From Monosiga brevicollis MX1 (lineage: Eukaryota > Opisthokonta > Choanoflagellata > Craspedida > Salpingoecidae), in the NCBI RefSeq assembly GCF_000002865.3, contig NW_001865048.1, positions 1,065,940 through 1,129,939 on the forward strand: 64,000 nucleotides of DNA, read 5' to 3'. Every line of letters starts with the position of its first letter. Positions within the stretch are counted from its first letter, which is position 1. The translations under genes were made by a program, and so were the position numbers. The notes beneath the pieces were generated by a model, which worked only from the letters and a program-made list of their open reading frames with translations, made no database searches and was not told the origin of the DNA. Shown here in pieces: positions 1 to 64,000 of the stretch.

Positions 1-166
1 AACTGGTTGGCAGGAGACACGACACCAACCTAATGTTTCCACATCCTCCATTCGCTTCTGCTCCTCTCTGTGCCCTCACAAGGCTGGCCGCTGACCTCGC
101 CTCAAAGTGGTTGGGGCACCCACGAGCGCGGCCTGGTTCTACCTTTTGTGCCTAATAACATCCAGA

Positions 167-2509
167 TTAATTCATCTCCGCTGCCGGTGCGGCGACATCC
201 TCGACATTGTCGTGATGGCCATGATCGCGATCCGCCGCTGCCGCCTCGTCCCGCGCAAGTAAGCGTTGCATTGGCCTGAGGGACAAAAGGCCTGCCAGCG
301 GGAGGAGAGCCGTGGCCACCCAGACCCAAATCGGATCAAGCGGCGGCAGCATGGCGTTGCCAGCCGCCGCGTATTTCTCTAGCTCCTGAGCGTGAAGCCG
401 CACCTCGGCCAGGTGCACCGCATCCGCCAATCGCCCATCACGCAACGCCACCAGCAAGCCTGACAACACAGGAGCCAACACGAGAGAGTATGAGTGCGTC
501 AGGGCCGTGGACTCGAGAGCAAGACAAAGCACCCCTCTTCCCCCGTGACCCCGGCGGGCAAAAGCGGGCGTCAGACTGCGAGAGCGCGAGATACGTACCG
601 AGCGCGTTGAAGGTGTCCGACAGGGAGCGCATTTCAGCAGCCTCTTGGTTGAATTCAATGTTTAGCGCAGCGTAGCTGGCGTTCACAAACTGATGGTACA
701 ACTCTTGAAAGCTGGAGGCGATCGCTGGCGCTTTTGTAAGCACGACTGGGCGCACACCATCGTCAATGCTCTCTTCGCCCAACACCTCGATCAACTTCTC
801 GTACATAGGGCCCACATGCCTACCGCATGATGCGACACAAAATGAAAAAAAGATGATGAGAGGACGTGGGTATAGCTGCGAGGCTCGCCCGCGCGCTGCA
901 ACATACATGCGCTCCTCGTAGACATGGATGATGCGAGTGGCGTTCATCAGGACAGCTGCCGGTAATGCTGAGAGGTGAAATTGGAAATAACTCCTATACA
1001 TGCAGAGCAAAGCAGCGGCGACATCAGACCAGGCAGGCTCGAAAGCGGTGGGAAGATGGGCTTGAGGTGACTCAAGACAAGTGAAGGCATCAACACCAAG
1101 GGAGGACGAACCCCTCCATATGCGTTACGGGGACCCAGGCAAAATGGACGTTGGAAAATATGGCTTGGATTACCCCAAAGGTCATCAATGCCAGCGGCGC
1201 ATGGGGATCATTGGCAGTGTAAAACATGGCCAGCAAATAATCAGACCCAAGCTCTGTATTAAATGGCCAGGTCCGCCAGGAGGCGAGGCACAGAACGAAG
1301 TCGGAATGAACATGAGAGGAAAATAACATAGAAAGACAGGCAATGCACATGGTCAAGCAGCTCCACTCGTCAAACAACGGTGCCGCTCTCTTTTCTCGTA
1401 CCGCTGCGACGCTTGACAAGTTGCTCGAGGTCAGCAGCCACGACACTACGAGGATAGAGCGGTAATTGCGCCGGAGAGGTTTTACGCATGGCTGAAAAAC
1501 GAGGGTCCAACCACGAAGTGGATTGAAGTAGCTGTGCCAAATGGCCTTCCCCGATTCGATAATTGAGCTCAAAAAACGGTCCATGGACGCGGCGTTCCCC
1601 GGGCCTGGGTAGCAAGAGCAGAATCCAGGTGCGTGCGCGACGCCATGAGTGGTGCGTTGACATCAAGCCACACAGATCCCCCATTCCTCAAAGAAATGCA
1701 CATCTTGAAAAAAAGAAAAGAAAAAAAGAAGAAGATCAAATCGGGAACAGGGGTGGCTGGAAAGCCACCACGGCAAAGCAGAACATACGCCAATGACTCG
1801 ATGTGGAGCGGGGCACCATAAAGCTCGTCTTGTACACGACTCGTCCAGGTGCCGCACAACTGACGAGCTGTCACACATGTTCCATGTTCTGTTGCGTTGG
1901 GATACATCGCGTCCTGTTCATTTGCTGGTGCCACCTACAAAGCAAAAGGGTAAGCATGAGTTCTCAAACTTGAGAAAGTTGGGTCCAATGAGGCTCGCAT
2001 TGGCCTGAACGCAAAGAGCCTCAAGTGTGCTGCAAATATGTAGATGAACATCCATTGCTGCATAATTTCCATACCGCCAAGCAGTAGCAGCAGTTCTCGT
2101 TGGCGCCACAGTCTTGCCATGGCTCGGGTGGTCTCAGAAACAGGCTGCCATCCCGGATGCTGTCCCCCTCGAGCGCAAGATGAGACCGGCTCAAAGCATA
2201 CTGCCGACGGTGCGCTGCACAATGTCTTCGGCACGACGCTGCATTCTACATTGCCCATTCGAGGTCAGCAAAGACTCGACCCGCGCGCCTCCAGCTGAGT
2301 ATGAACCAGTCGGTACCAACCTGGATGTGAACGCGAGACGGCACTAAGCAGGGCCACCTGCCATAGCTTTGATTCGAGTGGTTATTTCCCGGCAGTGCAA
2401 GGGCATCCGAGGTCTCGGCCAAGGCTGCGGAAGACCCAAGCAGCACCAAAACGCAGCACATCCCAGCGACGGCATGCCGCGACCAAGCACTCCATGTTTT
2501 GACGCTCAT
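167..2509 (-). CDS. Secreted/membrane-anchored protein, family not recognised
   Basis: Multi-exon minus-strand gene. The start chosen is the ATG at 2509 (MSVKTWSAW), followed by a hydrophobic core and LAETS, a typical signal peptide or N-terminal anchor. Conserved-looking exon pieces follow in order: VESLLTSNGQC near 2240; HICSTLEALCVQANASL near 2030; SRVQDELYGAPLHIESLAY near 1820; an exon at about 1570-1390 ending near LEQLVKR; SDYLLAMFYTANDPHAP near 1220; and a helical stretch YEKLIEVLGEES..SFQELYHQF at 810-660. The last exon has a transmembrane segment (WVWVATALLPLAGLL, near 320) and a short acidic/His-rich tail ending at 167. The N-terminal hydrophobic segment plus helical pre-TM region and C-terminal TM faintly recall PIG-S of the GPI transamidase. 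I do not assign that function, because the motifs between are not convincing. It is head-to-head with the cycloisomerase gene. Exon joins are approximate. Confidence 0.5.
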
Positions 2510-2785
2510 CACGCGCTGAGGCTGGTCACCCATGGCCACAAGCCTTGACCCTCTTCCCAACCCCTGGGACCACGCCCTACCCCCCTTCCTCGATCAAGCC
2601 TCGGTGCCGCAGGCGCTTGCGACAAGACAAACAACCACCGCCCCTGATCCCCTCTGAGACCAGCGAGCCCCGGCAAATCCTCCGACTCGAGCGCGCACAG
2701 AGAGAGCGAAAAGCAGAGAGAGAGACGCACACACATGAAAAGAGCAAAAGCAATTAAAATTAAAACGAATGGTTGTAAATTTAGA

Positions 2786-2787
<2 letters not shown>

Positions 2788-2833
<46 letters not shown>

Positions 2834-2867
2834 AACACTCTTGACACACACACACACACACACACAA
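2788..2867. repeat. (CA)n microsatellite in divergent intergenic region
   Basis: Two CA runs (about 2788-2831 and 2845-2867) separated by a short interruption. They lie in the 458-base gap between the divergent starts at 2509 (-) and 2968 (+). Antisense open frames rich in Cys-Val here are artefacts of the repeat. I see no other feature in this gap. Confidence 0.95.
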
Positions 2868-2967
2868 TGTATAATGTCAGATAAACAAAAAAGTGCTGAC
2901 AATCTGTCGCCGGTTCCATGAAATGATGACAATTTGATCTTGACTGATCTGGGGTTGCAGAGAGAGA

Positions 2968-4432
2968 ATGGCAGCACGGCGAGGCGGGTTGACCGGGGGG
3001 GTCAGTGGTGGTGGTGGTGGTGGTGGTGGTGGTGGTGATGGATCAACGGAGAAAACACGGGAGTATGGACGGCAATGGATGGCGCGGGATCCCAGCAAGC
3101 GCTGGGCTGAGCTGTTTTACTTGGCTTACGCGCCTGTTTGGATCGCGATGATTGCCGCGGTGGTTGGCTTTCAGTGGTACACTTGGTTTGAAGGTGGGGT
3201 CTTCCTCCCCCCTTCTCGCCCCAAGCTCAGCTGCAGCAGGGATTGCTCACGGGAGTGCGATTGTTGCCACTGCGTAGGGGTGCACTACTTTGTCACGGGC
3301 ATCATCATTGCTGCTCCCATCTTCGTTGTACCGCTGATCATCAACCGTGAACCGATTCCTTGGCGAGAGCGCTTTTGGTACGTGTGTGCAGCTGAGGCTC
3401 TGCGCCCCAGCATTGGCATCGGCCCGCTCACGTACCAGCTTGACAACCATGGCCGATGCTCTGGCCCGGGATGGCACTTTACAGGTTCAAATCTTTGATC
3501 TGGCACGTTGTCTTCTCCTTTATCGGCAACCACTTTCTAACGGTGAGTGCGTCGGGCGTCTTGCTTTCACCGTGGGCCACCAACACCATCGGTGCCAAGA
3601 TTGTACCTGACCCTCTTGGTTCACTGCTAGCACTATTTTTTTAATGTGTTGGGTTGCTTCTACACGGTGCCGACGGAAAACGGCCGCTATGAGTTTAACA
3701 CTGTGCCTTGGTGCATGCATCTGATCACGGTGGCCTATTTTGCTTTTTACCACACCACCATCTCCATGCTCATGCGACGCATCGGCTATTGGACGACCGC
3801 CTGGAGCTGGGTGGGGCGCTTCCTGTTTGTCGCGGCGTGTGGCTTTGCCACTGCTGTGCTGGAAGCCGTGACCATATCTGCCTTTCCGCATTACGTTGGT
3901 GACCTCACCCCAGGCCCCCGAGCTCTTCACGTTGCACGCTGAGCCAACGCTTTATGTTCCTTTCACGTTTACTGTCGCTGCCACCCTCTTTTTAGCGCTA
4001 TCCCGATGCATGGACCATGTATACACAGGGCTCTGCATTTTACACGCTCCTCTTTCTCGTCACTTTCCCTGCCTACAGCTTGCTGGACGAATTTCCCACT
4101 ACCCGCCGCACCTGGCGCGGCTTTTTGGAACATGCCCTGGCCTGTGGCATGGCGGTGCGTAGCTGACAGATTGCAACACTAGTGATTGATTGCACCACGC
4201 CGTCCTGACCCATCTCGCTTCGCACACGACTGACTTGTGCAGGTGTTTATCTTGGATGACTTGTTTCGCCTGCTCGTGGGGCCAGTGACAGGCGTTGACG
4301 CTGCCAACAATTCCAGGTCAGCAGCCCACCCTTGTGCTGCGGAGATGCTCAAGGAAGTTTGGTCCGAGCGCATTGGGACAAAGCCTCACGTTGTGCCCAT
4401 GGGTCAGCCCGCCATACGCGCAAGAATTGTAG
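2968..4432 (+). CDS. CPI1: Cycloeucalenol cycloisomerase (cyclopropyl sterol isomerase)
   Basis: Predicted to open the 9beta,19-cyclopropane ring of cycloeucalenol-type sterols in the ER (EC 5.5.1.9). The start at 2968 is followed by a low-complexity poly-Gly stretch (GGT repeats), then DPSKRWAELFYLAYAPVW, the signature N-terminus of plant CPI1. Exons: 2968-3193, 3280-3377 (acceptor could be 3278), 3485-3542, 3631-3894, 3996-4154, and 4243 onward. Later matches to the family are FKSLIWHVVFSFIGNHF, HYFFNVLGCFYTVP, FYHTTISMLMRR, a Glu in VLEAVTISAFPHY, and the final ILDDLFRLLVGPV. Several membrane segments are present, as expected. The C-terminal end is uncertain: after VDAANNS either a splice at 4316 leads to a stop near 4432, or the frame reads on. 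It converges tightly on SGTA, whose stop is at 4599. The family is typical of plants, algae and some protists. Confidence 0.88.
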
Positions 4433-4598
4433 ACCGGCAAAAGGGACCCCACTCGCCAAGCAACATGTCGAAACAGCACGGCTTATTTTGGCTGGCTTCC
4501 ATGCAGCGCGTGGTGGTGTCGAGGTCGCCCGAGTCCATGAACACTCTTTTAACATGTAAAAACAAACTTTTTTTAAAAAATTCAAACAAACTGGCCTC

Positions 4599-6891
4599 TC
4601 AATTGTACATGTCATCATCATCAATGTCGTCCTGGCCCATGTCCTCGGGCCCTGTGGTGGCACCCGACATGCCACCGCTAAACCCGGACCCCGAGGTGAC
4701 ACAATCAAGCAGGGTGAATGAGGATTGGCTTGAGCCCGAGAAGTCCAAGACAAGCATCTCGATGGAGCGACAACATACAACATGCTGGCAAGATTTGCCA
4801 GGTCGGGTGCCTCGCCAGACGCCGCTGCACCGGTCCCGCCTTGTTGCATGGCTGCAAAGCTGAGTGGGTCCCAAACAGGAAATGAATGAAGACAGAAGCC
4901 ACAGGTCTGGTAACCAACCTCGTGAGCGGTGTGAAATACCCGGCTTACATGTTGTTCAGCATATCGGACATGGCCGGGGCTGGGGCAGCCGACGACTGCG
5001 AGCGCGCCAAAGATTCGGTTAGATTCGGGAAAAAAAAATGTTGGTAGAGTGAGGCATCTTTTGCTTTGCTTTGCTTTTATTCCTTTTCGTGATTGTCTCA
5101 CCTGCGATGAACGAGTCGGCTCGCGTGGGGCTGGTGCAGCGCGAGGGGACTGCGCCGCTTCGCGTGTGGGCTGCCCTGCCCCACCCTCGGTTGGCGCCGA
5201 GGCGCCTTGGGAATTCTGATTCAAAAGCCCTGACAAAGCATCGCCCACACCCGGCTGACCCATGAGATTTTGTGCCATGGCTGCCATCCCTGGGTTGCTG
5301 AGCAGGTTCTGGGCCATGGACCCAAAACCCGGGTTATTGAGAAGATTCTGAAGACCTCCACTACCACCGAGACCAGCGAGCAACTGCCCACGCAAGAGAA
5401 TCAGGTGTGACATGGCACAGGGGCAAACAAAGAGTGAGCTTTTTGCAATGGTCTTCAGTTGGGAAGGCGCGCCCCAAGCACAAGACATCCTGCCTCCACA
5501 TAAGACGCACATTGCCCAAGGGATTCGCAGGAGCAGATGTGCCACTCGGGCCGGAGGCCGACGTGCTGCCTCCGCGCGGAACATCGCGGTTGCTGGTACT
5601 GGTTGAACTGGAAGCGGCTGCGGCAGTTGCGCCCGGCACCTGAGTCTGATCCTAAGATCAAGCCCCAAAAGCAAACCGCAACATCTGAAAATGAAAAAAA
5701 GGCATCTGCGTGGGGGGAAGGGGCGGGGGCCAAGCAAGAAGCCGTGTTGAGCGAGTCTTTGCCTCACCCGTAGCGTAGTCAGCCGAGCCTGGACGGATGG
5801 GTCAATCACCACAGCCTAACCACAAGAACCACGCAAGCGAGGCACAAAGCGTGTGGGCATTTGAGCGACTGCAATGGGGGTAGCTTGGCAACCAACACAA
5901 GGAAGTTTGGAGCTGGCGCTTGGTTTGAGGGCGGGAGCCATTGTTTGAAACTTACGCGCTCTAGGAAGGCAATGGCTTCGGCTTGGCGCTCCATGCTGGT
6001 CAGGGCGTCGGCAGCTCGGGTCATGGCTCGCACGTAGTGCGGGTCCAATGCGAGCGCACGCTGGCAATCGTCAAACGCCTCTTGATTGTGCTTTAGCCGC
6101 AAGCGAGCCAAGGCGCTAACGACGAGGACAGCAGCAACACAATGAGCATCGGCAGCTCGAGCGAAACACCAGGTCGAGCGCAAAACCAGAATGGGCATGG
6201 AGTGCAGACCGGTTGCAGTAGTAGGTGGCGTCTTCGCTACAACGCAAAGCTTGCGAGTAGCTCTCGATGGCAGCATCATAGTCATGGTCCCGCACTTGCT
6301 CGTTGCCTAAACAACATTGCGAAGCAACGCATGTCACCGCGGGTCGTGAGGCGTCGTGCCATCTGAGACACGAGGAAGTCCGACGAGATGCAGAACAGCG
6401 ACGGGTATCGTCAGTGTTGCTTGCAAACCTTGGGTTTTGAAGGCTTCGGCGCGTGTACGGGCCTCGGCCTCGTCCGTGGGGATGCTTGAGAAACGGCCAA
6501 CAACAGGCTGCAGATCGATCATCTCAGCAAGCTGTGTACTAGCCGCAACGTCGGGCAGGTCATAAGCAGCCTGCAAGCATTGAACCGCCACTGATAGGCG
6601 AGAGCCGTCACAGACACCAAGTGAGTTGTGGTCAGCATTGAACCTGTCCCCCGCCCCGACCAATCGCCTTCCAAACGACCAGATGGCAAGCACCCCCGGC
6701 GGGCTCCAGCCATCGACTTGATCAGCGTGCCCAAGACAGCGCTCCCCCTACCCCCTACCCCCCACAAGCACGCAAGTACCTTGAAGAGACTGCGCATCCT
6801 CTGGATTCACGTTCCCCAAGCGCTCTGCATCCGCGAGGAGATAATTGGCCACCAGCTGAGCCAACGCCTGCTTCTCCGCCCGCCACGCCAT
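4599..6891 (-). CDS. SGTA: SGTA-like TPR co-chaperone
   Basis: Small glutamine-rich TPR co-chaperone; the family links Hsp70/Hsp90 and the BAG6/GET pathway for tail-anchored proteins in the cytosol. Minus-strand exons include 6891-6780, 6590-6429, 6306-6210, 6115-5956, 5815-5768 and 5639 to about 5513, then two or three C-terminal exons. The N-terminal dimerisation-type segment reads QSLQ|VAVQCLQAAYDL, with the splice inside the codon for the first V. Three TPRs follow: GNEQVRDHDYDAAIESYSQAL, ALARLRLKHNQEAFDDCQRAL and DPHYVRAMTRAADALTSMERQ. The C-terminal part has NP-rich repeats (NNPGFGSMAQNLLSNPG, 5350-5270), as in the family, then a Gly/Ser-rich acidic tail ending DDDDMYN. The start at 6891 is the only ATG before the TPR-proximal exons. 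The last two splice sites are inferred from frame. Confidence 0.85.
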
Positions 6892-7629
6892 GATGCTCTT
6901 GTTCTCTCGACGATCAGCTCTCCCGCAAAATGAAGTTTTTCTCTCTCTCACATGTCTTTCTTCTTTATCTCTCTCAAGCTCTCTCTCTCTTTTTCTTTCT
7001 CTGTTGTTGCTTTTCTTCTTTCTGGTTCTTTTTGTTAGTTGTTCAAGCAAGGTGTTAAGTACGTCAGCTTGATGTGTCTGATGGTTGTGTGTGTCTGTGT
7101 GTATGCCGCCTCATGTTGTCCGAGTTGGTGCCACCATGCGGGGCGTAATGTGGCAAGGAGATTGCATTTCTCACGCCCCTCGCCCTTGACCATGAGGCAT
7201 ACACGGGTGATCGAGACTGAACAAAACAAAGAAGCGGATGGATGGAAAGAGGACTGGGTTGGATGATCGGGGATAAAGGTAGCCGGGTCGAACGATCCAC
7301 GCCTGGACACACGGCACGCAAACCCCGACCCAAACGAGTAAGATTCACAACAGCACGGTAAGCGCTCGGAACCAAAAGTCATTCATCCGTCACAGAAGAC
7401 GAGTGGAGAGCATAGGATACAGAGCAGAATCTGTAAAACAACTTGGACAACAGAGTGTGAAGAAACACCGAAAAAAAAACACACGCCACCACAAAAACCA
7501 ATAATCGGGTTGCACAACAAGTCGACTGCACAACGGGTCGACTACACAAAGAGCCAACATGTCCTCGTGGCCACGAGGACATGCGGTGGACATGCCACAT
7601 GTGGGCAGATAAACTGGGGCCGCCAAGAC
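6892..7629. other. Intergenic: SGTA upstream region and ARPC5 3' flank
   Basis: A pyrimidine-rich tract (CTCTCT/TTTTCTTT, about 6935-7020) lies directly upstream of the SGTA ATG and probably falls in the promoter or 5' UTR. The rest shows no coding conservation in either strand. Short open frames here lack recognisable features. Confidence 0.6.
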
Positions 7630-8411
7630 TCAGACGGTGTGACGGTCCGACATGACGCGCACAACAGAGCCCAGGCCAACCTTGTCCACCAGCTGCCAAG
7701 AGCAAGCGCACTCGTGAGCCCAAAGCAAGTGTAAGCCCATCGGCCAAGCGCCCAGGCAAATGGTGGCCATTTCAGACATACATGCTTGTGGAAGGTCAAA
7801 AGGGCGGCACTGTACGCCTCATCGGGCGTTTCCATGCCCTTGTACACGTACTTCATCATCACGTCACATTCCTCCTGCGCCAGACAGACCGAGCAAGAGC
7901 AGTAGCAGCAAGAATCAGCCGGCCGCCTGGTCACCCGTTCGGCTGGCAAGCCAGAGAAAATGGTGATGCTGCTGGGGCAGCTCAAGAAATCAGCACGTAC
8001 ATCAGAAAGTTGCTTGACAGTCGGGCCAATGTCGGCCTGCTTCATGCTGCTCACCACATCCAAAACCGTACGCAAGTTCTCGTTCTGGCGGCGAGGCAAA
8101 AATACAACAGAAACCATGAGATCCCACGGTGTGTGAATGCCGACGCTCTTCAACCACACGAGCCGAGCAGCCGTCCTCGGCAGCCGACGAACCTTGACGG
8201 CCATGTCAGCAGTGCCTTGAGGAGGGTTCTCAAGGGCCTTGTGAAGGGCACCAGCATAGTCCTTGGAGCTGATCAGGGTGCGGACCGCGTTGGAACGCTG
8301 CGAGACCTCGCTGGCAAGATCAACATTGAGGGTTTCATCGGTAAAGTTGTCCTCGTCAAACGCATCAACGTTGACCTTGCGGAAACCAGTGTTGCTCGTG
8401 TTCTTCGACAT
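7630..8411 (-). CDS. ARPC5: Arp2/3 complex subunit 5 (p16-Arc)
   Basis: Subunit of the Arp2/3 complex that nucleates branched actin filaments. Four exons join cleanly in phase 0: 8411-8193, 8084-8001, 7874-7782 and 7692-7630, giving 152 residues against about 151 in animals. The N-terminus MSKNTSNTGFRKVNVDAFDE matches the family opening. Later landmarks are ALENPPQGT, the VLDVVSSMKQADI helix, MMKYVYKGMETP, and the terminal GLGSVVRVMSDRHTV. All expected helices are present and nothing is missing. It is divergent from the Munc18 gene at 9391 and tandem with SGTA. Confidence 0.96.
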
Positions 8412-9390
8412 GGCTATTGGTTCTAAAATGGCAGTTGAAGCAAAGTCCACACGCCCTGCACATGCAACACGATGCATGAGGCAGAACCCCCTCGACACTG
8501 CATCGAGCAGCTTCCAAAACACCACCCGTCCTAAACTGAGAGGGCGCGCGGCAAGCCCCTACCACCTCTCCCACTGAAGGGCTTGCCCCCCCGCTCTTTC
8601 TCATACTCCAGTAGTATCCCTCCCGGTCCACCTGTCCCGTTAACAGGACGCTGCTCGCCGCCCGCCGCCGAGCACGCGAGCGCGCGCGCGCGATGAATTC
8701 AGTGCACTGAACGAACCTGGCGCCAACTTGGAAGAAAACTACAACACAACAGCTGTTGACAACGACGTTCGTAGCGGCAAATCAATGGAAATGATTTGGC
8801 AGTGTTTACCTGGTCAAATCTATTCAAAAAGACCCTCTGTGTATAAAATTGGAGGTGCTGTGTTTAGAAACAACAAAGTCAATGGAATAGCTGTCTCAAA
8901 CGCCTGTTCTGGACAATTGACGCCAGGTTGGTCTGGGACAGATGAAATCGTCGCGCGCTCGCTCTCTGTCTCTCTCAAAGTGGCAGCCGGTCGTCAGTGG
9001 CACGGCTCCCGTCTTGGCTGAGCATGTGTCAATGGCATTATTTTTATGTGTAGTGTGTGGCATGTGCTCCGGACCTTGGCTCAATCGTGCCTTTGCGGCT
9101 GCCCACAACGCTTGTTCTTAGGAAAGCTTCTGGAGTCTTTCAGGCACACCGCCTCTTGCGCCCTCACGCCCGCCCACCTCGACCGATTCATCGGTGCCCA
9201 GCCAATCATCTCCGTGGTAGGTGAGGCGCCGTAGCATGCGTCTGCATTGGCATGAGACTGGTTGTGTTGTGCGCTTTGCGTGACAGAGCTGGAAGTCTCG
9301 GCGTCAGTCGCGTTGCACAAGCTCGCACTCACGGCGTCTGCCCGTCGTCCGCTCGCGGCCATGTACTGCAATTGGTGACAGACAGCTATC
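8412..9390. promoter_or_regulatory. Divergent intergenic region between ARPC5 and Munc18
   Basis: About 980 bases separating two head-to-head genes. A CG-dinucleotide run (8682-8692) is followed by an AT-richer island at about 8714-8932. This island is bounded by inverted copies of a near-identical element: AACCTGGCGCCAA at about 8714 and TTGACGCCAGGTT near 8918. The left copy contains TTGGCGCCAA when read on either strand. An open frame through the island (8728-9021) has no recognisable protein features. Promoter function is inferred from position only. Confidence 0.45.
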
Positions 9391-12300
9391 ATGTCGCTCA
9401 AGAGTGCCGTCAAAACGGTTTTAACCAACGTAAGAAGACGGAAAGAAGAAACCGTGTTTCAGTCTTGCTGCATCCAACCACGCCACCTCATCATGTGCCG
9501 CCACTGTCCCACCAGTCCTTGCGCAGCGTTGCCGATGGCGGGGACTGGAAAGTGCTGGTCGTGGACAAGCCAGCCCTGCGCATGATTTCCGAGTGCGCGC
9601 GAATGTCCGAGATTCTCGACCTTGGCGTCACTGTTGTGGAAGATGTCTCCAAGCAGCGCAAGGTCCTGCCTCAGTTCCACGGCGTCTACTTTATTGAGCC
9701 CACGGAAGAGGTGCGATAGACGACAATGTTTTCCCTGGAAAACGTGAGAGCTCTAGCCTTGCCGTCTCATCTCCGAAAATATCCCCCTCCGAAAAAACAA
9801 TGTTCGCTTGCACCCAACATGATAGAACCTGGACTATGTGATCCGTGACTTTGCTGATCGCACCCCAACCTACGAGGCTGCCCACCTGTTCTTCCTGTCT
9901 CGTACGATCCATGCCCCCCCCCCCCCCCCCAGCACATAGACCCTTACTTGTCAAGCTGAAAGGACCAAACTTAACCAGACGCTATGTCAACTCATTCTGC
10001 AGCCGTTCCTGACGCATTGATGGCCAAGCTGGCCAGCGCCAAGGCTGTCAAATATGTGAAGACTCTGAAGGAGATTAACACGCTCTTCATTCCCAAGGAA
10101 CATCGCGTCTTCACGCTCAACGAGCCCCACGGCCTCGTTCAATATTATGGATCTCGCTCCTCCTCCTACAACATCGATGTATGCACGGCTGCTTCTGTCC
10201 CCCAAGATCCTTGCACCCCTTGCATTGGTGATGTTGCATGACCTCTGTGGTGAAGGCGCTGGCCTGACATTCAAAGTCCCTGCTTTCTTGCCCCTTGGTG
10301 TCCTGCAGCATCTGGTTCGCCGTCTTTCGACCCTGTGCACCACGATGAATGTGGCTCCCATTGTGCGCTACAGCAGGTGAGAATGACGATGCCATCCTTC
10401 AACTCTCCGATAATCTTGCCCGACGCTCCGCTCATACCCTTGCCTGCGCATGCGCGATGCTTTCAGCACCTCCACGCCAGGCACGGAGCGCATGGCTATG
10501 CAGCTGCAAAAGGAGATTGATATGTCGGTCTCTCAAGGCTTGATCAATGCACGCGAGGTTGGCTTTGCTCCATCTGCAGAATGGTGTTGGTCAAGCACAA
10601 GTCCTGCCCGTGTGATGCAACAAAACTGACCTCGACAACACGCTTGGTACCGCCCCTGTTCTCCTGTGCAGGGCAAGCTGAAGTCACAATTTCTGATTCT
10701 GGACCGCGCCGTCGACCTCAAGTCCCCTCTGGTGCACGAGCTGACGTACCAGGCTGCCGCCTACGACCTGCTGAACATTGAGAATGACATTTACAGCTAC
10801 TCGACGGTCGACGGTACGAGGGGGCGCACTTTCTTCAACACTCTCATTGTTTGGCGCTGCCCGCCTTGCTTGTTGTCAATATATTTCACTAGCCGGGGCA
10901 GCTCACACAAACAACAACCGCCTCCACTCCACCCATTGACCCGCAGCTGGAGGCCGTGAGCAACAACGTCAGGTTGTCCTGGGCGAGGATGACGACATTT
11001 GGCTTCAGATGCGTCATCTGCACATCAGTGAAGTGTTTCGCAAGGTCAAGTCTAGCTTTGACGAGTTTTGCGTATCGGCCCGCCGACTGCAAGGCCTGCG
11101 CGACAGCCAGCAGGTTTGTATCCGCGCCTCCGACGTTCCCGCCGCTTGACGCGCGTCCTGGACGCGCGCCCTCGTTCAATACGCTGCCGTTCTTCTGCTC
11201 TTGTTCTCACCGTCTTGGTTCTTGGCCATGGCATGTGACTACTGCTGCCCCAGGGTGAAGGTGGTGCTGGTGCGCTGAAGCAAATGCTCAAAGACCTTCC
11301 CCAGCATCGTGAGCAGATGCAAAAGTATTCTTTGCATCTGGACATGTCCAACGCCATCAACATGGCCTTTTCCTCGACCATTGACAGCTGTACCAAGGCT
11401 GAGCAGGTAGGCTGCGTTTCGGTATATTTCAACTTCCCATCACCTGATTTGTCGCCTCTCCCAAGATGGGCCCACCCTTTCAACTTGACGTTTCCGGTGA
11501 GCTTCGACTCGTGCTCACAAGGGTACATGCAATCGTAGAACATTGTGACGGAGGAGGAGCAAGACGGCAACAAGGTCCGCGACTTTATTGGCGAGGTAGC
11601 CAGTGTAGTCGTTGACCGCCGTGTTTCGTAAGTGCCCTTGTCCTCCCCCTGAGCTACCCTGAGAATGCCGTTGGAATAACCCGCCTTTGGGTGTTGGCTG
11701 TGCAGGACTGAGGACAAGCTGCGCTGCCTGATGTTGTGCGTCTTGGCCAAGAACGGCACGTCCAGCCACGAACTGAATAATCTGCTCGACAATGCCAACA
11801 TTGCCACCCCCAGCCGGTGCGTCGCGACCGCTCTCCCTTCTTTGAATGCATGCTTGCCTCTCACGGTGTCCAACCTTGCTTGATGTGCATGTGTCCAGCT
11901 CGGCCATCTACAATCTGGAGATGCTCGGGGCGACCGTGGTTGCAGATCGCCGTGGCCGCAAGCCCAAGACCATGAAGCGCATTGAACGCGACATGCCCTA
12001 TGTCCTCTCACGCTGGACACCCATTGTCAAGGTGTGGCGATAACGAGGGTCAAGAGGGACATGCTCTTCGCCTTTTGTGTGTGGTTTTTGTTTTTTTTTT
12101 GTGTGTGTTTTTTTTGTTTTTGTTTTTTGTTTTTTATGTTTTTTTTCCGTCCCTTCTTCTCTGCCACTCACCCCCGCCAGCTCAACGTCGGCCGGTCGAC
12201 ATATTTGCCTTGCCCAACAGGATCTGATGGAATACATTGCCACCGGACAATTGGACCTCGAATCCTACCCCGCTGTTCGGTAGGTCTCGAGAAAATCCCG

Positions 12301-13233
12301 CCTTGCCATTAATCTGCATGCGTGGGCGACGATCGTGCGCCATGCTCGCTGATCCGCCGATCTGCACCCGTTGGTCCCTTGGATAGGGATGGACCCAGTG
12401 TAGTGCAACCCAAGCGCGCCAGCAAATCGGTTGAGGAAGACGATGATGGACCGGCGACCTCTGCGCGCAAGTGAGTTTTCCTGCCATCGCCGCCGCAAAT
12501 CACGGCAACGCGTGCCCTGATGCTGCGCAAATCCTTGACAGGCGCGGCAACTGGGCCAAGAACAAGGGCAACAACCGCTCGCTGCCCTCGACCCCGTCGG
12601 GTGTCGCTGTCTCTGGTATGTCATGGCGCTGGCAGCCAGCACTTTTTTTCTTGTTTGGGAGGGTCAAGCATTTGTGGTGTTGGTGCGTGTGTCTGTTCTT
12701 TGACATCTTGGTGATTCCATTAAATTTACGGTTTTGTTTGGGATACGCTTAGGCAATGGCGCCGCTGGTGCTGCGGAAAGCGCCAAGCCCAAGCTTTTTG
12801 TCTTTATCAATGGCACCGTGAGGTGAGTGACTCTGCACCATGGTGGCGGCTCGATGCAAGAGGGGCTCACATTGATCTATGCATTTGCCAGCTACAACGA
12901 GATTCGCTGCGCATATGAGGTCAGCCAGTCCTCGGGATATGAGGTGTACATTGGGGCCCACAACATTGCCACCCCAGCAGAGTTTGTTGAGCTCGTTAGT
13001 CTGCTGGACAAAGCCGACCAAGGTCTGTTCGAGCAAACTCCTTGCTGGCAGCATGTTGGACCTGGCTGTATTTAAAGGACCCTTTCCTTTGCTTTTTCAC
13101 GCTCATGAAATCGTGTGCCACTGTTTCTGTCGACCCCACAGATGTTCAGGTGCTGACACAGGGTCAGGGCGACGGTGGCTTGGTCATCACGACGGGCAGT
13201 GCGCAAGCAGGTCTCAACCTGGCCGAGGTGTAA
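9391..13233 (+). CDS. STXBP1: Munc18/STXBP-type Sec1-family SM protein
   Basis: Sec1/Munc18 protein that clasps syntaxin and drives SNARE assembly for plasma-membrane exocytosis. Exon 1 is 9391-9429 and exon 2 is 9516-9710. About a dozen more exons follow. Family landmarks in order: DWKVLVVDKPALRM; VTVVEDVSKQRKVLP; VYFIEPTEE; KYVKTLKEINTLFIP (10050); FLILDRAVDLKSPLVHEL and AAYDLLNIENDIY (10690-10800); LGEDDDIWLQMRHLHI (10980); LKQMLKDLPQ; LRCLMLCVLAKNG (11720); LSRWTPIVK (12006); and FVFINGTVS..YNEIRCAYEVS (12800-12920). The order and spacing match neuronal-type Munc18. Beyond the usual end, a last exon (13142-13233) adds about 30 Gly/Gln-rich residues. Several splice joins are approximate. 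The STXBP1 symbol denotes the closest group, not proven one-to-one orthology. Confidence 0.93.
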
Positions 13234-13734
13234 ATTCAGCCGTCCTCTGTATTTTTGTTGAGACTGCTGGTCTCTTTTGCTTTTTTTTCCTCGCCCTTGC
13301 CACCTTCATGACTGGCTCTCATTTGATGATGAGGTGAGCAGCTGGCAACTCGTTTTAATTTTGTCGTCTTTTATTGTACACACCCCAATTGTACTCCGTG
13401 TACTTGAACAACATCAAGTGCAGACTCTGGGAAAAGAAAAAGATGAGGAAGAAAAGAAACAAACAAGTTGAAGAAAAGAGTTGAGCCTGAGAAGATGGTA
13501 CACACAAAAACTGACGGTTTGAAATACCAACGCAGCGTCGGGCGCACACATGATAGGCTTCTCCGCACAGTGGGATGGCAAGAAGAACCGAAAAGGGTGT
13601 CGGTTCTGTGGATCCCATGCCATTTAGGAGGTAGGTGGATAAGCAAGGTGCCTTCTGGAACGAGGGCTCAGATGGCTTGGTAACTGTTGGGGCTTGGGAA
13701 AGCAGGCTTATCTGGAATATTCTCCTTGCGGCAA
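13234..13734. other. Intergenic, tail-to-tail
   Basis: 3' flank shared by the Munc18 gene (+) and the MRH-type receptor gene (-). AT- and A-rich stretches occur near 13430-13470. No coding or RNA features were seen. The true 3' end of the minus-strand gene may extend into it. Confidence 0.5.
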
Positions 13735-15168
13735 TGAGCCACCAAGCAGCGACACCTGAAGAAAGAAACAAAGAAAAATATGGGACATGCGCGTCACGCG
13801 CCAAGTCAAGCACGACCATGAGCAGGGAGAGGGTGAAGGCTTACCACCACCACGAAAGCCGGAAGCCATCCTTGATCAAGGGCGGGAAGGAACACCAGAA
13901 GGTCTTGTGAACAATGAGCTCGGTCCCGCGCTTGCCGTCTCGATACAACAGCCTGAGATGGTTGCACGGCCGTCAGGCAATGAGACGGGATCGCGAGGCA
14001 AAGGCTGACTGGACCAGTGAGCCCACGGCAGGCACATACACGGCACCAATGATAAAGTAACAAATCAAAGGGATGAAGAAGCAGAGGAGCAAGATGGTGC
14101 CGACATCATCTTGTTTCTGCCGAGTGGAAGTACCATTGCCATTGGCAGGCTGATCACCGCACAGGTAATCGGAATAGACGTTAAATTCGACGACACACTG
14201 CGAGGCCCCGACCAACATGGCGCAATCACGGCAACAAGCGTTTGAGCGTGTCAGGATGATCAAGCCAAGGCAGGAAGGGCTTACGAGCGGCCAAGCTCGA
14301 GGCAGCAAGACAGCAGCAACACAGGTGTGGCGTTTGCACGCACGTCAAGAGATGAGTCGGACACTGTTTGAACGTAGGTTTTTGAGGCTTTTGTATCGCA
14401 CTTGAAGTTGATTGTGGTTCGAGATCTGCGAGGCCAAGGTGAAGCGGTGCCCTCGCAGGCCGTGAGGTGACGTTTGAGTATCAAGGCTCAGGATTTGCTA
14501 TGCGGAACCATGTGGACTGACAAATGACCATCATCGGCATAGGTGCACTCGTCGCCCTGAAGGGTGGCGATGGCAACGGTATCGTTATTGCTGAGGGGTG
14601 TCTGGTAATTGGTCTCCTTGACCTGCAGCGTGTTGAGATAGCCATCTGTTCAGGGAGCCACGTGCAGTGAGCCTGGGGTGGTGTGGCGAGGTGCAGACTG
14701 GGAAGCGATGCTTTGTGCACGCACGGAACGCGGACGTACAGTTGACTTTGCCGGTGGCACCGTTGAAGACCTCGCAGACCATGGTCCCCGCGGTACAGTA
14801 GCCGCTGTCAAAGTGGAGCTGTTCGCAAATGTTGAGACGGTACGTGTATGCCTTTGAGAAAAATGAGGCGCTCGAGTAATCCGAGGTGGTTGGCGCCGCG
14901 AGTTTGTTCAGATCAAATTCAGAGAGCTAGCAGTAATGGAGGCCATGCAAGGGGCATCGTAAGTGCTGTGGCGCACCGATACGCGTGCGCCGCGCAAGAA
15001 TGGGGACAACCCTAGCCAACACGGCCGGTCGAACCGAGCTAGGTGGCAAACCTGGCAGCGAGGGGAGGCGTGCAGCTGCTCCTCCGAGGATCGATAGGTG
15101 GCACTGTCGGCCGCCGCGGTCACCAGCAAGGCCGCGATCAAAGCGCGCACAAGTGAAGATGTCCCCAT
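13735..15168 (-). CDS. MRH/Atg27-like single-pass lectin-type receptor
   Basis: Putative type I membrane protein of the Golgi/endosome. The start at 15168 (MGTSSLVRALIAALLVTAAA) gives a clear signal peptide. Luminal exons carry LNKLAAPTTSDY, YRLNICEQLHFDSGYC, MVCEVFNGATGKVNC and GDECTYADDGH. This Cys-spaced pattern and the N-x-C/x-C-E layout resemble mannose-6-phosphate-receptor homology domains of Atg27 and the cation-dependent M6P receptor. A transmembrane segment (TILLLCFFIPLICYFIIGAVY, near 14060) is followed by a cytoplasmic part with HKTFWCSFPPLIKDGF (near 13880), which resembles the conserved FW..LP.L.KDG box of those proteins. The C-terminal end after that box is not resolved; a further exon near 13735 may add a few residues. 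Ligand specificity cannot be read from sequence. Confidence 0.58.
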
Positions 15169-15339
15169 ACTGATTGTGCAAGCACCACCAGCTGCACGAC
15201 ACGACACTGTTGGTACAATCTATCCAGCTTCACCAAACACTGGACAAGCGGCTACGCTCTCAACAACAAGCAGCACGCGGCAAATTACACACTGCTGTTT
15301 CTCCATCTACAGCCCCAGCACCAGAGAGCACCAGAGAGG

Positions 15340-15560
15340 ACCAGCAGCCCCAGCGAGAACCAGCGCAACAGAGAGCACCAGAGAGAACAAGCAGCACCCG
15401 TTCACCAGAGTATCAGCGCACCAAAGAGCACCAGAGGGCACCAGCAGGCACCAGCGGGCACCAGAGTATCAGCGCACTCGAGGGCACCAGAGAGAGCTCA
15501 GAGGGCACCAGCGGGCACCAGAGTATCAGCGCACTCGAGGGCACCAGAGAGAGCTCAGAG
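15340..15560. repeat. GC-rich tandem repeat upstream of the MRH receptor
   Basis: Irregular CACCAGAGAGCACCAG-type repeats. They culminate in two nearly identical direct copies of a roughly 50-60 base unit, each containing CACCAGAGTATCAGCGCACT, at about 15455-15505 and 15507-15560. Open frames in two phases cross the array and encode only repeat-derived Arg/Glu/Ser-rich peptide, so no gene is called. The array lies in the divergent gap between 15168 (-) and 16029 (+). Confidence 0.8.
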
Positions 15561-16028
15561 CACGATCGAAATGGACATGTGGGCTGCTGGTGTTTCTGGA
15601 GGCAGAGACCGTGTGGGGTTGGCGGATGTTATGAAGAGGTACGTGGTGATGCAGATATAATTTCAGAGAAGAGAGCGTCTCGTGATGGTCCAAGGCTGAC
15701 AAGTCCCTTTAATTTACTATACGTTCAGAGATGTGTTCTACAGAGGATGAAGATGTAGAGCACATTGCATAGCATAACGTGAGCCCAAGAGACACACATG
15801 ATGGAGAGAGGGTAGCAGCTGCTGTGCCGATCGCACCATGCTGCAACAACTCCCGATTCCGCTTCACAAAATATGTTTACTAACATTAACAAAACAAATA
15901 ATAGTAAAATATATTCCACATTTACTCTTATTGTCATACAAATGGTTTGCTTGTAAGAACCAACTTTGTCATTTGTCACACTTTTAAAACGAAAAGCGAT
16001 AGAGAGAGAGAGAGAGCGCGCGCGCGCG

Positions 16029-16669
16029 ATGGAGCTGCATCGAGTGGCATCGGCAGGCGGGACGCCGCTGCCAAAGGGTGAGTGGGCCGGTGTGCTGGCG
16101 GCGGTATGAGTGGTGTTGGGCGCTGGTTGTGTTGGATGCAAAAAAGGTTTTGCCTGGGGTGTGTTTTGTGCTGACCGGTCGCTCCTGCTCTCCACTGATG
16201 TGTGATGATGGTCAAACTTGATGACGCAGCGGCTGCCCACCGGCGATTGGAGATGACAACGTCTGGCGTCACTGCCTCGGACCAAGCTGAAAAGGCTCCC
16301 ACGCTCAAGGTCTGCTCCTGCTTGTGATCCTTGTTATTCCATGCCGACCTGCTCGTAATGACGTTTCCCTTTTGCCTGTATTCGCCCCGCACCCCGTCAA
16401 CTTCTTCTTCTTCTTCTAGCATCAACTCAACTCGGAAGAGAATAACCTCAAGCGGAGCCTTCTCCATCGCCATGTCGACATTGGTACGGCTGCGCCAGGG
16501 ACTGAGTTTCCCAATCACCTTCTCTGTCTTCTCTCCGTTCCAGTCCAACTGTACATGTGCACACGCTTTCCCCGTTGTGCTGGGACTGCATGCCTCACTA
16601 CCGCCTGGCAACCGGACCGACCGAATGACAGATTTTCCGGATGATTTCGATGAAGACGATGTCACCTGA
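16029..16669 (+). CDS. Small unknown protein with acidic C-terminus
   Basis: Tentative short multi-exon gene. Exon 1 (16029-16077) follows a GAGAGAGCGCGCGCG run and encodes MELHRVASAGGTPLPK. The next exon (from 16231, RRLEMTTSGVTASDQ..PTLK) joins in phase and has a GT donor at 16311. A third exon (16419 to about 16484) encodes HQLNSEENNLKRSLLHRHVDI, which is likely helical. The last piece ends DFPDDFDEDDVT and stops at 16669. Frame continuity across three consensus introns is the only evidence. I recognise no family. The final join is uncertain, and alternative frames exist for the last exon. An antisense open frame over the region is less convincing because it runs across the splice signals. 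Confidence 0.38.
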
Positions 16670-17355
16670 CCTTGTGGCATGCTTGCCCGTGCTCCATGGC
16701 TGCCATGCGCTGCGATTCGGACGGGCATTGTACATAGTAGACTCCTTTTCCAAAGCGTGACAACAGCTCGAGGCGTCGCCTCTTGTCAACCTTTTCTTTG
16801 CCCTTTTCGCCCATCAATTGTCAATTGCTTCGTGATCAAGTGGACTTTGAAAGTGACACCAAGCGTGCTGGTTGGGATGGTCGCCCCCACGACAGCCACG
16901 CAACCATGCCACTCGACTTTTTGTAGCAAAGCTGATGCTCTCGTGCGTGACGCCACCGGGCATCACGGCAATTTCAATTAGTCGGGACGGACAAACGCGC
17001 ACCCAAACAAAACATTGGCAGCAAACACCTCAGACATGGGCAAGGACGCGCACGAACGAGCACGCGCACAACAAGATGATTGCCTAACATGGAAAATCAA
17101 GGCAACACCGACACACAACACTTGATTGGTGCATGGAATCACAAGGACGCACAGACCCTCTGCCACGGACATGCAGCAATTAATCCAACAAACACAACAG
17201 AAGAGGGGTAGAAGAACACAACAAGGGGAACAAAAAAAAAAAAAAGCAAGGCAAACCGCTAAATGTACACTGTACTCAACGCAAGGGGGGAAAGAGATTT
17301 AAAAGGCAGCATCAGCACTGGGAACGTGAGCGCGACCCCGTGCTACAGGCTGGGC
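16670..17355. other. Intergenic, tail-to-tail
   Basis: 3' flanks of the small gene (+) and the EGF-repeat receptor (-). A run of A lies at about 17230-17245. No coding, RNA or repeat feature was identified. Confidence 0.55.
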
Positions 17356-20300
17356 TCACTGAGGGTGCTCAACATCCAGATAGCCGTCACCCTCTTCCTC
17401 GCCCTGTGCCGCTGGAGGAGCGGCTGCGGGTGCTGCACTCTCATCAAAATCGAGGTAACCATCCGTTTCCTCCGCTGCGCCGCCCAACTGTGGCACTGCC
17501 GGGGCAGCAGCTGTGGCCCCTTCGTCAAAATCGAGGTAGCCGTCCGTTTCCTCGGCAGATGCCCCCGGTTGAGGTATCACTGACGAGGTGGGCGCGGCTC
17601 CCTCATCGAAATCGAGGTACCCGTCTGTCTCATCTGCGGCCGTGACCGGCGCTGGCGGTGCAGAAGTTGGCGGTGGAAGGCCGCTTCCAGGATGCTCCAC
17701 ATCCAGATAGCCGTCATCTTGGGAGGCATCCGCGAGCGCCGCCGCGGAGGACGCAGGCATGCCACTACCGGGTTGCTCAACGTCCAGGTAGCCATCATCC
17801 TGGGTGGCCTGGGGTTGACCCATGGCAGCAGCGCCCGCGCCCGCCGCACCACCCGCACCCGATTCCTGCACATCAAGATATCCATCGTCATGATTGACAG
17901 CGGCCGCGACCGGCATGCCTGCCGCCTGAGCTTGACCAGGTGTGGTCACGTCCAGGTAGCCGTCGACGTGACCAGGTGCCGGCTGGGGCCGCATGCCTGC
18001 TTGGGAATATTGGTCCTTGCCCGCACCGCCGACGGCAGAAGCGGCTCTGTAAGCTCCATTGCTGGTTACTGTGCGTGGTGCGCCATCGGCAGGTGCTGGG
18101 CCCTCTTCGTATCCTGGATTGAAGATGGGGGCGTGCGCCGACATGTTTTCGTACATGCCAGCACCCTACCAGCAAGTCACGGCACAACCATCAAAATGAA
18201 AAAGCCGGTGAATGCCCCTCAAGCCAGGCACCTGCGTTGCCATTACAATGCCGGGAAGCAAACCTCGGAGGGGCGAGGGCCACGGTAGCCGGGATTGGAA
18301 AAGCTTGTGATGGACTTTGGCATGCGATGCTGAGATGACACCGTGATTGCAGGTCGATGCGGGCAGCAGGTAGCAGCCTGATGAGAGGCGAAATGATGGA
18401 AGGGCATCATGGGTGCAAGCAATGAGGCCAATCCAGACTCATGACCGACCTCACGGGTACTAGAGGGCTTGCCCTTGCAACGGCAACAGATAATCCAAAT
18501 GGCAGCAATGGCCAAGAGAACGGCAGCAGCAAGTACGCCTACATGTCCCAATTTCGTGAGTGAGCGCAATGAAAACCAAAGAAGCACATTGGGCGGCAAT
18601 TGGGATGGGCATCACCAGCAAGCGCACCATAGAGAACGGGACCCTGAAACACGTCGTCGTCGTTGCTTGTCGACTGATCGGTGCCAGCAGAGTTAATCTC
18701 GCACTGCTCCCCCTCGTACCCCTCGGGGCACCTGGCGGTACCAAGTTGAAACGAAATCAGGCCAACTCAAGAGAGAAAACACCTGATCTTCATTGACAAC
18801 ACAGAAAGGCAAGGTGGAGGGCCACCTACTCGCATCGATGCCGGTCTCTGCTGACGGCCGAGCACACTTGATAGCTAGCACAAGGGCTTGCGTTACAGGG
18901 GTTTTCGACTGCCAGGTGGCGCAAAATTCAACAAAATGGCTCGGTAAGCTGTCAATCGGCCATACGGCGAGCAAATTGCACGCCGTTCCTCTCCCTCTCC
19001 GACCCCCTTGTCCCTCTCCCTCTTCTCCTCCCTCGCACGTATTCCTCGGAACATACATTCGCAGTTGTCACCAATGTACTCATCGGTACAGGAGCAAGTG
19101 TAGTTGCTGGCTTCGGCGTTGCCTGCCGCGCAGGTGCCACCGTGCTGGCAAGGCGAGGGATTGCACACTAACAAGCAATGAACGAGCGAGATTTGAGTTT
19201 GTTGAGCGGGGCGCACGGAGCTTTGAGCCAGGCAGCAGGGAGCAAACAGGCACGTGTTCCTATTGCACAAGAAAGCCTCACCTTCCATGATGTCGCAATT
19301 GGGCCCAGTGTAGCCGTCTGGGCAGGAAACATCTGCAAATTGGACAAGAAACGTGAGCCAAAGCAAAGTGGCGTGGGGTGAACTAAACCACGGTGAGCAA
19401 AACCTTTAACCCACTTGCACACAGGTCTCCACGCCATCCATCGGTACAATCGCAGTCGTAGCTGGTGTTGGAAGTGACGACGCAGGTTGCTCCGTTCTGA
19501 CACAGATTGTCGGCGCCTGGAGATGCGAACCAGAGCACGCGCACACAAAAAAATCAATGCAGAAGCTTGGACGAGACAACTGGCGTGGCGCACTTGGAGC
19601 AATGGAATTTCTGGAAAGAAAGAAAAAAAAAAACATTGAGACTTACAAGAATCAATGAACTGGCACACCGTGCCACCAAGGCCTTGCGGACACCTGACAG
19701 CACCCGAGCGAAATGGATCAGTAAGTCGCTCATTGAGAAAGCTCCAAACTGCAAACAGCTAACGGCTTAGGATCGCTGCCGAGCATTGATGACCAAGAAC
19801 ATGGCAACGTGCTTACAAGCAGGTGAACGAATCAAAGCCCGCCTGTGTGGTGCAGGTACCGCCATTGGTACAAGGGTCAGGGTCACATTCATCGAGATCT
19901 GTCTCACAGATAGGACCGCCCCAACCAGAAGGACTAGAAAAAAAAACCCCCCAAATGTGAGGTAAGCACTGGGGCAGGGCAGGGACATGGCACGAGCATT
20001 CCATCCGTGATGATGGCTCGAGGCCTCATGAGCAGCCACCGTTGAACGAAAAAGGCAGGGAGGCAATCCTCACCAGGCACACTCAAAATTATCGTTGGGC
20101 AAGGAGAAACAGGTTCCGCCGTTGCGACAGGACACGCCCTCGTCGCAGTTGACCTGGATCGTACAGTGCTGTCCGTCCAAGTAGTCCGGGCAGTTGCACG
20201 TGTAGCCGTTAATGCCTACGTTGACGGGCCGGAATGCGTGTATTTAGCACACTGTGACCCCTTCCAGATGCAAGCGGGGCGCGGCAAGCAGGAGGCCAGA

Positions 20301-21609
20301 AATTTGAAAGATAACCAACGCACCGGGAACGCAAGTGCTGTTGCCAGCACAGCGCGGCTCGCCCGTCTCGTTGTAATACTTTTCGCAAAAGTCGGTGAAA
20401 TCCTGACAATCAGGGCCGCTGTAGGCGGGATGACAGGTACAGTTGTACCCATCCCCTGAACAGAGTAACGGTAGCCGATTCAGTGAGACTCATTGGCATA
20501 AGAGATGATCATGTGCGAGCAGGAAGCGTGCTCGATGAACTCGTCTACAAGCATGGAAAAATTACCGAGGTTGGTGCAGGTTCCACCAACACCGCAGGGG
20601 TTGCCGTCGCAGTGGAGATCGACGTTGCAATATGGGCCGACCCAACCATTACTAAAAGATGAAGGGTGATACCGGAAAGAAGCGGCTGAGTGCAAGTTGC
20701 GTGGCCGATATTGAAAATCGGGGCAAGAGCCGAACCAAAAGTGCACAGGACGAGGTCAAGGGGCGAAGGTGGAAGATAAAAAAAAAACCACATACTCGCA
20801 CGGGCTGCAAAAATATGGGGAATCCTCGGGCGCCTTGGGAACGTTGTTGATGCAAGTGCCATGGTCGTTGCAAGGTGCCTCTTTGGTCGTACACTCGTTG
20901 ACATCCACGCAGGTGTTGGCGGATACACGCGTGGCCGCACCAAAGCTTTCGCACTCGGCCACAGTCACGCAAGTGCCGTTGGAGGTGTACGGGATGAAGC
21001 CATCGCTGCATTGAAGGCAGGTGGCGGCGGCATTGGTATGGCAACGATCGCAGTTGGCGGGGCAGGGCGTGAGACAGCTGGGGCCACCGTAGCCCTGCTC
21101 GCATTCACAGCGAGCGGGGTTGGACGCGCTGATAGTCATGCTGTACTCGCTGCAGTTGTCGACGCAGATGGGGAACGGGGTCAAATACCATCCATTGGTG
21201 CAGCTGGTGCAGGTGCCAGCGGTGCATTCACAGTTGTGCGGGCAACTAGTCAGGACAAGGAATCGGCAACAAACCGGCGGTGAGCGACGCATTAGGAACC
21301 AGCGCCTTGTTTGCAGTCAACGCACGCCCACGGTGCGCGCGCAATGCTGAGCTGAGTGAGATGACAACAAACAACAACAACAGCAACAACAACTCCTCGA
21401 CAAACGGTTGATCGAGTCGGCAGCCATCCCATGACACGAAATCCCACTCAGACATGACCAGATCTCCGACTGAACTGAACGTACTCATCGCGACCATCCA
21501 AGCCATAGAGGTCACCACCGAGCTGCCGCTGATGCAGCACGGTAACGGTTGCGGCAAGCGCAGCCAGCAGCAGGCCCACGGCAAGCAGTCGCATGGACCG
21601 GCCCGGCAT
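17356..21609 (-). CDS. EGF-repeat transmembrane receptor-like protein with GYLD[VF] tyrosine tail
   Basis: Predicted single-pass surface protein. The start chosen at 21609 ([18 protein letters not shown]) gives a signal sequence; an in-frame ATG upstream at 21729 and a downstream one at 21594 are alternatives. Ectodomain exons encode a Cys-rich furin/laminin-like part ([20 protein letters not shown], 21240-21010). Serial EGF-like modules follow, including calcium-binding types ([34 protein letters not shown]) and plain types ([27 protein letters not shown]), ending [12 protein letters not shown] near 18720. A TM helix ([20 protein letters not shown]) lies at about 18550-18480. The cytoplasmic tail holds two NPGY motifs, MYENM, and eight GYLDV/GYLDF motifs in the last exon (18165-17356). 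Known SH2/PTB ligands include NPxY and YxxM, so I infer an adaptor-docking tail phosphorylated by tyrosine kinases. No kinase domain is present. Confidence 0.85.
17359..17970 (-). repeat. Protein repeat: eight DGYLD[V/F] tyrosine motifs
   Basis: Within the last exon of the EGF-repeat gene, eight copies of DGYLD followed by V (five copies) or F (three copies) are spaced about 20-30 residues apart by Ala/Pro/Gly-rich linkers. Acidic residues almost always flank the tyrosine ([18 protein letters not shown]). The three YLDF copies are adjacent and sit between YLDV copies, so a local duplication made that subset. Confidence 0.93.
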
Positions 21610-22817
21610 GACAGCATTGGAGCTCAAGCCCTCATCGTGAGCGAGGTGGTGCGTCCGTGTTGATCCGCTTCTTTGAACACCTGCATTTGACAGCGGTATG
21701 TACCGCGCTGCCTGACGCTGCCCCTTCATCGCCGCGACACGGGAAGAAGCACAAAACGGAAAAAAAAAAAAAAGAACGACAGAGGCAGAGCGCCAGAGGT
21801 GGCAACTTGACTGGCTCGGTGTGGAAGAGAGTTGGCTATCTTGGGTACCTTGGCGAGAGAGGATTGCTTGGTGTGAATGCGCTGGCTTGCAAACACCAAG
21901 CCAAACGCAGAGGTACAGTTGATATTAGGATGACATTCAGAGATCAAGTAAGGAGGAAGTGAGTTCCTGAGAGGCATGTTCAAAAGCCTTCAAGGCCAGC
22001 GCTCCGGAGTCGCACCCCGCCCACATCTATAGTGTGGTCACAGTGACACTTTAAAACTGTATATGTGTGACCAGTATCACACATGAGTGGGGTCTTGCTT
22101 GAGGCGCTACCATCTGTAGTGATATTCTCACTGTGTTCGTGGAAAGGCGCGCTGCCCGGTGGCTGGCGGGATCTGCTGCTGGGCGATGAGGGAAGGTGGT
22201 CTGGTCAACTTTTAGAAACGGGCGCGCTATGCGATCGAGGAAGCTTGAAAGGCGCAGAAACAGAAAGAGCAACCAGCGTGATCTTTGGCTTTTACTTTCA
22301 ATTTTTCCAATAGAAGGGGAGCATGCATAAAAACACTCAAGACGCTACAGCAGGCAGCTCGCCGGAGTCTGTAGCTTGCTAAACAACAACAGCGACACAA
22401 AACGCCCAATTTCAGAGAAGTCAAATTGGCAAACAAAACTCTAATAGAGCTCCGGTCCACGTTGCCAGCACTGCGGGTCAACCGTGCCGGACACTCTCTT
22501 TGCAGCCGTAACAGCGCACATTCCTGAACACGCAAACTCCCACACGAAAAGCAACCGGGCCACTTGACTCAGCGCTGCGACCAACGATCCGGTATAAAGT
22601 TGGTTGCTGCCCACTCGTATGTTGCTATCATGTGGAACAATAAGAAAAGGGGGAAACGTCTGAAAAACAAAACTAAACCAAAGAAGCCAAAACTAGGTAA
22701 GGCGGGGCAACGGCCTGCGCAGCAGGCGGTCGCGCGAATGAACAAGTTGGATGATGATGCTGACGAAGATGATGACACGAACACAAGCACGCGCGAGCGC
22801 GACCACCACGGCCCTCG
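21610..22817. other. Intergenic region upstream of the EGF-repeat gene
   Basis: About 1.2 kb between the EGF-repeat gene start and the forkhead gene stop. It holds an A-run (21761-21773) and two dyad-symmetric elements at 22037-22084 (listed separately). A purine-rich stretch near 22640-22700 has an open frame of Lys-rich peptide, which I regard as non-coding. Confidence 0.5.
22037..22084. promoter_or_regulatory. Two adjacent dyad elements sharing GTGA/TCAC cores
   Basis: GTCAC-A-GTGAC (22037-22047) is a perfect 11-base dyad. ATGTGTGA (22063-22070) and TCACACAT (22077-22084) are perfect 8-base inverted arms around a 6-base spacer. Position, about 450 bases upstream of the EGF-repeat ATG, suggests a binding site for a dimeric factor. 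The factor is unknown. Confidence 0.35.
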
Positions 22818-23738
22818 TTAGCTGGGAATGGGCGCGACAACGGTGGTGTCTTGGACGGGCTTGGCAGAGCCTGCGGAGACGGCTACCATGGTGGTCATCA
22901 TGTTAGCTGCCGCCATGTTGTTAAAAGGCATCATCGGGTACATCATGTGCATGTTGCCCATGAAGAAGGGGTTGAAGGCCATGGGGTGCATCATGGCACT
23001 ACTGCTGGGTACGGTGGTGGCCGAGACAGGCGAACTCTTGAACATGGCCATGCTGGGCATGGTAACAGCGGGCAGCATCGAGCTGGGCATGATCGAGTGG
23101 GGTAGGGGCAAGTTGAAGTGGGCGGGTGCACTCAGCATGCCAGCTGGAGGCGAAATGGTTTGGGCGTGGGCCGAAAGCATGGAAGAGGGGCCAGCGCCAG
23201 CACCAGAGGAGTTGGATGAGGATCCTGAGACAATGGCTTGCAGGTCCTCGGTGCCGTTGCAGCGATCTTGATCCAGCAGACGCAAAAAGCGCGCGCGCAA
23301 GGTCTGTCATGGCATCAGGTCCAGGTGAAGTGAGCATGGCAACAGCACGCATATGTGGCTGACGGTTAACCCGCTTAAAGGAGATATGGTGTGCGTGCTA
23401 GACTTTGACGCGTGACTCACCATGCTGCTGGGCTTGTTAGCAAGGGACGAACTCTTGGCAAGGTCATTGAGCTGTTCGAGCAACTTCAAAGCCTTGTCGG
23501 CCGTCTTGGGCAGATGTTGGCGATCCATGCGCCAAGCTCGTGAGTGGGACGGCTGCCAGAAGCACTTGTACTCGGAGAGGCAGTGGCGGATCGACGTTTT
23601 CCATCGCGCGCGTTGGAGAATGTTGACGTCGGCCTGATGGGCTTCGAGCCAGGCGCAGATCTGCTTGGTGGTGAGACCGCGCTCGCTGTCGTGGTCGGCC
23701 AGCGCCAGCGAGACGCAGGCGGCATAAGTCAAAGGCAT
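22818..23738 (-). CDS. Divergent forkhead-domain transcription factor
   Basis: Start at 23738 (MPLTYAACVSLALADHD). The first exon carries a winged-helix resembling forkhead. LTYAACVSLALAD aligns with the YSYIALIAMAI helix and LTTKQICAWLEAH with LTLNEIYQFI. The recognition helix RWKTSIRHCLSEYKCF aligns with RWQNSIRHNLSFNDCF. The DNA-contacting Arg-His pair is kept, but the usual Asn before Ser and the Asn after His are Thr and Cys. The domain starts almost at residue 1, so the N-terminal extension of most FOX proteins is absent. A donor at ATG|GTGAGT (near 23420) splices to exon 2 at about 23303. Exon 2 encodes ARFLRLLDQDRC and then a Met/Ser/Pro-rich low-complexity tail to 22818, possibly an activation domain. 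DNA-binding specificity may differ from canonical FOX. Confidence 0.72.
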
Positions 23739-26708
23739 GATCTTGGTCTGGTGTATTCAGATAAGAAAAGGACAACCAAAAAAAGAGGAGGGGAGGGAGG
23801 GTAGCAAGACGGCGTGTGGGATTTGCGAGTCGGTGCTCGCTCGCCGGGGAGAAGGGTCAAGTCAAAAAAATGCGAGTGTGGGTCGTCTGAGATGAACAAG
23901 TGAGGGTGGTTCGGAATAGGGGGTTCCCCTTGGTGTATCCACACATTCGCGTAAACCAGGCGGTGGATGCAGGCCCTGAAAAGGGGTGATCACCTGTGGG
24001 ACATGGTTTAGAATAAGCCTGAGGGTCAGGCGGGGTGCGGTGGTGGGTGCCCGATGGTGGGGGTTGCTGCTTTTTTTTGGTCTCTTTGGGGCAGGTTTGG
24101 GCGGGTTCTTGAGAGGTGATCAGCGAATCAACGCGTCGAGTTGCCTGTCCACGCATCGGAGGGTGGTGGGGGTGTTCTGTGGAACCTCGTTTAACATGGG
24201 GTGATTGCATCGTGGTTGACGCTGCGCAAACTCGGCATGTCGTTCGCCTTCCGACTTTCTTCATCTTAATGTTTGATGACTTATCATGAAGAACCAACGT
24301 CGCGAGTGTTCTTGTGCCAAAGTCAAAGGTCGGATCCTTGGGGCCTCTTCAAGTCGGAACTGCTGGTTGGGGGCTGGTTCTGAGGAAAGATTAGCAAGAA
24401 TTGTACAAGCACACATTGAAAGTGGACATGATAATGTGTGGAAATGGACAAACGACAAGGCGTTGTATGTTCTTTTGTGTTAGCTGTGGTCGCTTCGACC
24501 CCCCCTTCCCTTGAGGCATTGCAAAGCAAGCAGAGCAAGTACGTGAATGAATGAACCCTACGAATGGTTTTCTTTTGTTTTCAAAGTGTTTTTATCCTTT
24601 TTGTTTGTTGAGTTATTTTTGGTTCTTTTTTTTTTTAACATGTATGTGGTTTTGCGAGGTCGGATAACAATGATGATGTGGGTGGGGTCGGATATGGGGC
24701 ATCTCATTCGAATGAGGGGTGTCGGGGGACAATGCTTGGGTACAAGGTCCATGGACATTCACGCATGAGGATGCGAACCATGTGATGGCGCCTGTTGGTG
24801 GGGGTGAAAAGCCCTATACCGGTTGGATTTTGTCAGTCCTCCACATCGCTGCGAGGATGAGACTACGAAACAAGGATGCTATAGCATCCTATTTTGTCAC
24901 CTGAGCGCCAACAGCTTGAAAACGAATCAAGCAACACCCGGACATTGCTTGCATCAAGGAACGCTCGCTCGCCCTTCGCGGAAGCTTCGAGAAGACAGCT
25001 GTGCCCTTTCACGATGGCGAAACTTCAATCATCCCCAAAACTTGGTGTAGATGGGGCATGTTGATTCCGTTTAATTCTTCTGTTCATGGGAGGCACGCGC
25101 GTTTGCCAGGCTCAACGTCGTCCTTTTGGTCGTTGATACCCGTGCAGACACAATGTCACGCGCCCTCCCACCACCCTGCCCCCTTCCAAATCAGCCAAGG
25201 GGGAGTCCAGCTGCCCCGTGGAGCAGTGCCTTTTCGGGTTGTCGTTCGATCCGGTACTGGCTCCGTCGAAACCGAAAGGCACCACCACTCAAGTCCGACT
25301 CGATGGATGCGATGGCGCCGACAGGCGCTGTGGAAGAGGTTGACTGAAGCAAGCCTGGTGTGGCAGCTGGGACTTGTCCTTCCGTAACCTCTCGGGCTGT
25401 CTGGTCAAGTGGTCACTGCAGCTTCATCTCCGCAGCTCCCTTTCCCTCGCCTGATCATGGTCGTTCGCGAGAATGTGTGGGCTGAAAAACCCCTCCGCCC
25501 CCCTTGCCATAAACTACGAACAAGGCGATTCTGCCGAATGCGCAACGATTCCTTGAGATCATTGAAATGTTCCGGGGCGCGTGGTACAGCTTTGGGGATG
25601 GCTTTTGGCTTTTCAAACTATGCGTTTGGTTCCAACGACTTTTTTCGTGTTGACTCACACTCTTTTGGTGTGAGCTGACCCTAGGCTTCCGAATCCACGG
25701 TCAGCACGCGGGGTTTCGGGGAGGCACCAACTCGGTTCATAAGGGGACAAGACAAGAGTGGTTGTGGGAACAGTAGGCATCCAAACCCTCTACTTGGACT
25801 TCTCCAAAAACGGTCGATTCCTCAGCTTTTCGTGCAAAAGTGCCTCGTTCACCGGACTTTTGTGAAGTTTTCACCGAAGATGACGCTGATCTCAACGTTT
25901 CCGTGAATCCCCAAGGTGTGTGTGGCGCGGTGTGTCCCTGCACTGCTTTGTTGTGCCTTCTCTTGTGTTGTGTTGTGCTGTGCTGTGCTGTGTTGTACTG
26001 GTCCGTGCTGGACTGACCTGTACTTGTACTGTTTGCTGTCTGTTCTGTGCTGCGAGGATGGTTCAAACTGTTGTTGGGATGATGGCCCGTTCAACATCGT
26101 GTTTGGGTATCAACTTGAGACCCAACAACCAAAGCTTGGTGGTGGATCGGAGGAAACGTGGCTGGTCAGCCTGGGCACCTGAGAAACCCCAAGGAAGGAC
26201 ATTGACACCCAGGCCGTTGAACAGTCCTCACACACCACGACAATGCATCCGAGGCGTTGTGCCCGAGAACGAAAGATCCATTCCGATGGAGTCGACAAAC
26301 AAAAACTGCATCGGTTTCCTCCAACTCGCCCATCAGCACCTCTCTCGAGGCCATGCGTGCGTGCATGCATCAAAGACAGAGCAGTTTAAGGGGTTTGATG
26401 ACGGAGATGGCTGCGAGCGTCTTGCAAGACGTCCGCGCCCACTTGAGCATTGGAAGACGGCTGCTTTTTGCGAGGTAAACTGCAGGGTGCGGTGAACCAA
26501 GCGCGACGTGAGGTTTGAGACCACCATAGGGATGGACAACAACAACAACAACAATAACAGCGATTTCAGGAAGAAAGAAGAATCAGAAAGCCTACAGGGG
26601 GCTGTTTTGCCGCTTCTCCAAGCGCTCTTTGCCCCTACATGATCGTGGTGCAGGCATGTGTGCCACGACCCAGCGATGAGCGGAGCGTCCCTTGCACTCT
26701 GGTTGCCG
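23739..26708. other. Gene-poor 3-kb region
   Basis: The largest stretch without a supported gene. It contains a perfect 18-base palindrome (24873-24890) and a TGTGCTGTGTTG-type repeat (about 25955-26010) that creates a spurious Cys/Val open frame. The longest frames (25001-25387, 25920-26495) show no domain, signal peptide or splice-consistent extension. Upstream regulatory sequence for the forkhead gene and a long 3' flank of the I-BAR-like gene are plausible contents. Confidence 0.5.
24873..24890. repeat. Perfect 18-base palindrome
   Basis: AGGATGCTATAGCATCCT equals its own reverse complement with no spacer. It could be a dimer-binding site or the relic of a small element. No flanking direct repeats were noticed. 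Confidence 0.8.
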
Positions 26709-29340
26709 TCAGCGCTGGTGCAGTGCGTCACAGCACACTGCCATTCCAAGCAAAGTCTCGACTGACCGTTGAGCCACCATTTCTGCGAGGCTGGACATGT
26801 TGGCACCGCCGCCGCCGCTGTCGTTGCCAGAGTCAAACCACAATAGATAGAAGAGCCCATTGGTCAAGATCACAGGCATGAAAAAAAAAAAAAAAAAAGG
26901 TGAAGGGAGAAGGCGGCCAACCCGTCATCACGTACGAGGCTGCAGCTTCACGCTTCATCTGCTCCAAGTGCGCCTCCCGGGCCGCTTTTTGCTCATCCGT
27001 GGCTACACGAAAGCAAATATGAAAAAAAACATGAGTCAAAGCACGCAATGCTCGGCTGGTCGGTGTACTTGCCACACGCACACACAAGTGCACCCAAGCG
27101 CGAAGCTCCAGACACGCAACATTGTCGAACGTACGTGGATGCCAGCTGGAACCTGAGGATATGGGGATGTGGTCCTTGAGAAGGTCAGGGGGTGGGCCTA
27201 CACGTAGCCAATCATCGCCCAAAGCATCCGTGAGCACTCAGTCCCCTGGCCAAATAAATTATGATTAATTGAAGAAGAAAAACAACACCCTCGCACACAA
27301 ACTTCACAATCACAGAGCGCGCATCAAGCCAACCGGGTGGAGGTGGTGGGGGTGCACCCGCGGCAGTTGGCTTGATGGCACTGGGCGTGGCCATGATTGG
27401 GCTCGGCTCGGTGGAGGCGGGTGTGTTTTGTGGCGGTGCAGGTGGCCGAAGGCTGGCGCCGGGCGCATCCTGCGGAGGCGGCGGAATAGACAAGATGGCA
27501 TGCGCTGGTTTGGCTGGTGGTGTCGGTGGCTTCAGCGGCGAGTAGTTGCCCGAGCTACCCGGCACCAATGAAGGCGGAGGGGGTGGCAAAGAAGCGCTGC
27601 TCTCCTGTTCCTCGTCCCCTTCAAAATCGTCAAAGTCATCTTCCTCGTCGTCCGTCGTCACTTCATCGCCATCCAGCTCGTGGGTATCGTGGCGTCTCAA
27701 AGGTGACGCCTGAATACCTCCACCCAACGCTGGCGCTGGCGGTGGCGGTGGTGGCGGCGGTGGTGCCGTTCCCGTCATTGCGGGGGCTGGCATGGCAGTT
27801 GATGCGGAAGAGGGAGGAGCAATGGCCCCTTTATTTGCCTGAGCTCCGTTTAAGACGACCATGGAAGGCCGCACCGGCTTGGCGTAGACTCCACTGGGTG
27901 TGCGGGACACGGTAGACATGTTGTCCTCGGCTAGACCGGCTGAAGGTTGCCCATTCCTGTTCTGCACGGCCGTTTGCAGCGCATGCAGGGTGGGATGAAA
28001 GGGCAGCAAGTCTGGATTGGCCGCCAGTCGCAGCACATCCTCACTCTGCTGCCTATCCCATGGGATTTGATCAGAAGAGGGCCGTGAGGCATTGTTGGTG
28101 ATTCAGATCAATGGAGAGACAGGCCCTGACCCTGACATTGATGTTTGGTACAACAAGTTTGCGCGTTGCAAGGGAAACGAGTTAGGAGAGCAGGACCAGT
28201 TGTCAACAACACCAGAGCATGCCGTACGCAATCAAGGGCAGAGAAAGTTGGGCCTCGAGACAGGAGTCACCGAGGACGGCAAAGTCTTCGGCCAGAGAGC
28301 AAAGGAAGCGACGCTCTCCCGTGATAAGACGGCGGGCCATCTCCATCTGGTGGTCTTCGTACTCGGCACAGCTGCGAGCAAATTCAAACACGGCCGCATT
28401 GGCTGGAGCCACCTTGTCTGGCTTGGCCGAGGCGCGTTTGCAGGCCTTGACCATTCGCGACGAATCCTTGTGCACCTTGCGTCGATCCTCGTCGGCTTCT
28501 ACGCTCAATGCCGTGGTGCATCTCAACGATGAGTGCCACATCGGCTTACTTGCGTGATTTCGGCAATACCAACAGTGACAAGCGCCTGCACCTTGCCCTG
28601 CCCTGACTTCGACCTGCCGTCTGAGATATTGGATGACGTACGGCGGGTGAGTTGGCGTTCGGCGTCCTGGGCGCGCTTGGGCCAGACTGTGGCGTGTTCG
28701 TAGAAAAAGGGTAACACTTGCTGCATGAGCACCATGCTGACTGTATGCATGTTGGCATTGTACGCTTGAAGCTGGGCCACCAAGCGAATACAGCTCGCGC
28801 TCAGCGTCTCAATGTCTCCTGAGGCATCAGATTCACGATGGGAGAGAGGCGAGGGTGACCGTGAGGAGAGCCAATCAAGGTGTGGCGATACGCTCTGAGT
28901 CACGCGAGCTGGGACTGGGGTGCTGACCATCGGCCTCGATATGTGGGCCCAGCAGGGCATGCGTAGCTTCGAAGAAGTCGGCGCCAACCTGACAAGCTTG
29001 CCTGAGGGCGCATGAGGCATGGTCAAACACCCGAGAGTAAGGGCAAGAGGACTGTGGCAGATGAGAAAGTTGGTGCGTTGCGACACGTACGCCAGGTGTG
29101 ACTGATACTTTTGGCCCAGGTGCATGAGCTTGTCCATCTTGCGAGCCGTCACCTGGATAGGAAGGAATGCCAGCTGGCTGTGAGACGGCGAAACGAGGCG
29201 GGGCGATGCTGTTGTCTGCGATCATCTTTCAGTCAGACCTTGATGCGCTCAACGCTGGCAGCAGAGAGGCCATGATAGTCTCGAGCACGCTGCGTGGCGG
29301 CCTCGGCCTCGAGCAGTACCTCAAAGGCCCGCGTCGCCAT
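26709..29340 (-). CDS. I-BAR (IMD)-like actin/membrane adaptor with proline-rich region
   Basis: Start at 29340 (MATRAFEVLLEAE). The helical N-terminal half spans several exons: KMDKLMHLGQKYQSHLA (29125), CQVGADFFEATHALLG (28985), RLVAQLQAYNANMHTVSMVL (28790-28730), HKDSSRMVKACKRA (28460) and LITGERRFLCSLAEDFAVLG (28330-28270). The last block resembles ALTEERRRFCFLVEKQ of IRSp53-type IMD domains, and GQKYQSHL resembles GKNYEKAL. A long Pro-rich exon (about 28030-27310) carries several poly-Pro runs and an acidic patch (TTDDEEDDFDDFEGD), suiting SH3 or profilin binding. Final exons encode DEQKAAREAHLEQMKREA (near 26950) and NMSSLAEMVAQR (near 26800). The stop at 26709 is approximate. The family curves membranes outward and links Rac/Cdc42 to actin. 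No SH3 domain was seen, so a MIM/ABBA-like or distinct architecture is possible. Confidence 0.6.
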
Positions 29341-29649
29341 GGTGCTGAAGTCCGGGAACCAAAACCAGGAAAAGAGGAGTTGCCACCCAGACAGAGAAGC
29401 GCGAACAAGGTCTGAGGGATCTGGCAAAAGGCAAGGGGTTGGCTGGCAAGACCAGCGCGGTTCTTTGAAAACGAAGGTCACTGGCATAGATGAGCGCGCA
29501 CCCGACCAATCGACGGCAGTGGTTGCTCAGAGCGAATGACGCGCAACGTCTCGCAGCCGCAAGCCAAGACGACCAAGCATGCATGCACTTCAAAAGTTCT
29601 TGTATGCGAATACAGTGAGCATATTACACTCTCAACACCTAATGTCAGA

Positions 29650-29910
29650 TGTTTTATCTTCCTTTCTCTTTCTCTTTTGTCTCTCCCTCTCTCTCTCTCT
29701 TTCTCTTTTGTCTCTCTCCCTCTCTCAAACTCTCTCAAACTCTCTCGCTCTCTCTCTCTCTCGCTCGAACTCTCTCGCTCGAACTCTCTCTCTCAAACTC
29801 TCTCTCTCAAACTCTCTCTCTCAAACTCTCTCTTCTCAAACTCTCTCTCAAACTCTCTCAAACTCTTTCTTCTCTCTCTTCTACACACACACACTCCTCT
29901 CTCTCTCTCT
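29650..29910. repeat. CT-rich (CTCTCAAA)n simple repeat
   Basis: Long pyrimidine-rich tract of CTCTCT interrupted regularly by CAAA or CGAA, directly upstream of the p47 start (29957) and within the divergent gap with the I-BAR-like gene. Overlapping open frames of Leu-Ser repeats are artefacts. Confidence 0.95.
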
Positions 29911-29956
29911 CAGTGACAGTGACTGGAGCTGCAAGAGGACCAAAAACGGCAGCGCC

Positions 29957-31960
29957 ATGGATGAGTCTGAGAAGCTGAGCTTGTTTTGCGGTGCGACGGG
30001 AGCCAGTCCCGCCGAGGCCACTGCATATCTACAACGCGCTTCGGGCGACGCACAGGTAGGATGCGGGGCTGGCGGCTGTGGGGGAAACCCACGTCACGTT
30101 GTGCCAAGAACGGCTCCCGCATCGCTCACGGTGACGGTGCCGCGCTCGGCGCGCGCCTGAACAACCCCCACCTCGTTTAGACAGCCATCATCTTGTATCT
30201 GGCCGAACACGATGAAACAGGCATGGAGAATGAGGCACCTGACCATCACACCAGCGGCCCGGTTGCCGCGACGGCCTCGGCCCAGCCAACCGCGCCCGTC
30301 ACAGCCGCCGCGCAACCCCAGCAACCGCGTCGGTGCGTATGCGCACAACCCTTGCGAGCGTCGCCCGCGCCCATGCAATGCGAGCAATGGGCACCCATGA
30401 GCGTTGCAGTGTCTGGAGCTCGACCAGCGTCCTCGAGTGCGAATGCAGCCGTGTGTGGTCTGGCTTGATCAACACACTGACACTGCCCCTGCCGTTGCCC
30501 ATACCTAGAACCGGTATTGCCACGTTCTCGAGCATGGCCTCGGATGAGGCCAAACCCGATGCAGGACAGACCTTTTTCAGTGGGGGAGATCGCAGGTGCA
30601 GCAGCTGGCGTCTCTCTGGCCAGGCACTCACACCCAATCTCCCGCGCGTGTACTGACCGCCCCTTTGCCGTCGACGCCGCTGTTTTGGTGGTCCATTTTG
30701 CAGTGGCATTGCAGTGCAGGGCCCACCCAAGGATGCCAACGAAGCGCGCAACGCATTTCTGGAGCGAGCCAAAGAGTAGGTCCGCTGCTCACACGAGGCA
30801 CGGCCGCAAGCTGTCTTTTGCTCACGCGCGCCGCCGGCCCCAATCGAGCAGGGTCGGACAGTCGATGGACGAGTATCGACAGCAAGAAGCTGAGGCCGCT
30901 CGCCAGCGTTCGGCCTTTGCTGGTCAAGGTACACGTCGCAGCGCTTTTTGCTACGCAATCGGGCCGTGTGCCTGCTCACACTCACTCGCGGTACTCGCTC
31001 GGAAATCGGGCTGTTTTTTATCAATGCAGGCTTTCGCTTGGGCGAGACCGACACCGTGCCGTCCGAAACGGTAGGCGTGCCTCTGGCGGCCAGGGCCCAG
31101 CCACCCGAGAAGAAGCTGGTCAAGATCACATTCTGGCGGGGTGGCTTTTCCGTGGATGACGGTGAAAACACGCCCACACTTCGCAACATGACCGACCCTG
31201 CCAATCAACAGTTCCTCAATGAAGTATCTTCTGGGTTCGTAGCGCCACCGGCATTTGACCCCGGTGCCTGCAGTGTGTTTATCGTGCCATTCATTTCTTG
31301 GGCCATTTTTCTCAAGCCTGACCTCGGACGAGAGCCTTTAGCCCCAAGACTCACTGCTCCTGTGCTCGAAACGCAATCAAATTAGTTTTGTCCCCCAAGA
31401 ACTGCGCAGTTTGGGGAACAATGTTCATGTTGAGCTTGAGGATCGGCACGATGAACCCTTTGAGGCACCCAAGCGACAGGTGCGCTCTTTTGCGGGAGCT
31501 GGGCATCGTTTGGGTGCCCCCACCCCGGCCATGGGTGGGGCCCAAGACTCAACCACATCGACCCCAGCTGCGTCTTCGACGGCCGCTGCCACCTCGGCCC
31601 CAAGCATGCGACCCGTGGATGAGAGCAAGCCCACCACCAAAGTGCAGATTCGCCTCGCTGATAATACGCGTCTGGTCGGTCATTTCAACGAAGACGCCAC
31701 CATCGGGGATTTGCGGGCCTTTGTCGACCAGTACGTTTGGTTCCTCCCACGATGGGCCGACTGTAAAGTACATAACCTTGATGCGCGACTCACCTGATAC
31801 TCTCTTCTATGTACGCACCCTCCATTGGCATAGCTCTCGACCCGGCGGTGCTCCTTATGTCCTGATGACGCGTGTGCCTCGCCGAGATCTCACTGACCAT
31901 AATGAGACCCTGAAGCAAGCCCAGCTCCTGAACGCCGCCGTGTTTCAACGACCTCTGTAA
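29957..31960 (+). CDS. NSFL1C: p47 / NSFL1C-type UBX-domain cofactor of p97
   Basis: Adaptor recruiting the AAA ATPase p97/VCP for Golgi and ER membrane fusion. Exons in order: UBA-like N-terminus (MDESEKLSLFCGATGASPAE..AYLQRASGDAQ); AIILYLAEHDE (30184); FFSGGDRR (30570); GPPKDANEARNAFLERAKE (30720-30776); and a Gln/Arg-rich exon ending FAGQG, followed by FRLGETD, the FAGGGYRLG equivalent. The SEP domain is VKITFWRGGFSVDDGE..NPANQ-like DPANQQFLNEVSSG (31110-31230). Next comes FVPQELRSLGNNVHVELEDRHDE, continuing to the UBX domain (VQIRLADNTRLVGHFNEDATI, 31640-31710). The final exon has GAPYVLMTRVPRRDL and LLNAAVFQRPL. The C-terminal UBX loop reads TRVPRR where animals have TTFPNK; the FP-type turn that binds p97 is thus VP. 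Length and domain order match the family. Confidence 0.93.
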
Positions 31961-32549
31961 ACAAACCCGGAAGCCACCAGTTTATCGCCAAGCATCTCCA
32001 TCCTCGTGGTATCTCTGAAATCCAACGGATCCGGTGTTGCTCGGCGCACTTTGGTGGTCGACAGTACGCGCTTTCTGTTAGGGCGTGGACACAAAAAATT
32101 TCAGAACAACTGTGGAAAAAAAAAGAAAAAAAGTCTTGAAAAATTCTCAATTTATTTGATGGAAAATTTTCGAAAATTCACTGCAGCCAAATGGCCTTCA
32201 AACAATACTCCGGCACACAGAGCAGGGGGGGCACGGTAACGTACCGCGCCCACGACCCATTGCACTTCTGCAAGTCTCGGCATAACGACTGGGCTAACGA
32301 AACTTTTGATTCATCATTCACGTTGAGCAGAAAACAAAGGTAAACAAAAGCAAAAGCAAAAAGCAAAAAGCAAGGTCACGCATTCACGCCACACCAGCTG
32401 GTACACTCCCGCTACGTCACACATTTGAACACGCAATGAATGCAGGCCTGCAGACAGCTCACACCACTGGTCCCGGCGCTGTCAGATGAAACAGGACAAT
32501 TTATGTCCTGATCATGCCAAGCACTCTTCGCGGGGGCATAAAGCCCAAT
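31961..32549. other. Intergenic, tail-to-tail
   Basis: AT-rich 3' flanks of p47 (+) and the ATG14-like gene (-). It includes A-rich and AAAATTTTC-like stretches at 32110-32190 and AAGCAAAAGCAAAAAGC runs near 32345-32375. No gene or RNA was recognised. Confidence 0.6.
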
Positions 32550-34256
32550 CTAATCTTCGAGAGCAAAGTCGTCCAGTCCGAGCCAGCGAGAGGGAATGAC
32601 GTCGACCAACGAGACGCCTGCGGCCAAGCCGGCCCCCAGGTTGAGATTGGTCGAAGGGTGAGTGCACTGGTGGATGAGCTCGAGCGGCGACTTGATGATG
32701 GATTGGCGGCTCCCGTGCGTTGTGATGAGCTGCAAAGTCGCACCATCCTGTAAGAACACAGTGGCCAGGGCATGCTTGAGCTGCGTATAGGTGGTCGTCA
32801 CGCGTGCCGGTGACACTTTGACCCACGGCGCATTGGCGGCGCTCTCGGCCAGCTGTTCCAGTGCCGATGCCGACAGCACGTCGCAGGCCGCTGACAAATT
32901 CAATGCCTGACAGAGCGCTCGACAAAAGGCGGCAAGCGCATGAAGGGCGCTGAGCACAGCCGCGGCGTCGCGTGTCAGCGCCGCCAACACGTCGTCGTCA
33001 GCTGGCAGCGGCAGCCCAGCAATGGTTTCATGCCGAACCAAGAACAACTCCTTGAGCGCTAGCACGCGCAGTTGCCGGACGGTTTGGAGGCGCACGCGCA
33101 CGCAGGACAAACACATGACTTGAAGTTGTGCGCCAGCGCGTGAGCCGTGCGAAGCCTCCCCACCCGACGAGCTGCTGAGGTACCCCTGGGGCAGACGAGT
33201 TACCGAATGTGTGCACGGTTGGATTTCGGCCAGTCGCAGGTGCTGAGCTTGCTGCATGCGACGATTCAGCTCTGTAACTGCGAGGTGCTGTGACTGTAGT
33301 ACTCGCGAATGATCCAGGTCTGGTTCGAGTGAGGTCTCCTGGGCCGTTGCGCGGCACGTCGCCGGCGGATCTGGCTGCGGGGAAACCGATGCGTCCGGCG
33401 CCGTCACGGTGGTCGATGCCCGTTCCACTGGTCCTGTGTGTGGCTCTGGCGGTGGAGATGGCATGGGTGGGGGTTGCAGGAGGGGCACATGTTCTGGCGC
33501 CTGACCCAAGGCATCGATGTGTGCTTGTAAGCGGCGGAGCCAGGCCAGATGCGTTCGATCCAACTCGGTGCGCGCGCCAAGTAGCTGTTGCTGGGCCCTG
33601 GCCTGCTTTTGTGCCAAGTTGGCGCAATGCCGGCGCACAAGATGCTCCCGATTGCTGGCAAGGGTGAGGGCCTTGATGAGCGCCACCTGAGCCTTGCGGC
33701 GCTGCTGTAGCTGTTGAACAAGTCGTCGACGGGCCGCGTGGCGCATCTGAAGCGTGTGTAGTAGTCGTAGACGCGTGGTTTGTTCCCCATCCAAAGTTGC
33801 CAACTGGTCGCGTGCGTGCTGCGCGGCGCTGCGAGCTGCATGCAAGCGAGCCACCTTGCTGCCGAGGGGCTCGTGGAGCTGGGCCATAATTTGTTGCACG
33901 GGCGCCTGTGCCCGGGCGACGAGGGAGGCGTGCAGGGGTGGGGCGTCGACATCTTCAAGGGGGCCATGCTGTGCATGTGGATCACCTGAAGCTGGGCCCA
34001 CGGGCTCTTCGGCCAACAGGGCATGGATGTGGTCATGCAGGAGGCCTGGCAGGGCGGATGCGGAGCGCGTGACCTCGCCCCCACTGAGACAGGCAGCGCA
34101 AAAGGCGCGGTGCATCACCCGGTGACACCCCGGGCATAGTGGGGCTGGGCGTGCTATTGCCGCGTTTGATCGCTCTGGGCTCACGGCACTCGTCGAATTG
34201 ATAGCATCGGGTTCCTGGGGGCTGACAGAGGTCGACGCCATTGTGACGCGGCTCAT
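32550..34256 (-). CDS. ATG14/Barkor-like protein, intronless
   Basis: Single uninterrupted reading frame of about 568 residues from the ATG at 34256 (MSRVTMASTS; a second ATG at 34241). The N-terminal CPGC..FCAAC is a paired-Cys motif of the kind found at the start of ATG14/Barkor. A long Arg/Gln/Ala-rich coiled-coil follows (about 33950-33500). A Pro-rich linker with PPPMPSPPPEP comes next. A C-terminal helical domain (33090-32560) includes CLSCVRVRLQTVRQLRVLALKELF, LHALAAFCRALCQALNLS, and TYTQLKHALATVFLQDG. The Cys motif / coiled coil / hydrophobic C-domain layout matches ATG14, the PI3K-complex subunit for autophagosome formation. UVRAG and other coiled-coil proteins are the alternatives. 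It lacks introns, unlike nearly all neighbours. Confidence 0.5.
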   Translation of the reverse strand: MSRVTMASTSVSPQEPDAINSTSAVSPERSNAAIARPAPLCPGCHRVMHRAFCAACLSGGEVTRSASALPGLLHDHIHALLAEEPVGPASGDPHAQHGPLEDVDAPPLHASLVARAQAPVQQIMAQLHEPLGSKVARLHAARSAAQHARDQLATLDGEQTTRLRLLHTLQMRHAARRRLVQQLQQRRKAQVALIKALTLASNREHLVRRHCANLAQKQARAQQQLLGARTELDRTHLAWLRRLQAHIDALGQAPEHVPLLQPPPMPSPPPEPHTGPVERASTTVTAPDASVSPQPDPPATCRATAQETSLEPDLDHSRVLQSQHLAVTELNRRMQQAQHLRLAEIQPCTHSVTRLPQGYLSSSSGGEASHGSRAGAQLQVMCLSCVRVRLQTVRQLRVLALKELFLVRHETIAGLPLPADDDVLAALTRDAAAVLSALHALAAFCRALCQALNLSAACDVLSASALEQLAESAANAPWVKVSPARVTTTYTQLKHALATVFLQDGATLQLITTHGSRQSIIKSPLELIHQCTHPSTNLNLGAGLAAGVSLVDVIPSRWLGLDDFALED

Positions 34257-34423
34257 GGGCTCGATAAGATCAATCCAACAATAGCAAGCCGAGTCCGCAA
34301 CCCAAATGGAGGACAATCGTCGCAGCTCTTGAATGCAGTCACGCCTGACTGCTCTTGCAGTCCAGTGCGACCATTCCCTGCCTCTCCGTATCCGTCCGGC
34401 TCCAACGGGCTGCGCGCGCGCTC

Positions 34424-34678
34424 TGTGTGTGTGTGTGTGTCTCTCTCTCTCTCGCAAAAAAAAATAAATTCAAGCGGCGCTGGGTTTGAGGCGACACGAG
34501 TGAGGGGATGTTCAGAGTGACGCCAGGCCCTAGTTTCCGTAGCAGTATATCGACTTTTAAACGATCAGTATAATGTTAGAGACTAAAAGTACTCATGTAT
34601 AATGTAGAAAGATGCCACGTTATCGCATCTACACCTTATCTTCTCATAGCAAGCATTTGCTATATTTGGACGACACAG

Positions 34679-34727
<49 letters not shown>

Positions 34728-34798
34728 GCTCGTGCGCAGTTTTGAATTGAGAGAGAGAGAGAGAGAGAGAGTGTGTGTGTGTGTGAGTGAGAGAGAGA
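34424..34798. repeat. GT and GA microsatellites in divergent gap
   Basis: (GT)n then (CT)n at about 34424-34452; a longer (GT)n at about 34683-34725; and (GA)n with GT interruptions at 34750-34798. They lie between the ATG14-like start (34256, -) and the RasGEF start (35094, +). Confidence 0.93.
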
Positions 34799-35093
34799 GC
34801 GCGGCGGTTCGGGATCGCGGCAGTGGGGGTGGTGCTCGGATGACAGTTGTTGATCTTTTGGTGCAGGTGTCTGCCTGGGCGCAGTCGAGCAAGCTCGGTG
34901 CATGTTCATGGAGGGAGAATTTGAGAGGAAGGTGGGAGAGGTTTGAGAGAGAGAGAGGAGAGAGGCTGAGAGTGTTTAGGGTATTGGGTGACTGGCGTGG
35001 CGTTGCTCCGCCCACAACATCGGCGTGCGAATCGAGGCTGGCTGAGACGCGCGACGGCGCAAACGGTTGTTCTGGACGCCGTGACGGCGAGCC

Positions 35094-38000
35094 ATGGCCA
35101 CGTCAGGGCTAGATTGGGGCAGTTATGCCCATCACCAGGTATGCCCTAGGATCACGTAACAGCGGGCTTGATGGTTTCAGCGACTTGGTCTTGGCGCGCC
35201 TCAATCTTCTGACGATGCCGCTCTGTTCCTCACTCGGGCTCGGTTCAAGGGCCCACTCGAACGAGACGGGGCACTGGCTGGACTTCTGGCCCGCCACGAC
35301 GTCGAATCTGCCGACGTCTTGGACGTCAATAACGAAGCTTCTGTTCTTTCGCTTGGCGCTGCCACGGCTCTGGTGTATCAGGGCGTGCTTCTTCTCACCG
35401 ATTCCCAGGGCCAGCATCTGGTCTGGCGGCCCGTCCCGCTTGAAGGCGTCGCCGTGGCCAAGGTATGGTGAGGGGTGTCAACTTGCTTTACACAGCTGGT
35501 GCTTAGGTCCCACAGACCCCTTCCCGCGCTTGCCTCAGCCCTGCCGTGTCCGCAGCACTGGCTCATGGTCTCAATGCCCCTTCCCCTTTGCCAACGGCTG
35601 TCATTTCTACTCGACAGGAGTCGCCCGTTGAGCTGGCCTTTGGTGACTTCACGCTTCTGCTCATGAGCACAGCAGGCAAGCTTTTACACAAGCAACTTCA
35701 GCTCGCGATCCGCCAGTGTCAGCAAAAGCACGCCCGCGATCCCTCCCCGTCCCCGCTCCCCGTGGACATTCCTCGCTTTCCGGCCATGCCCCAGCCACTG
35801 CGTGCCCTTCGTGGCCCACACCCAAATTTCTTCAGTAAGGGATATCTGGTCAACCGTCAGCGCTGGGCAGTTTTGTCTCGGGCAATCTCATGGTGGGCCT
35901 GCGCGATGCGACTGGCTAGCCCAACGACGCTCGGTCCTCGAGCTCTCTCTGGAACGCCAGGAGGCTGAAGCCTTGCTGTCTTCTGCTCGCCAAGAGCTGG
36001 CCCACGAAGCTCAGTTTGGGGTCATGTCTTCATTCGAAGACTCAACTGATCTGCGCTGCTTTAGTCCCTTTCGTCGCAACTCGCCCGTGCTCTTAGCCGA
36101 GGACCTCCTCTCCTCCCACGGCTCCAGCCATTCGCTGCTATCTCGCCAGCAGTCCATTCCAGCTCTAGCTGGTGGGATGCCTGTGGGCTCGCCATTGCCT
36201 GAGCTGGAAGCTGGCATTGCTAGTCCTGGACCCGAGGCACCGCTTGATCGGGCTCAACCTCGTCTTCAGGATCTCTATGACAACCAAGAGGGCGCGCTAG
36301 CAGGTGACACGGCAGACCAAGAGGCAGAAGAGGAGGCCATTTACGACTTTGCCATCCGCAGCGGGCCAGCCTCACGCCGTGTGAGTGCCTTTGGTAAGAA
36401 CCCAGCTAAGCCAGACTCAGGCACGGTGCCCATTGTCCAAATTGCGTTGCATGGTCCCCGAGTGTGAATAACACAGGGGCCTGTTGCCGCTCGGCGTTGC
36501 CTGATTTCACTTGGTACAACGGAAAAATACTAGACTACGCCTCGATGGCGGCGGCACACTTGAAAGAATTTGGCATTGAAGACGAGGAAGATGAAGTCGA
36601 TTTGAGTGACCCGGAAAATGCCGACAGCTCCAACGCCAATGAAACGTGGAATGCGCCGGCCATATCGAAACCCGATCTCGACTCGCAAACATCGAGTGCA
36701 GCCGCCTCTCCTAAGAGCAGCCCCAAGAGCAGCCCCAAGAGCAGCCCAAAGGCGCGTCGCCGAGCGCACAAAGCCAAGAATCGCAAGAAGAGCCTGGATG
36801 CCAGTTCACAACTGTTTAAGCTCGCCTTTTCAGCCTCAGACTCAAGCGGCTTGCGTCGAGAGCTACAACGGGCCACGAAGCGTCGGCCCAAACAGCAACC
36901 TGGTATGCCCCACCCCTCTTCTTGTGTCAGCGAAACTGCCTTGAAGCTTCTCGTACAACTGGCCAAATCATTCATCTCAAGCTCCTATATCTTGCTTCTT
37001 TACGCCATGTCGGCGTACGCATGGCGGTTTGTAGGGGCCCAGAATGACCGCATGCTGCTGCGCGTCCGCGAATTTGGCATTGAATTCGTCGCTGGCACAC
37101 ACGCTCAAATGTTGACCTATTTAACTTCGACCCATGTTCGTGGCATTCTTCTTGATGTATGTTTATCGCCCTTCCTGTCCCGTATCACAAAGCACACTGC
37201 ACACAACCAATCTACTGCCAATACTGCCCGGGCATGCATCAATGTGCACCATATTCCGAGCAATGCTGGTCACTTTATTTCTTTGCGCTGGGGACCTCAA
37301 TGACGCTGATCGCACCATTGCTTTTCCAGGCCAAGCAACCTCGCGGTTCAACGCTGACCAGCCCACGCAAGCGGAAGACTCCTTGGGCCAGCACGCAGGA
37401 AACCTTGACCGATGCTTCCGACCAAGGGTTTTCCCGCATATTTCTGCTTGTGTTTCGGTGAGTCGTTGCGGTCATAAAGGACAACTGCGATGCCTGCGGA
37501 TTATAGTCTCTGGGCCGCGTCTTTCATCTCGCTGACCTGCTTACGGCCGCGCAGACTTTTTATGACGCCAGTGGAGTTGCTGGCGGCGTTACATCAGCGC
37601 TTTCGCACACCCATGCAAGAGGAGATGGAGGTTGTCGAGGCAAAAGATCCCCTCAGCTCCAACCAGGTCGGCTTGTGCTTGATGAGTCATTATTTCATGG
37701 TGTTGCGCTTCTCTCGCTCTAGAGCTCGCACTGTGCAACTCTACACCCCCTCACAGCTGCAATTCCAATACAGGAACAGCTAGACACGCACGGCAGCCGG
37801 ATCAAAGTCAGATTTTGCGCGCTCAGGTGCCAACCTGTTGCCCCGCTGGCTCACAAACGTTGACTTGCCTCTCCGCTTGTCCGCTTTAGACACTTGGGGT
37901 GCTATACGGCTGGGTGACTCATCACTGGCACGATTTCGATTCGAACAGCGAATTGAGAACCGATCTCGAGGTGTGCGCGCAGTCTGGGGTGGTACAGAAG

Positions 38001-39346
38001 CGCATAGAACAGCTTCTGAGGCTCACTCGAGCCCTTGGGTTCTTCTTCTTGCTTCAGGCCATGTTGGATTATGTCGAGCTGTCTGGGTTTAGTGACTTTG
38101 TCAGGAGGCTACGCTCTCAAATCCCAGATCTCAAGGTATGAAACGCTTGCCCATCAGCACTTGTCTGGTTTCCCTCGACAACGCTCGGCCTTTTCAAACT
38201 CATTGACTGTGATTTATTTCGACTTTGCATGACACAGGCAACGCCTTTTGAATCGCTGCCCAAAATGACGCCAAGCCCGGAACTGTTTGCCATTGTGGAC
38301 GGACTGTCCGGCATCGCGCTCGCCGAGCAGCTTGCACTCCTCCATACCTCTTGTCTTGGCCGCGTCCGTTCCGTTGAGTTTGTCATGAACATGCGACGAC
38401 ACGACGACGCGTTCACTCCTCAGCTCGACGATTATATCAATTTGTTCAATGATGAAGTACGCGCATTGGTCTGCTACGCGGTGCCAAAATCGGTCGGGGA
38501 TCTCATTCGGGGCAAACCTGGTTTGGGCAGGCAGCATGGGTCCAAGCCTACGTGAGCACGGCTGCAGATCCGGATTTGCAGGTTGGAGAACGCGCCCTTG
38601 TCGCTGGCAGTGAACTACGGCTGTTCTGTGTTTTCCTGTGCCAAACCCCGATGCCTTTTTTTTTTCGATTCATTTAACATGCTCGTGAATCCCTAGACCG
38701 AGCGCCTATCAAAGATTGTGCAAGCGACGCTACACTCGGACAATCTGAACAACTTTGCCTCTGTTTTTGGTTTGATGGACGCTTTGGCCAAGCCCGGTTT
38801 GGCCTCTCTCCAGGCTGCATGGAAGACTCTGCCCAAAAAGGTGCTGAAGGGCATTGCAAAGGTAATTGTTGTGTATAACGCCATCATTGGCCCATATCAA
38901 ACCCGAGACGCACGCACGCTCTCACTACTACGTTTGGGTGCCCTCTGTTTGGAAAGCTGGAGAATGGGCTATTGGATCCATCAAAGAACATGCACAATTA
39001 TCGTGCACGTTTAGCAGCATGCCGAGGCCCGTGCGTGGTTTTGGTGCCCGTGTTGCTCAAAGATCTGCTTTTCTATGACCAGGCCAACATCGAGGCACAC
39101 AAGAACGAATCTCAAGTGGACTTTACAATGTATCGCGAGCTCGATCAATTACTTCAGGTCTGGCCCGTATCGATGGCCGCCCTCTTGCAACCACTGGCTT
39201 TCTCGGGTTGGCATCCTTCGGACTTGGAACTCACGATCCGGCGAGTGTCCTTAGACGGTGCGCAGCGTAAGCGAGACGCGCTGGGGCTTTCAGGCCTTGC
39301 CCAGGTTTCAAGAGCAATTCTTGGGAGAGGGTCATTATGGCTTTGA
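35094..39346 (+). CDS. RasGEF with PH-like, REM and CDC25 domains
   Basis: Guanine-nucleotide exchange factor for a Ras-family GTPase. Exon 1 is 35094-35138, exon 2 is 35181-35462, and exon 3 begins at 35618. The N-terminal part resembles a PH fold (ALVYQGVLLLTDSQGQHLVW..ELAFGDFTLLLMS, ending in the helix LHKQLQLAIRQCQ). The middle is Ser-rich and disordered, with tandem SPKS units and a basic RRRAHKAKNRKK stretch (36710-36800). The REM domain is split: RIFLLVFR|LFMTPVELLAALHQRF (37430-37600), then WVTHHWHDFDSNSELRTDLE (37910-37970). The CDC25 core has LSGIALAEQLALLHTSCLGRV (38300), LDDYINLFNDE|AAWVQAYV, TERLSKIVQATLHSDNLNNF (38699-38760), LKGIAK, and LDPSKNMHNYRARLAACRGPC (38970-39030), ending DFTMYRELDQLLQ near 39157. 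The last exon is uncertain. All catalytic-domain landmarks are present, so it should be active. Confidence 0.87.
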
Positions 39347-39431
39347 TTCAGCAGCCACCAACGCGCCGGGCCATGGGTGCGAACAACTTGATGAATTTTG
39401 AGAGCGTTGCTGTGATGCTACGCTTTAGCCC

Positions 39432-42244
<2,813 letters not shown>

Positions 42245-42290
42245 CACGAATGGTCTGCCGCTGCCGTTTCCTTGAGAAAAAAAATGAGAG

Positions 42291-42360
42291 AGAGTTTGAG
42301 AGAGTTTGAGAGAGTTTGAGAGAGTTTGAGAGAGTTTGAGAGAGTTTGAGAGAGTTTGAG
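42291..42360. repeat. Seven tandem copies of AGAGTTTGAG
   Basis: Seven identical 10-base units in direct tandem without spacers, ending 47 bases upstream (on the minus strand) of the BPI/LBP ATG at 42244. A simple-sequence expansion, not a CRISPR array. Confidence 0.96.
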
Positions 42361-42778
42361 AGAGAGGAAAAGAGTTAAGAAAGGTGCTGTCAAAACAAAA
42401 ATAAAAACGTGTGTGTGATGGAGCCACGTAGTGTGTGTGAGATATGAGGTTGAAAGTCTTATGTATATCGTTCGTCGGGTGTGGGATAAGTAGCCTGTTG
42501 GTGTGGGAGGTTTGCAAAACTTGGAGGCTTTGGTGTGACGTTGTCGTGTATACAGTCGCAAGCTTGGGTCTGCCTTTGGAATGTACACCTGTGTGTGGGA
42601 CCAATCGTGCTTTCCACTCCCTCAAAAACCACACAAAATTACACTTTAATGTATTAAAGTGTAAAATATAATACACATACAAAATAGATGGGACATGATG
42701 AATCGACATCAGAAGCTTTCTCCTGTGTCAGTCGAAGTATAATACATAATTACCTGGTGGTACATAGTCTTACATGTG

Positions 42779-42780
<2 letters not shown>

Positions 42781-42852
<72 letters not shown>

Positions 42853-42884
42853 ATTGGTTTGGTCGGTTTGAGAAAGAGAGAAAT

Positions 42885-42916
<32 letters not shown>
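42781..42916. repeat. (GA)n microsatellite upstream of ANKRD13
   Basis: Pure GA from 42781 to about 42848, a 38-base interruption, then GA again at about 42888-42916. It lies in the divergent gap between the BPI/LBP gene (start 42244, -) and ANKRD13 (start 43146, +). Confidence 0.96.
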
Positions 42917-42918
<2 letters not shown>

Positions 42919-43145
42919 AAATTTAATGAGAAAGTCCCACACACACACTGACACTGACACTTGACAACATTGAGATTTGAGGTCAGGACGGCAGCCCGGC
43001 GCGGGATGATGATGTGGCGCTGGGGGTGAGGTGTCTGGGGGGAGGGGGGGGTGTGGTGGTCTGGTCAGTTGTTGGGTTTGGTTGTTGGTTCACATTTGGA
43101 ATTTTTGGGCCTTGTTTCGTAGGGTTGTTGGACATTTCCTTGATC

Positions 43146-45517
43146 ATGGCGCGCCGTCGATATCGTGTCGAGGCCGTGGGGCTGGATGAAGCGGGCTTGG
43201 ATGACGATGCCGCCGTGCGCGAGGGTCTGTTGGCCAATGAGGAGAGTTCAGCGGCCTACTCAGTGAGCCATGGTGCTGTCAGTGCCCGCTCAGCTTCTGC
43301 CGGTGCGCCGGGCATACCCGGCGATTATCCAGTTCACGAGCTCGTTTGGCACAACCGAGCCGCTCAGCTTCAGGAGCGCCTGGCCTCTGCCACGGTAACG
43401 TCGTTGCCCGCGCCGCATTTGATGCGTACAATCGGCACCACATAGAATCGAGTGCCTCATGACCATGGCGAGGGCTTCACTGGCTCATGGACCGCTCTCT
43501 CCGCTTGTGGTGTCACAGCTCGACATCAATGCTGTTGATCCTCAAGGCCGAACACCGCTCCGGCTAGCGATCGTGCTTGGTCACGAGGCTTGCGTGCAAG
43601 CGTTGCTCGACTGCGGCGCAGAGATTGGCGACGTTGATGCCGAAGGTGGGATAGAGCAACCCCTGCCGTCCCCAGCCCATCGAGCCCATGGCGCATTCAC
43701 CCTCTGTACGGGAACGCCCTGGACCTTGCATGTTTGCCGCCCCCTGCCCCGCGTCGTCCGTAGGCTGGAGCGCCGTCCACGATGCCACCTGTCGAGGTAT
43801 AGTCTGCTAGCAAACTAGGGCCTATCTTGCCATGATTTATTCACTGCTGCTCTTCCACACCTTGCGGGACGTTGCCTCGCTCATGTTGGGCCTTTGCGTG
43901 TGAATCAGGCAACGCGGGCCTGTTGGAACAAGTCTTGAATAGCCGGAACTTTCGCCTTCAACAGGACACTGAAGATCAGGTCGAGACCCACTGCTCGTGA
44001 CGTAGGCCAAAGCTCAAGTGCTGTCCCTCTTCTCAGCGCGTGGTCTGACTTTTCTTTTGCCAAATGACTGTGCTTTGTTCCCCCCCGATTCTTCTCTAGG
44101 TCTCGGATCTTTTGGCCCTCCTGCGTGATACTCCCGATTTTGAGGTTTGCCCCACATCTCCATGCGTCCTTGGTAGGCATGAGTGCGTAGAGGCCAACTC
44201 ACGCTCGCACTCTGCCGCTAGATGGACATGAAGTGGGAATTTTCGAGCTGGATTCCGCTCACCTCTTCCCTCTGCCCCAGTGAGCAACACGCTGTTGTGG
44301 ACGCACAGCCGTACATACCATTGTCAACTCACAAGAGGCATGTGTCGGGGTGCTGCTGTAGGTGACACGTGTCATCTCTGGAAGATCGGCTCCAATCTGC
44401 GCTTCGATATGACGCTCTTGGGTTTTGAAAACATGAAATGGGTCCGAGGCCAACGCTCCGTCTGCTTCTCGCTGCCGCAAAGCACCGACCAGAGCTCGGA
44501 CAACGAGGCCGGTGCCAATATTGAGGTTCGGTACATTGATCACGATACCCAATCGGCCTACATCGAGACCATGGAAGCTCGGCCGCCAAATCGCCAAGCC
44601 GACTCCAAGGAAATTCGGGTACGCAATTTTTTTTTTTTGCGAAACGCACACCATCCAACTCAGTTCTCTTGTTGCTTTTGCAGCCGCTTACTCGGGCTTA
44701 CTCTGTACACGCATGCGCATGGACACAGGCACGCCTCAATGCTCCCGTGACAACCACCAAGATGAGTGAAGATGTCAGTTTTCAGCGGCTCAAGAGCGGC
44801 ATATGGGGCTTTCAGCGCAACCGGACCGAGAGCGTGGGTCCCTACGAATGTAGCGTCTACGGCACCAATCATCTCACGCTGGAAACGCTTACTCGCCTCG
44901 AGCACCTGCCCAAAAACCATCCAGCCCGTCAGCGCTCGAGCAACCCAATTTCAAGCATGATGCGCGCGGCTGGTGGACAAGACAACAGCGACGCAGAGGC
45001 ACAGGAGGTGGGCTGCTTTGACGCCTTGACCGCTAGTCAAGGCGGTGGCACCGAGGCGGAGCAAGTCGAGGCGCTCGAGACCGAGCATGCCGGAGACCAC
45101 GGCCTCTCCTTTGAGGAGTACATTGCCACGCCGGCCGCCCGCAAGCGGTTGGTGGTGGGCCGACCACGTGAAGTCAAGCGCAAGAAGCAGACGCTTAATC
45201 TCAACATGTGGATGTCGCCGGATTTTCCGCTTTCATTTCGAAATCAGTTGTTGCCGATCCTGGACTTGCTCGCACCCACCAATCGCCATGTGGCCAAGCT
45301 GCGCGACTTTGTACATCTCAACCTCCCGGCCGGCTTTCCGGTCAAGCTCGAGGTGCCACTGTATGGCGTGTTGACGGCCCGCACAACGTTTGAGAATTAT
45401 CGGGCCCTTGACGCCGATGTGCTGGCAGGTGTCAGCACCGACGATCTCTTTGGGGTGCCCACCGGGTATGTTCCAAGGCCTGTCGACCCCTCCTGCGTTG
45501 CTCCGCTCTGCGCCAGT

Positions 45518-45559
<42 letters not shown>

Positions 45560-46038
45560 CATGACGATACCGGTCGAATCGTACAATTGTGACTCATTCA
45601 GCAACAAGAACTCATGGGTCTGGGTGTCGGTCGGATGGCAGGTATCGGCAATTGCTGGCCGGGCAGGCTGAGTTTGGCTCCGAGGATGAACGGATGCTGG
45701 CCATGGCATTGCAGGCTAGCATGCACCAGGGTTACGGGGCCGACGAATTCGAGGGCTACTTTGAGGTCAATGGCAGCCTGGGCGATGAAGCCGCCCTGCA
45801 AGAGGCAATATTGGCCAGCATGGGAAGGAGCTCGGAGACCATCCAGGGCCAGCCCATGCAACCCGTCACTGAGGAGGAGCTGATTGCTCAAGCCATCGCC
45901 CTATCACTCCAAGAGTCCGGTTCTAACTCTAATTCCGCTCCGCCCTCCAACCCTGGTCCTGCTCAGCCAGCTGACCTGTCCTCTTTGTCAGAGGAAGAGC
46001 AGATACGCCTGGCCATTGAGCGCAGTCTAAACACCTAG
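43146..46038 (+). CDS. ANKRD13: ANKRD13-family ankyrin/UIM protein
   Basis: Membrane-associated adaptor; family members bind K63-linked ubiquitin on internalised receptors through C-terminal UIMs. The start at 43146 ([10 protein letters not shown]) is followed by [19 protein letters not shown], the family's YPLHECVFKGD region. Ankyrin repeats: [32 protein letters not shown] (43519-43640), then [16 protein letters not shown]. The GPCR-chaperone-like domain has [15 protein letters not shown] (44140, split by an intron), [21 protein letters not shown] (44390-44450), [18 protein letters not shown] (44779), FEEYIATP (45112), [18 protein letters not shown] (45227-45280) and [21 protein letters not shown] (45300-45360). 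Four UIM-like helices end the protein: [39 protein letters not shown] and [16 protein letters not shown] microsatellite (45521-45556) lies in the intron before the UIM exon. Confidence 0.92.
45521..45556. repeat. (GT)n microsatellite in an ANKRD13 intron
   Basis: About 36 bases of GT between the exon ending near 45465 and the UIM-coding exon. Confidence 0.94.
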
Positions 46039-46541
46039 ACCTGTGTCTTGGCACTAGGCGGGCATAAGAGATGATAACGACAGCATGCAAATTGTACATG
46101 ACATTGTATCCGTCGTTCTTTCCTCTTACCAACACCAAAACCCCCACATCCAGCCCGCCCCACATGCAGCTGCTGGCACTGTGACACCGTCACCAACGTT
46201 CAGCCATTCGACCATAACAACGACCACGGTCGGTCACACAAGCACAAGCTGACTACAAGGTAGATCCTTTGGCAAATAGAAAATGCAGCAAGTATTCAAG
46301 AAATTGTAGCGAGTCAAGCAAAGTACATGGTCAAAATGGTCCAAAAGTCTACGAGGGATACGTACAAGTTGCAGCCGACTTCAAAGCTGTTTCGAGTATT
46401 TTCTGCGATTGTTTTGATGTGTGACATGATCGCTGGCAGCGTCGCGGGCGTCGTGGCCGACTTGACGCACACTCGCGCAGCGCTGGGGACAGCGCCGTCT
46501 GGGGTGGCCGTGCTTGCGCAGGGCTGGGGGAGTGGGGCAGC
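46039..46541. other. Intergenic between ANKRD13 and the transporter
   Basis: 3' flank of ANKRD13 and upstream region of the tandem transporter gene. It becomes GC-rich near the transporter ATG. No repeat, RNA or additional coding exon was seen. Confidence 0.5.
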
Positions 46542-48487
46542 ATGAACGACAGTAGTGATGGCATGGAGGACGTGCTCGTGATTCACGATGCACTGGGAGG
46601 GGATCCGCTGGGCACGCAGGAGTCGGCGCAAGACCCGCGCGCCAGTGATGAGAGTGTGGAGCACTCGTCTTGGGCGCCCGCGCCGCACCCTGAGCAGCGA
46701 CCTCTCTGCGGTATTATTCCCCGCAATGGCTTTGTCGTCATGTGCATGTTCGTTGCCGCCTTGACCTCTCTCTTACTTGGCTACGACCAAGGGGTCATGA
46801 GTGGGGCCAAGCTTTACATCCGTCGGGATCTTGGGCTCAACGACGACCAGGTTCAGCTGGTTGTCGGCATTCTGCACGTGTCTGCCGTTGGTGCCCTTTG
46901 CGCCGGCTGGATAGCCGACACGCTGGGGCGCCGCATGGCCGTGGGCTCGGCCTGTGTTCTCTTTCTTGCCGGCGGGCTCCTCATGGCTTTGGCCAATGAG
47001 TACACCACGCTCATCGTCGGGCGCGTCGTGACTGGGCTCGGTGTTGGGACGGGGCTGACCATCGCCCCGCTCTACATGGCTGAGCTTGCACCAGCTTCGG
47101 TGCGGGGTGCCCTCGTGTCCCTCAACGAAATCAGCATCAACATTGGCGTACTGCTGGGTTACCTCAACAGCTGGGCCTTTAGCGGCCTGCCCGTGTCTCA
47201 GTCATGGCGGTGGATGCTAGGTCTGGGCTGCCTGCCACCGGTTGTGATTATGGTGGCGCTCTTTTTCATGCCCGAGTCGCCCCGATACCTTTTGCGGCGG
47301 GGCCGCCGCGACGAGGCCTTTCGTGTGCTTGCCCGGAGCTGCCCCGTGGACGAGGCCAAGGCCACGCTGGCCACCCTCGCAGACGAAGCACAGCAACCAC
47401 TCGGCTCTTGGCGCGATCTGCTCTCGCCATCCATGCGTGGCGCTCGCTGGTTGATTCTGGCCGGCGTAGGCGTGGCCTTTTTTCAGCAAGCCTCGGGCCT
47501 TGAAGCTCTGGTATGGTTCATGTTGGGGGAGAGCGCACTTGTCTTTGTATGCCAGGCGGACGTGTCTAGGACGCTAGTTGGTAGATCAAGAGGAGTTGGG
47601 GAATTTGGAGAATGAAAGATGCATCAAGGGTTGGACTGTGACACGGGCCATCCGTGCTGTCCATGTGTGGTATGAGGGGTTTTTTTTTTTTTTTTTCCCC
47701 AAGATGCTGCCGACTCATCGTACCCATTCGCTTGACTTTTTGGCAGCTGTACTATGTGCCCGAGACGCTGGCGCACGCGGGCATCACGAGCCTGGAGCAT
47801 CAGCTCTTGATCAACATGGCCGTGGGCGGTGTCAAGCTGCTGTCTGTGCTGATTGCCATGTGCTTTACCGACAAATACGGCCGTCGAACATTACTGATGG
47901 GCAGCGGGGTTGGGATCATGCTCTCCTGTCTGCTGGTGGCCATCTCTTTTGAGGCGGGCGATATCTTGGGCCTGACCCTGCTCGGCATCTTTCTTTTTAT
48001 GGCCACATTCAGCTTTGGCTTTGGACCGCTGACCTGGGTGGTCTCCTCCGAGGTCAGGGACCTTGTCCTTGCTCTCTTGTTGCCGCATCTCCAGGGCAAA
48101 AGCCGTATCTCCAAGCCAAGGCGGTTACGCATCGTTCGCAGGGGATGCTCACGTTGGGGTTCGACTTGATGCTCGCAGATCTTTCCGCTGCAAGTCCGGG
48201 GGCCAGCCCTGGGGCTGGCCACCTTTGTCAATCGTGTGGTCAGCGGGATCATCACCAGCACTTATCTCTCCATGGCGCAGGGGCTGACGCCTGCTGGCTC
48301 CTTCTTTCTCTTTGCCGGCTTGTCCCTGCTCTCGGTGGCGTTTGTAAAGTTTGTGGTGCCCGAGACCGGTGGGAAGACGCTCGAAGACATTGAAAGGGAT
48401 GGTGCATACACTCCGGAAGCATCTTCTTCGCACTTGCCTGTATCGAACCCAGCCGAGCCCCCTCCGAGCGATGATTCCACAGTGTGA
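46542..48487 (+). CDS. MFS sugar/polyol transporter (SLC2/inositol-transporter type)
   Basis: Plasma-membrane major-facilitator protein, probably moving a hexose or polyol such as myo-inositol. Three exons join in phase 0: 46542-47510, 47747-48052 and 48179-48487, giving 527 residues. Family motifs: SLLLGYDQGVMSGA in TM1; AGWIADTLGRRMAVG, the GR[KR] loop after TM2; VGRVVTGLGVGTGLTIAPLYMAELAPASVRG for TM4-5; WRWMLGLGCLP and FMPESPRYLLRRGR after TM6; FFQQASGLEALLYYVPE in TM7 (formed across the first splice); DKYGRRTLL after TM8; FGFGPLTWVVSSEV in TM10, continuing as IFPLQVRG across the second splice; and PETGGKTLEDIE after TM12. The GYDQGVMSGA motif recalls plant polyol and H+/inositol symporters more than facilitative GLUTs. 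Substrate is not determined. Confidence 0.93.
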
Positions 48488-49827
48488 CAGGGCGAGTTTC
48501 AGCCAAAATGTTTGCCGCTGTCGTAATTGACCGCGGAGCTGTCTTTTCATTCTCCGCTCCTATGTGAATCATAAAGTTTAATCGTCTATGAGCTGGTTTT
48601 AAACTGTCAAGCCAACATCGTTACACGGACGGTGTGTATTGATGAGCGTCGAGGGGAAAGGTGCCAGGTTTGGGCGGACGCGTCATGGCCTCTTTCCCGT
48701 GTGACTCTTCTTGACAAAGAAGAGGCAACAACATCATACCCGAGCACCAAGTGATGCCTGCGACCCAGTGGTCCAGGGCCGGCTTTGATCGACGGGACCA
48801 CAAGGGACGCGGAGACCTGTTGAGCCCTACAACCGTCAGACCCACAACCTGTGTTTCTCGTCGATACCCATTGACCCTGCAAAACCAGAGCAAATGTCAC
48901 AGTTTTAGCTTGCTTTCAAGCCATGACGTGCAACAACATGGGAAACACCCTTTTGGCTGTTTCGTCATGATCTGGGCTGTTGTGAGAGAGGTCAAGCGAG
49001 AGGTCAAGCGAGAGGTCAAGCGGCGAGAGGTCAAGCGGCGAGAGGTCAAGCGGCTTGTGTGTGCACGCGCGAGACAGCAAATTGCAATTCGAAGAGCTTG
49101 CCAAGACAAGGAGGCTTAGCAAAGGCCAAGCAAGGTGTCAAGGGCACAGGCAGTGGAGGAGTCAGAGAAGAAGAAGAAAAAGAGGCGGAGGCCAAGGGAG
49201 CAGGCCCTTGAAAGAGGGCGTGGCCATCAATTAAACTCCTCTGTCGGAATTGATGCTGAAGAATTGTATGTATATGTAGCATGTAGTCAGCTTGTTGAAG
49301 ATTTATTACAATATACCTTGGATTCATGTTTAGAATCTGATAAGTTCATGTAGAAAAGATTTTAGTTTATGAAGCATTATTTATGGTTTTTGCACACCTT
49401 TTTTCCCATCATGCTGATGTTCTCAAAAAGAAAGGTGTCCATCTTTGTGAGCGATTTGACAGTTTCGACCAATTTGGTGGTGGTCATCTTGAGATTTTGA
49501 TTCGATTCGATTTGACGCCTTTGGCCTGCTCTTCTCTTCTTCCGCGGCCTTTTCTCGTTGCAAGCGAGGGCACAGGGTGCGCGTGTCTGTCTGTTCTTGG
49601 ACCGCATTGCTTGTTGCGGGCGGTCGAGTTGGTGTCGGGCTTCCGTCCGATCACCACCACCTGATCGCGCGGATACGAACGTGCCGCTGCCGCGCCCATC
49701 AAATCCCTCCTTTTGGACTGTTCGCTCGCGCTCACGCTCGCCAACGTGGACACACGGCGGCGGGCACGGGCGCGAGCCTCTTTTCCCAAGTCTTGATTTC
49801 TTCTTCATCTCCTTTTGAGCAATCAGC
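48488..49827. other. Intergenic 1.3 kb with GAGGTCAAGCG repeats
   Basis: Contains tandem GAGAGGTCAAGCG/GCGAGAGGTCAAGCG units at about 48985-49052 (five copies) and an AT-rich stretch at 49250-49390. The part just before 49828 is GC-rich and CT-rich, likely promoter for the next gene. No coding evidence was found. Confidence 0.55.
48985..49052. repeat. Short tandem repeat, GAGGTCAAGCG units
   Basis: Five direct copies, the first spaced 11 bases apart and the later ones 14, in the intergenic region. They generate mirror-image Leu-Asp-Leu-Ser and Glu-Val-Lys-Arg frames that are not genes. Confidence 0.85.
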
Positions 49828-52652
49828 ATGATGCACACACTCGCAAGGCTCGTCTTGGTACTGGCCGTGGGGGCGAGCTTGAGCACCAATGCGCCGCTTC
49901 TTGAGGTCGACCTCAACGGCAACGTTCACATCAACAGCACTCAGCCTTATACCACACGCGTGTTTGTCAATGGCTGGGATATCGTCCAGGAATTGGTCAT
50001 GTTGCGGGTTGATCTGGAGGATCTGGGCGGGGTTGTTGCTCCGGCCTCCGCCGCGCCCACCATTGGCCCAATCGTGCCTGGTGAGATCATGGCCGCAGCT
50101 GTCTATGCCGATGTGGACGGTAACCTTCTGATTAACAGTGTGAGTGGCCAGCGCATCTTTTGCAATGGCATCGACATTCTCGACAGCCTCAGCAATCTAC
50201 ATCAGACCGTCCTAGACCTCCAAACCACCAATACGCTGCCCACGACCATGCCCACGCTGCCCAGCACGAACACCCCCATCGCAGTGGCCACAACGCGAAT
50301 CCTGCCCGACAGTGCGGGTAACGTGCATGTCAACTCGACTGGTGCTGGTGCTGTCCTGCTCAACGGGGTGGATGTCCTTGACCAGCTCGAACAGTTGCGC
50401 GAGGCCGTGTTTGTGCTTCAGCAAACCACCACCACCACCACCACCACCCCTCTCGTGCACGCCGGAAACGTTGCCTGCAGTTTGGCTATTGATCCCTGGG
50501 CCACCCAGATCACGGGGAACGTGGACTTGTCTTCCTGCTCAACCCTTCAAGATGAAGATTTGTTGGTCTTGAGCAACGTGACTCGCATCGGCGGGTATCT
50601 GCGCATCAAAGTCCGTTGCATGCCAGTTGCTTACCCTTTTGGTGTTGCAAACCGTCCGTATTCTGGCGCATCTTTGTCCCTCCGCCATTTTGGCACTCGG
50701 TCCAATGCCCACCTTGCTTTTGCGTCTGCTTGCTATAGGACATTGCTGGCATCACTACCCTCTCCGGCTTGGAGAAAATTGAGCACGTATCTGGCCTCTT
50801 GGAAATTACGGTAAGGCCTGCTCAAGTGTTTTTTTATTTTTATTTTTATTTTTATTTTTTGCTTGTTATTGTGCCAGAAGTCAAGTTGCAGACCCAAGGC
50901 GTCATGCGCTCATCGGTATGGGATCGCAATGTAGAGCAATCCCTCGCTCACAAACATCGACGGCTTGATCAGCCTGAGCTACATTGGTGGATCGGTGACC
51001 CTCCATGTCAGTCAATCAGCACACCCAACATAAGTTGTTATCGCGAGAGCAAAGCCCCCTCCGTGCCATCTCTCTGACCTTGCCTGGTCGCCTACTTTGC
51101 ATGATTCTCAGCACAACAGCGTCCTTACAAACGTCAACGGCTTGAGCAACCTGGTTGAAATTGGCTCCTGGGTTTACATGCAGGTTGGTCGCCAATTATT
51201 GCGGCACAAAACTTTTAAAACTTTGTGGTAGTCTTCCGCGTTACCGTCGCTTGAGATAAGGGGCGCGGTTGAGTTTGCCTTCTCAAGCTGCTGAGGATGA
51301 TGATGATGATGATGATGATCATCACATCATGTGCCTCGACACTCACAACGCCCTTTCTCACTTCCGTGGACCTCAAATCAACGAGTCAGGCGAATGCCTT
51401 TCAAGATCTTGATGGCTTTAGCAAGCTTGAAAAAGTTGGCGGTTCCTTGTACATTCGCGTAAGGCAAAAGTACCCATTACCAGCTTATCCCCAACTCCTG
51501 AGTGTTGGTGCTCGCTTCCCTCCCTAAGACTATTGCTTTCACTTTTGCGCATATTTTTATATGCGATTCAGGCGCATACCGCTCTGACCAATGTGGACGG
51601 ATTGAGTAGCCTTACCTACGTCGACGACTACCTCTCCATTTACGTTAGTCCACGCCTCGTGCAAGAACTGTCGCTTGCTGGCGGCAGACGGCAAGCTCAC
51701 TGATAAAGCTTGCCCGTCACCCACAGTCCAATAGCGCGCTGAAGAATTTGAATGGCTTGTCCAGCTTGACTTATATTGGAAACTATCTCTTTATCGGGGT
51801 ACGTGCGGGTCTTTGGGCGTTGTCCTGCTTTGGAAACCCCTTGCTCACTCGTGAACCTCCTTATCATACGGCGAATGGCAGAGCAATAATGCCTTGACCA
51901 CCATCAATGGCCTGGACAAGCTCTCCTCCGTTCCGTCCTACGTTTACATTTCGGTCAGTCGGCTAAAAACCGCCGTTTTTTATCCGAGCTTGAGGCGGTT
52001 TTTGCCGGTGGGCCAGAAGCAGGGCAGTGGTACCCCTGACAGTGCCTCTTGATTGATAACCCTCAATAGAAAAATCAAAAGTTGGCAAGCATGCAAGGCT
52101 TGCATGCTCTCGAGTCAGTAACAACTTACTTCTACCTGGCTGTAAGTGCCTCCTAACAGATATTGGTCTTTTTACGCGTGTATGAGCAAGCGAAAGAGCG
52201 CTCGAGTTTTGTCTCACGTGCAGGGGCGGCATTTGGTCATCGTGGCATTTGAATGAATCTCAGGAAAACCCGGCCTTGACAAATGTCGACCATTTGGGTA
52301 GCTTGACATACATTGGCCAATACATTAGTATCTATGTAAGCGTCCAGCGCATTTCGTCGGCATAGCAGCAGATGATTCGGCGGAAGGCAGGCGAGCAGTG
52401 TGGGGAAGATGGCAAGCAATCCCCATCGCTTGAAAAACTCATGCGTGTGCGTTTTAAAATCTTGTTCGTATATAGGACAATGATGCCTTGTCTAGCCTCA
52501 ATGGTCTATCTAATCTCACCACTGTTGGTGAATATGTCCGAGTGTGCAACAACCTTTTGATCAGCGCAAGTGTGGGCATGGCCGAACTTGGAGACTTGGG
52601 TGTTCAGATCAGTCCTTGCCGTGCATTTGGCTCATGTGCTTCTGCCTGTTAA
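49828..52652 (+). CDS. Secreted leucine-repeat protein with one repeat per exon
   Basis: Predicted extracellular protein of about 534 residues. Exon 1 (49828-50610) encodes a signal peptide (MMHTLARLVLVLAVGAS) and three divergent modules with DGNVHINS..NGWDIVQEL, DGNLLINS..NGIDILDSL and AGNVHVNS..NGVDVLDQL, then a Thr tract and a Cys-flanked segment. Ten further exons follow: 50739-50810, 50935-51006, 51112-51183, 51390-51458, 51572-51643, 51727-51798, 51882-51953, 52070-52141, 52264-52335 and 52476-52652. All introns are phase 0. Eight internal exons are exactly 72 bases; the one at 51390 reads as 69 with the acceptor I chose. Each encodes one repeat like SNSALKNLNGLSSLTYIGNY. The repeat resembles the leucine-rich motif of receptor-L-type domains. 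The last exon ends with a Cys-containing tail and no TM or GPI-like signal. Function is unknown; adhesion or ligand binding is a guess. Confidence 0.85.
50739..52547 (+). repeat. Ten exon-encoded 24-residue leucine repeats
   Basis: Consensus approximately xNxALTNLNGLSSLTYIGxY followed by LxI plus one residue. Invariant or near-invariant positions are the Leu/Phe after the third residue, the NGL/DGL core, and the hydrophobic-x-hydrophobic end. Each intron falls at the same phase-0 boundary between repeats, whereas intron sequences are not obviously similar to each other. Confidence 0.92.
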
Positions 52653-53023
52653 TTATCGCTTCATAACTGACGTGATTTGCCCATGATCCAAGTCGATCAC
52701 CGCTTGCTGCCAGCGTTGGCGCTGAAAGCGTTTGATTGGATCGCCACTGATGGCCCGGGGCATTCGACACGAGTAAAAAACAAAATTTTATCACTAAACG
52801 CCTGACTGTTCATGTACATGTTCTTTGTTCTCTGAATCTACGTCGAGCTCTGGAGGAAGTTGGGCTTGAAGCTTGATCAATATGACCAACACTTTGAAAG
52901 CACCTGGCACTGATAAGCCTGGCACAAGTCATGGTCTTCACATGTCCGTCACACTCAGGGCGCTTGACTTCAAGGTGCATACGTGATTTATATTTACATG
53001 TTAAACTTTTACAATGGGCCTTT
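52653..53023. other. Intergenic flank before 5S rRNA
   Basis: AT-richer sequence with no gene recognised. It probably contains the 3' UTR of the leucine-repeat gene and the upstream region of the 5S gene. Confidence 0.5.
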
Positions 53024-53142
53024 GCCAACGGTCATACCACATGGAATACACCGGCTCTCGTCCGATCGCCGCAGTTAAGCCATGTTGGGCCATGCTAGTA
53101 CTATCGTGGGTGACCAGATGGGAATACATGGTGCTGTTGGCC
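53024..53142 (+). rRNA. 5S ribosomal RNA
   Basis: About 119 bases beginning GCCAACGGTCATACCACA and ending GGTGCTGTTGGC, so the terminal stem GCCAAC/GTTGGC pairs. The internal RNA polymerase III promoter is recognisable: box A region CAGTTAAGCC, and box C GGGTGACC followed by GGGAATAC. Helix III-type pairing ACATGG with CCATGT, and helix V-type CCATG with CATGG, are both conserved. A T-run about 10 bases downstream (53154-53160) fits Pol III termination. Some otherwise conserved bases differ from animal 5S, but paired positions change together, which argues for a functional gene. Confidence 0.93.
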
Positions 53143-54619
53143 TTTACTCTATATTTTTTTGTCTTGTGATTCTATCTTATTCTTTTTTTTGTTAAACATT
53201 TTAAGCATAAGTTTCCTTATGCAACATTATGACTTCTTCATCTGCTTGGATTTCTTCGACATTAACTTAATGCAGGCTTGGTGCGTCGTTGTGGCCACAG
53301 CTGATTCGATCAAAGCAAGCCTCGGTCCTGGTGTGATGCGGCGATAAAAAAAGTTCATGGGTCACTGGTTGCAAAGTAGAGCAGAGCGCCAGCATACACC
53401 GTTAGCGTGGAGACAGCAAGGTAAAGGAAGCAGGTGCAGCCAGCATCAGACATGGGTGGAGGTTAGGCAAGAACCCGAGTCAGGGCATAGTCAGCTTGGA
53501 GTCAGCATGGTGTCAGGGCATAGTCAGGACATGATCAGGACATGGTCAGGGCCTAGTCAGCTTGGAATCAGCATGGTGTCAGGGCATAGTCAGGACATGA
53601 TCAGGACATGGTCAGGGCCTAGTCAGCTTGGAATCAGCATGGTGTCAGGGCATAGTCAGGGCCTAGTCAGCTTGGAAGCAGCTCGGTGTCAGGGCATAGT
53701 CAGGGCCTAGTCAGCTTGGAGTCAGCTTGGTGTCAGGGCATAGTCAGGACATGGTCAGGACATGGTCAGGAACCATGTGATAACAGCAGAGCCTTTCAAG
53801 CAATGCTCACGAGTAAATCAGGCAAAACCCACACCTGCAGCACCACCCCATTGGGTCTCCTTCTTTTTCCAGACCCAAGCATGCTTCCAGGCACCTGTAT
53901 CCCCCCTTGCTTGTGAGGCTGATAGTTACCTACATTTAATCAATTATCATCTACAAAAACATCCTTAATCTATCAGTGTTTATATGGCCGTCAAATACAA
54001 CAACATCAAAGTATCCTTCATAAAGTTAAAAGCAACAGCACCTGACACAAATTTTCTTGCTTTCTATTCTATTTTTGGAAGTGTGCTTACGAGAACAAAG
54101 AGGCATGTCATGCTATTTGACAACCACCGTATTCACTCCGTAGTCCTGACCTTGGTCCTGCTGGTGTCCCTTTTTTTCCTTCAAAGCAACCTGGCAGCGC
54201 ACATCTCATGAGCACTGTACTACTCATGAGCATTGCTTTTGAAGTATCCTCTCGAGCAAGTTCTCACACCACGAGGGGGCCCTCGCGTGAGCAGCAAGCC
54301 ATGATCTTGCCACATTTCATCTCGCCACGGTGCACGATGACAGCATCCACTGCTTCCAAGTGCTATCTGCAGCCAAAGCTGACGCCCTTTGCTTCTGTTG
54401 CACTGCACCCTTCCACCTCCGTGCCCTGCTTCCCGTCCATGGTTTGATACAAGTGCAGCGTCTTGATCAGACAGCTCATTTTTCTCGATCTCGAGTGACC
54501 ACCATCGACCACCGCATCCGACCTCGAGTGCCACACCAATACGTCCACTGCCACCAGCACCGCCTGCTGCGCGTGTGCCACTGCCGTGTTACAGCGACCA
54601 CACATCAACCTCTTGCATC
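53143..54619. other. Intergenic with minisatellite, upstream of second leucine-repeat gene
   Basis: AT-rich near the 5S gene, with the 66-base minisatellite at 53492-53770, then GC-richer toward 54620. The frame 53357-53710 is open only because the repeat unit is a multiple of three. No other feature was identified. Confidence 0.5.
53492..53770. repeat. 66-bp minisatellite with shorter variant units
   Basis: Full units begin CAGCTTGGAATCAGCATGGT and contain GTCAGGACATG and GTCAGGGCCTAGT sub-motifs. Two complete 66-base copies are followed by two 42-base copies lacking the internal GACATG segment, and a final longer partial copy. The sub-motif GTCAGGRCAT indicates that the unit itself grew from an 11-13 base repeat. 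Confidence 0.9.
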
Positions 54620-57145
54620 ATGCTGCGCCATATCGCCATTGCCGCCCTTGCGGCGCTGCTCACCGTCCCCACCGTAGCCTCTCAGTCCTTTGACAATGAC
54701 GGTACGAGCCGCTTTCAAACACCTGGTGCCCCTGGCTCTCAATCACGGAGCCGCCTGGCTTGCTTCCCATCCTCATTGGTGTACCGGATAACGGCCATGA
54801 AATTGTAGTTCTGGAAGCCGTCAAGGACTATTTGCTGCCCCGGTGTACGACACACGGGGTTAGCGTCATTGACAATGTCACGAAAACCAAAACCTGCCTG
54901 TGCGACAGCGGCTATGAGGGCCCGGCCTGCGAGTAAGTGCCCCACAATATGTTGCGCACACTGCCTAGCCCAGGCGCTGCTTTCCCCACACTTGCGCACA
55001 CTCATCCCCATCTCTGTTCCATGTAGCATCTACGTGGGCGACATTGAGTGTTCACAAACGAGCGATGTGCCTCTCTTTGTTGCAGCCCTTGAAGGTGTCA
55101 CCACGCTTCGGGGCGATCTCATCATGAAGCGCTACTGCATCGTGGCCGAGGCCATCATTGCAGCCAACCAACTTACCACGATCGATGGCAGCGCCTTTAT
55201 CTACGACCAAGAGTATCTTGAGCAATTTACTGGAGACTGGCCCGAGAACCATTGGCAGACTGTCACGGGCTGCGTGGCCATGGCCTACATCCCCCGAATC
55301 CAGCTCGTTGGCCGCACCGTCTTTTCCGAACTCACCTCGATCGGCTCATGCCCACTGAGCAAGGTGCAAAACTTTCTTACACCCAACTACGTCGAGGACT
55401 TTGTCAATCGCTCCACCGCCCCTCGGATCTCGATGATGCTAGTGTCTTTTGGGCGCAGCCTCTACGAATGCTTTGAAGGATGCGATGACATTACTCTCTT
55501 CTCCCACCTGCGCACCATGCCCGGCGCCTTTTTGCTCGACCTCCCGGCCCGCTACCTCAACGATGTGCTCGTGGAGCACCTTGGTGGACTTTACATCCGT
55601 GGCAGTCCGGCTCTCAAGGGTCTGGGCATGCCTCACCTGTCCTCCATCGGCGAGCACGGTCTGTTCCTTCGCGGGACTGGCTTTGAGACTCTTGACGACT
55701 TTGCCGGCGTTCAAACCGTCACTCTGGGCTTTGTTGAAATTATGGACAACGAGGACCTCCGCAACGTGCTGGCCTTCAACCCCACCATTATCGAGCGCAC
55801 CGGCACGGTCAGCACCTCTGTTGAATTTCAGCTCGTATGCCAGAACGGCTATCATTCGGGCTTTCCCGAGACCGAGTGTACCTGCGCCTCGCCCGAGTAC
55901 TCGGGCGAGCTGTGCGACACCATCACCGGTGACTTTTTCTGCACGGACTTTGCCCAAGCCGAGACCCTCAACCAGACCCTAGCCAACGTGCGCCACGTGA
56001 TTGGCGACATTCACCTGACTGACACGTGCCTCGAGACATCCTACCTTCACCTGCCCTACCTCACCAGCATCGAAGGCAGCCTGTTCGTCAACTCTTTCGG
56101 CATGCCCATTGTCGAGCCAGGCTTTCCAAGTTTGAAGTCTGTCTCAACTGTGCACATTGAGTCTGTCCCTGCAACCAGCATCGATTGGCTGCCCAAGCTT
56201 GAGACGGTGGGCTCGCTGAGCATCCAGAACAATGACCAGCTCACCAATTTCTCGGGACTTGCCGCGCTGACCACCATCGACGGGGCGCTCGAGATCATCG
56301 TGTGCCCTGTGCTGACCTCATTCGCCGGCCTTGAGAATGTGGCGCGCATTGGTTCGCTCTCCATCGCCTCATCGGATCTTTTGACCAACTTTTCAGCCCT
56401 CAACGGCGCCGAGCCGGTGCTCCTGCTCGGTCAGAACTTTGCCCCAGCTCTGAGCATTGATGCGTGCGCAGACTGCGAAGCTCTTTGGTCGCACTTGGTG
56501 GAGACGGTCGAGATTGCTGACGGCGCCACCGTCAGCGTGCCGTGGTCTACTTGTGGCGGTTTTGGCACGGTGCCGGCTGGTAGCCTGTCTTGCGCCTGTA
56601 ACCCAGGCTACACAGACTACATGTGCACCGGCTACGACGGCGATGACTTGATCTGCAACGTGTCGACCGCCATTGACGTCAAGGCGATGCTTGCTGGCGT
56701 CACCCACCTCTACAGCCCTCTAGTCCTTCTCGAATATTGTGGCGATGGCTTCAGCTCTGGACTTTTGGACACGGTGACATACGCAGCCGCTCTCTACTTT
56801 GACGAGTCCACCAATTACCAGGGCCAGATCCCAGCGGGACTGGGCTATGTGAGCATCTTTGATACGCTCTTTTCTGACATGTCGCTCTTTGGCGCAGTCA
56901 CGCACATTGACAGCCTGGAGATTGACAGCAACGAATACATGACCACTTTGGATGGCCTCGAGAGCCTGAAGACAGCGGGCCAGCTCGTGGTTTACAACAA
57001 TCCCACACTGACCAACGTGGATGCGCTCGGCAGCCTCCTCAGCGTCACCGGCGACCTCATCATCGTCAACAACGACGTGGACGTCAACGCCATTGTCTTT
57101 GACGTCAACGCCATCTCCACCAACACCACCCTAGTCACCGGCTAA
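54620..57145 (+). CDS. Secreted EGF-like / receptor-L-like leucine-repeat protein
   Basis: Start at 54620 (MLRHIAIAALAALLTVPTVAS) gives a signal peptide. A second exon (ending about 54932) encodes an EGF-like end, CLCDSGYEGPAC. The third and last exon (55027-57145) is about 2.1 kb without introns. It encodes IYVGDIECSQTSDVPLF, blocks resembling receptor-L domains (LEGVTTLRGDL, LENVARIGSLSI, LESLKTAGQLVVYNN, LTNVDALGSLLSVTGDLII), and two more EGF-like ends (CTCASPEYSGELC, CACNPGYTDYMC). The order is L-like, EGF, L-like, EGF, L-like. No TM segment follows; it stops at 57145. The splice between exons 1 and 2 was not resolved. The leucine-repeat signature is shared with the gene at 49828, but the gene architecture is opposite. 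Function is unknown, probably extracellular recognition. Confidence 0.75.
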
Positions 57146-57559
57146 GCCGAGCCCGCTGTAACCCGTCTGTGTTCGTTTCTGTTTACATGCCTTTATCGAT
57201 GAATATCTGTTGTGCCGTGTCGCCGCCATGCTTGAAGCGCTTTATATTTGGTGTAGTCTCGAGCCGTTCCGTTTTGCTGGACAAATTGAGTCATCAACAT
57301 GCATGTTTGCTTTTTGCGTACGAGATGCCTCGGATCGCATGCCCAAGCGAGGGTCGAAAGAGAGTCTGGTGAGGGGCCAATGGTGGATGATGCCAGATGT
57401 GTGTAAAGGCAGCGGGAGAATCCAAATTTTGTGGGTGATCGGATTCGATGTCCGGCGAGCAAGGTAAGCGATGCTTCACAAGCACGCAGCAATAGTACCA
57501 CGTTGAGAGACCAGTGGATTCTTGTACTCTGCCATAGCTTCGTGAGATGATGGGGGCAG
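57146..57559. other. Intergenic upstream of the helicase gene
   Basis: Nothing recognisable beyond presumed 3' UTR and promoter sequence. Several short frames in both strands lack support. Confidence 0.5.
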
Positions 57560-60500
57560 ATGAATCACCCTCAGCAGCTTTTGCAGGACCTACGACCGTA
57601 CGACATGAGCCCGACCGACTTCATAGCTGCTTATTTGATCGCTCGTCGAATTAGACAGTTATATGTAAGTGTGACTTCGATACACATTCACTTCGAGTCA
57701 ATTTTTTTTTTTTGGTTTGATTCCCACGTTCGAGTTGACTCGACCTTCGGTTTGAGCTGCTGCTCGTGTGTGCACAAAGATGCCAAGGGCACGAGAAACC
57801 TCGTGCTCGTATTGCGATTTGAAGTTTCACAGTCGGATTGCGAGAGATCAGCATGTTGCTCGGGTGCGTTGGTTTGTCGCTCTCCCTGACTGCTCAGCAA
57901 AAGAATAATGGTCCCACCACCCTTGAACACGCAGATTCAGCCTCACCATCGTGGAATTCGTTCGTAGGTGCACCAGAAGAGCACGCAGATCACGCTACAC
58001 GGAAGATTGCTGGTTCGGTACCGGGAGGATGACGGCTACTTCCATTGCCCAGTGGAAGGTTGCCACTACCGCCATGAATCCCCAGGGACTCTCAAATCTC
58101 ACCTTCGGCATCTGCATGAGAAACCGACGCCACCAGTACTGCCGACTGTGACCAACGATCGGCCCGCTGTGTCTGAAGAGCGCGCTGCTGTGGCCAACGC
58201 TGGCCTGCCTGCTCGCCAAAAGCCAGCTCGAACGCGCATAAAAAAACGCACGGTAATTTTTGACCAACAGCACGGCATTGCCGGGGCTCGAATGTTTATG
58301 TGCGAGATTGGCTGTCTCGTGTCTTCCGTTTTTGAATCTCCCGTGTGCACGCAGTGCGGCCATGTTCTGAGAGGCAGGGTGACGCATCATCTGTTCAAGA
58401 AACACCATGTTCGGTGCAGCCAGGAAGACATCGATGCAGCCATGGCACTCCTGCGCCCACTGCAGCCCGAAGAGCCGCTGCTAGACCTCGGAGTTGAATC
58501 TGGGCCTCATAAGCCTATTGAAGGCATTCCCGTTCTGGACGGCGTGGGTTGCCCCTTGTGTCAGGCTTGCTTCACCACAAAAGGCAGTCTGTGGCATCAC
58601 ATCGTAGCCGAGCATCCCGACGAATCAGAGGCCAAGCAGCCGCCTCGACGCGTCAAGCTGCAAAAGCCGTTGCGAGGTGCCGGAGCCCGCTGTATCGAGG
58701 TCATTGTCGAAGAAGGCCACGATGCCTCGGCAGCCGACGTCAGCGAAAACGAGGAAGAGCTGGAGGAGCAGCAGCGGTTCAAGCAGCTGATCTCCAGCAC
58801 TCAGGCCATGGCGTCAGAGGCCGAGGAGAAGCGCTGCCCGCACGGCGTTCACCAGATGCACCCGTTCTACGATAGCGTGGGCATGACGCTGATCCTGAGC
58901 GAGCTGACCCCAGAGCAAATTCTCAAGCTGGGCCACGACACCCCACCCGCACCACTTCTGTCAGGCATGCACGAGCTCTTCTGGGAGGCCCACGCACAAC
59001 TGTCCCAGCACGGTCTGGCGGCTGCTTCCGTGGCGTCCTTGTTCGAAGATGAAGAGTTTCAAGTTGAGCCACAATCTTTACCCCAAGTATCTCCTGACAC
59101 GATGGGCAGATACCTGAACATTGGGGCGCGCCTAGTGCATTTTTTACTGCTACTGAACGCGATGCCAGCCCCCGAGCCATCCAGCTTTTTGAGCCAGGTG
59201 CTTGCCAGCCGTGGGCAGGCCATAACTACAGCTGCCTTGGCCGTGCAAGAGGGGCTGGATGCGGGACTTAGCGGGGCAGATCTTGTCGAGCCCCTCGCGA
59301 CCCTGTGGCTGGCGCTGGTGAATGCAGAGCTACACCTCTTTGACAACGACAAGGTGCACTTTGTCAATGTGTTTTTATTGTGCACGGCCGTGTCCAAGGG
59401 AGGCGGTGTCTTGCAGGACATCCGGCGCTGGACCACAACGCTGGTCGGTCTGATTTATATTTTCAAGCTGTTTTTGCTCCGGTTTGGCAAGGCACAGCGA
59501 TGGGCCACTGCGGGTAAACTCAGAGCTTTCCTACAACCCGGACGGCTGGTGCATTTTTTGAGCCAGCGCATGGCGGCGGCTCGCTCTGCCAGCACGGCCG
59601 AGGGGCAGGTTGGAGTGGATATTGACGTGCAAACGGACGGTGACATGACGGACGAGGCGCTGCACACCATTGTTTGTCAAGGTACTGAACTCAACGTGAA
59701 AGAGATTGGGACCGCCCTGGCACAGATGCGCAACGATATGAAGGAGGTCTTGGACACCCATCTCTTGCTGGGATCTGGTCTGCGAGAGCAACACATTGGC
59801 GAGTATGCTCGGCTACGGTCGAAGGAGGATCGGACCAACAGGGTCAAGAATTGGTGGGTGGGCCATGGCAGCCCAGCTGAGCGGGCCCTTTTTGATCACA
59901 TTGGCCAGACTCCGAGCTTGCGGCAAGAGTTTATCTGCACAGGGCTTGGCCCAGAAGGAGCTGATGAAGAGCTGACCTTTCGAGATGACCGCGTGCGGGA
60001 ATGGCTTCTATTTGTGGGCAGGTTTAACCAGCTGGCGCTCACCTACACGCACATGGCTGGAGGTATGATTGCGATTGAGCAAAGACTCTGTTTGAGAAGC
60101 TTGGCATGTTTATTGCACCACTCTTATCTGTTTGCATTGGCTTTGGCGTTTTGTTAGGTCTGCCACCTCAAGCAACCGTATATCAAGGGCTATCCTACAA
60201 AAATGGCGTGGGCCGGCAACGGGCCGTGTTTTTTGCTGAAAAGCAGCTCTCCATATTGACTCGTCTGGGTAAAACCCACGGGCTCTCTCTAGATGAGCAG
60301 CACGCCTATCGGTACATGGACGAGCAAGTCAGCAAGCTGATTTTCATGTATTTGCTCTTGTGCAAGCCTCTGGAGCAAATGCTAACCAGCTGGCTGGAGA
60401 AGCGGGGCGCTCTTCAAACCCCTCGCGATGGCGGGCGTGGAACCTTCGACGATGATCAGGAAGAGGAGGATCTATTGGAGGACGAGGGGGATGAAGACCA

Positions 60501-63500
60501 CATGAGCCACGACGATGGCATGACCTTGCGACGCGAGGTACAAGACGCTCAACGCCACTATAACAACAGCCACTTGCTCTTCAACATTGCGCCTCTGGAG
60601 ACCATGCTTAGCCCAGCCTCCATCTACGCTGCCTTTCGTCGACAAATGACCACCTACCTGCATCAGCCTACGCTGGGAGTGGCAAAGTGGCGACACGCCG
60701 CGACCTTCTGGATGACAACATTTGTGACAAACCGGCTCTTTGCCGACCCCACAAGCACTTTGGGTAGCCTGATGCGCACCCAGGCACAGCCCTTGGGCAA
60801 CATGGCCAAAGACTTCTTTGCTACCGCAACAAGCAACCAATTGCAAGCCAAAATGTCATCACGTCTGATGCATCAGCTGGCCTCACAAAGCTGGCATGCC
60901 TTTTTGGGTCTTGACCGCAAGCGCAGCGTGGCCGAGCTCACAGCCGCCAAGGAAGCTTTGGAAGTTCGCCACCCCATAAGCTGGAGCGGGTCATCAAAGC
61001 TTGAAGCAGGCGGGCGCATCATCATGGATACGCAAGCTGAGCATGATGTAACCTACATGACCCAGCTGGCCCAGCAGGCACGCATCTCGTGGGGCCACGG
61101 CTTTAAAAGCCAAGAACAATTGGACCTGGCAGCGGCCATTGACCAGCATCGGGCCGAGGATGGCTGGCTGATTGTTGTCGCGCCGCTAGACATGGACAAG
61201 ACGCTTTGTACCATGTCCAAACTGGGTTGTCACCCGCATGCCGGCACGGTGCTGTGGATTGTGCCTTTTGCGACCTTGGCAGACAATTTGCTGCGGCGTT
61301 TGCAAGCGGCTGGCCACAGTGCGCAAAGGTGGCTGGGCCCCTCGACGCCGGTAGCAGCTGGCCTGGACGTGCTTATCATCACGACTGACAAGTTTGTTCG
61401 CGCGGGTTCTGACGCCCTGCACGCACGTGCTTGCTTTCAAGGCATTAGGACCGTGATTCTGGACGAGGCGCACACGCTCATCTCTGATGCCAGCCACCGG
61501 AACATGATGGCTCAAATCGGGGCCTGCGTGGCCTCTGGCGGATGGACCAACATCAAGCGCGTGGCGTTGACTGATACTTTATGCATGTGCGACCAAGAGC
61601 GGCTTTTTCGACAGCTGGGTCAGCAAGCAGGGGGCAAACTGTACCGCCTGGAAACGATGCGTCACGATGTGGAGCTGCGTGTGCATCATGGCGACCAGCG
61701 GGCCTTCTTGTCGCACGTGCAAGGTCTTGTAGACAGGCAGCGGATGACGCATCAGGCGAATGAGGAGCGTGTGCACATGATGGTCTTTTGTGACACGGTG
61801 AGCGAGGTGAAGCTGTTGTGTGACCAGCTGCACGCACGCGGCTATGCAGCCTTGCCTTACTATGCAGACTTGGAAGAGATGGCGCAAAAGGACCATCTGG
61901 CACGGTGGCAACAGAGTGAATGCGACGTCATTGTGGCCACCAGCTGTTTGAGCACGGACGCGGACCTGTTTACCGTCCGTCACGTGCTGTGGTATGGCAG
62001 TGGCCATGACGTTTATACCCTGGTACAGGTGAGTTGTTGCTCAGACGTCCGCAGAACTATTTCAATTTTTAAAAAAAGAATGAATTGTTCATTGAGCTAA
62101 TGGTGTGCATGCAATCGGCTATAGGCATTTGGTCGGGCTAGCCGTGATGGAAAGGGCGGAGCTGCCGAGCTGTGGCTGCCAGTCAGGTGCGCCCCAGCAC
62201 CTGGCATGGAAGCCTTTGTCGAGGGCAGTGTGTGTCGAAGGTGGACGCTTGGCAAAATGTTGGATCCCCGCGCTGTTACATGTCTTGCCACCGGCCAGGC
62301 TCTCTGTGACGTGTGCACGCAAATGGCGCAGGAAGTGCAGCCAAGCATCGCCGCACACAGTGAACATGTCACTCGATCGGGCGAGACTGCACTGGAACCA
62401 GTGATGGCTGATGCATCGCCACGGCCAAGTGCTGAACGACTTGATGCAGATATCGCAGAGCCTATGCCTGTGTCAGATTCACCCACGGTGTCAGATTCCG
62501 AGCTTCAGGCACAACGACTGGAAGAAGCTCGGGCGCAGCCAGTGCAGAACAGTGACAATCGTCAACCTCCAGCATCCGGCGTGACGACAGCCTCTGAAGC
62601 AGGCTCGGCCATGGCTGATTTTTTGCCAAGGCCACGTGCTGGACGACTTGACGAAGAGGCCGCGGAACCCATCATGTCTCTGCCAGCAACACCGACGGCA
62701 TCTGACTTTGAGCTTGAGTTTGATTCCCTGACAGAACTTCAAGAAGATGATGCACCATGCTCTTCCATGCCAGATCTGCGGGCCAAAACCACTTCAGAGA
62801 GTGGAAGTGTGCCTCGGCCCGCAACAGAAGCTGCAGCTTCAAACGAGGCTACGCAGACTTCCACAGCTTTATTGCCTCGTCTTGGAGCACCGTTGCCATC
62901 TCTACCGGTACCTTCGGCCTTGCCGATGCGTTTGCCCGTCCCATCTGCTCCCGATGCCTTGCCACCACGGCCCAGGGCAAACGTTCCCTCGGCAGCGCTG
63001 CGGCATACGCGTGCCCGCGCTCTGGCGGAACGAACAGCTTCCCAAGCCTCATCCATGGAGAGCTCCTCTGACGGTGACGGCCCTCTTGATATAGACCCTG
63101 CCGCAAAGGCTGAGCCCACGCAGCACCCTTGCTCTTTGCTGGGCAAGCAAAGGTCTGGACTTTCTGGCGCACACTCTACGCGCCCTTCTGCCAAACGTGT
63201 GGCATCTGATACATTGCCCCCGGCTGCTTTATCATCGCGAAGCAGTGAGGCTGCGTCAATGCCACGCCTGAGATCAGACAAGCGAGCCAAGACGACGCGC
63301 TCGCGCCTGATCCACAAGGCGGCGGCTGACAAGTTTCTGGATGCGCTGAGGTTGATGCATGCCTATTGCATGCCATGTACCATTCGCCAGTCTCAAGCCG
63401 TCTGGAAAGCTCAACATACCTGTCCCGAATCAGACGACACATGCACCCGGTGCCATCTCGTGGGGCACAGTACCGACGAGTGCAACACTGATTTTGATTC

Positions 63501-63840
63501 TGCCACACAAGAATGTTGCGCCAGATGTGGCATGCCATCTAGGATCGGCGGCCATCCCTTGAAGCATCTGCCGGGCTGCGCAATTGATAAAGGCCTTGGA
63601 CGAGTCTTGAGCTCCATTGTCCTCCTTGCCGACTGTCATCCGCGGCTGCGCCAACTGGCCAAGCGGATGGGATACGATCTTCAGCCCGGGACGCTGCAGA
63701 CGCGACATTTTCGCGAAAGATTTATCGCATGGCTGTACATGGAAGACAAGCATCTGCCGGCAGGCCATTGGCACCTTGTGGAGTTTGTGATTGAAAGCGT
63801 TGAGATTTTGATCGGGGCAGCCGCGAGGGCTGTGATATGA
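57560..63840 (+). CDS. Zinc-finger (DUF3505-like) RecQ-type helicase with degraded P-loop
   Basis: Four exons join in frame: 57560-57664, 57968-60062, 60158-62028 and 62125-63840, for about 1,928 residues. The N-terminal exon (MNHPQQLLQDLRPYDMS) has a good GTAAGT donor. Zinc fingers follow: CPVEGCHYRHESPGTLKSHL; CTQCGHVLRGRVTHHLFKKHH; and PIEGIPVLDGVGCPLCQACF..HHIVAEH. This layout is like the DUF3505 region of fungal RecQ-like and telomere-linked helicases. After a long middle region comes a SF2 helicase: motif I position APLDMDKTL (about 61183), DEAH at 61462-61473, CDVIVATSCLSTDADLF (61923), and motif VI QAFGRASRDGKGG assembled across the last intron. The GxGK glycines of motif I are missing, though Lys-Thr remain. 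The C-terminal exon is Ser/Pro-rich, then CTRCHLVGHSTDEC and CCARCGMP..HPLKHLPGC. ATPase activity is doubtful. The origin may lie in a mobile or subtelomeric gene family. Confidence 0.82.
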
Positions 63841-64000
63841 TAACAGAGGCGACAGACTTTTTTCATGGTTGGATAGTATTATAGTGAGGACCGAGACCAC
63901 CATGATGCGTGTAACAGACCAAGACAATTATGCAAGTGTGTTTCAATAGCCACTGGGCTTTTTCTGTCATGCGGAATGAGCTGCGTCTTGCCAGGACGGA
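63841..64000. other. 3' flank of the helicase gene
   Basis: Short AT-richer sequence after the stop codon. Nothing further was seen before the window ends. Confidence 0.5.

Follow-up and report, generated by a model that had tools for sequence, protein, structure and literature searches.

A kinase-less EGF-repeat receptor of Monosiga brevicollis with a putative phosphotyrosine docking tail of eight DGYLD[VF] motifs

The multi-site docking proteins include p130Cas, with YxxP motifs, IRS and ErbB3, with YxxM motifs, and Gab. The choanoflagellate Monosiga brevicollis has about as many tyrosine kinases and SH2 domains as mammals, or more (PMC3507883), and tandem tyrosine repeats, named RM2, are present in the tails of its RTKB2 and of three other RTKB kinases. 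RM2 repeats are disordered and acidic, are phosphorylated by RTKB2 and MbSrc1, and are bound by an SH2 domain (PMC3584944). We found little literature on what the M. brevicollis SH2 domains read in the cell. HMTK1 is a PTB-kinase of M. brevicollis whose PTB domain binds NFTNPVpYATG, and peptides carrying this ligand are phosphorylated efficiently (PMC3082566). Among animal receptors, those of the engulfment type represented by CED-1 use NPXY for PTB and YXXL for SH2 domains, and have relatives with EGF-like domains (PMC9388098). In the receptor kinases, Y785 of TrkA recruits PLC-gamma1 (PMC12871558), and in a crystal structure the N-SH2 domain of PLC-gamma sits on pY766LDL of FGFR1; high-affinity binding between these two uses a secondary contact through the kinase lobe (PMC2741584).

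Gene model and composition of the tail

The stretch analysed here, called the window, comprises 64,000 nucleotides of M. brevicollis MX1 (contig NW_001865048.1, here C47), and its host is, as the initial annotation had supposed, a unicellular relative of animals. On the minus strand we could model a gene that comprises 15 exons and encodes 876 residues (Table 1), with GT...AG borders at 14 of 14 introns and continuous phase across all exons. The predicted product carries, in this order, an N-terminal hydrophobic stretch, a Cys-rich region, EGF-like domains, one transmembrane (TM) helix (about residues 553-574; hydropathy 2.75) and a tail of 302 residues, the extracellular domain, helix and tail sharing one reading frame in the model. 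A Pfam scan of the 876 residues returned EGF-type families only (EGF, E 2e-26 over five stretches, and hEGF), with the tyrosine kinase domain absent, and a search with the ectodomain returned the gene's own match plus EGF-type stretches elsewhere in the genome. By joining the EGF exons, the helix and the repeat exon, the model agrees with the earlier assignment of this tail to an EGF-repeat membrane protein.

Table 1. Features of the receptor gene, in positions of the window
Feature	Positions	Strand	Basis
Whole gene model, 15 exons, 876 aa	17356..21729	-	GT-AG introns, phase; Pfam EGF, hEGF
Exon 1: start codon (an alternative Met follows downstream) and hydrophobic segment, either signal peptide or anchor	21485..21729	-	Gene model
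Exons 2-12 including introns: Cys-rich, EGF-like ectodomain	18628..21245	-	Gene model, Pfam
Exon 13: TM helix (about 18483-18538; first residues in exon 12), basic juxtamembrane stretch	18450..18538	-	Hydropathy 2.75
Exon 14: first NPGY (SFSNPGY) at 18285-18296	18264..18329	-	Gene model, motif count
Exon 15: YENM, second NPGY, GYLD[VF] repeat, stop codon	17356..18165	-	Open frame, gene model
YENM	18142..18153	-	Motif count, coordinates rechecked
Second NPGY (PIFNPGY)	18109..18120	-	Motif count, coordinates rechecked
DGYLDV copy 1	17947..17964	-	Motif count, coordinates rechecked
DGYLDV copy 2	17869..17886	-	Motif count, coordinates rechecked
DGYLDV copy 3	17779..17796	-	Motif count, coordinates rechecked
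DGYLDV copy 4	17698..17715	-	Motif count, coordinates rechecked
DGYLDF copy 5	17608..17625	-	Motif count, coordinates rechecked
DGYLDF copy 6	17527..17544	-	Motif count, coordinates rechecked
DGYLDF copy 7	17446..17463	-	Motif count, coordinates rechecked
DGYLDV copy 8	17371..17388	-	Motif count, coordinates rechecked

Exons of the Sec1/Munc18 family adjoin the receptor gene (window 10630-13072, plus strand; of three frames, one passed the family cut-off), and Tandem Repeats Finder reported a degenerate tandem repeat of CACCAGAG-type units in the intergenic stretch 15317-15560.

The tail has a pI of 4.05 and 82% disorder-type residues, a composition from which it is predicted to be disordered. 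Its 13 tyrosines follow the order NPGY, YENM, NPGY, NGAY, DQY and then eight DGYLD[VF] copies, arranged as V, V, V, V, F, F, F, V (five V and three F) at spacings of 26, 30, 27, 30, 27, 27 and 25 residues. Beyond tail residue 100 all eight tyrosines belong to exact copies, and a copy of DGYLD[VF] one residue off, looked for throughout the tail, was not found. The initial annotation had counted these eight motifs, the YENM and two NPGY within 17356..18165; the tally holds, but one of the two NPGY sits in exon 14, outside those coordinates.

The number of GYLD[VF] motifs expected in a tail of the same composition is 0.0003, and among 100,000 shuffles of the tail one motif appeared in 42 and two in none, so a chance origin of the repeat was rejected. 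A fresh tandem duplication of DNA was rejected as well: Tandem Repeats Finder, run over 12000-22600, listed no array at the GYLD repeat, and the codons are widely diverged. Across the eight DGYLD codon sets, Asp is encoded by GAC or GAT, Tyr by TAC or TAT, Gly by four codons and Leu by three. Comparing the sets in pairs gives 79 codon differences, of which every one is synonymous and zero change the protein, although this zero is partly built in because the copies were selected by exact match. With a minimum of 8 changes and a synonymous share of 0.21, drift of this kind has a probability of about 4e-6 if random, a rough estimate that ignores transition bias and the tree and applies to copies chosen by exact match. 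The synonymous divergence and the lack of a listed DNA array thus argue that it is the protein motif that has been kept, not a DNA repeat. The tail looks like a real and strongly kept docking tail of the phosphotyrosine type on a kinase-less receptor, for which a plausible mechanism can be proposed.

Tails of similar order elsewhere in the genome

Pattern searches covered the 39.5-Mb M. brevicollis assembly. A DNA pattern for DGYLD followed by V, F, L or I matched 23 times genome-wide, against 0 matches for the reversed control: eight in the window gene, six in one gene on contig C18, a single match in the C4 tail and another in the C49 tail, four in repeats of another kind and three elsewhere. 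The last seven lie outside such tails, and this lack of tail specificity counts against a docking function. GYLD-x followed by D, E, H or Q gave 26 matches (12 in the control) and [DE]GYLE-x gave 9 (2 in the control). When 19 further matches of these two patterns were read in context, a tally that leaves out one match inside the window at C47:1111690, four proved to lie in receptor tails (C29, C44, C51 and C17) and the other 15 showed no recognisable receptor tail. One more tail, on C46, was found through an EYFDP pattern and is matched by the GYLE pattern as well. The window gene and these eight further genes have nine tails with a total of 25 GYL[DE]-hydrophobic sites, and uniqueness of the motif to the window tail was rejected, since the nine share the code.

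NPxY is present in seven of the nine tails, at 15 sites, compared with a mean of 0.2 and a maximum of 5 sites, in at most four tails, over 2000 shuffles of the same tails. None of the searches used NPxY, but it was in view when the C29, C44 and C51 tails were picked out by eye, and the association is thus partly unblinded; among the other six tails four have it (window, C4, C49 and C46), and the C4, C49 and C46 genes are paralogs. The tails without NPxY are those of C18 and C17, the latter counted from its last exon only. A common order runs through the seven: a hydrophobic helix, a basic stretch, at least two NPxY and then the GYLD sites. The juxtamembrane contexts are SFSNPGY in the window, HFENPGY in C4, HFTNPGY in C49 and FENPxY in C29, C44 and C51. 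In the last three, only a short distance separates FENPxY from the preceding basic juxtamembrane residues. The C17 helix is encoded in a frame further upstream.

Upstream of the tails we identified EGF (window), cadherin and TIG (C4), weak TIG (C46) and sushi and HYR domains (C17), and in C29 a TNFR-type domain in an upstream frame; the scanned pieces of C49, C44 and C51 gave no domain above the cut-off. Exon joins were modelled for the window and C18 genes only. No kinase family was detected in the scanned pieces of the nine genes, which covered the region from helix to stop whole in eight of them, C17 being the exception. The three paralogs are large receptors (C4:86000-94973, C49:1259500-1267900 and C46:1054500-1062500) with repeats of YFDP in 4, 4 and 6 copies, respectively, which we take to resemble the YxxP sites of p130Cas. 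Their tails also carry two NPxY, LYADG, and GYL[DE][VL] near the C terminus.

The C18 protein (C18:135518-138578) has four hydrophobic segments and a tail with eight GYL[DE]-hydrophobic sites, and belongs to no family above the cut-off (claudin-like E 0.017, DUF898 E 0.012). Its tail aligns with the window tail (E 3e-8). In both genes the repeat lies in a last, phase-0 exon whose start precedes an NGAY motif, which suggests that a phase-0 tail exon was shuffled onto another membrane protein. The motif is looser in the tails of the other genes, a point against docking: the ten [GA]YL sites of C18 have D at +2 in seven and E in three, and GYLN, GYLK, GYLA and GYLET occur in other tails.

The window and C18 genes together provide 14 copies in which V and F can be compared. 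DE follows F in four of four copies and V in none of ten (p 0.001), and P occupies +6 in eight of the ten V copies and in none of the four F copies (p 0.015), p-values that are too good because the three F copies of the window are adjacent and may share descent. An F copy with the same DE flank is also present in the C18 gene. It is a fair inference that there are two extended motifs, perhaps with two readers, and the distinction between V- and F-type copies drawn in the initial annotation thus finds some support in the DE flank.

Proposed mechanism, candidate kinases and readers

The main function of the tail is probably phosphotyrosine docking. The EGF-rich outside of the receptor would meet a ligand or a prey surface, and the flexible acidic tail would act as a phosphotyrosine platform in two parts, which may amplify signalling as the initial annotation proposed. 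In the first, the juxtamembrane NPGY motifs would recruit PTB-domain proteins, presumably PTB-tyrosine kinases (HMTKs), and the docked kinases or their partners would phosphorylate the downstream DGYLD[VF] tyrosines. In the second, up to eight pYLD[V/F] sites would bind SH2 proteins with pockets for hydrophobic residues at +1 and +3. Among such proteins PLC-gamma is the foremost candidate, and with it as reader the tail would become a multi-copy PLC-gamma (calcium/lipid) hub. Docking is favoured by the nine tails with a shared code, by the excess of NPxY over the shuffles, by the eight motifs kept through 79 synonymous codon differences, and by the tail repeats of RM2, which in the same species are phosphorylated and bind the SH2 domain of MbSrc1 (PMC3584944).

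The NPGY contexts SFSNPGY (window) and HFTNPGY (C49) compare with the HMTK1 ligand NFTNPVpYATG. The published 5' cloning primer of HMTK1 (PMC3082566) has an exact match in the genome at C27:362313, next to exons for PTB and kinase domains, and matches once more at C42. About 1.5 kb from the C27 site, and in the opposite sense, lie 24 matching bases of the 3' primer. The simplest scheme would be a PTB-kinase docked at NPGY that phosphorylates the tyrosines downstream. The writer may instead work in trans, as a receptor kinase or as MbSrc1.

Genome-wide, profile searches gave 114 SH2, 13 PTB and 169 kinase-family matches, the latter including non-tyrosine kinases. One gene, at C54:1866500-1876400, encodes PLC-gamma: an EF-hand and the full domain set lie in separate open frames, with PLC-X, tandem SH2, SH3, a PH half, PLC-Y and C2 in this order within 4 kb, and the best PDB match of its tandem SH2 is PLC-gamma1 (E 7e-60). 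The residue after the conserved His of SH2 domains sets binding specificity, and in the two PLC-gamma SH2 domains it is V and C, not aromatic. The C-terminal end of TrkA in PDB chains reads PPVYLDVLG. Five of the eight window copies are YLDV and fit the pY-L-D-[L/V/I] form of PLC-gamma sites, and three are YLDF, for which the sources checked give no precedent, a point against docking. Papers printing YLDV together with TrkA and PLC were absent among the matches listed, and the literature search found none on pYLD with PLC and SH2.

Based on these motifs, we tentatively propose PLC-gamma as a principal reader of the pYLD[V/F] sites. Against it, one study found that PLC-gamma bound short YLDL peptides poorly: for pYLDLSAP of FGFR3 the KD was >50 μM with the N-SH2 and 7.5 μM with the C-SH2 domain of PLC-gamma2, compared with 2.1 μM for the C-SH2 domain of PI3K, and the study did not score the Y766 peptide of FGFR1 as binding PLC-gamma (PMC3514216). 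Also against it, a kinase-less tail lacks the secondary kinase contact used by FGFR1 (PMC2741584), and the 114 SH2 matches leave many other possible readers. A row of eight sites could offset weak binding at each.

The same FGFR3 peptide data would favour a reading in which pYLD[VF] is bound by another SH2 domain with a hydrophobic pocket (PI3K p85-like, SHP-like or choanoflagellate-specific), PLC-gamma being a minor reader; V and F copies may then have different readers, and their flanks do differ, in copies that are not fully independent. We took a census of the position after the conserved His in a subset of the SH2 matches (94 HMM hits, 89 unique, 77 covering both columns). In the 74 domains with the binding arginine this residue was small or hydrophobic in 19, aromatic in 25 and other in 30, of which 22 are His, possibly in part through alignment shifts. 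So mixed a census picks out no single reader, although the 19 domains add to the case for another SH2 protein. YLDV and YLDL are, however, identical to two mapped PLC-gamma sites in the sources cited above, and the genome encodes a complete PLC-gamma, and we regard the replacement of PLC-gamma by another principal reader as possible but doubtful.

The reach of the code is equally doubtful. At least seven kinase-less tails with differing ectodomains may carry it, NPxY near the membrane and then GYLD-hydrophobic sites, and may recruit PLC-gamma in bulk, with receptor and kinase as separate molecules; the code would have been amplified to eight sites in the window gene and in the four-segment C18 protein. 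If this is true, the code by which Trk and FGFR recruit PLC-gamma through pYLD-hydrophobic sites would be older than animals.

A tail for endocytic or lysosomal sorting would bind clathrin adaptors (AP-2, AP-3 and Dab2-like PTB proteins) through unphosphorylated NPGY and GYxxPhi, for the uptake of ligand or bacterial prey. All eight motifs match Yxx[V/F] and thus fit YxxPhi signals, which weakens the case for docking, and position -5 is hydrophobic in each of the two NPGY. The G before Y also recalls lysosomal sorting signals. A YxxPhi reader, however, needs neither L at +1 nor D at +2, and both are kept in eight of eight copies despite codon drift, which Yxx plus a bulky hydrophobic residue leaves unexplained. 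Eight signals would also exceed the needs of sorting, and the acidic run before Y would suit kinases. Sorting as the main function is thus unlikely.

An array of autophagy LIR motifs, in which acidic-flanked YxxV would bind Atg8/LC3, fits the loose LIR pattern in the five V copies, but in three of the eight copies +3 is F, a residue outside the usual LIR form, and we consider it very improbable. Just as improbable is that the EGF and repeat exons belong to different genes, or that the tail is a product of low-complexity drift: the gene model is built entirely from genomic sequence, but its continuous phase and GT-AG introns, the purely synonymous codon drift of the copies, and the recurrence in six other genes of NPxY-then-GYLD behind a hydrophobic helix speak against both.

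Comparison with known systems

Among the matches listed we found no published description of the window tail. An eightfold motif that matches a mapped animal PLC-gamma site and is common to eight other genes provides concrete peptides to test, and makes it a testable question whether the docking codes of receptors were inherited by animals or reinvented.

The nearest precedent for the window tail is RM2, through which tandem tyrosine repeats in M. brevicollis tails are already known; both consist of acidic tyrosine units in tandem and belong to receptor tails of one species, and the repetition of GYLD[VF] is unusual. RM2 units are of about 80 aa, have sites of the YEAI/YGAV type and lie behind a kinase domain (PMC3584944), whereas the window tail has a period of 25-30 aa and no kinase domain. 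EEVY and VYxA[IV], a signature taken from the peptides printed in the same source, are absent from the window and C18 tails. Membership of RM2 was rejected on the absent signature, the period and the lack of an RTKB kinase domain.

With CED-1, Draper, MEGF10 and Jedi the window receptor shares an EGF-type ectodomain, a single TM helix and the lack of a kinase domain. Their tails carry NPXY and YXXL; the window tail has NPGY twice, and YLDV/F in place of YXXL. It differs from them in its eight GYLD[VF] at spacings of 25-30 and in having no EMI domain and no ITAM. An EMI domain at the N terminus defines CED-1/Draper/MEGF10. We found none at E 0.01 in the model and none at E 1 in the 150 N-terminal residues of the ectodomain, and CED-1 membership is therefore not claimed; an ITAM identity was rejected, as the tail has no such spacing. 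The likeness to p130Cas, IRS, ErbB3 and Gab is that a single docking motif recurs many times along a disordered stretch, in the window tail a predicted one; the difference is that these are soluble or kinase-family receptor proteins with other motifs.

The initial annotation knew of no animal receptor with this repeat. The motif itself has animal counterparts, YLDV in TrkA and YLDL in FGFR1; it is the repetition that is unusual. Y, +1 and +2 are identical to TrkA and FGFR1, and the V copies match TrkA at +3 too. The residues before Y differ (V in TrkA, E in FGFR1, DG in the window tail), and three window copies are YLDF. The animal receptor kinases have one such mapped site, against eight in the kinase-less receptor of M. 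brevicollis.
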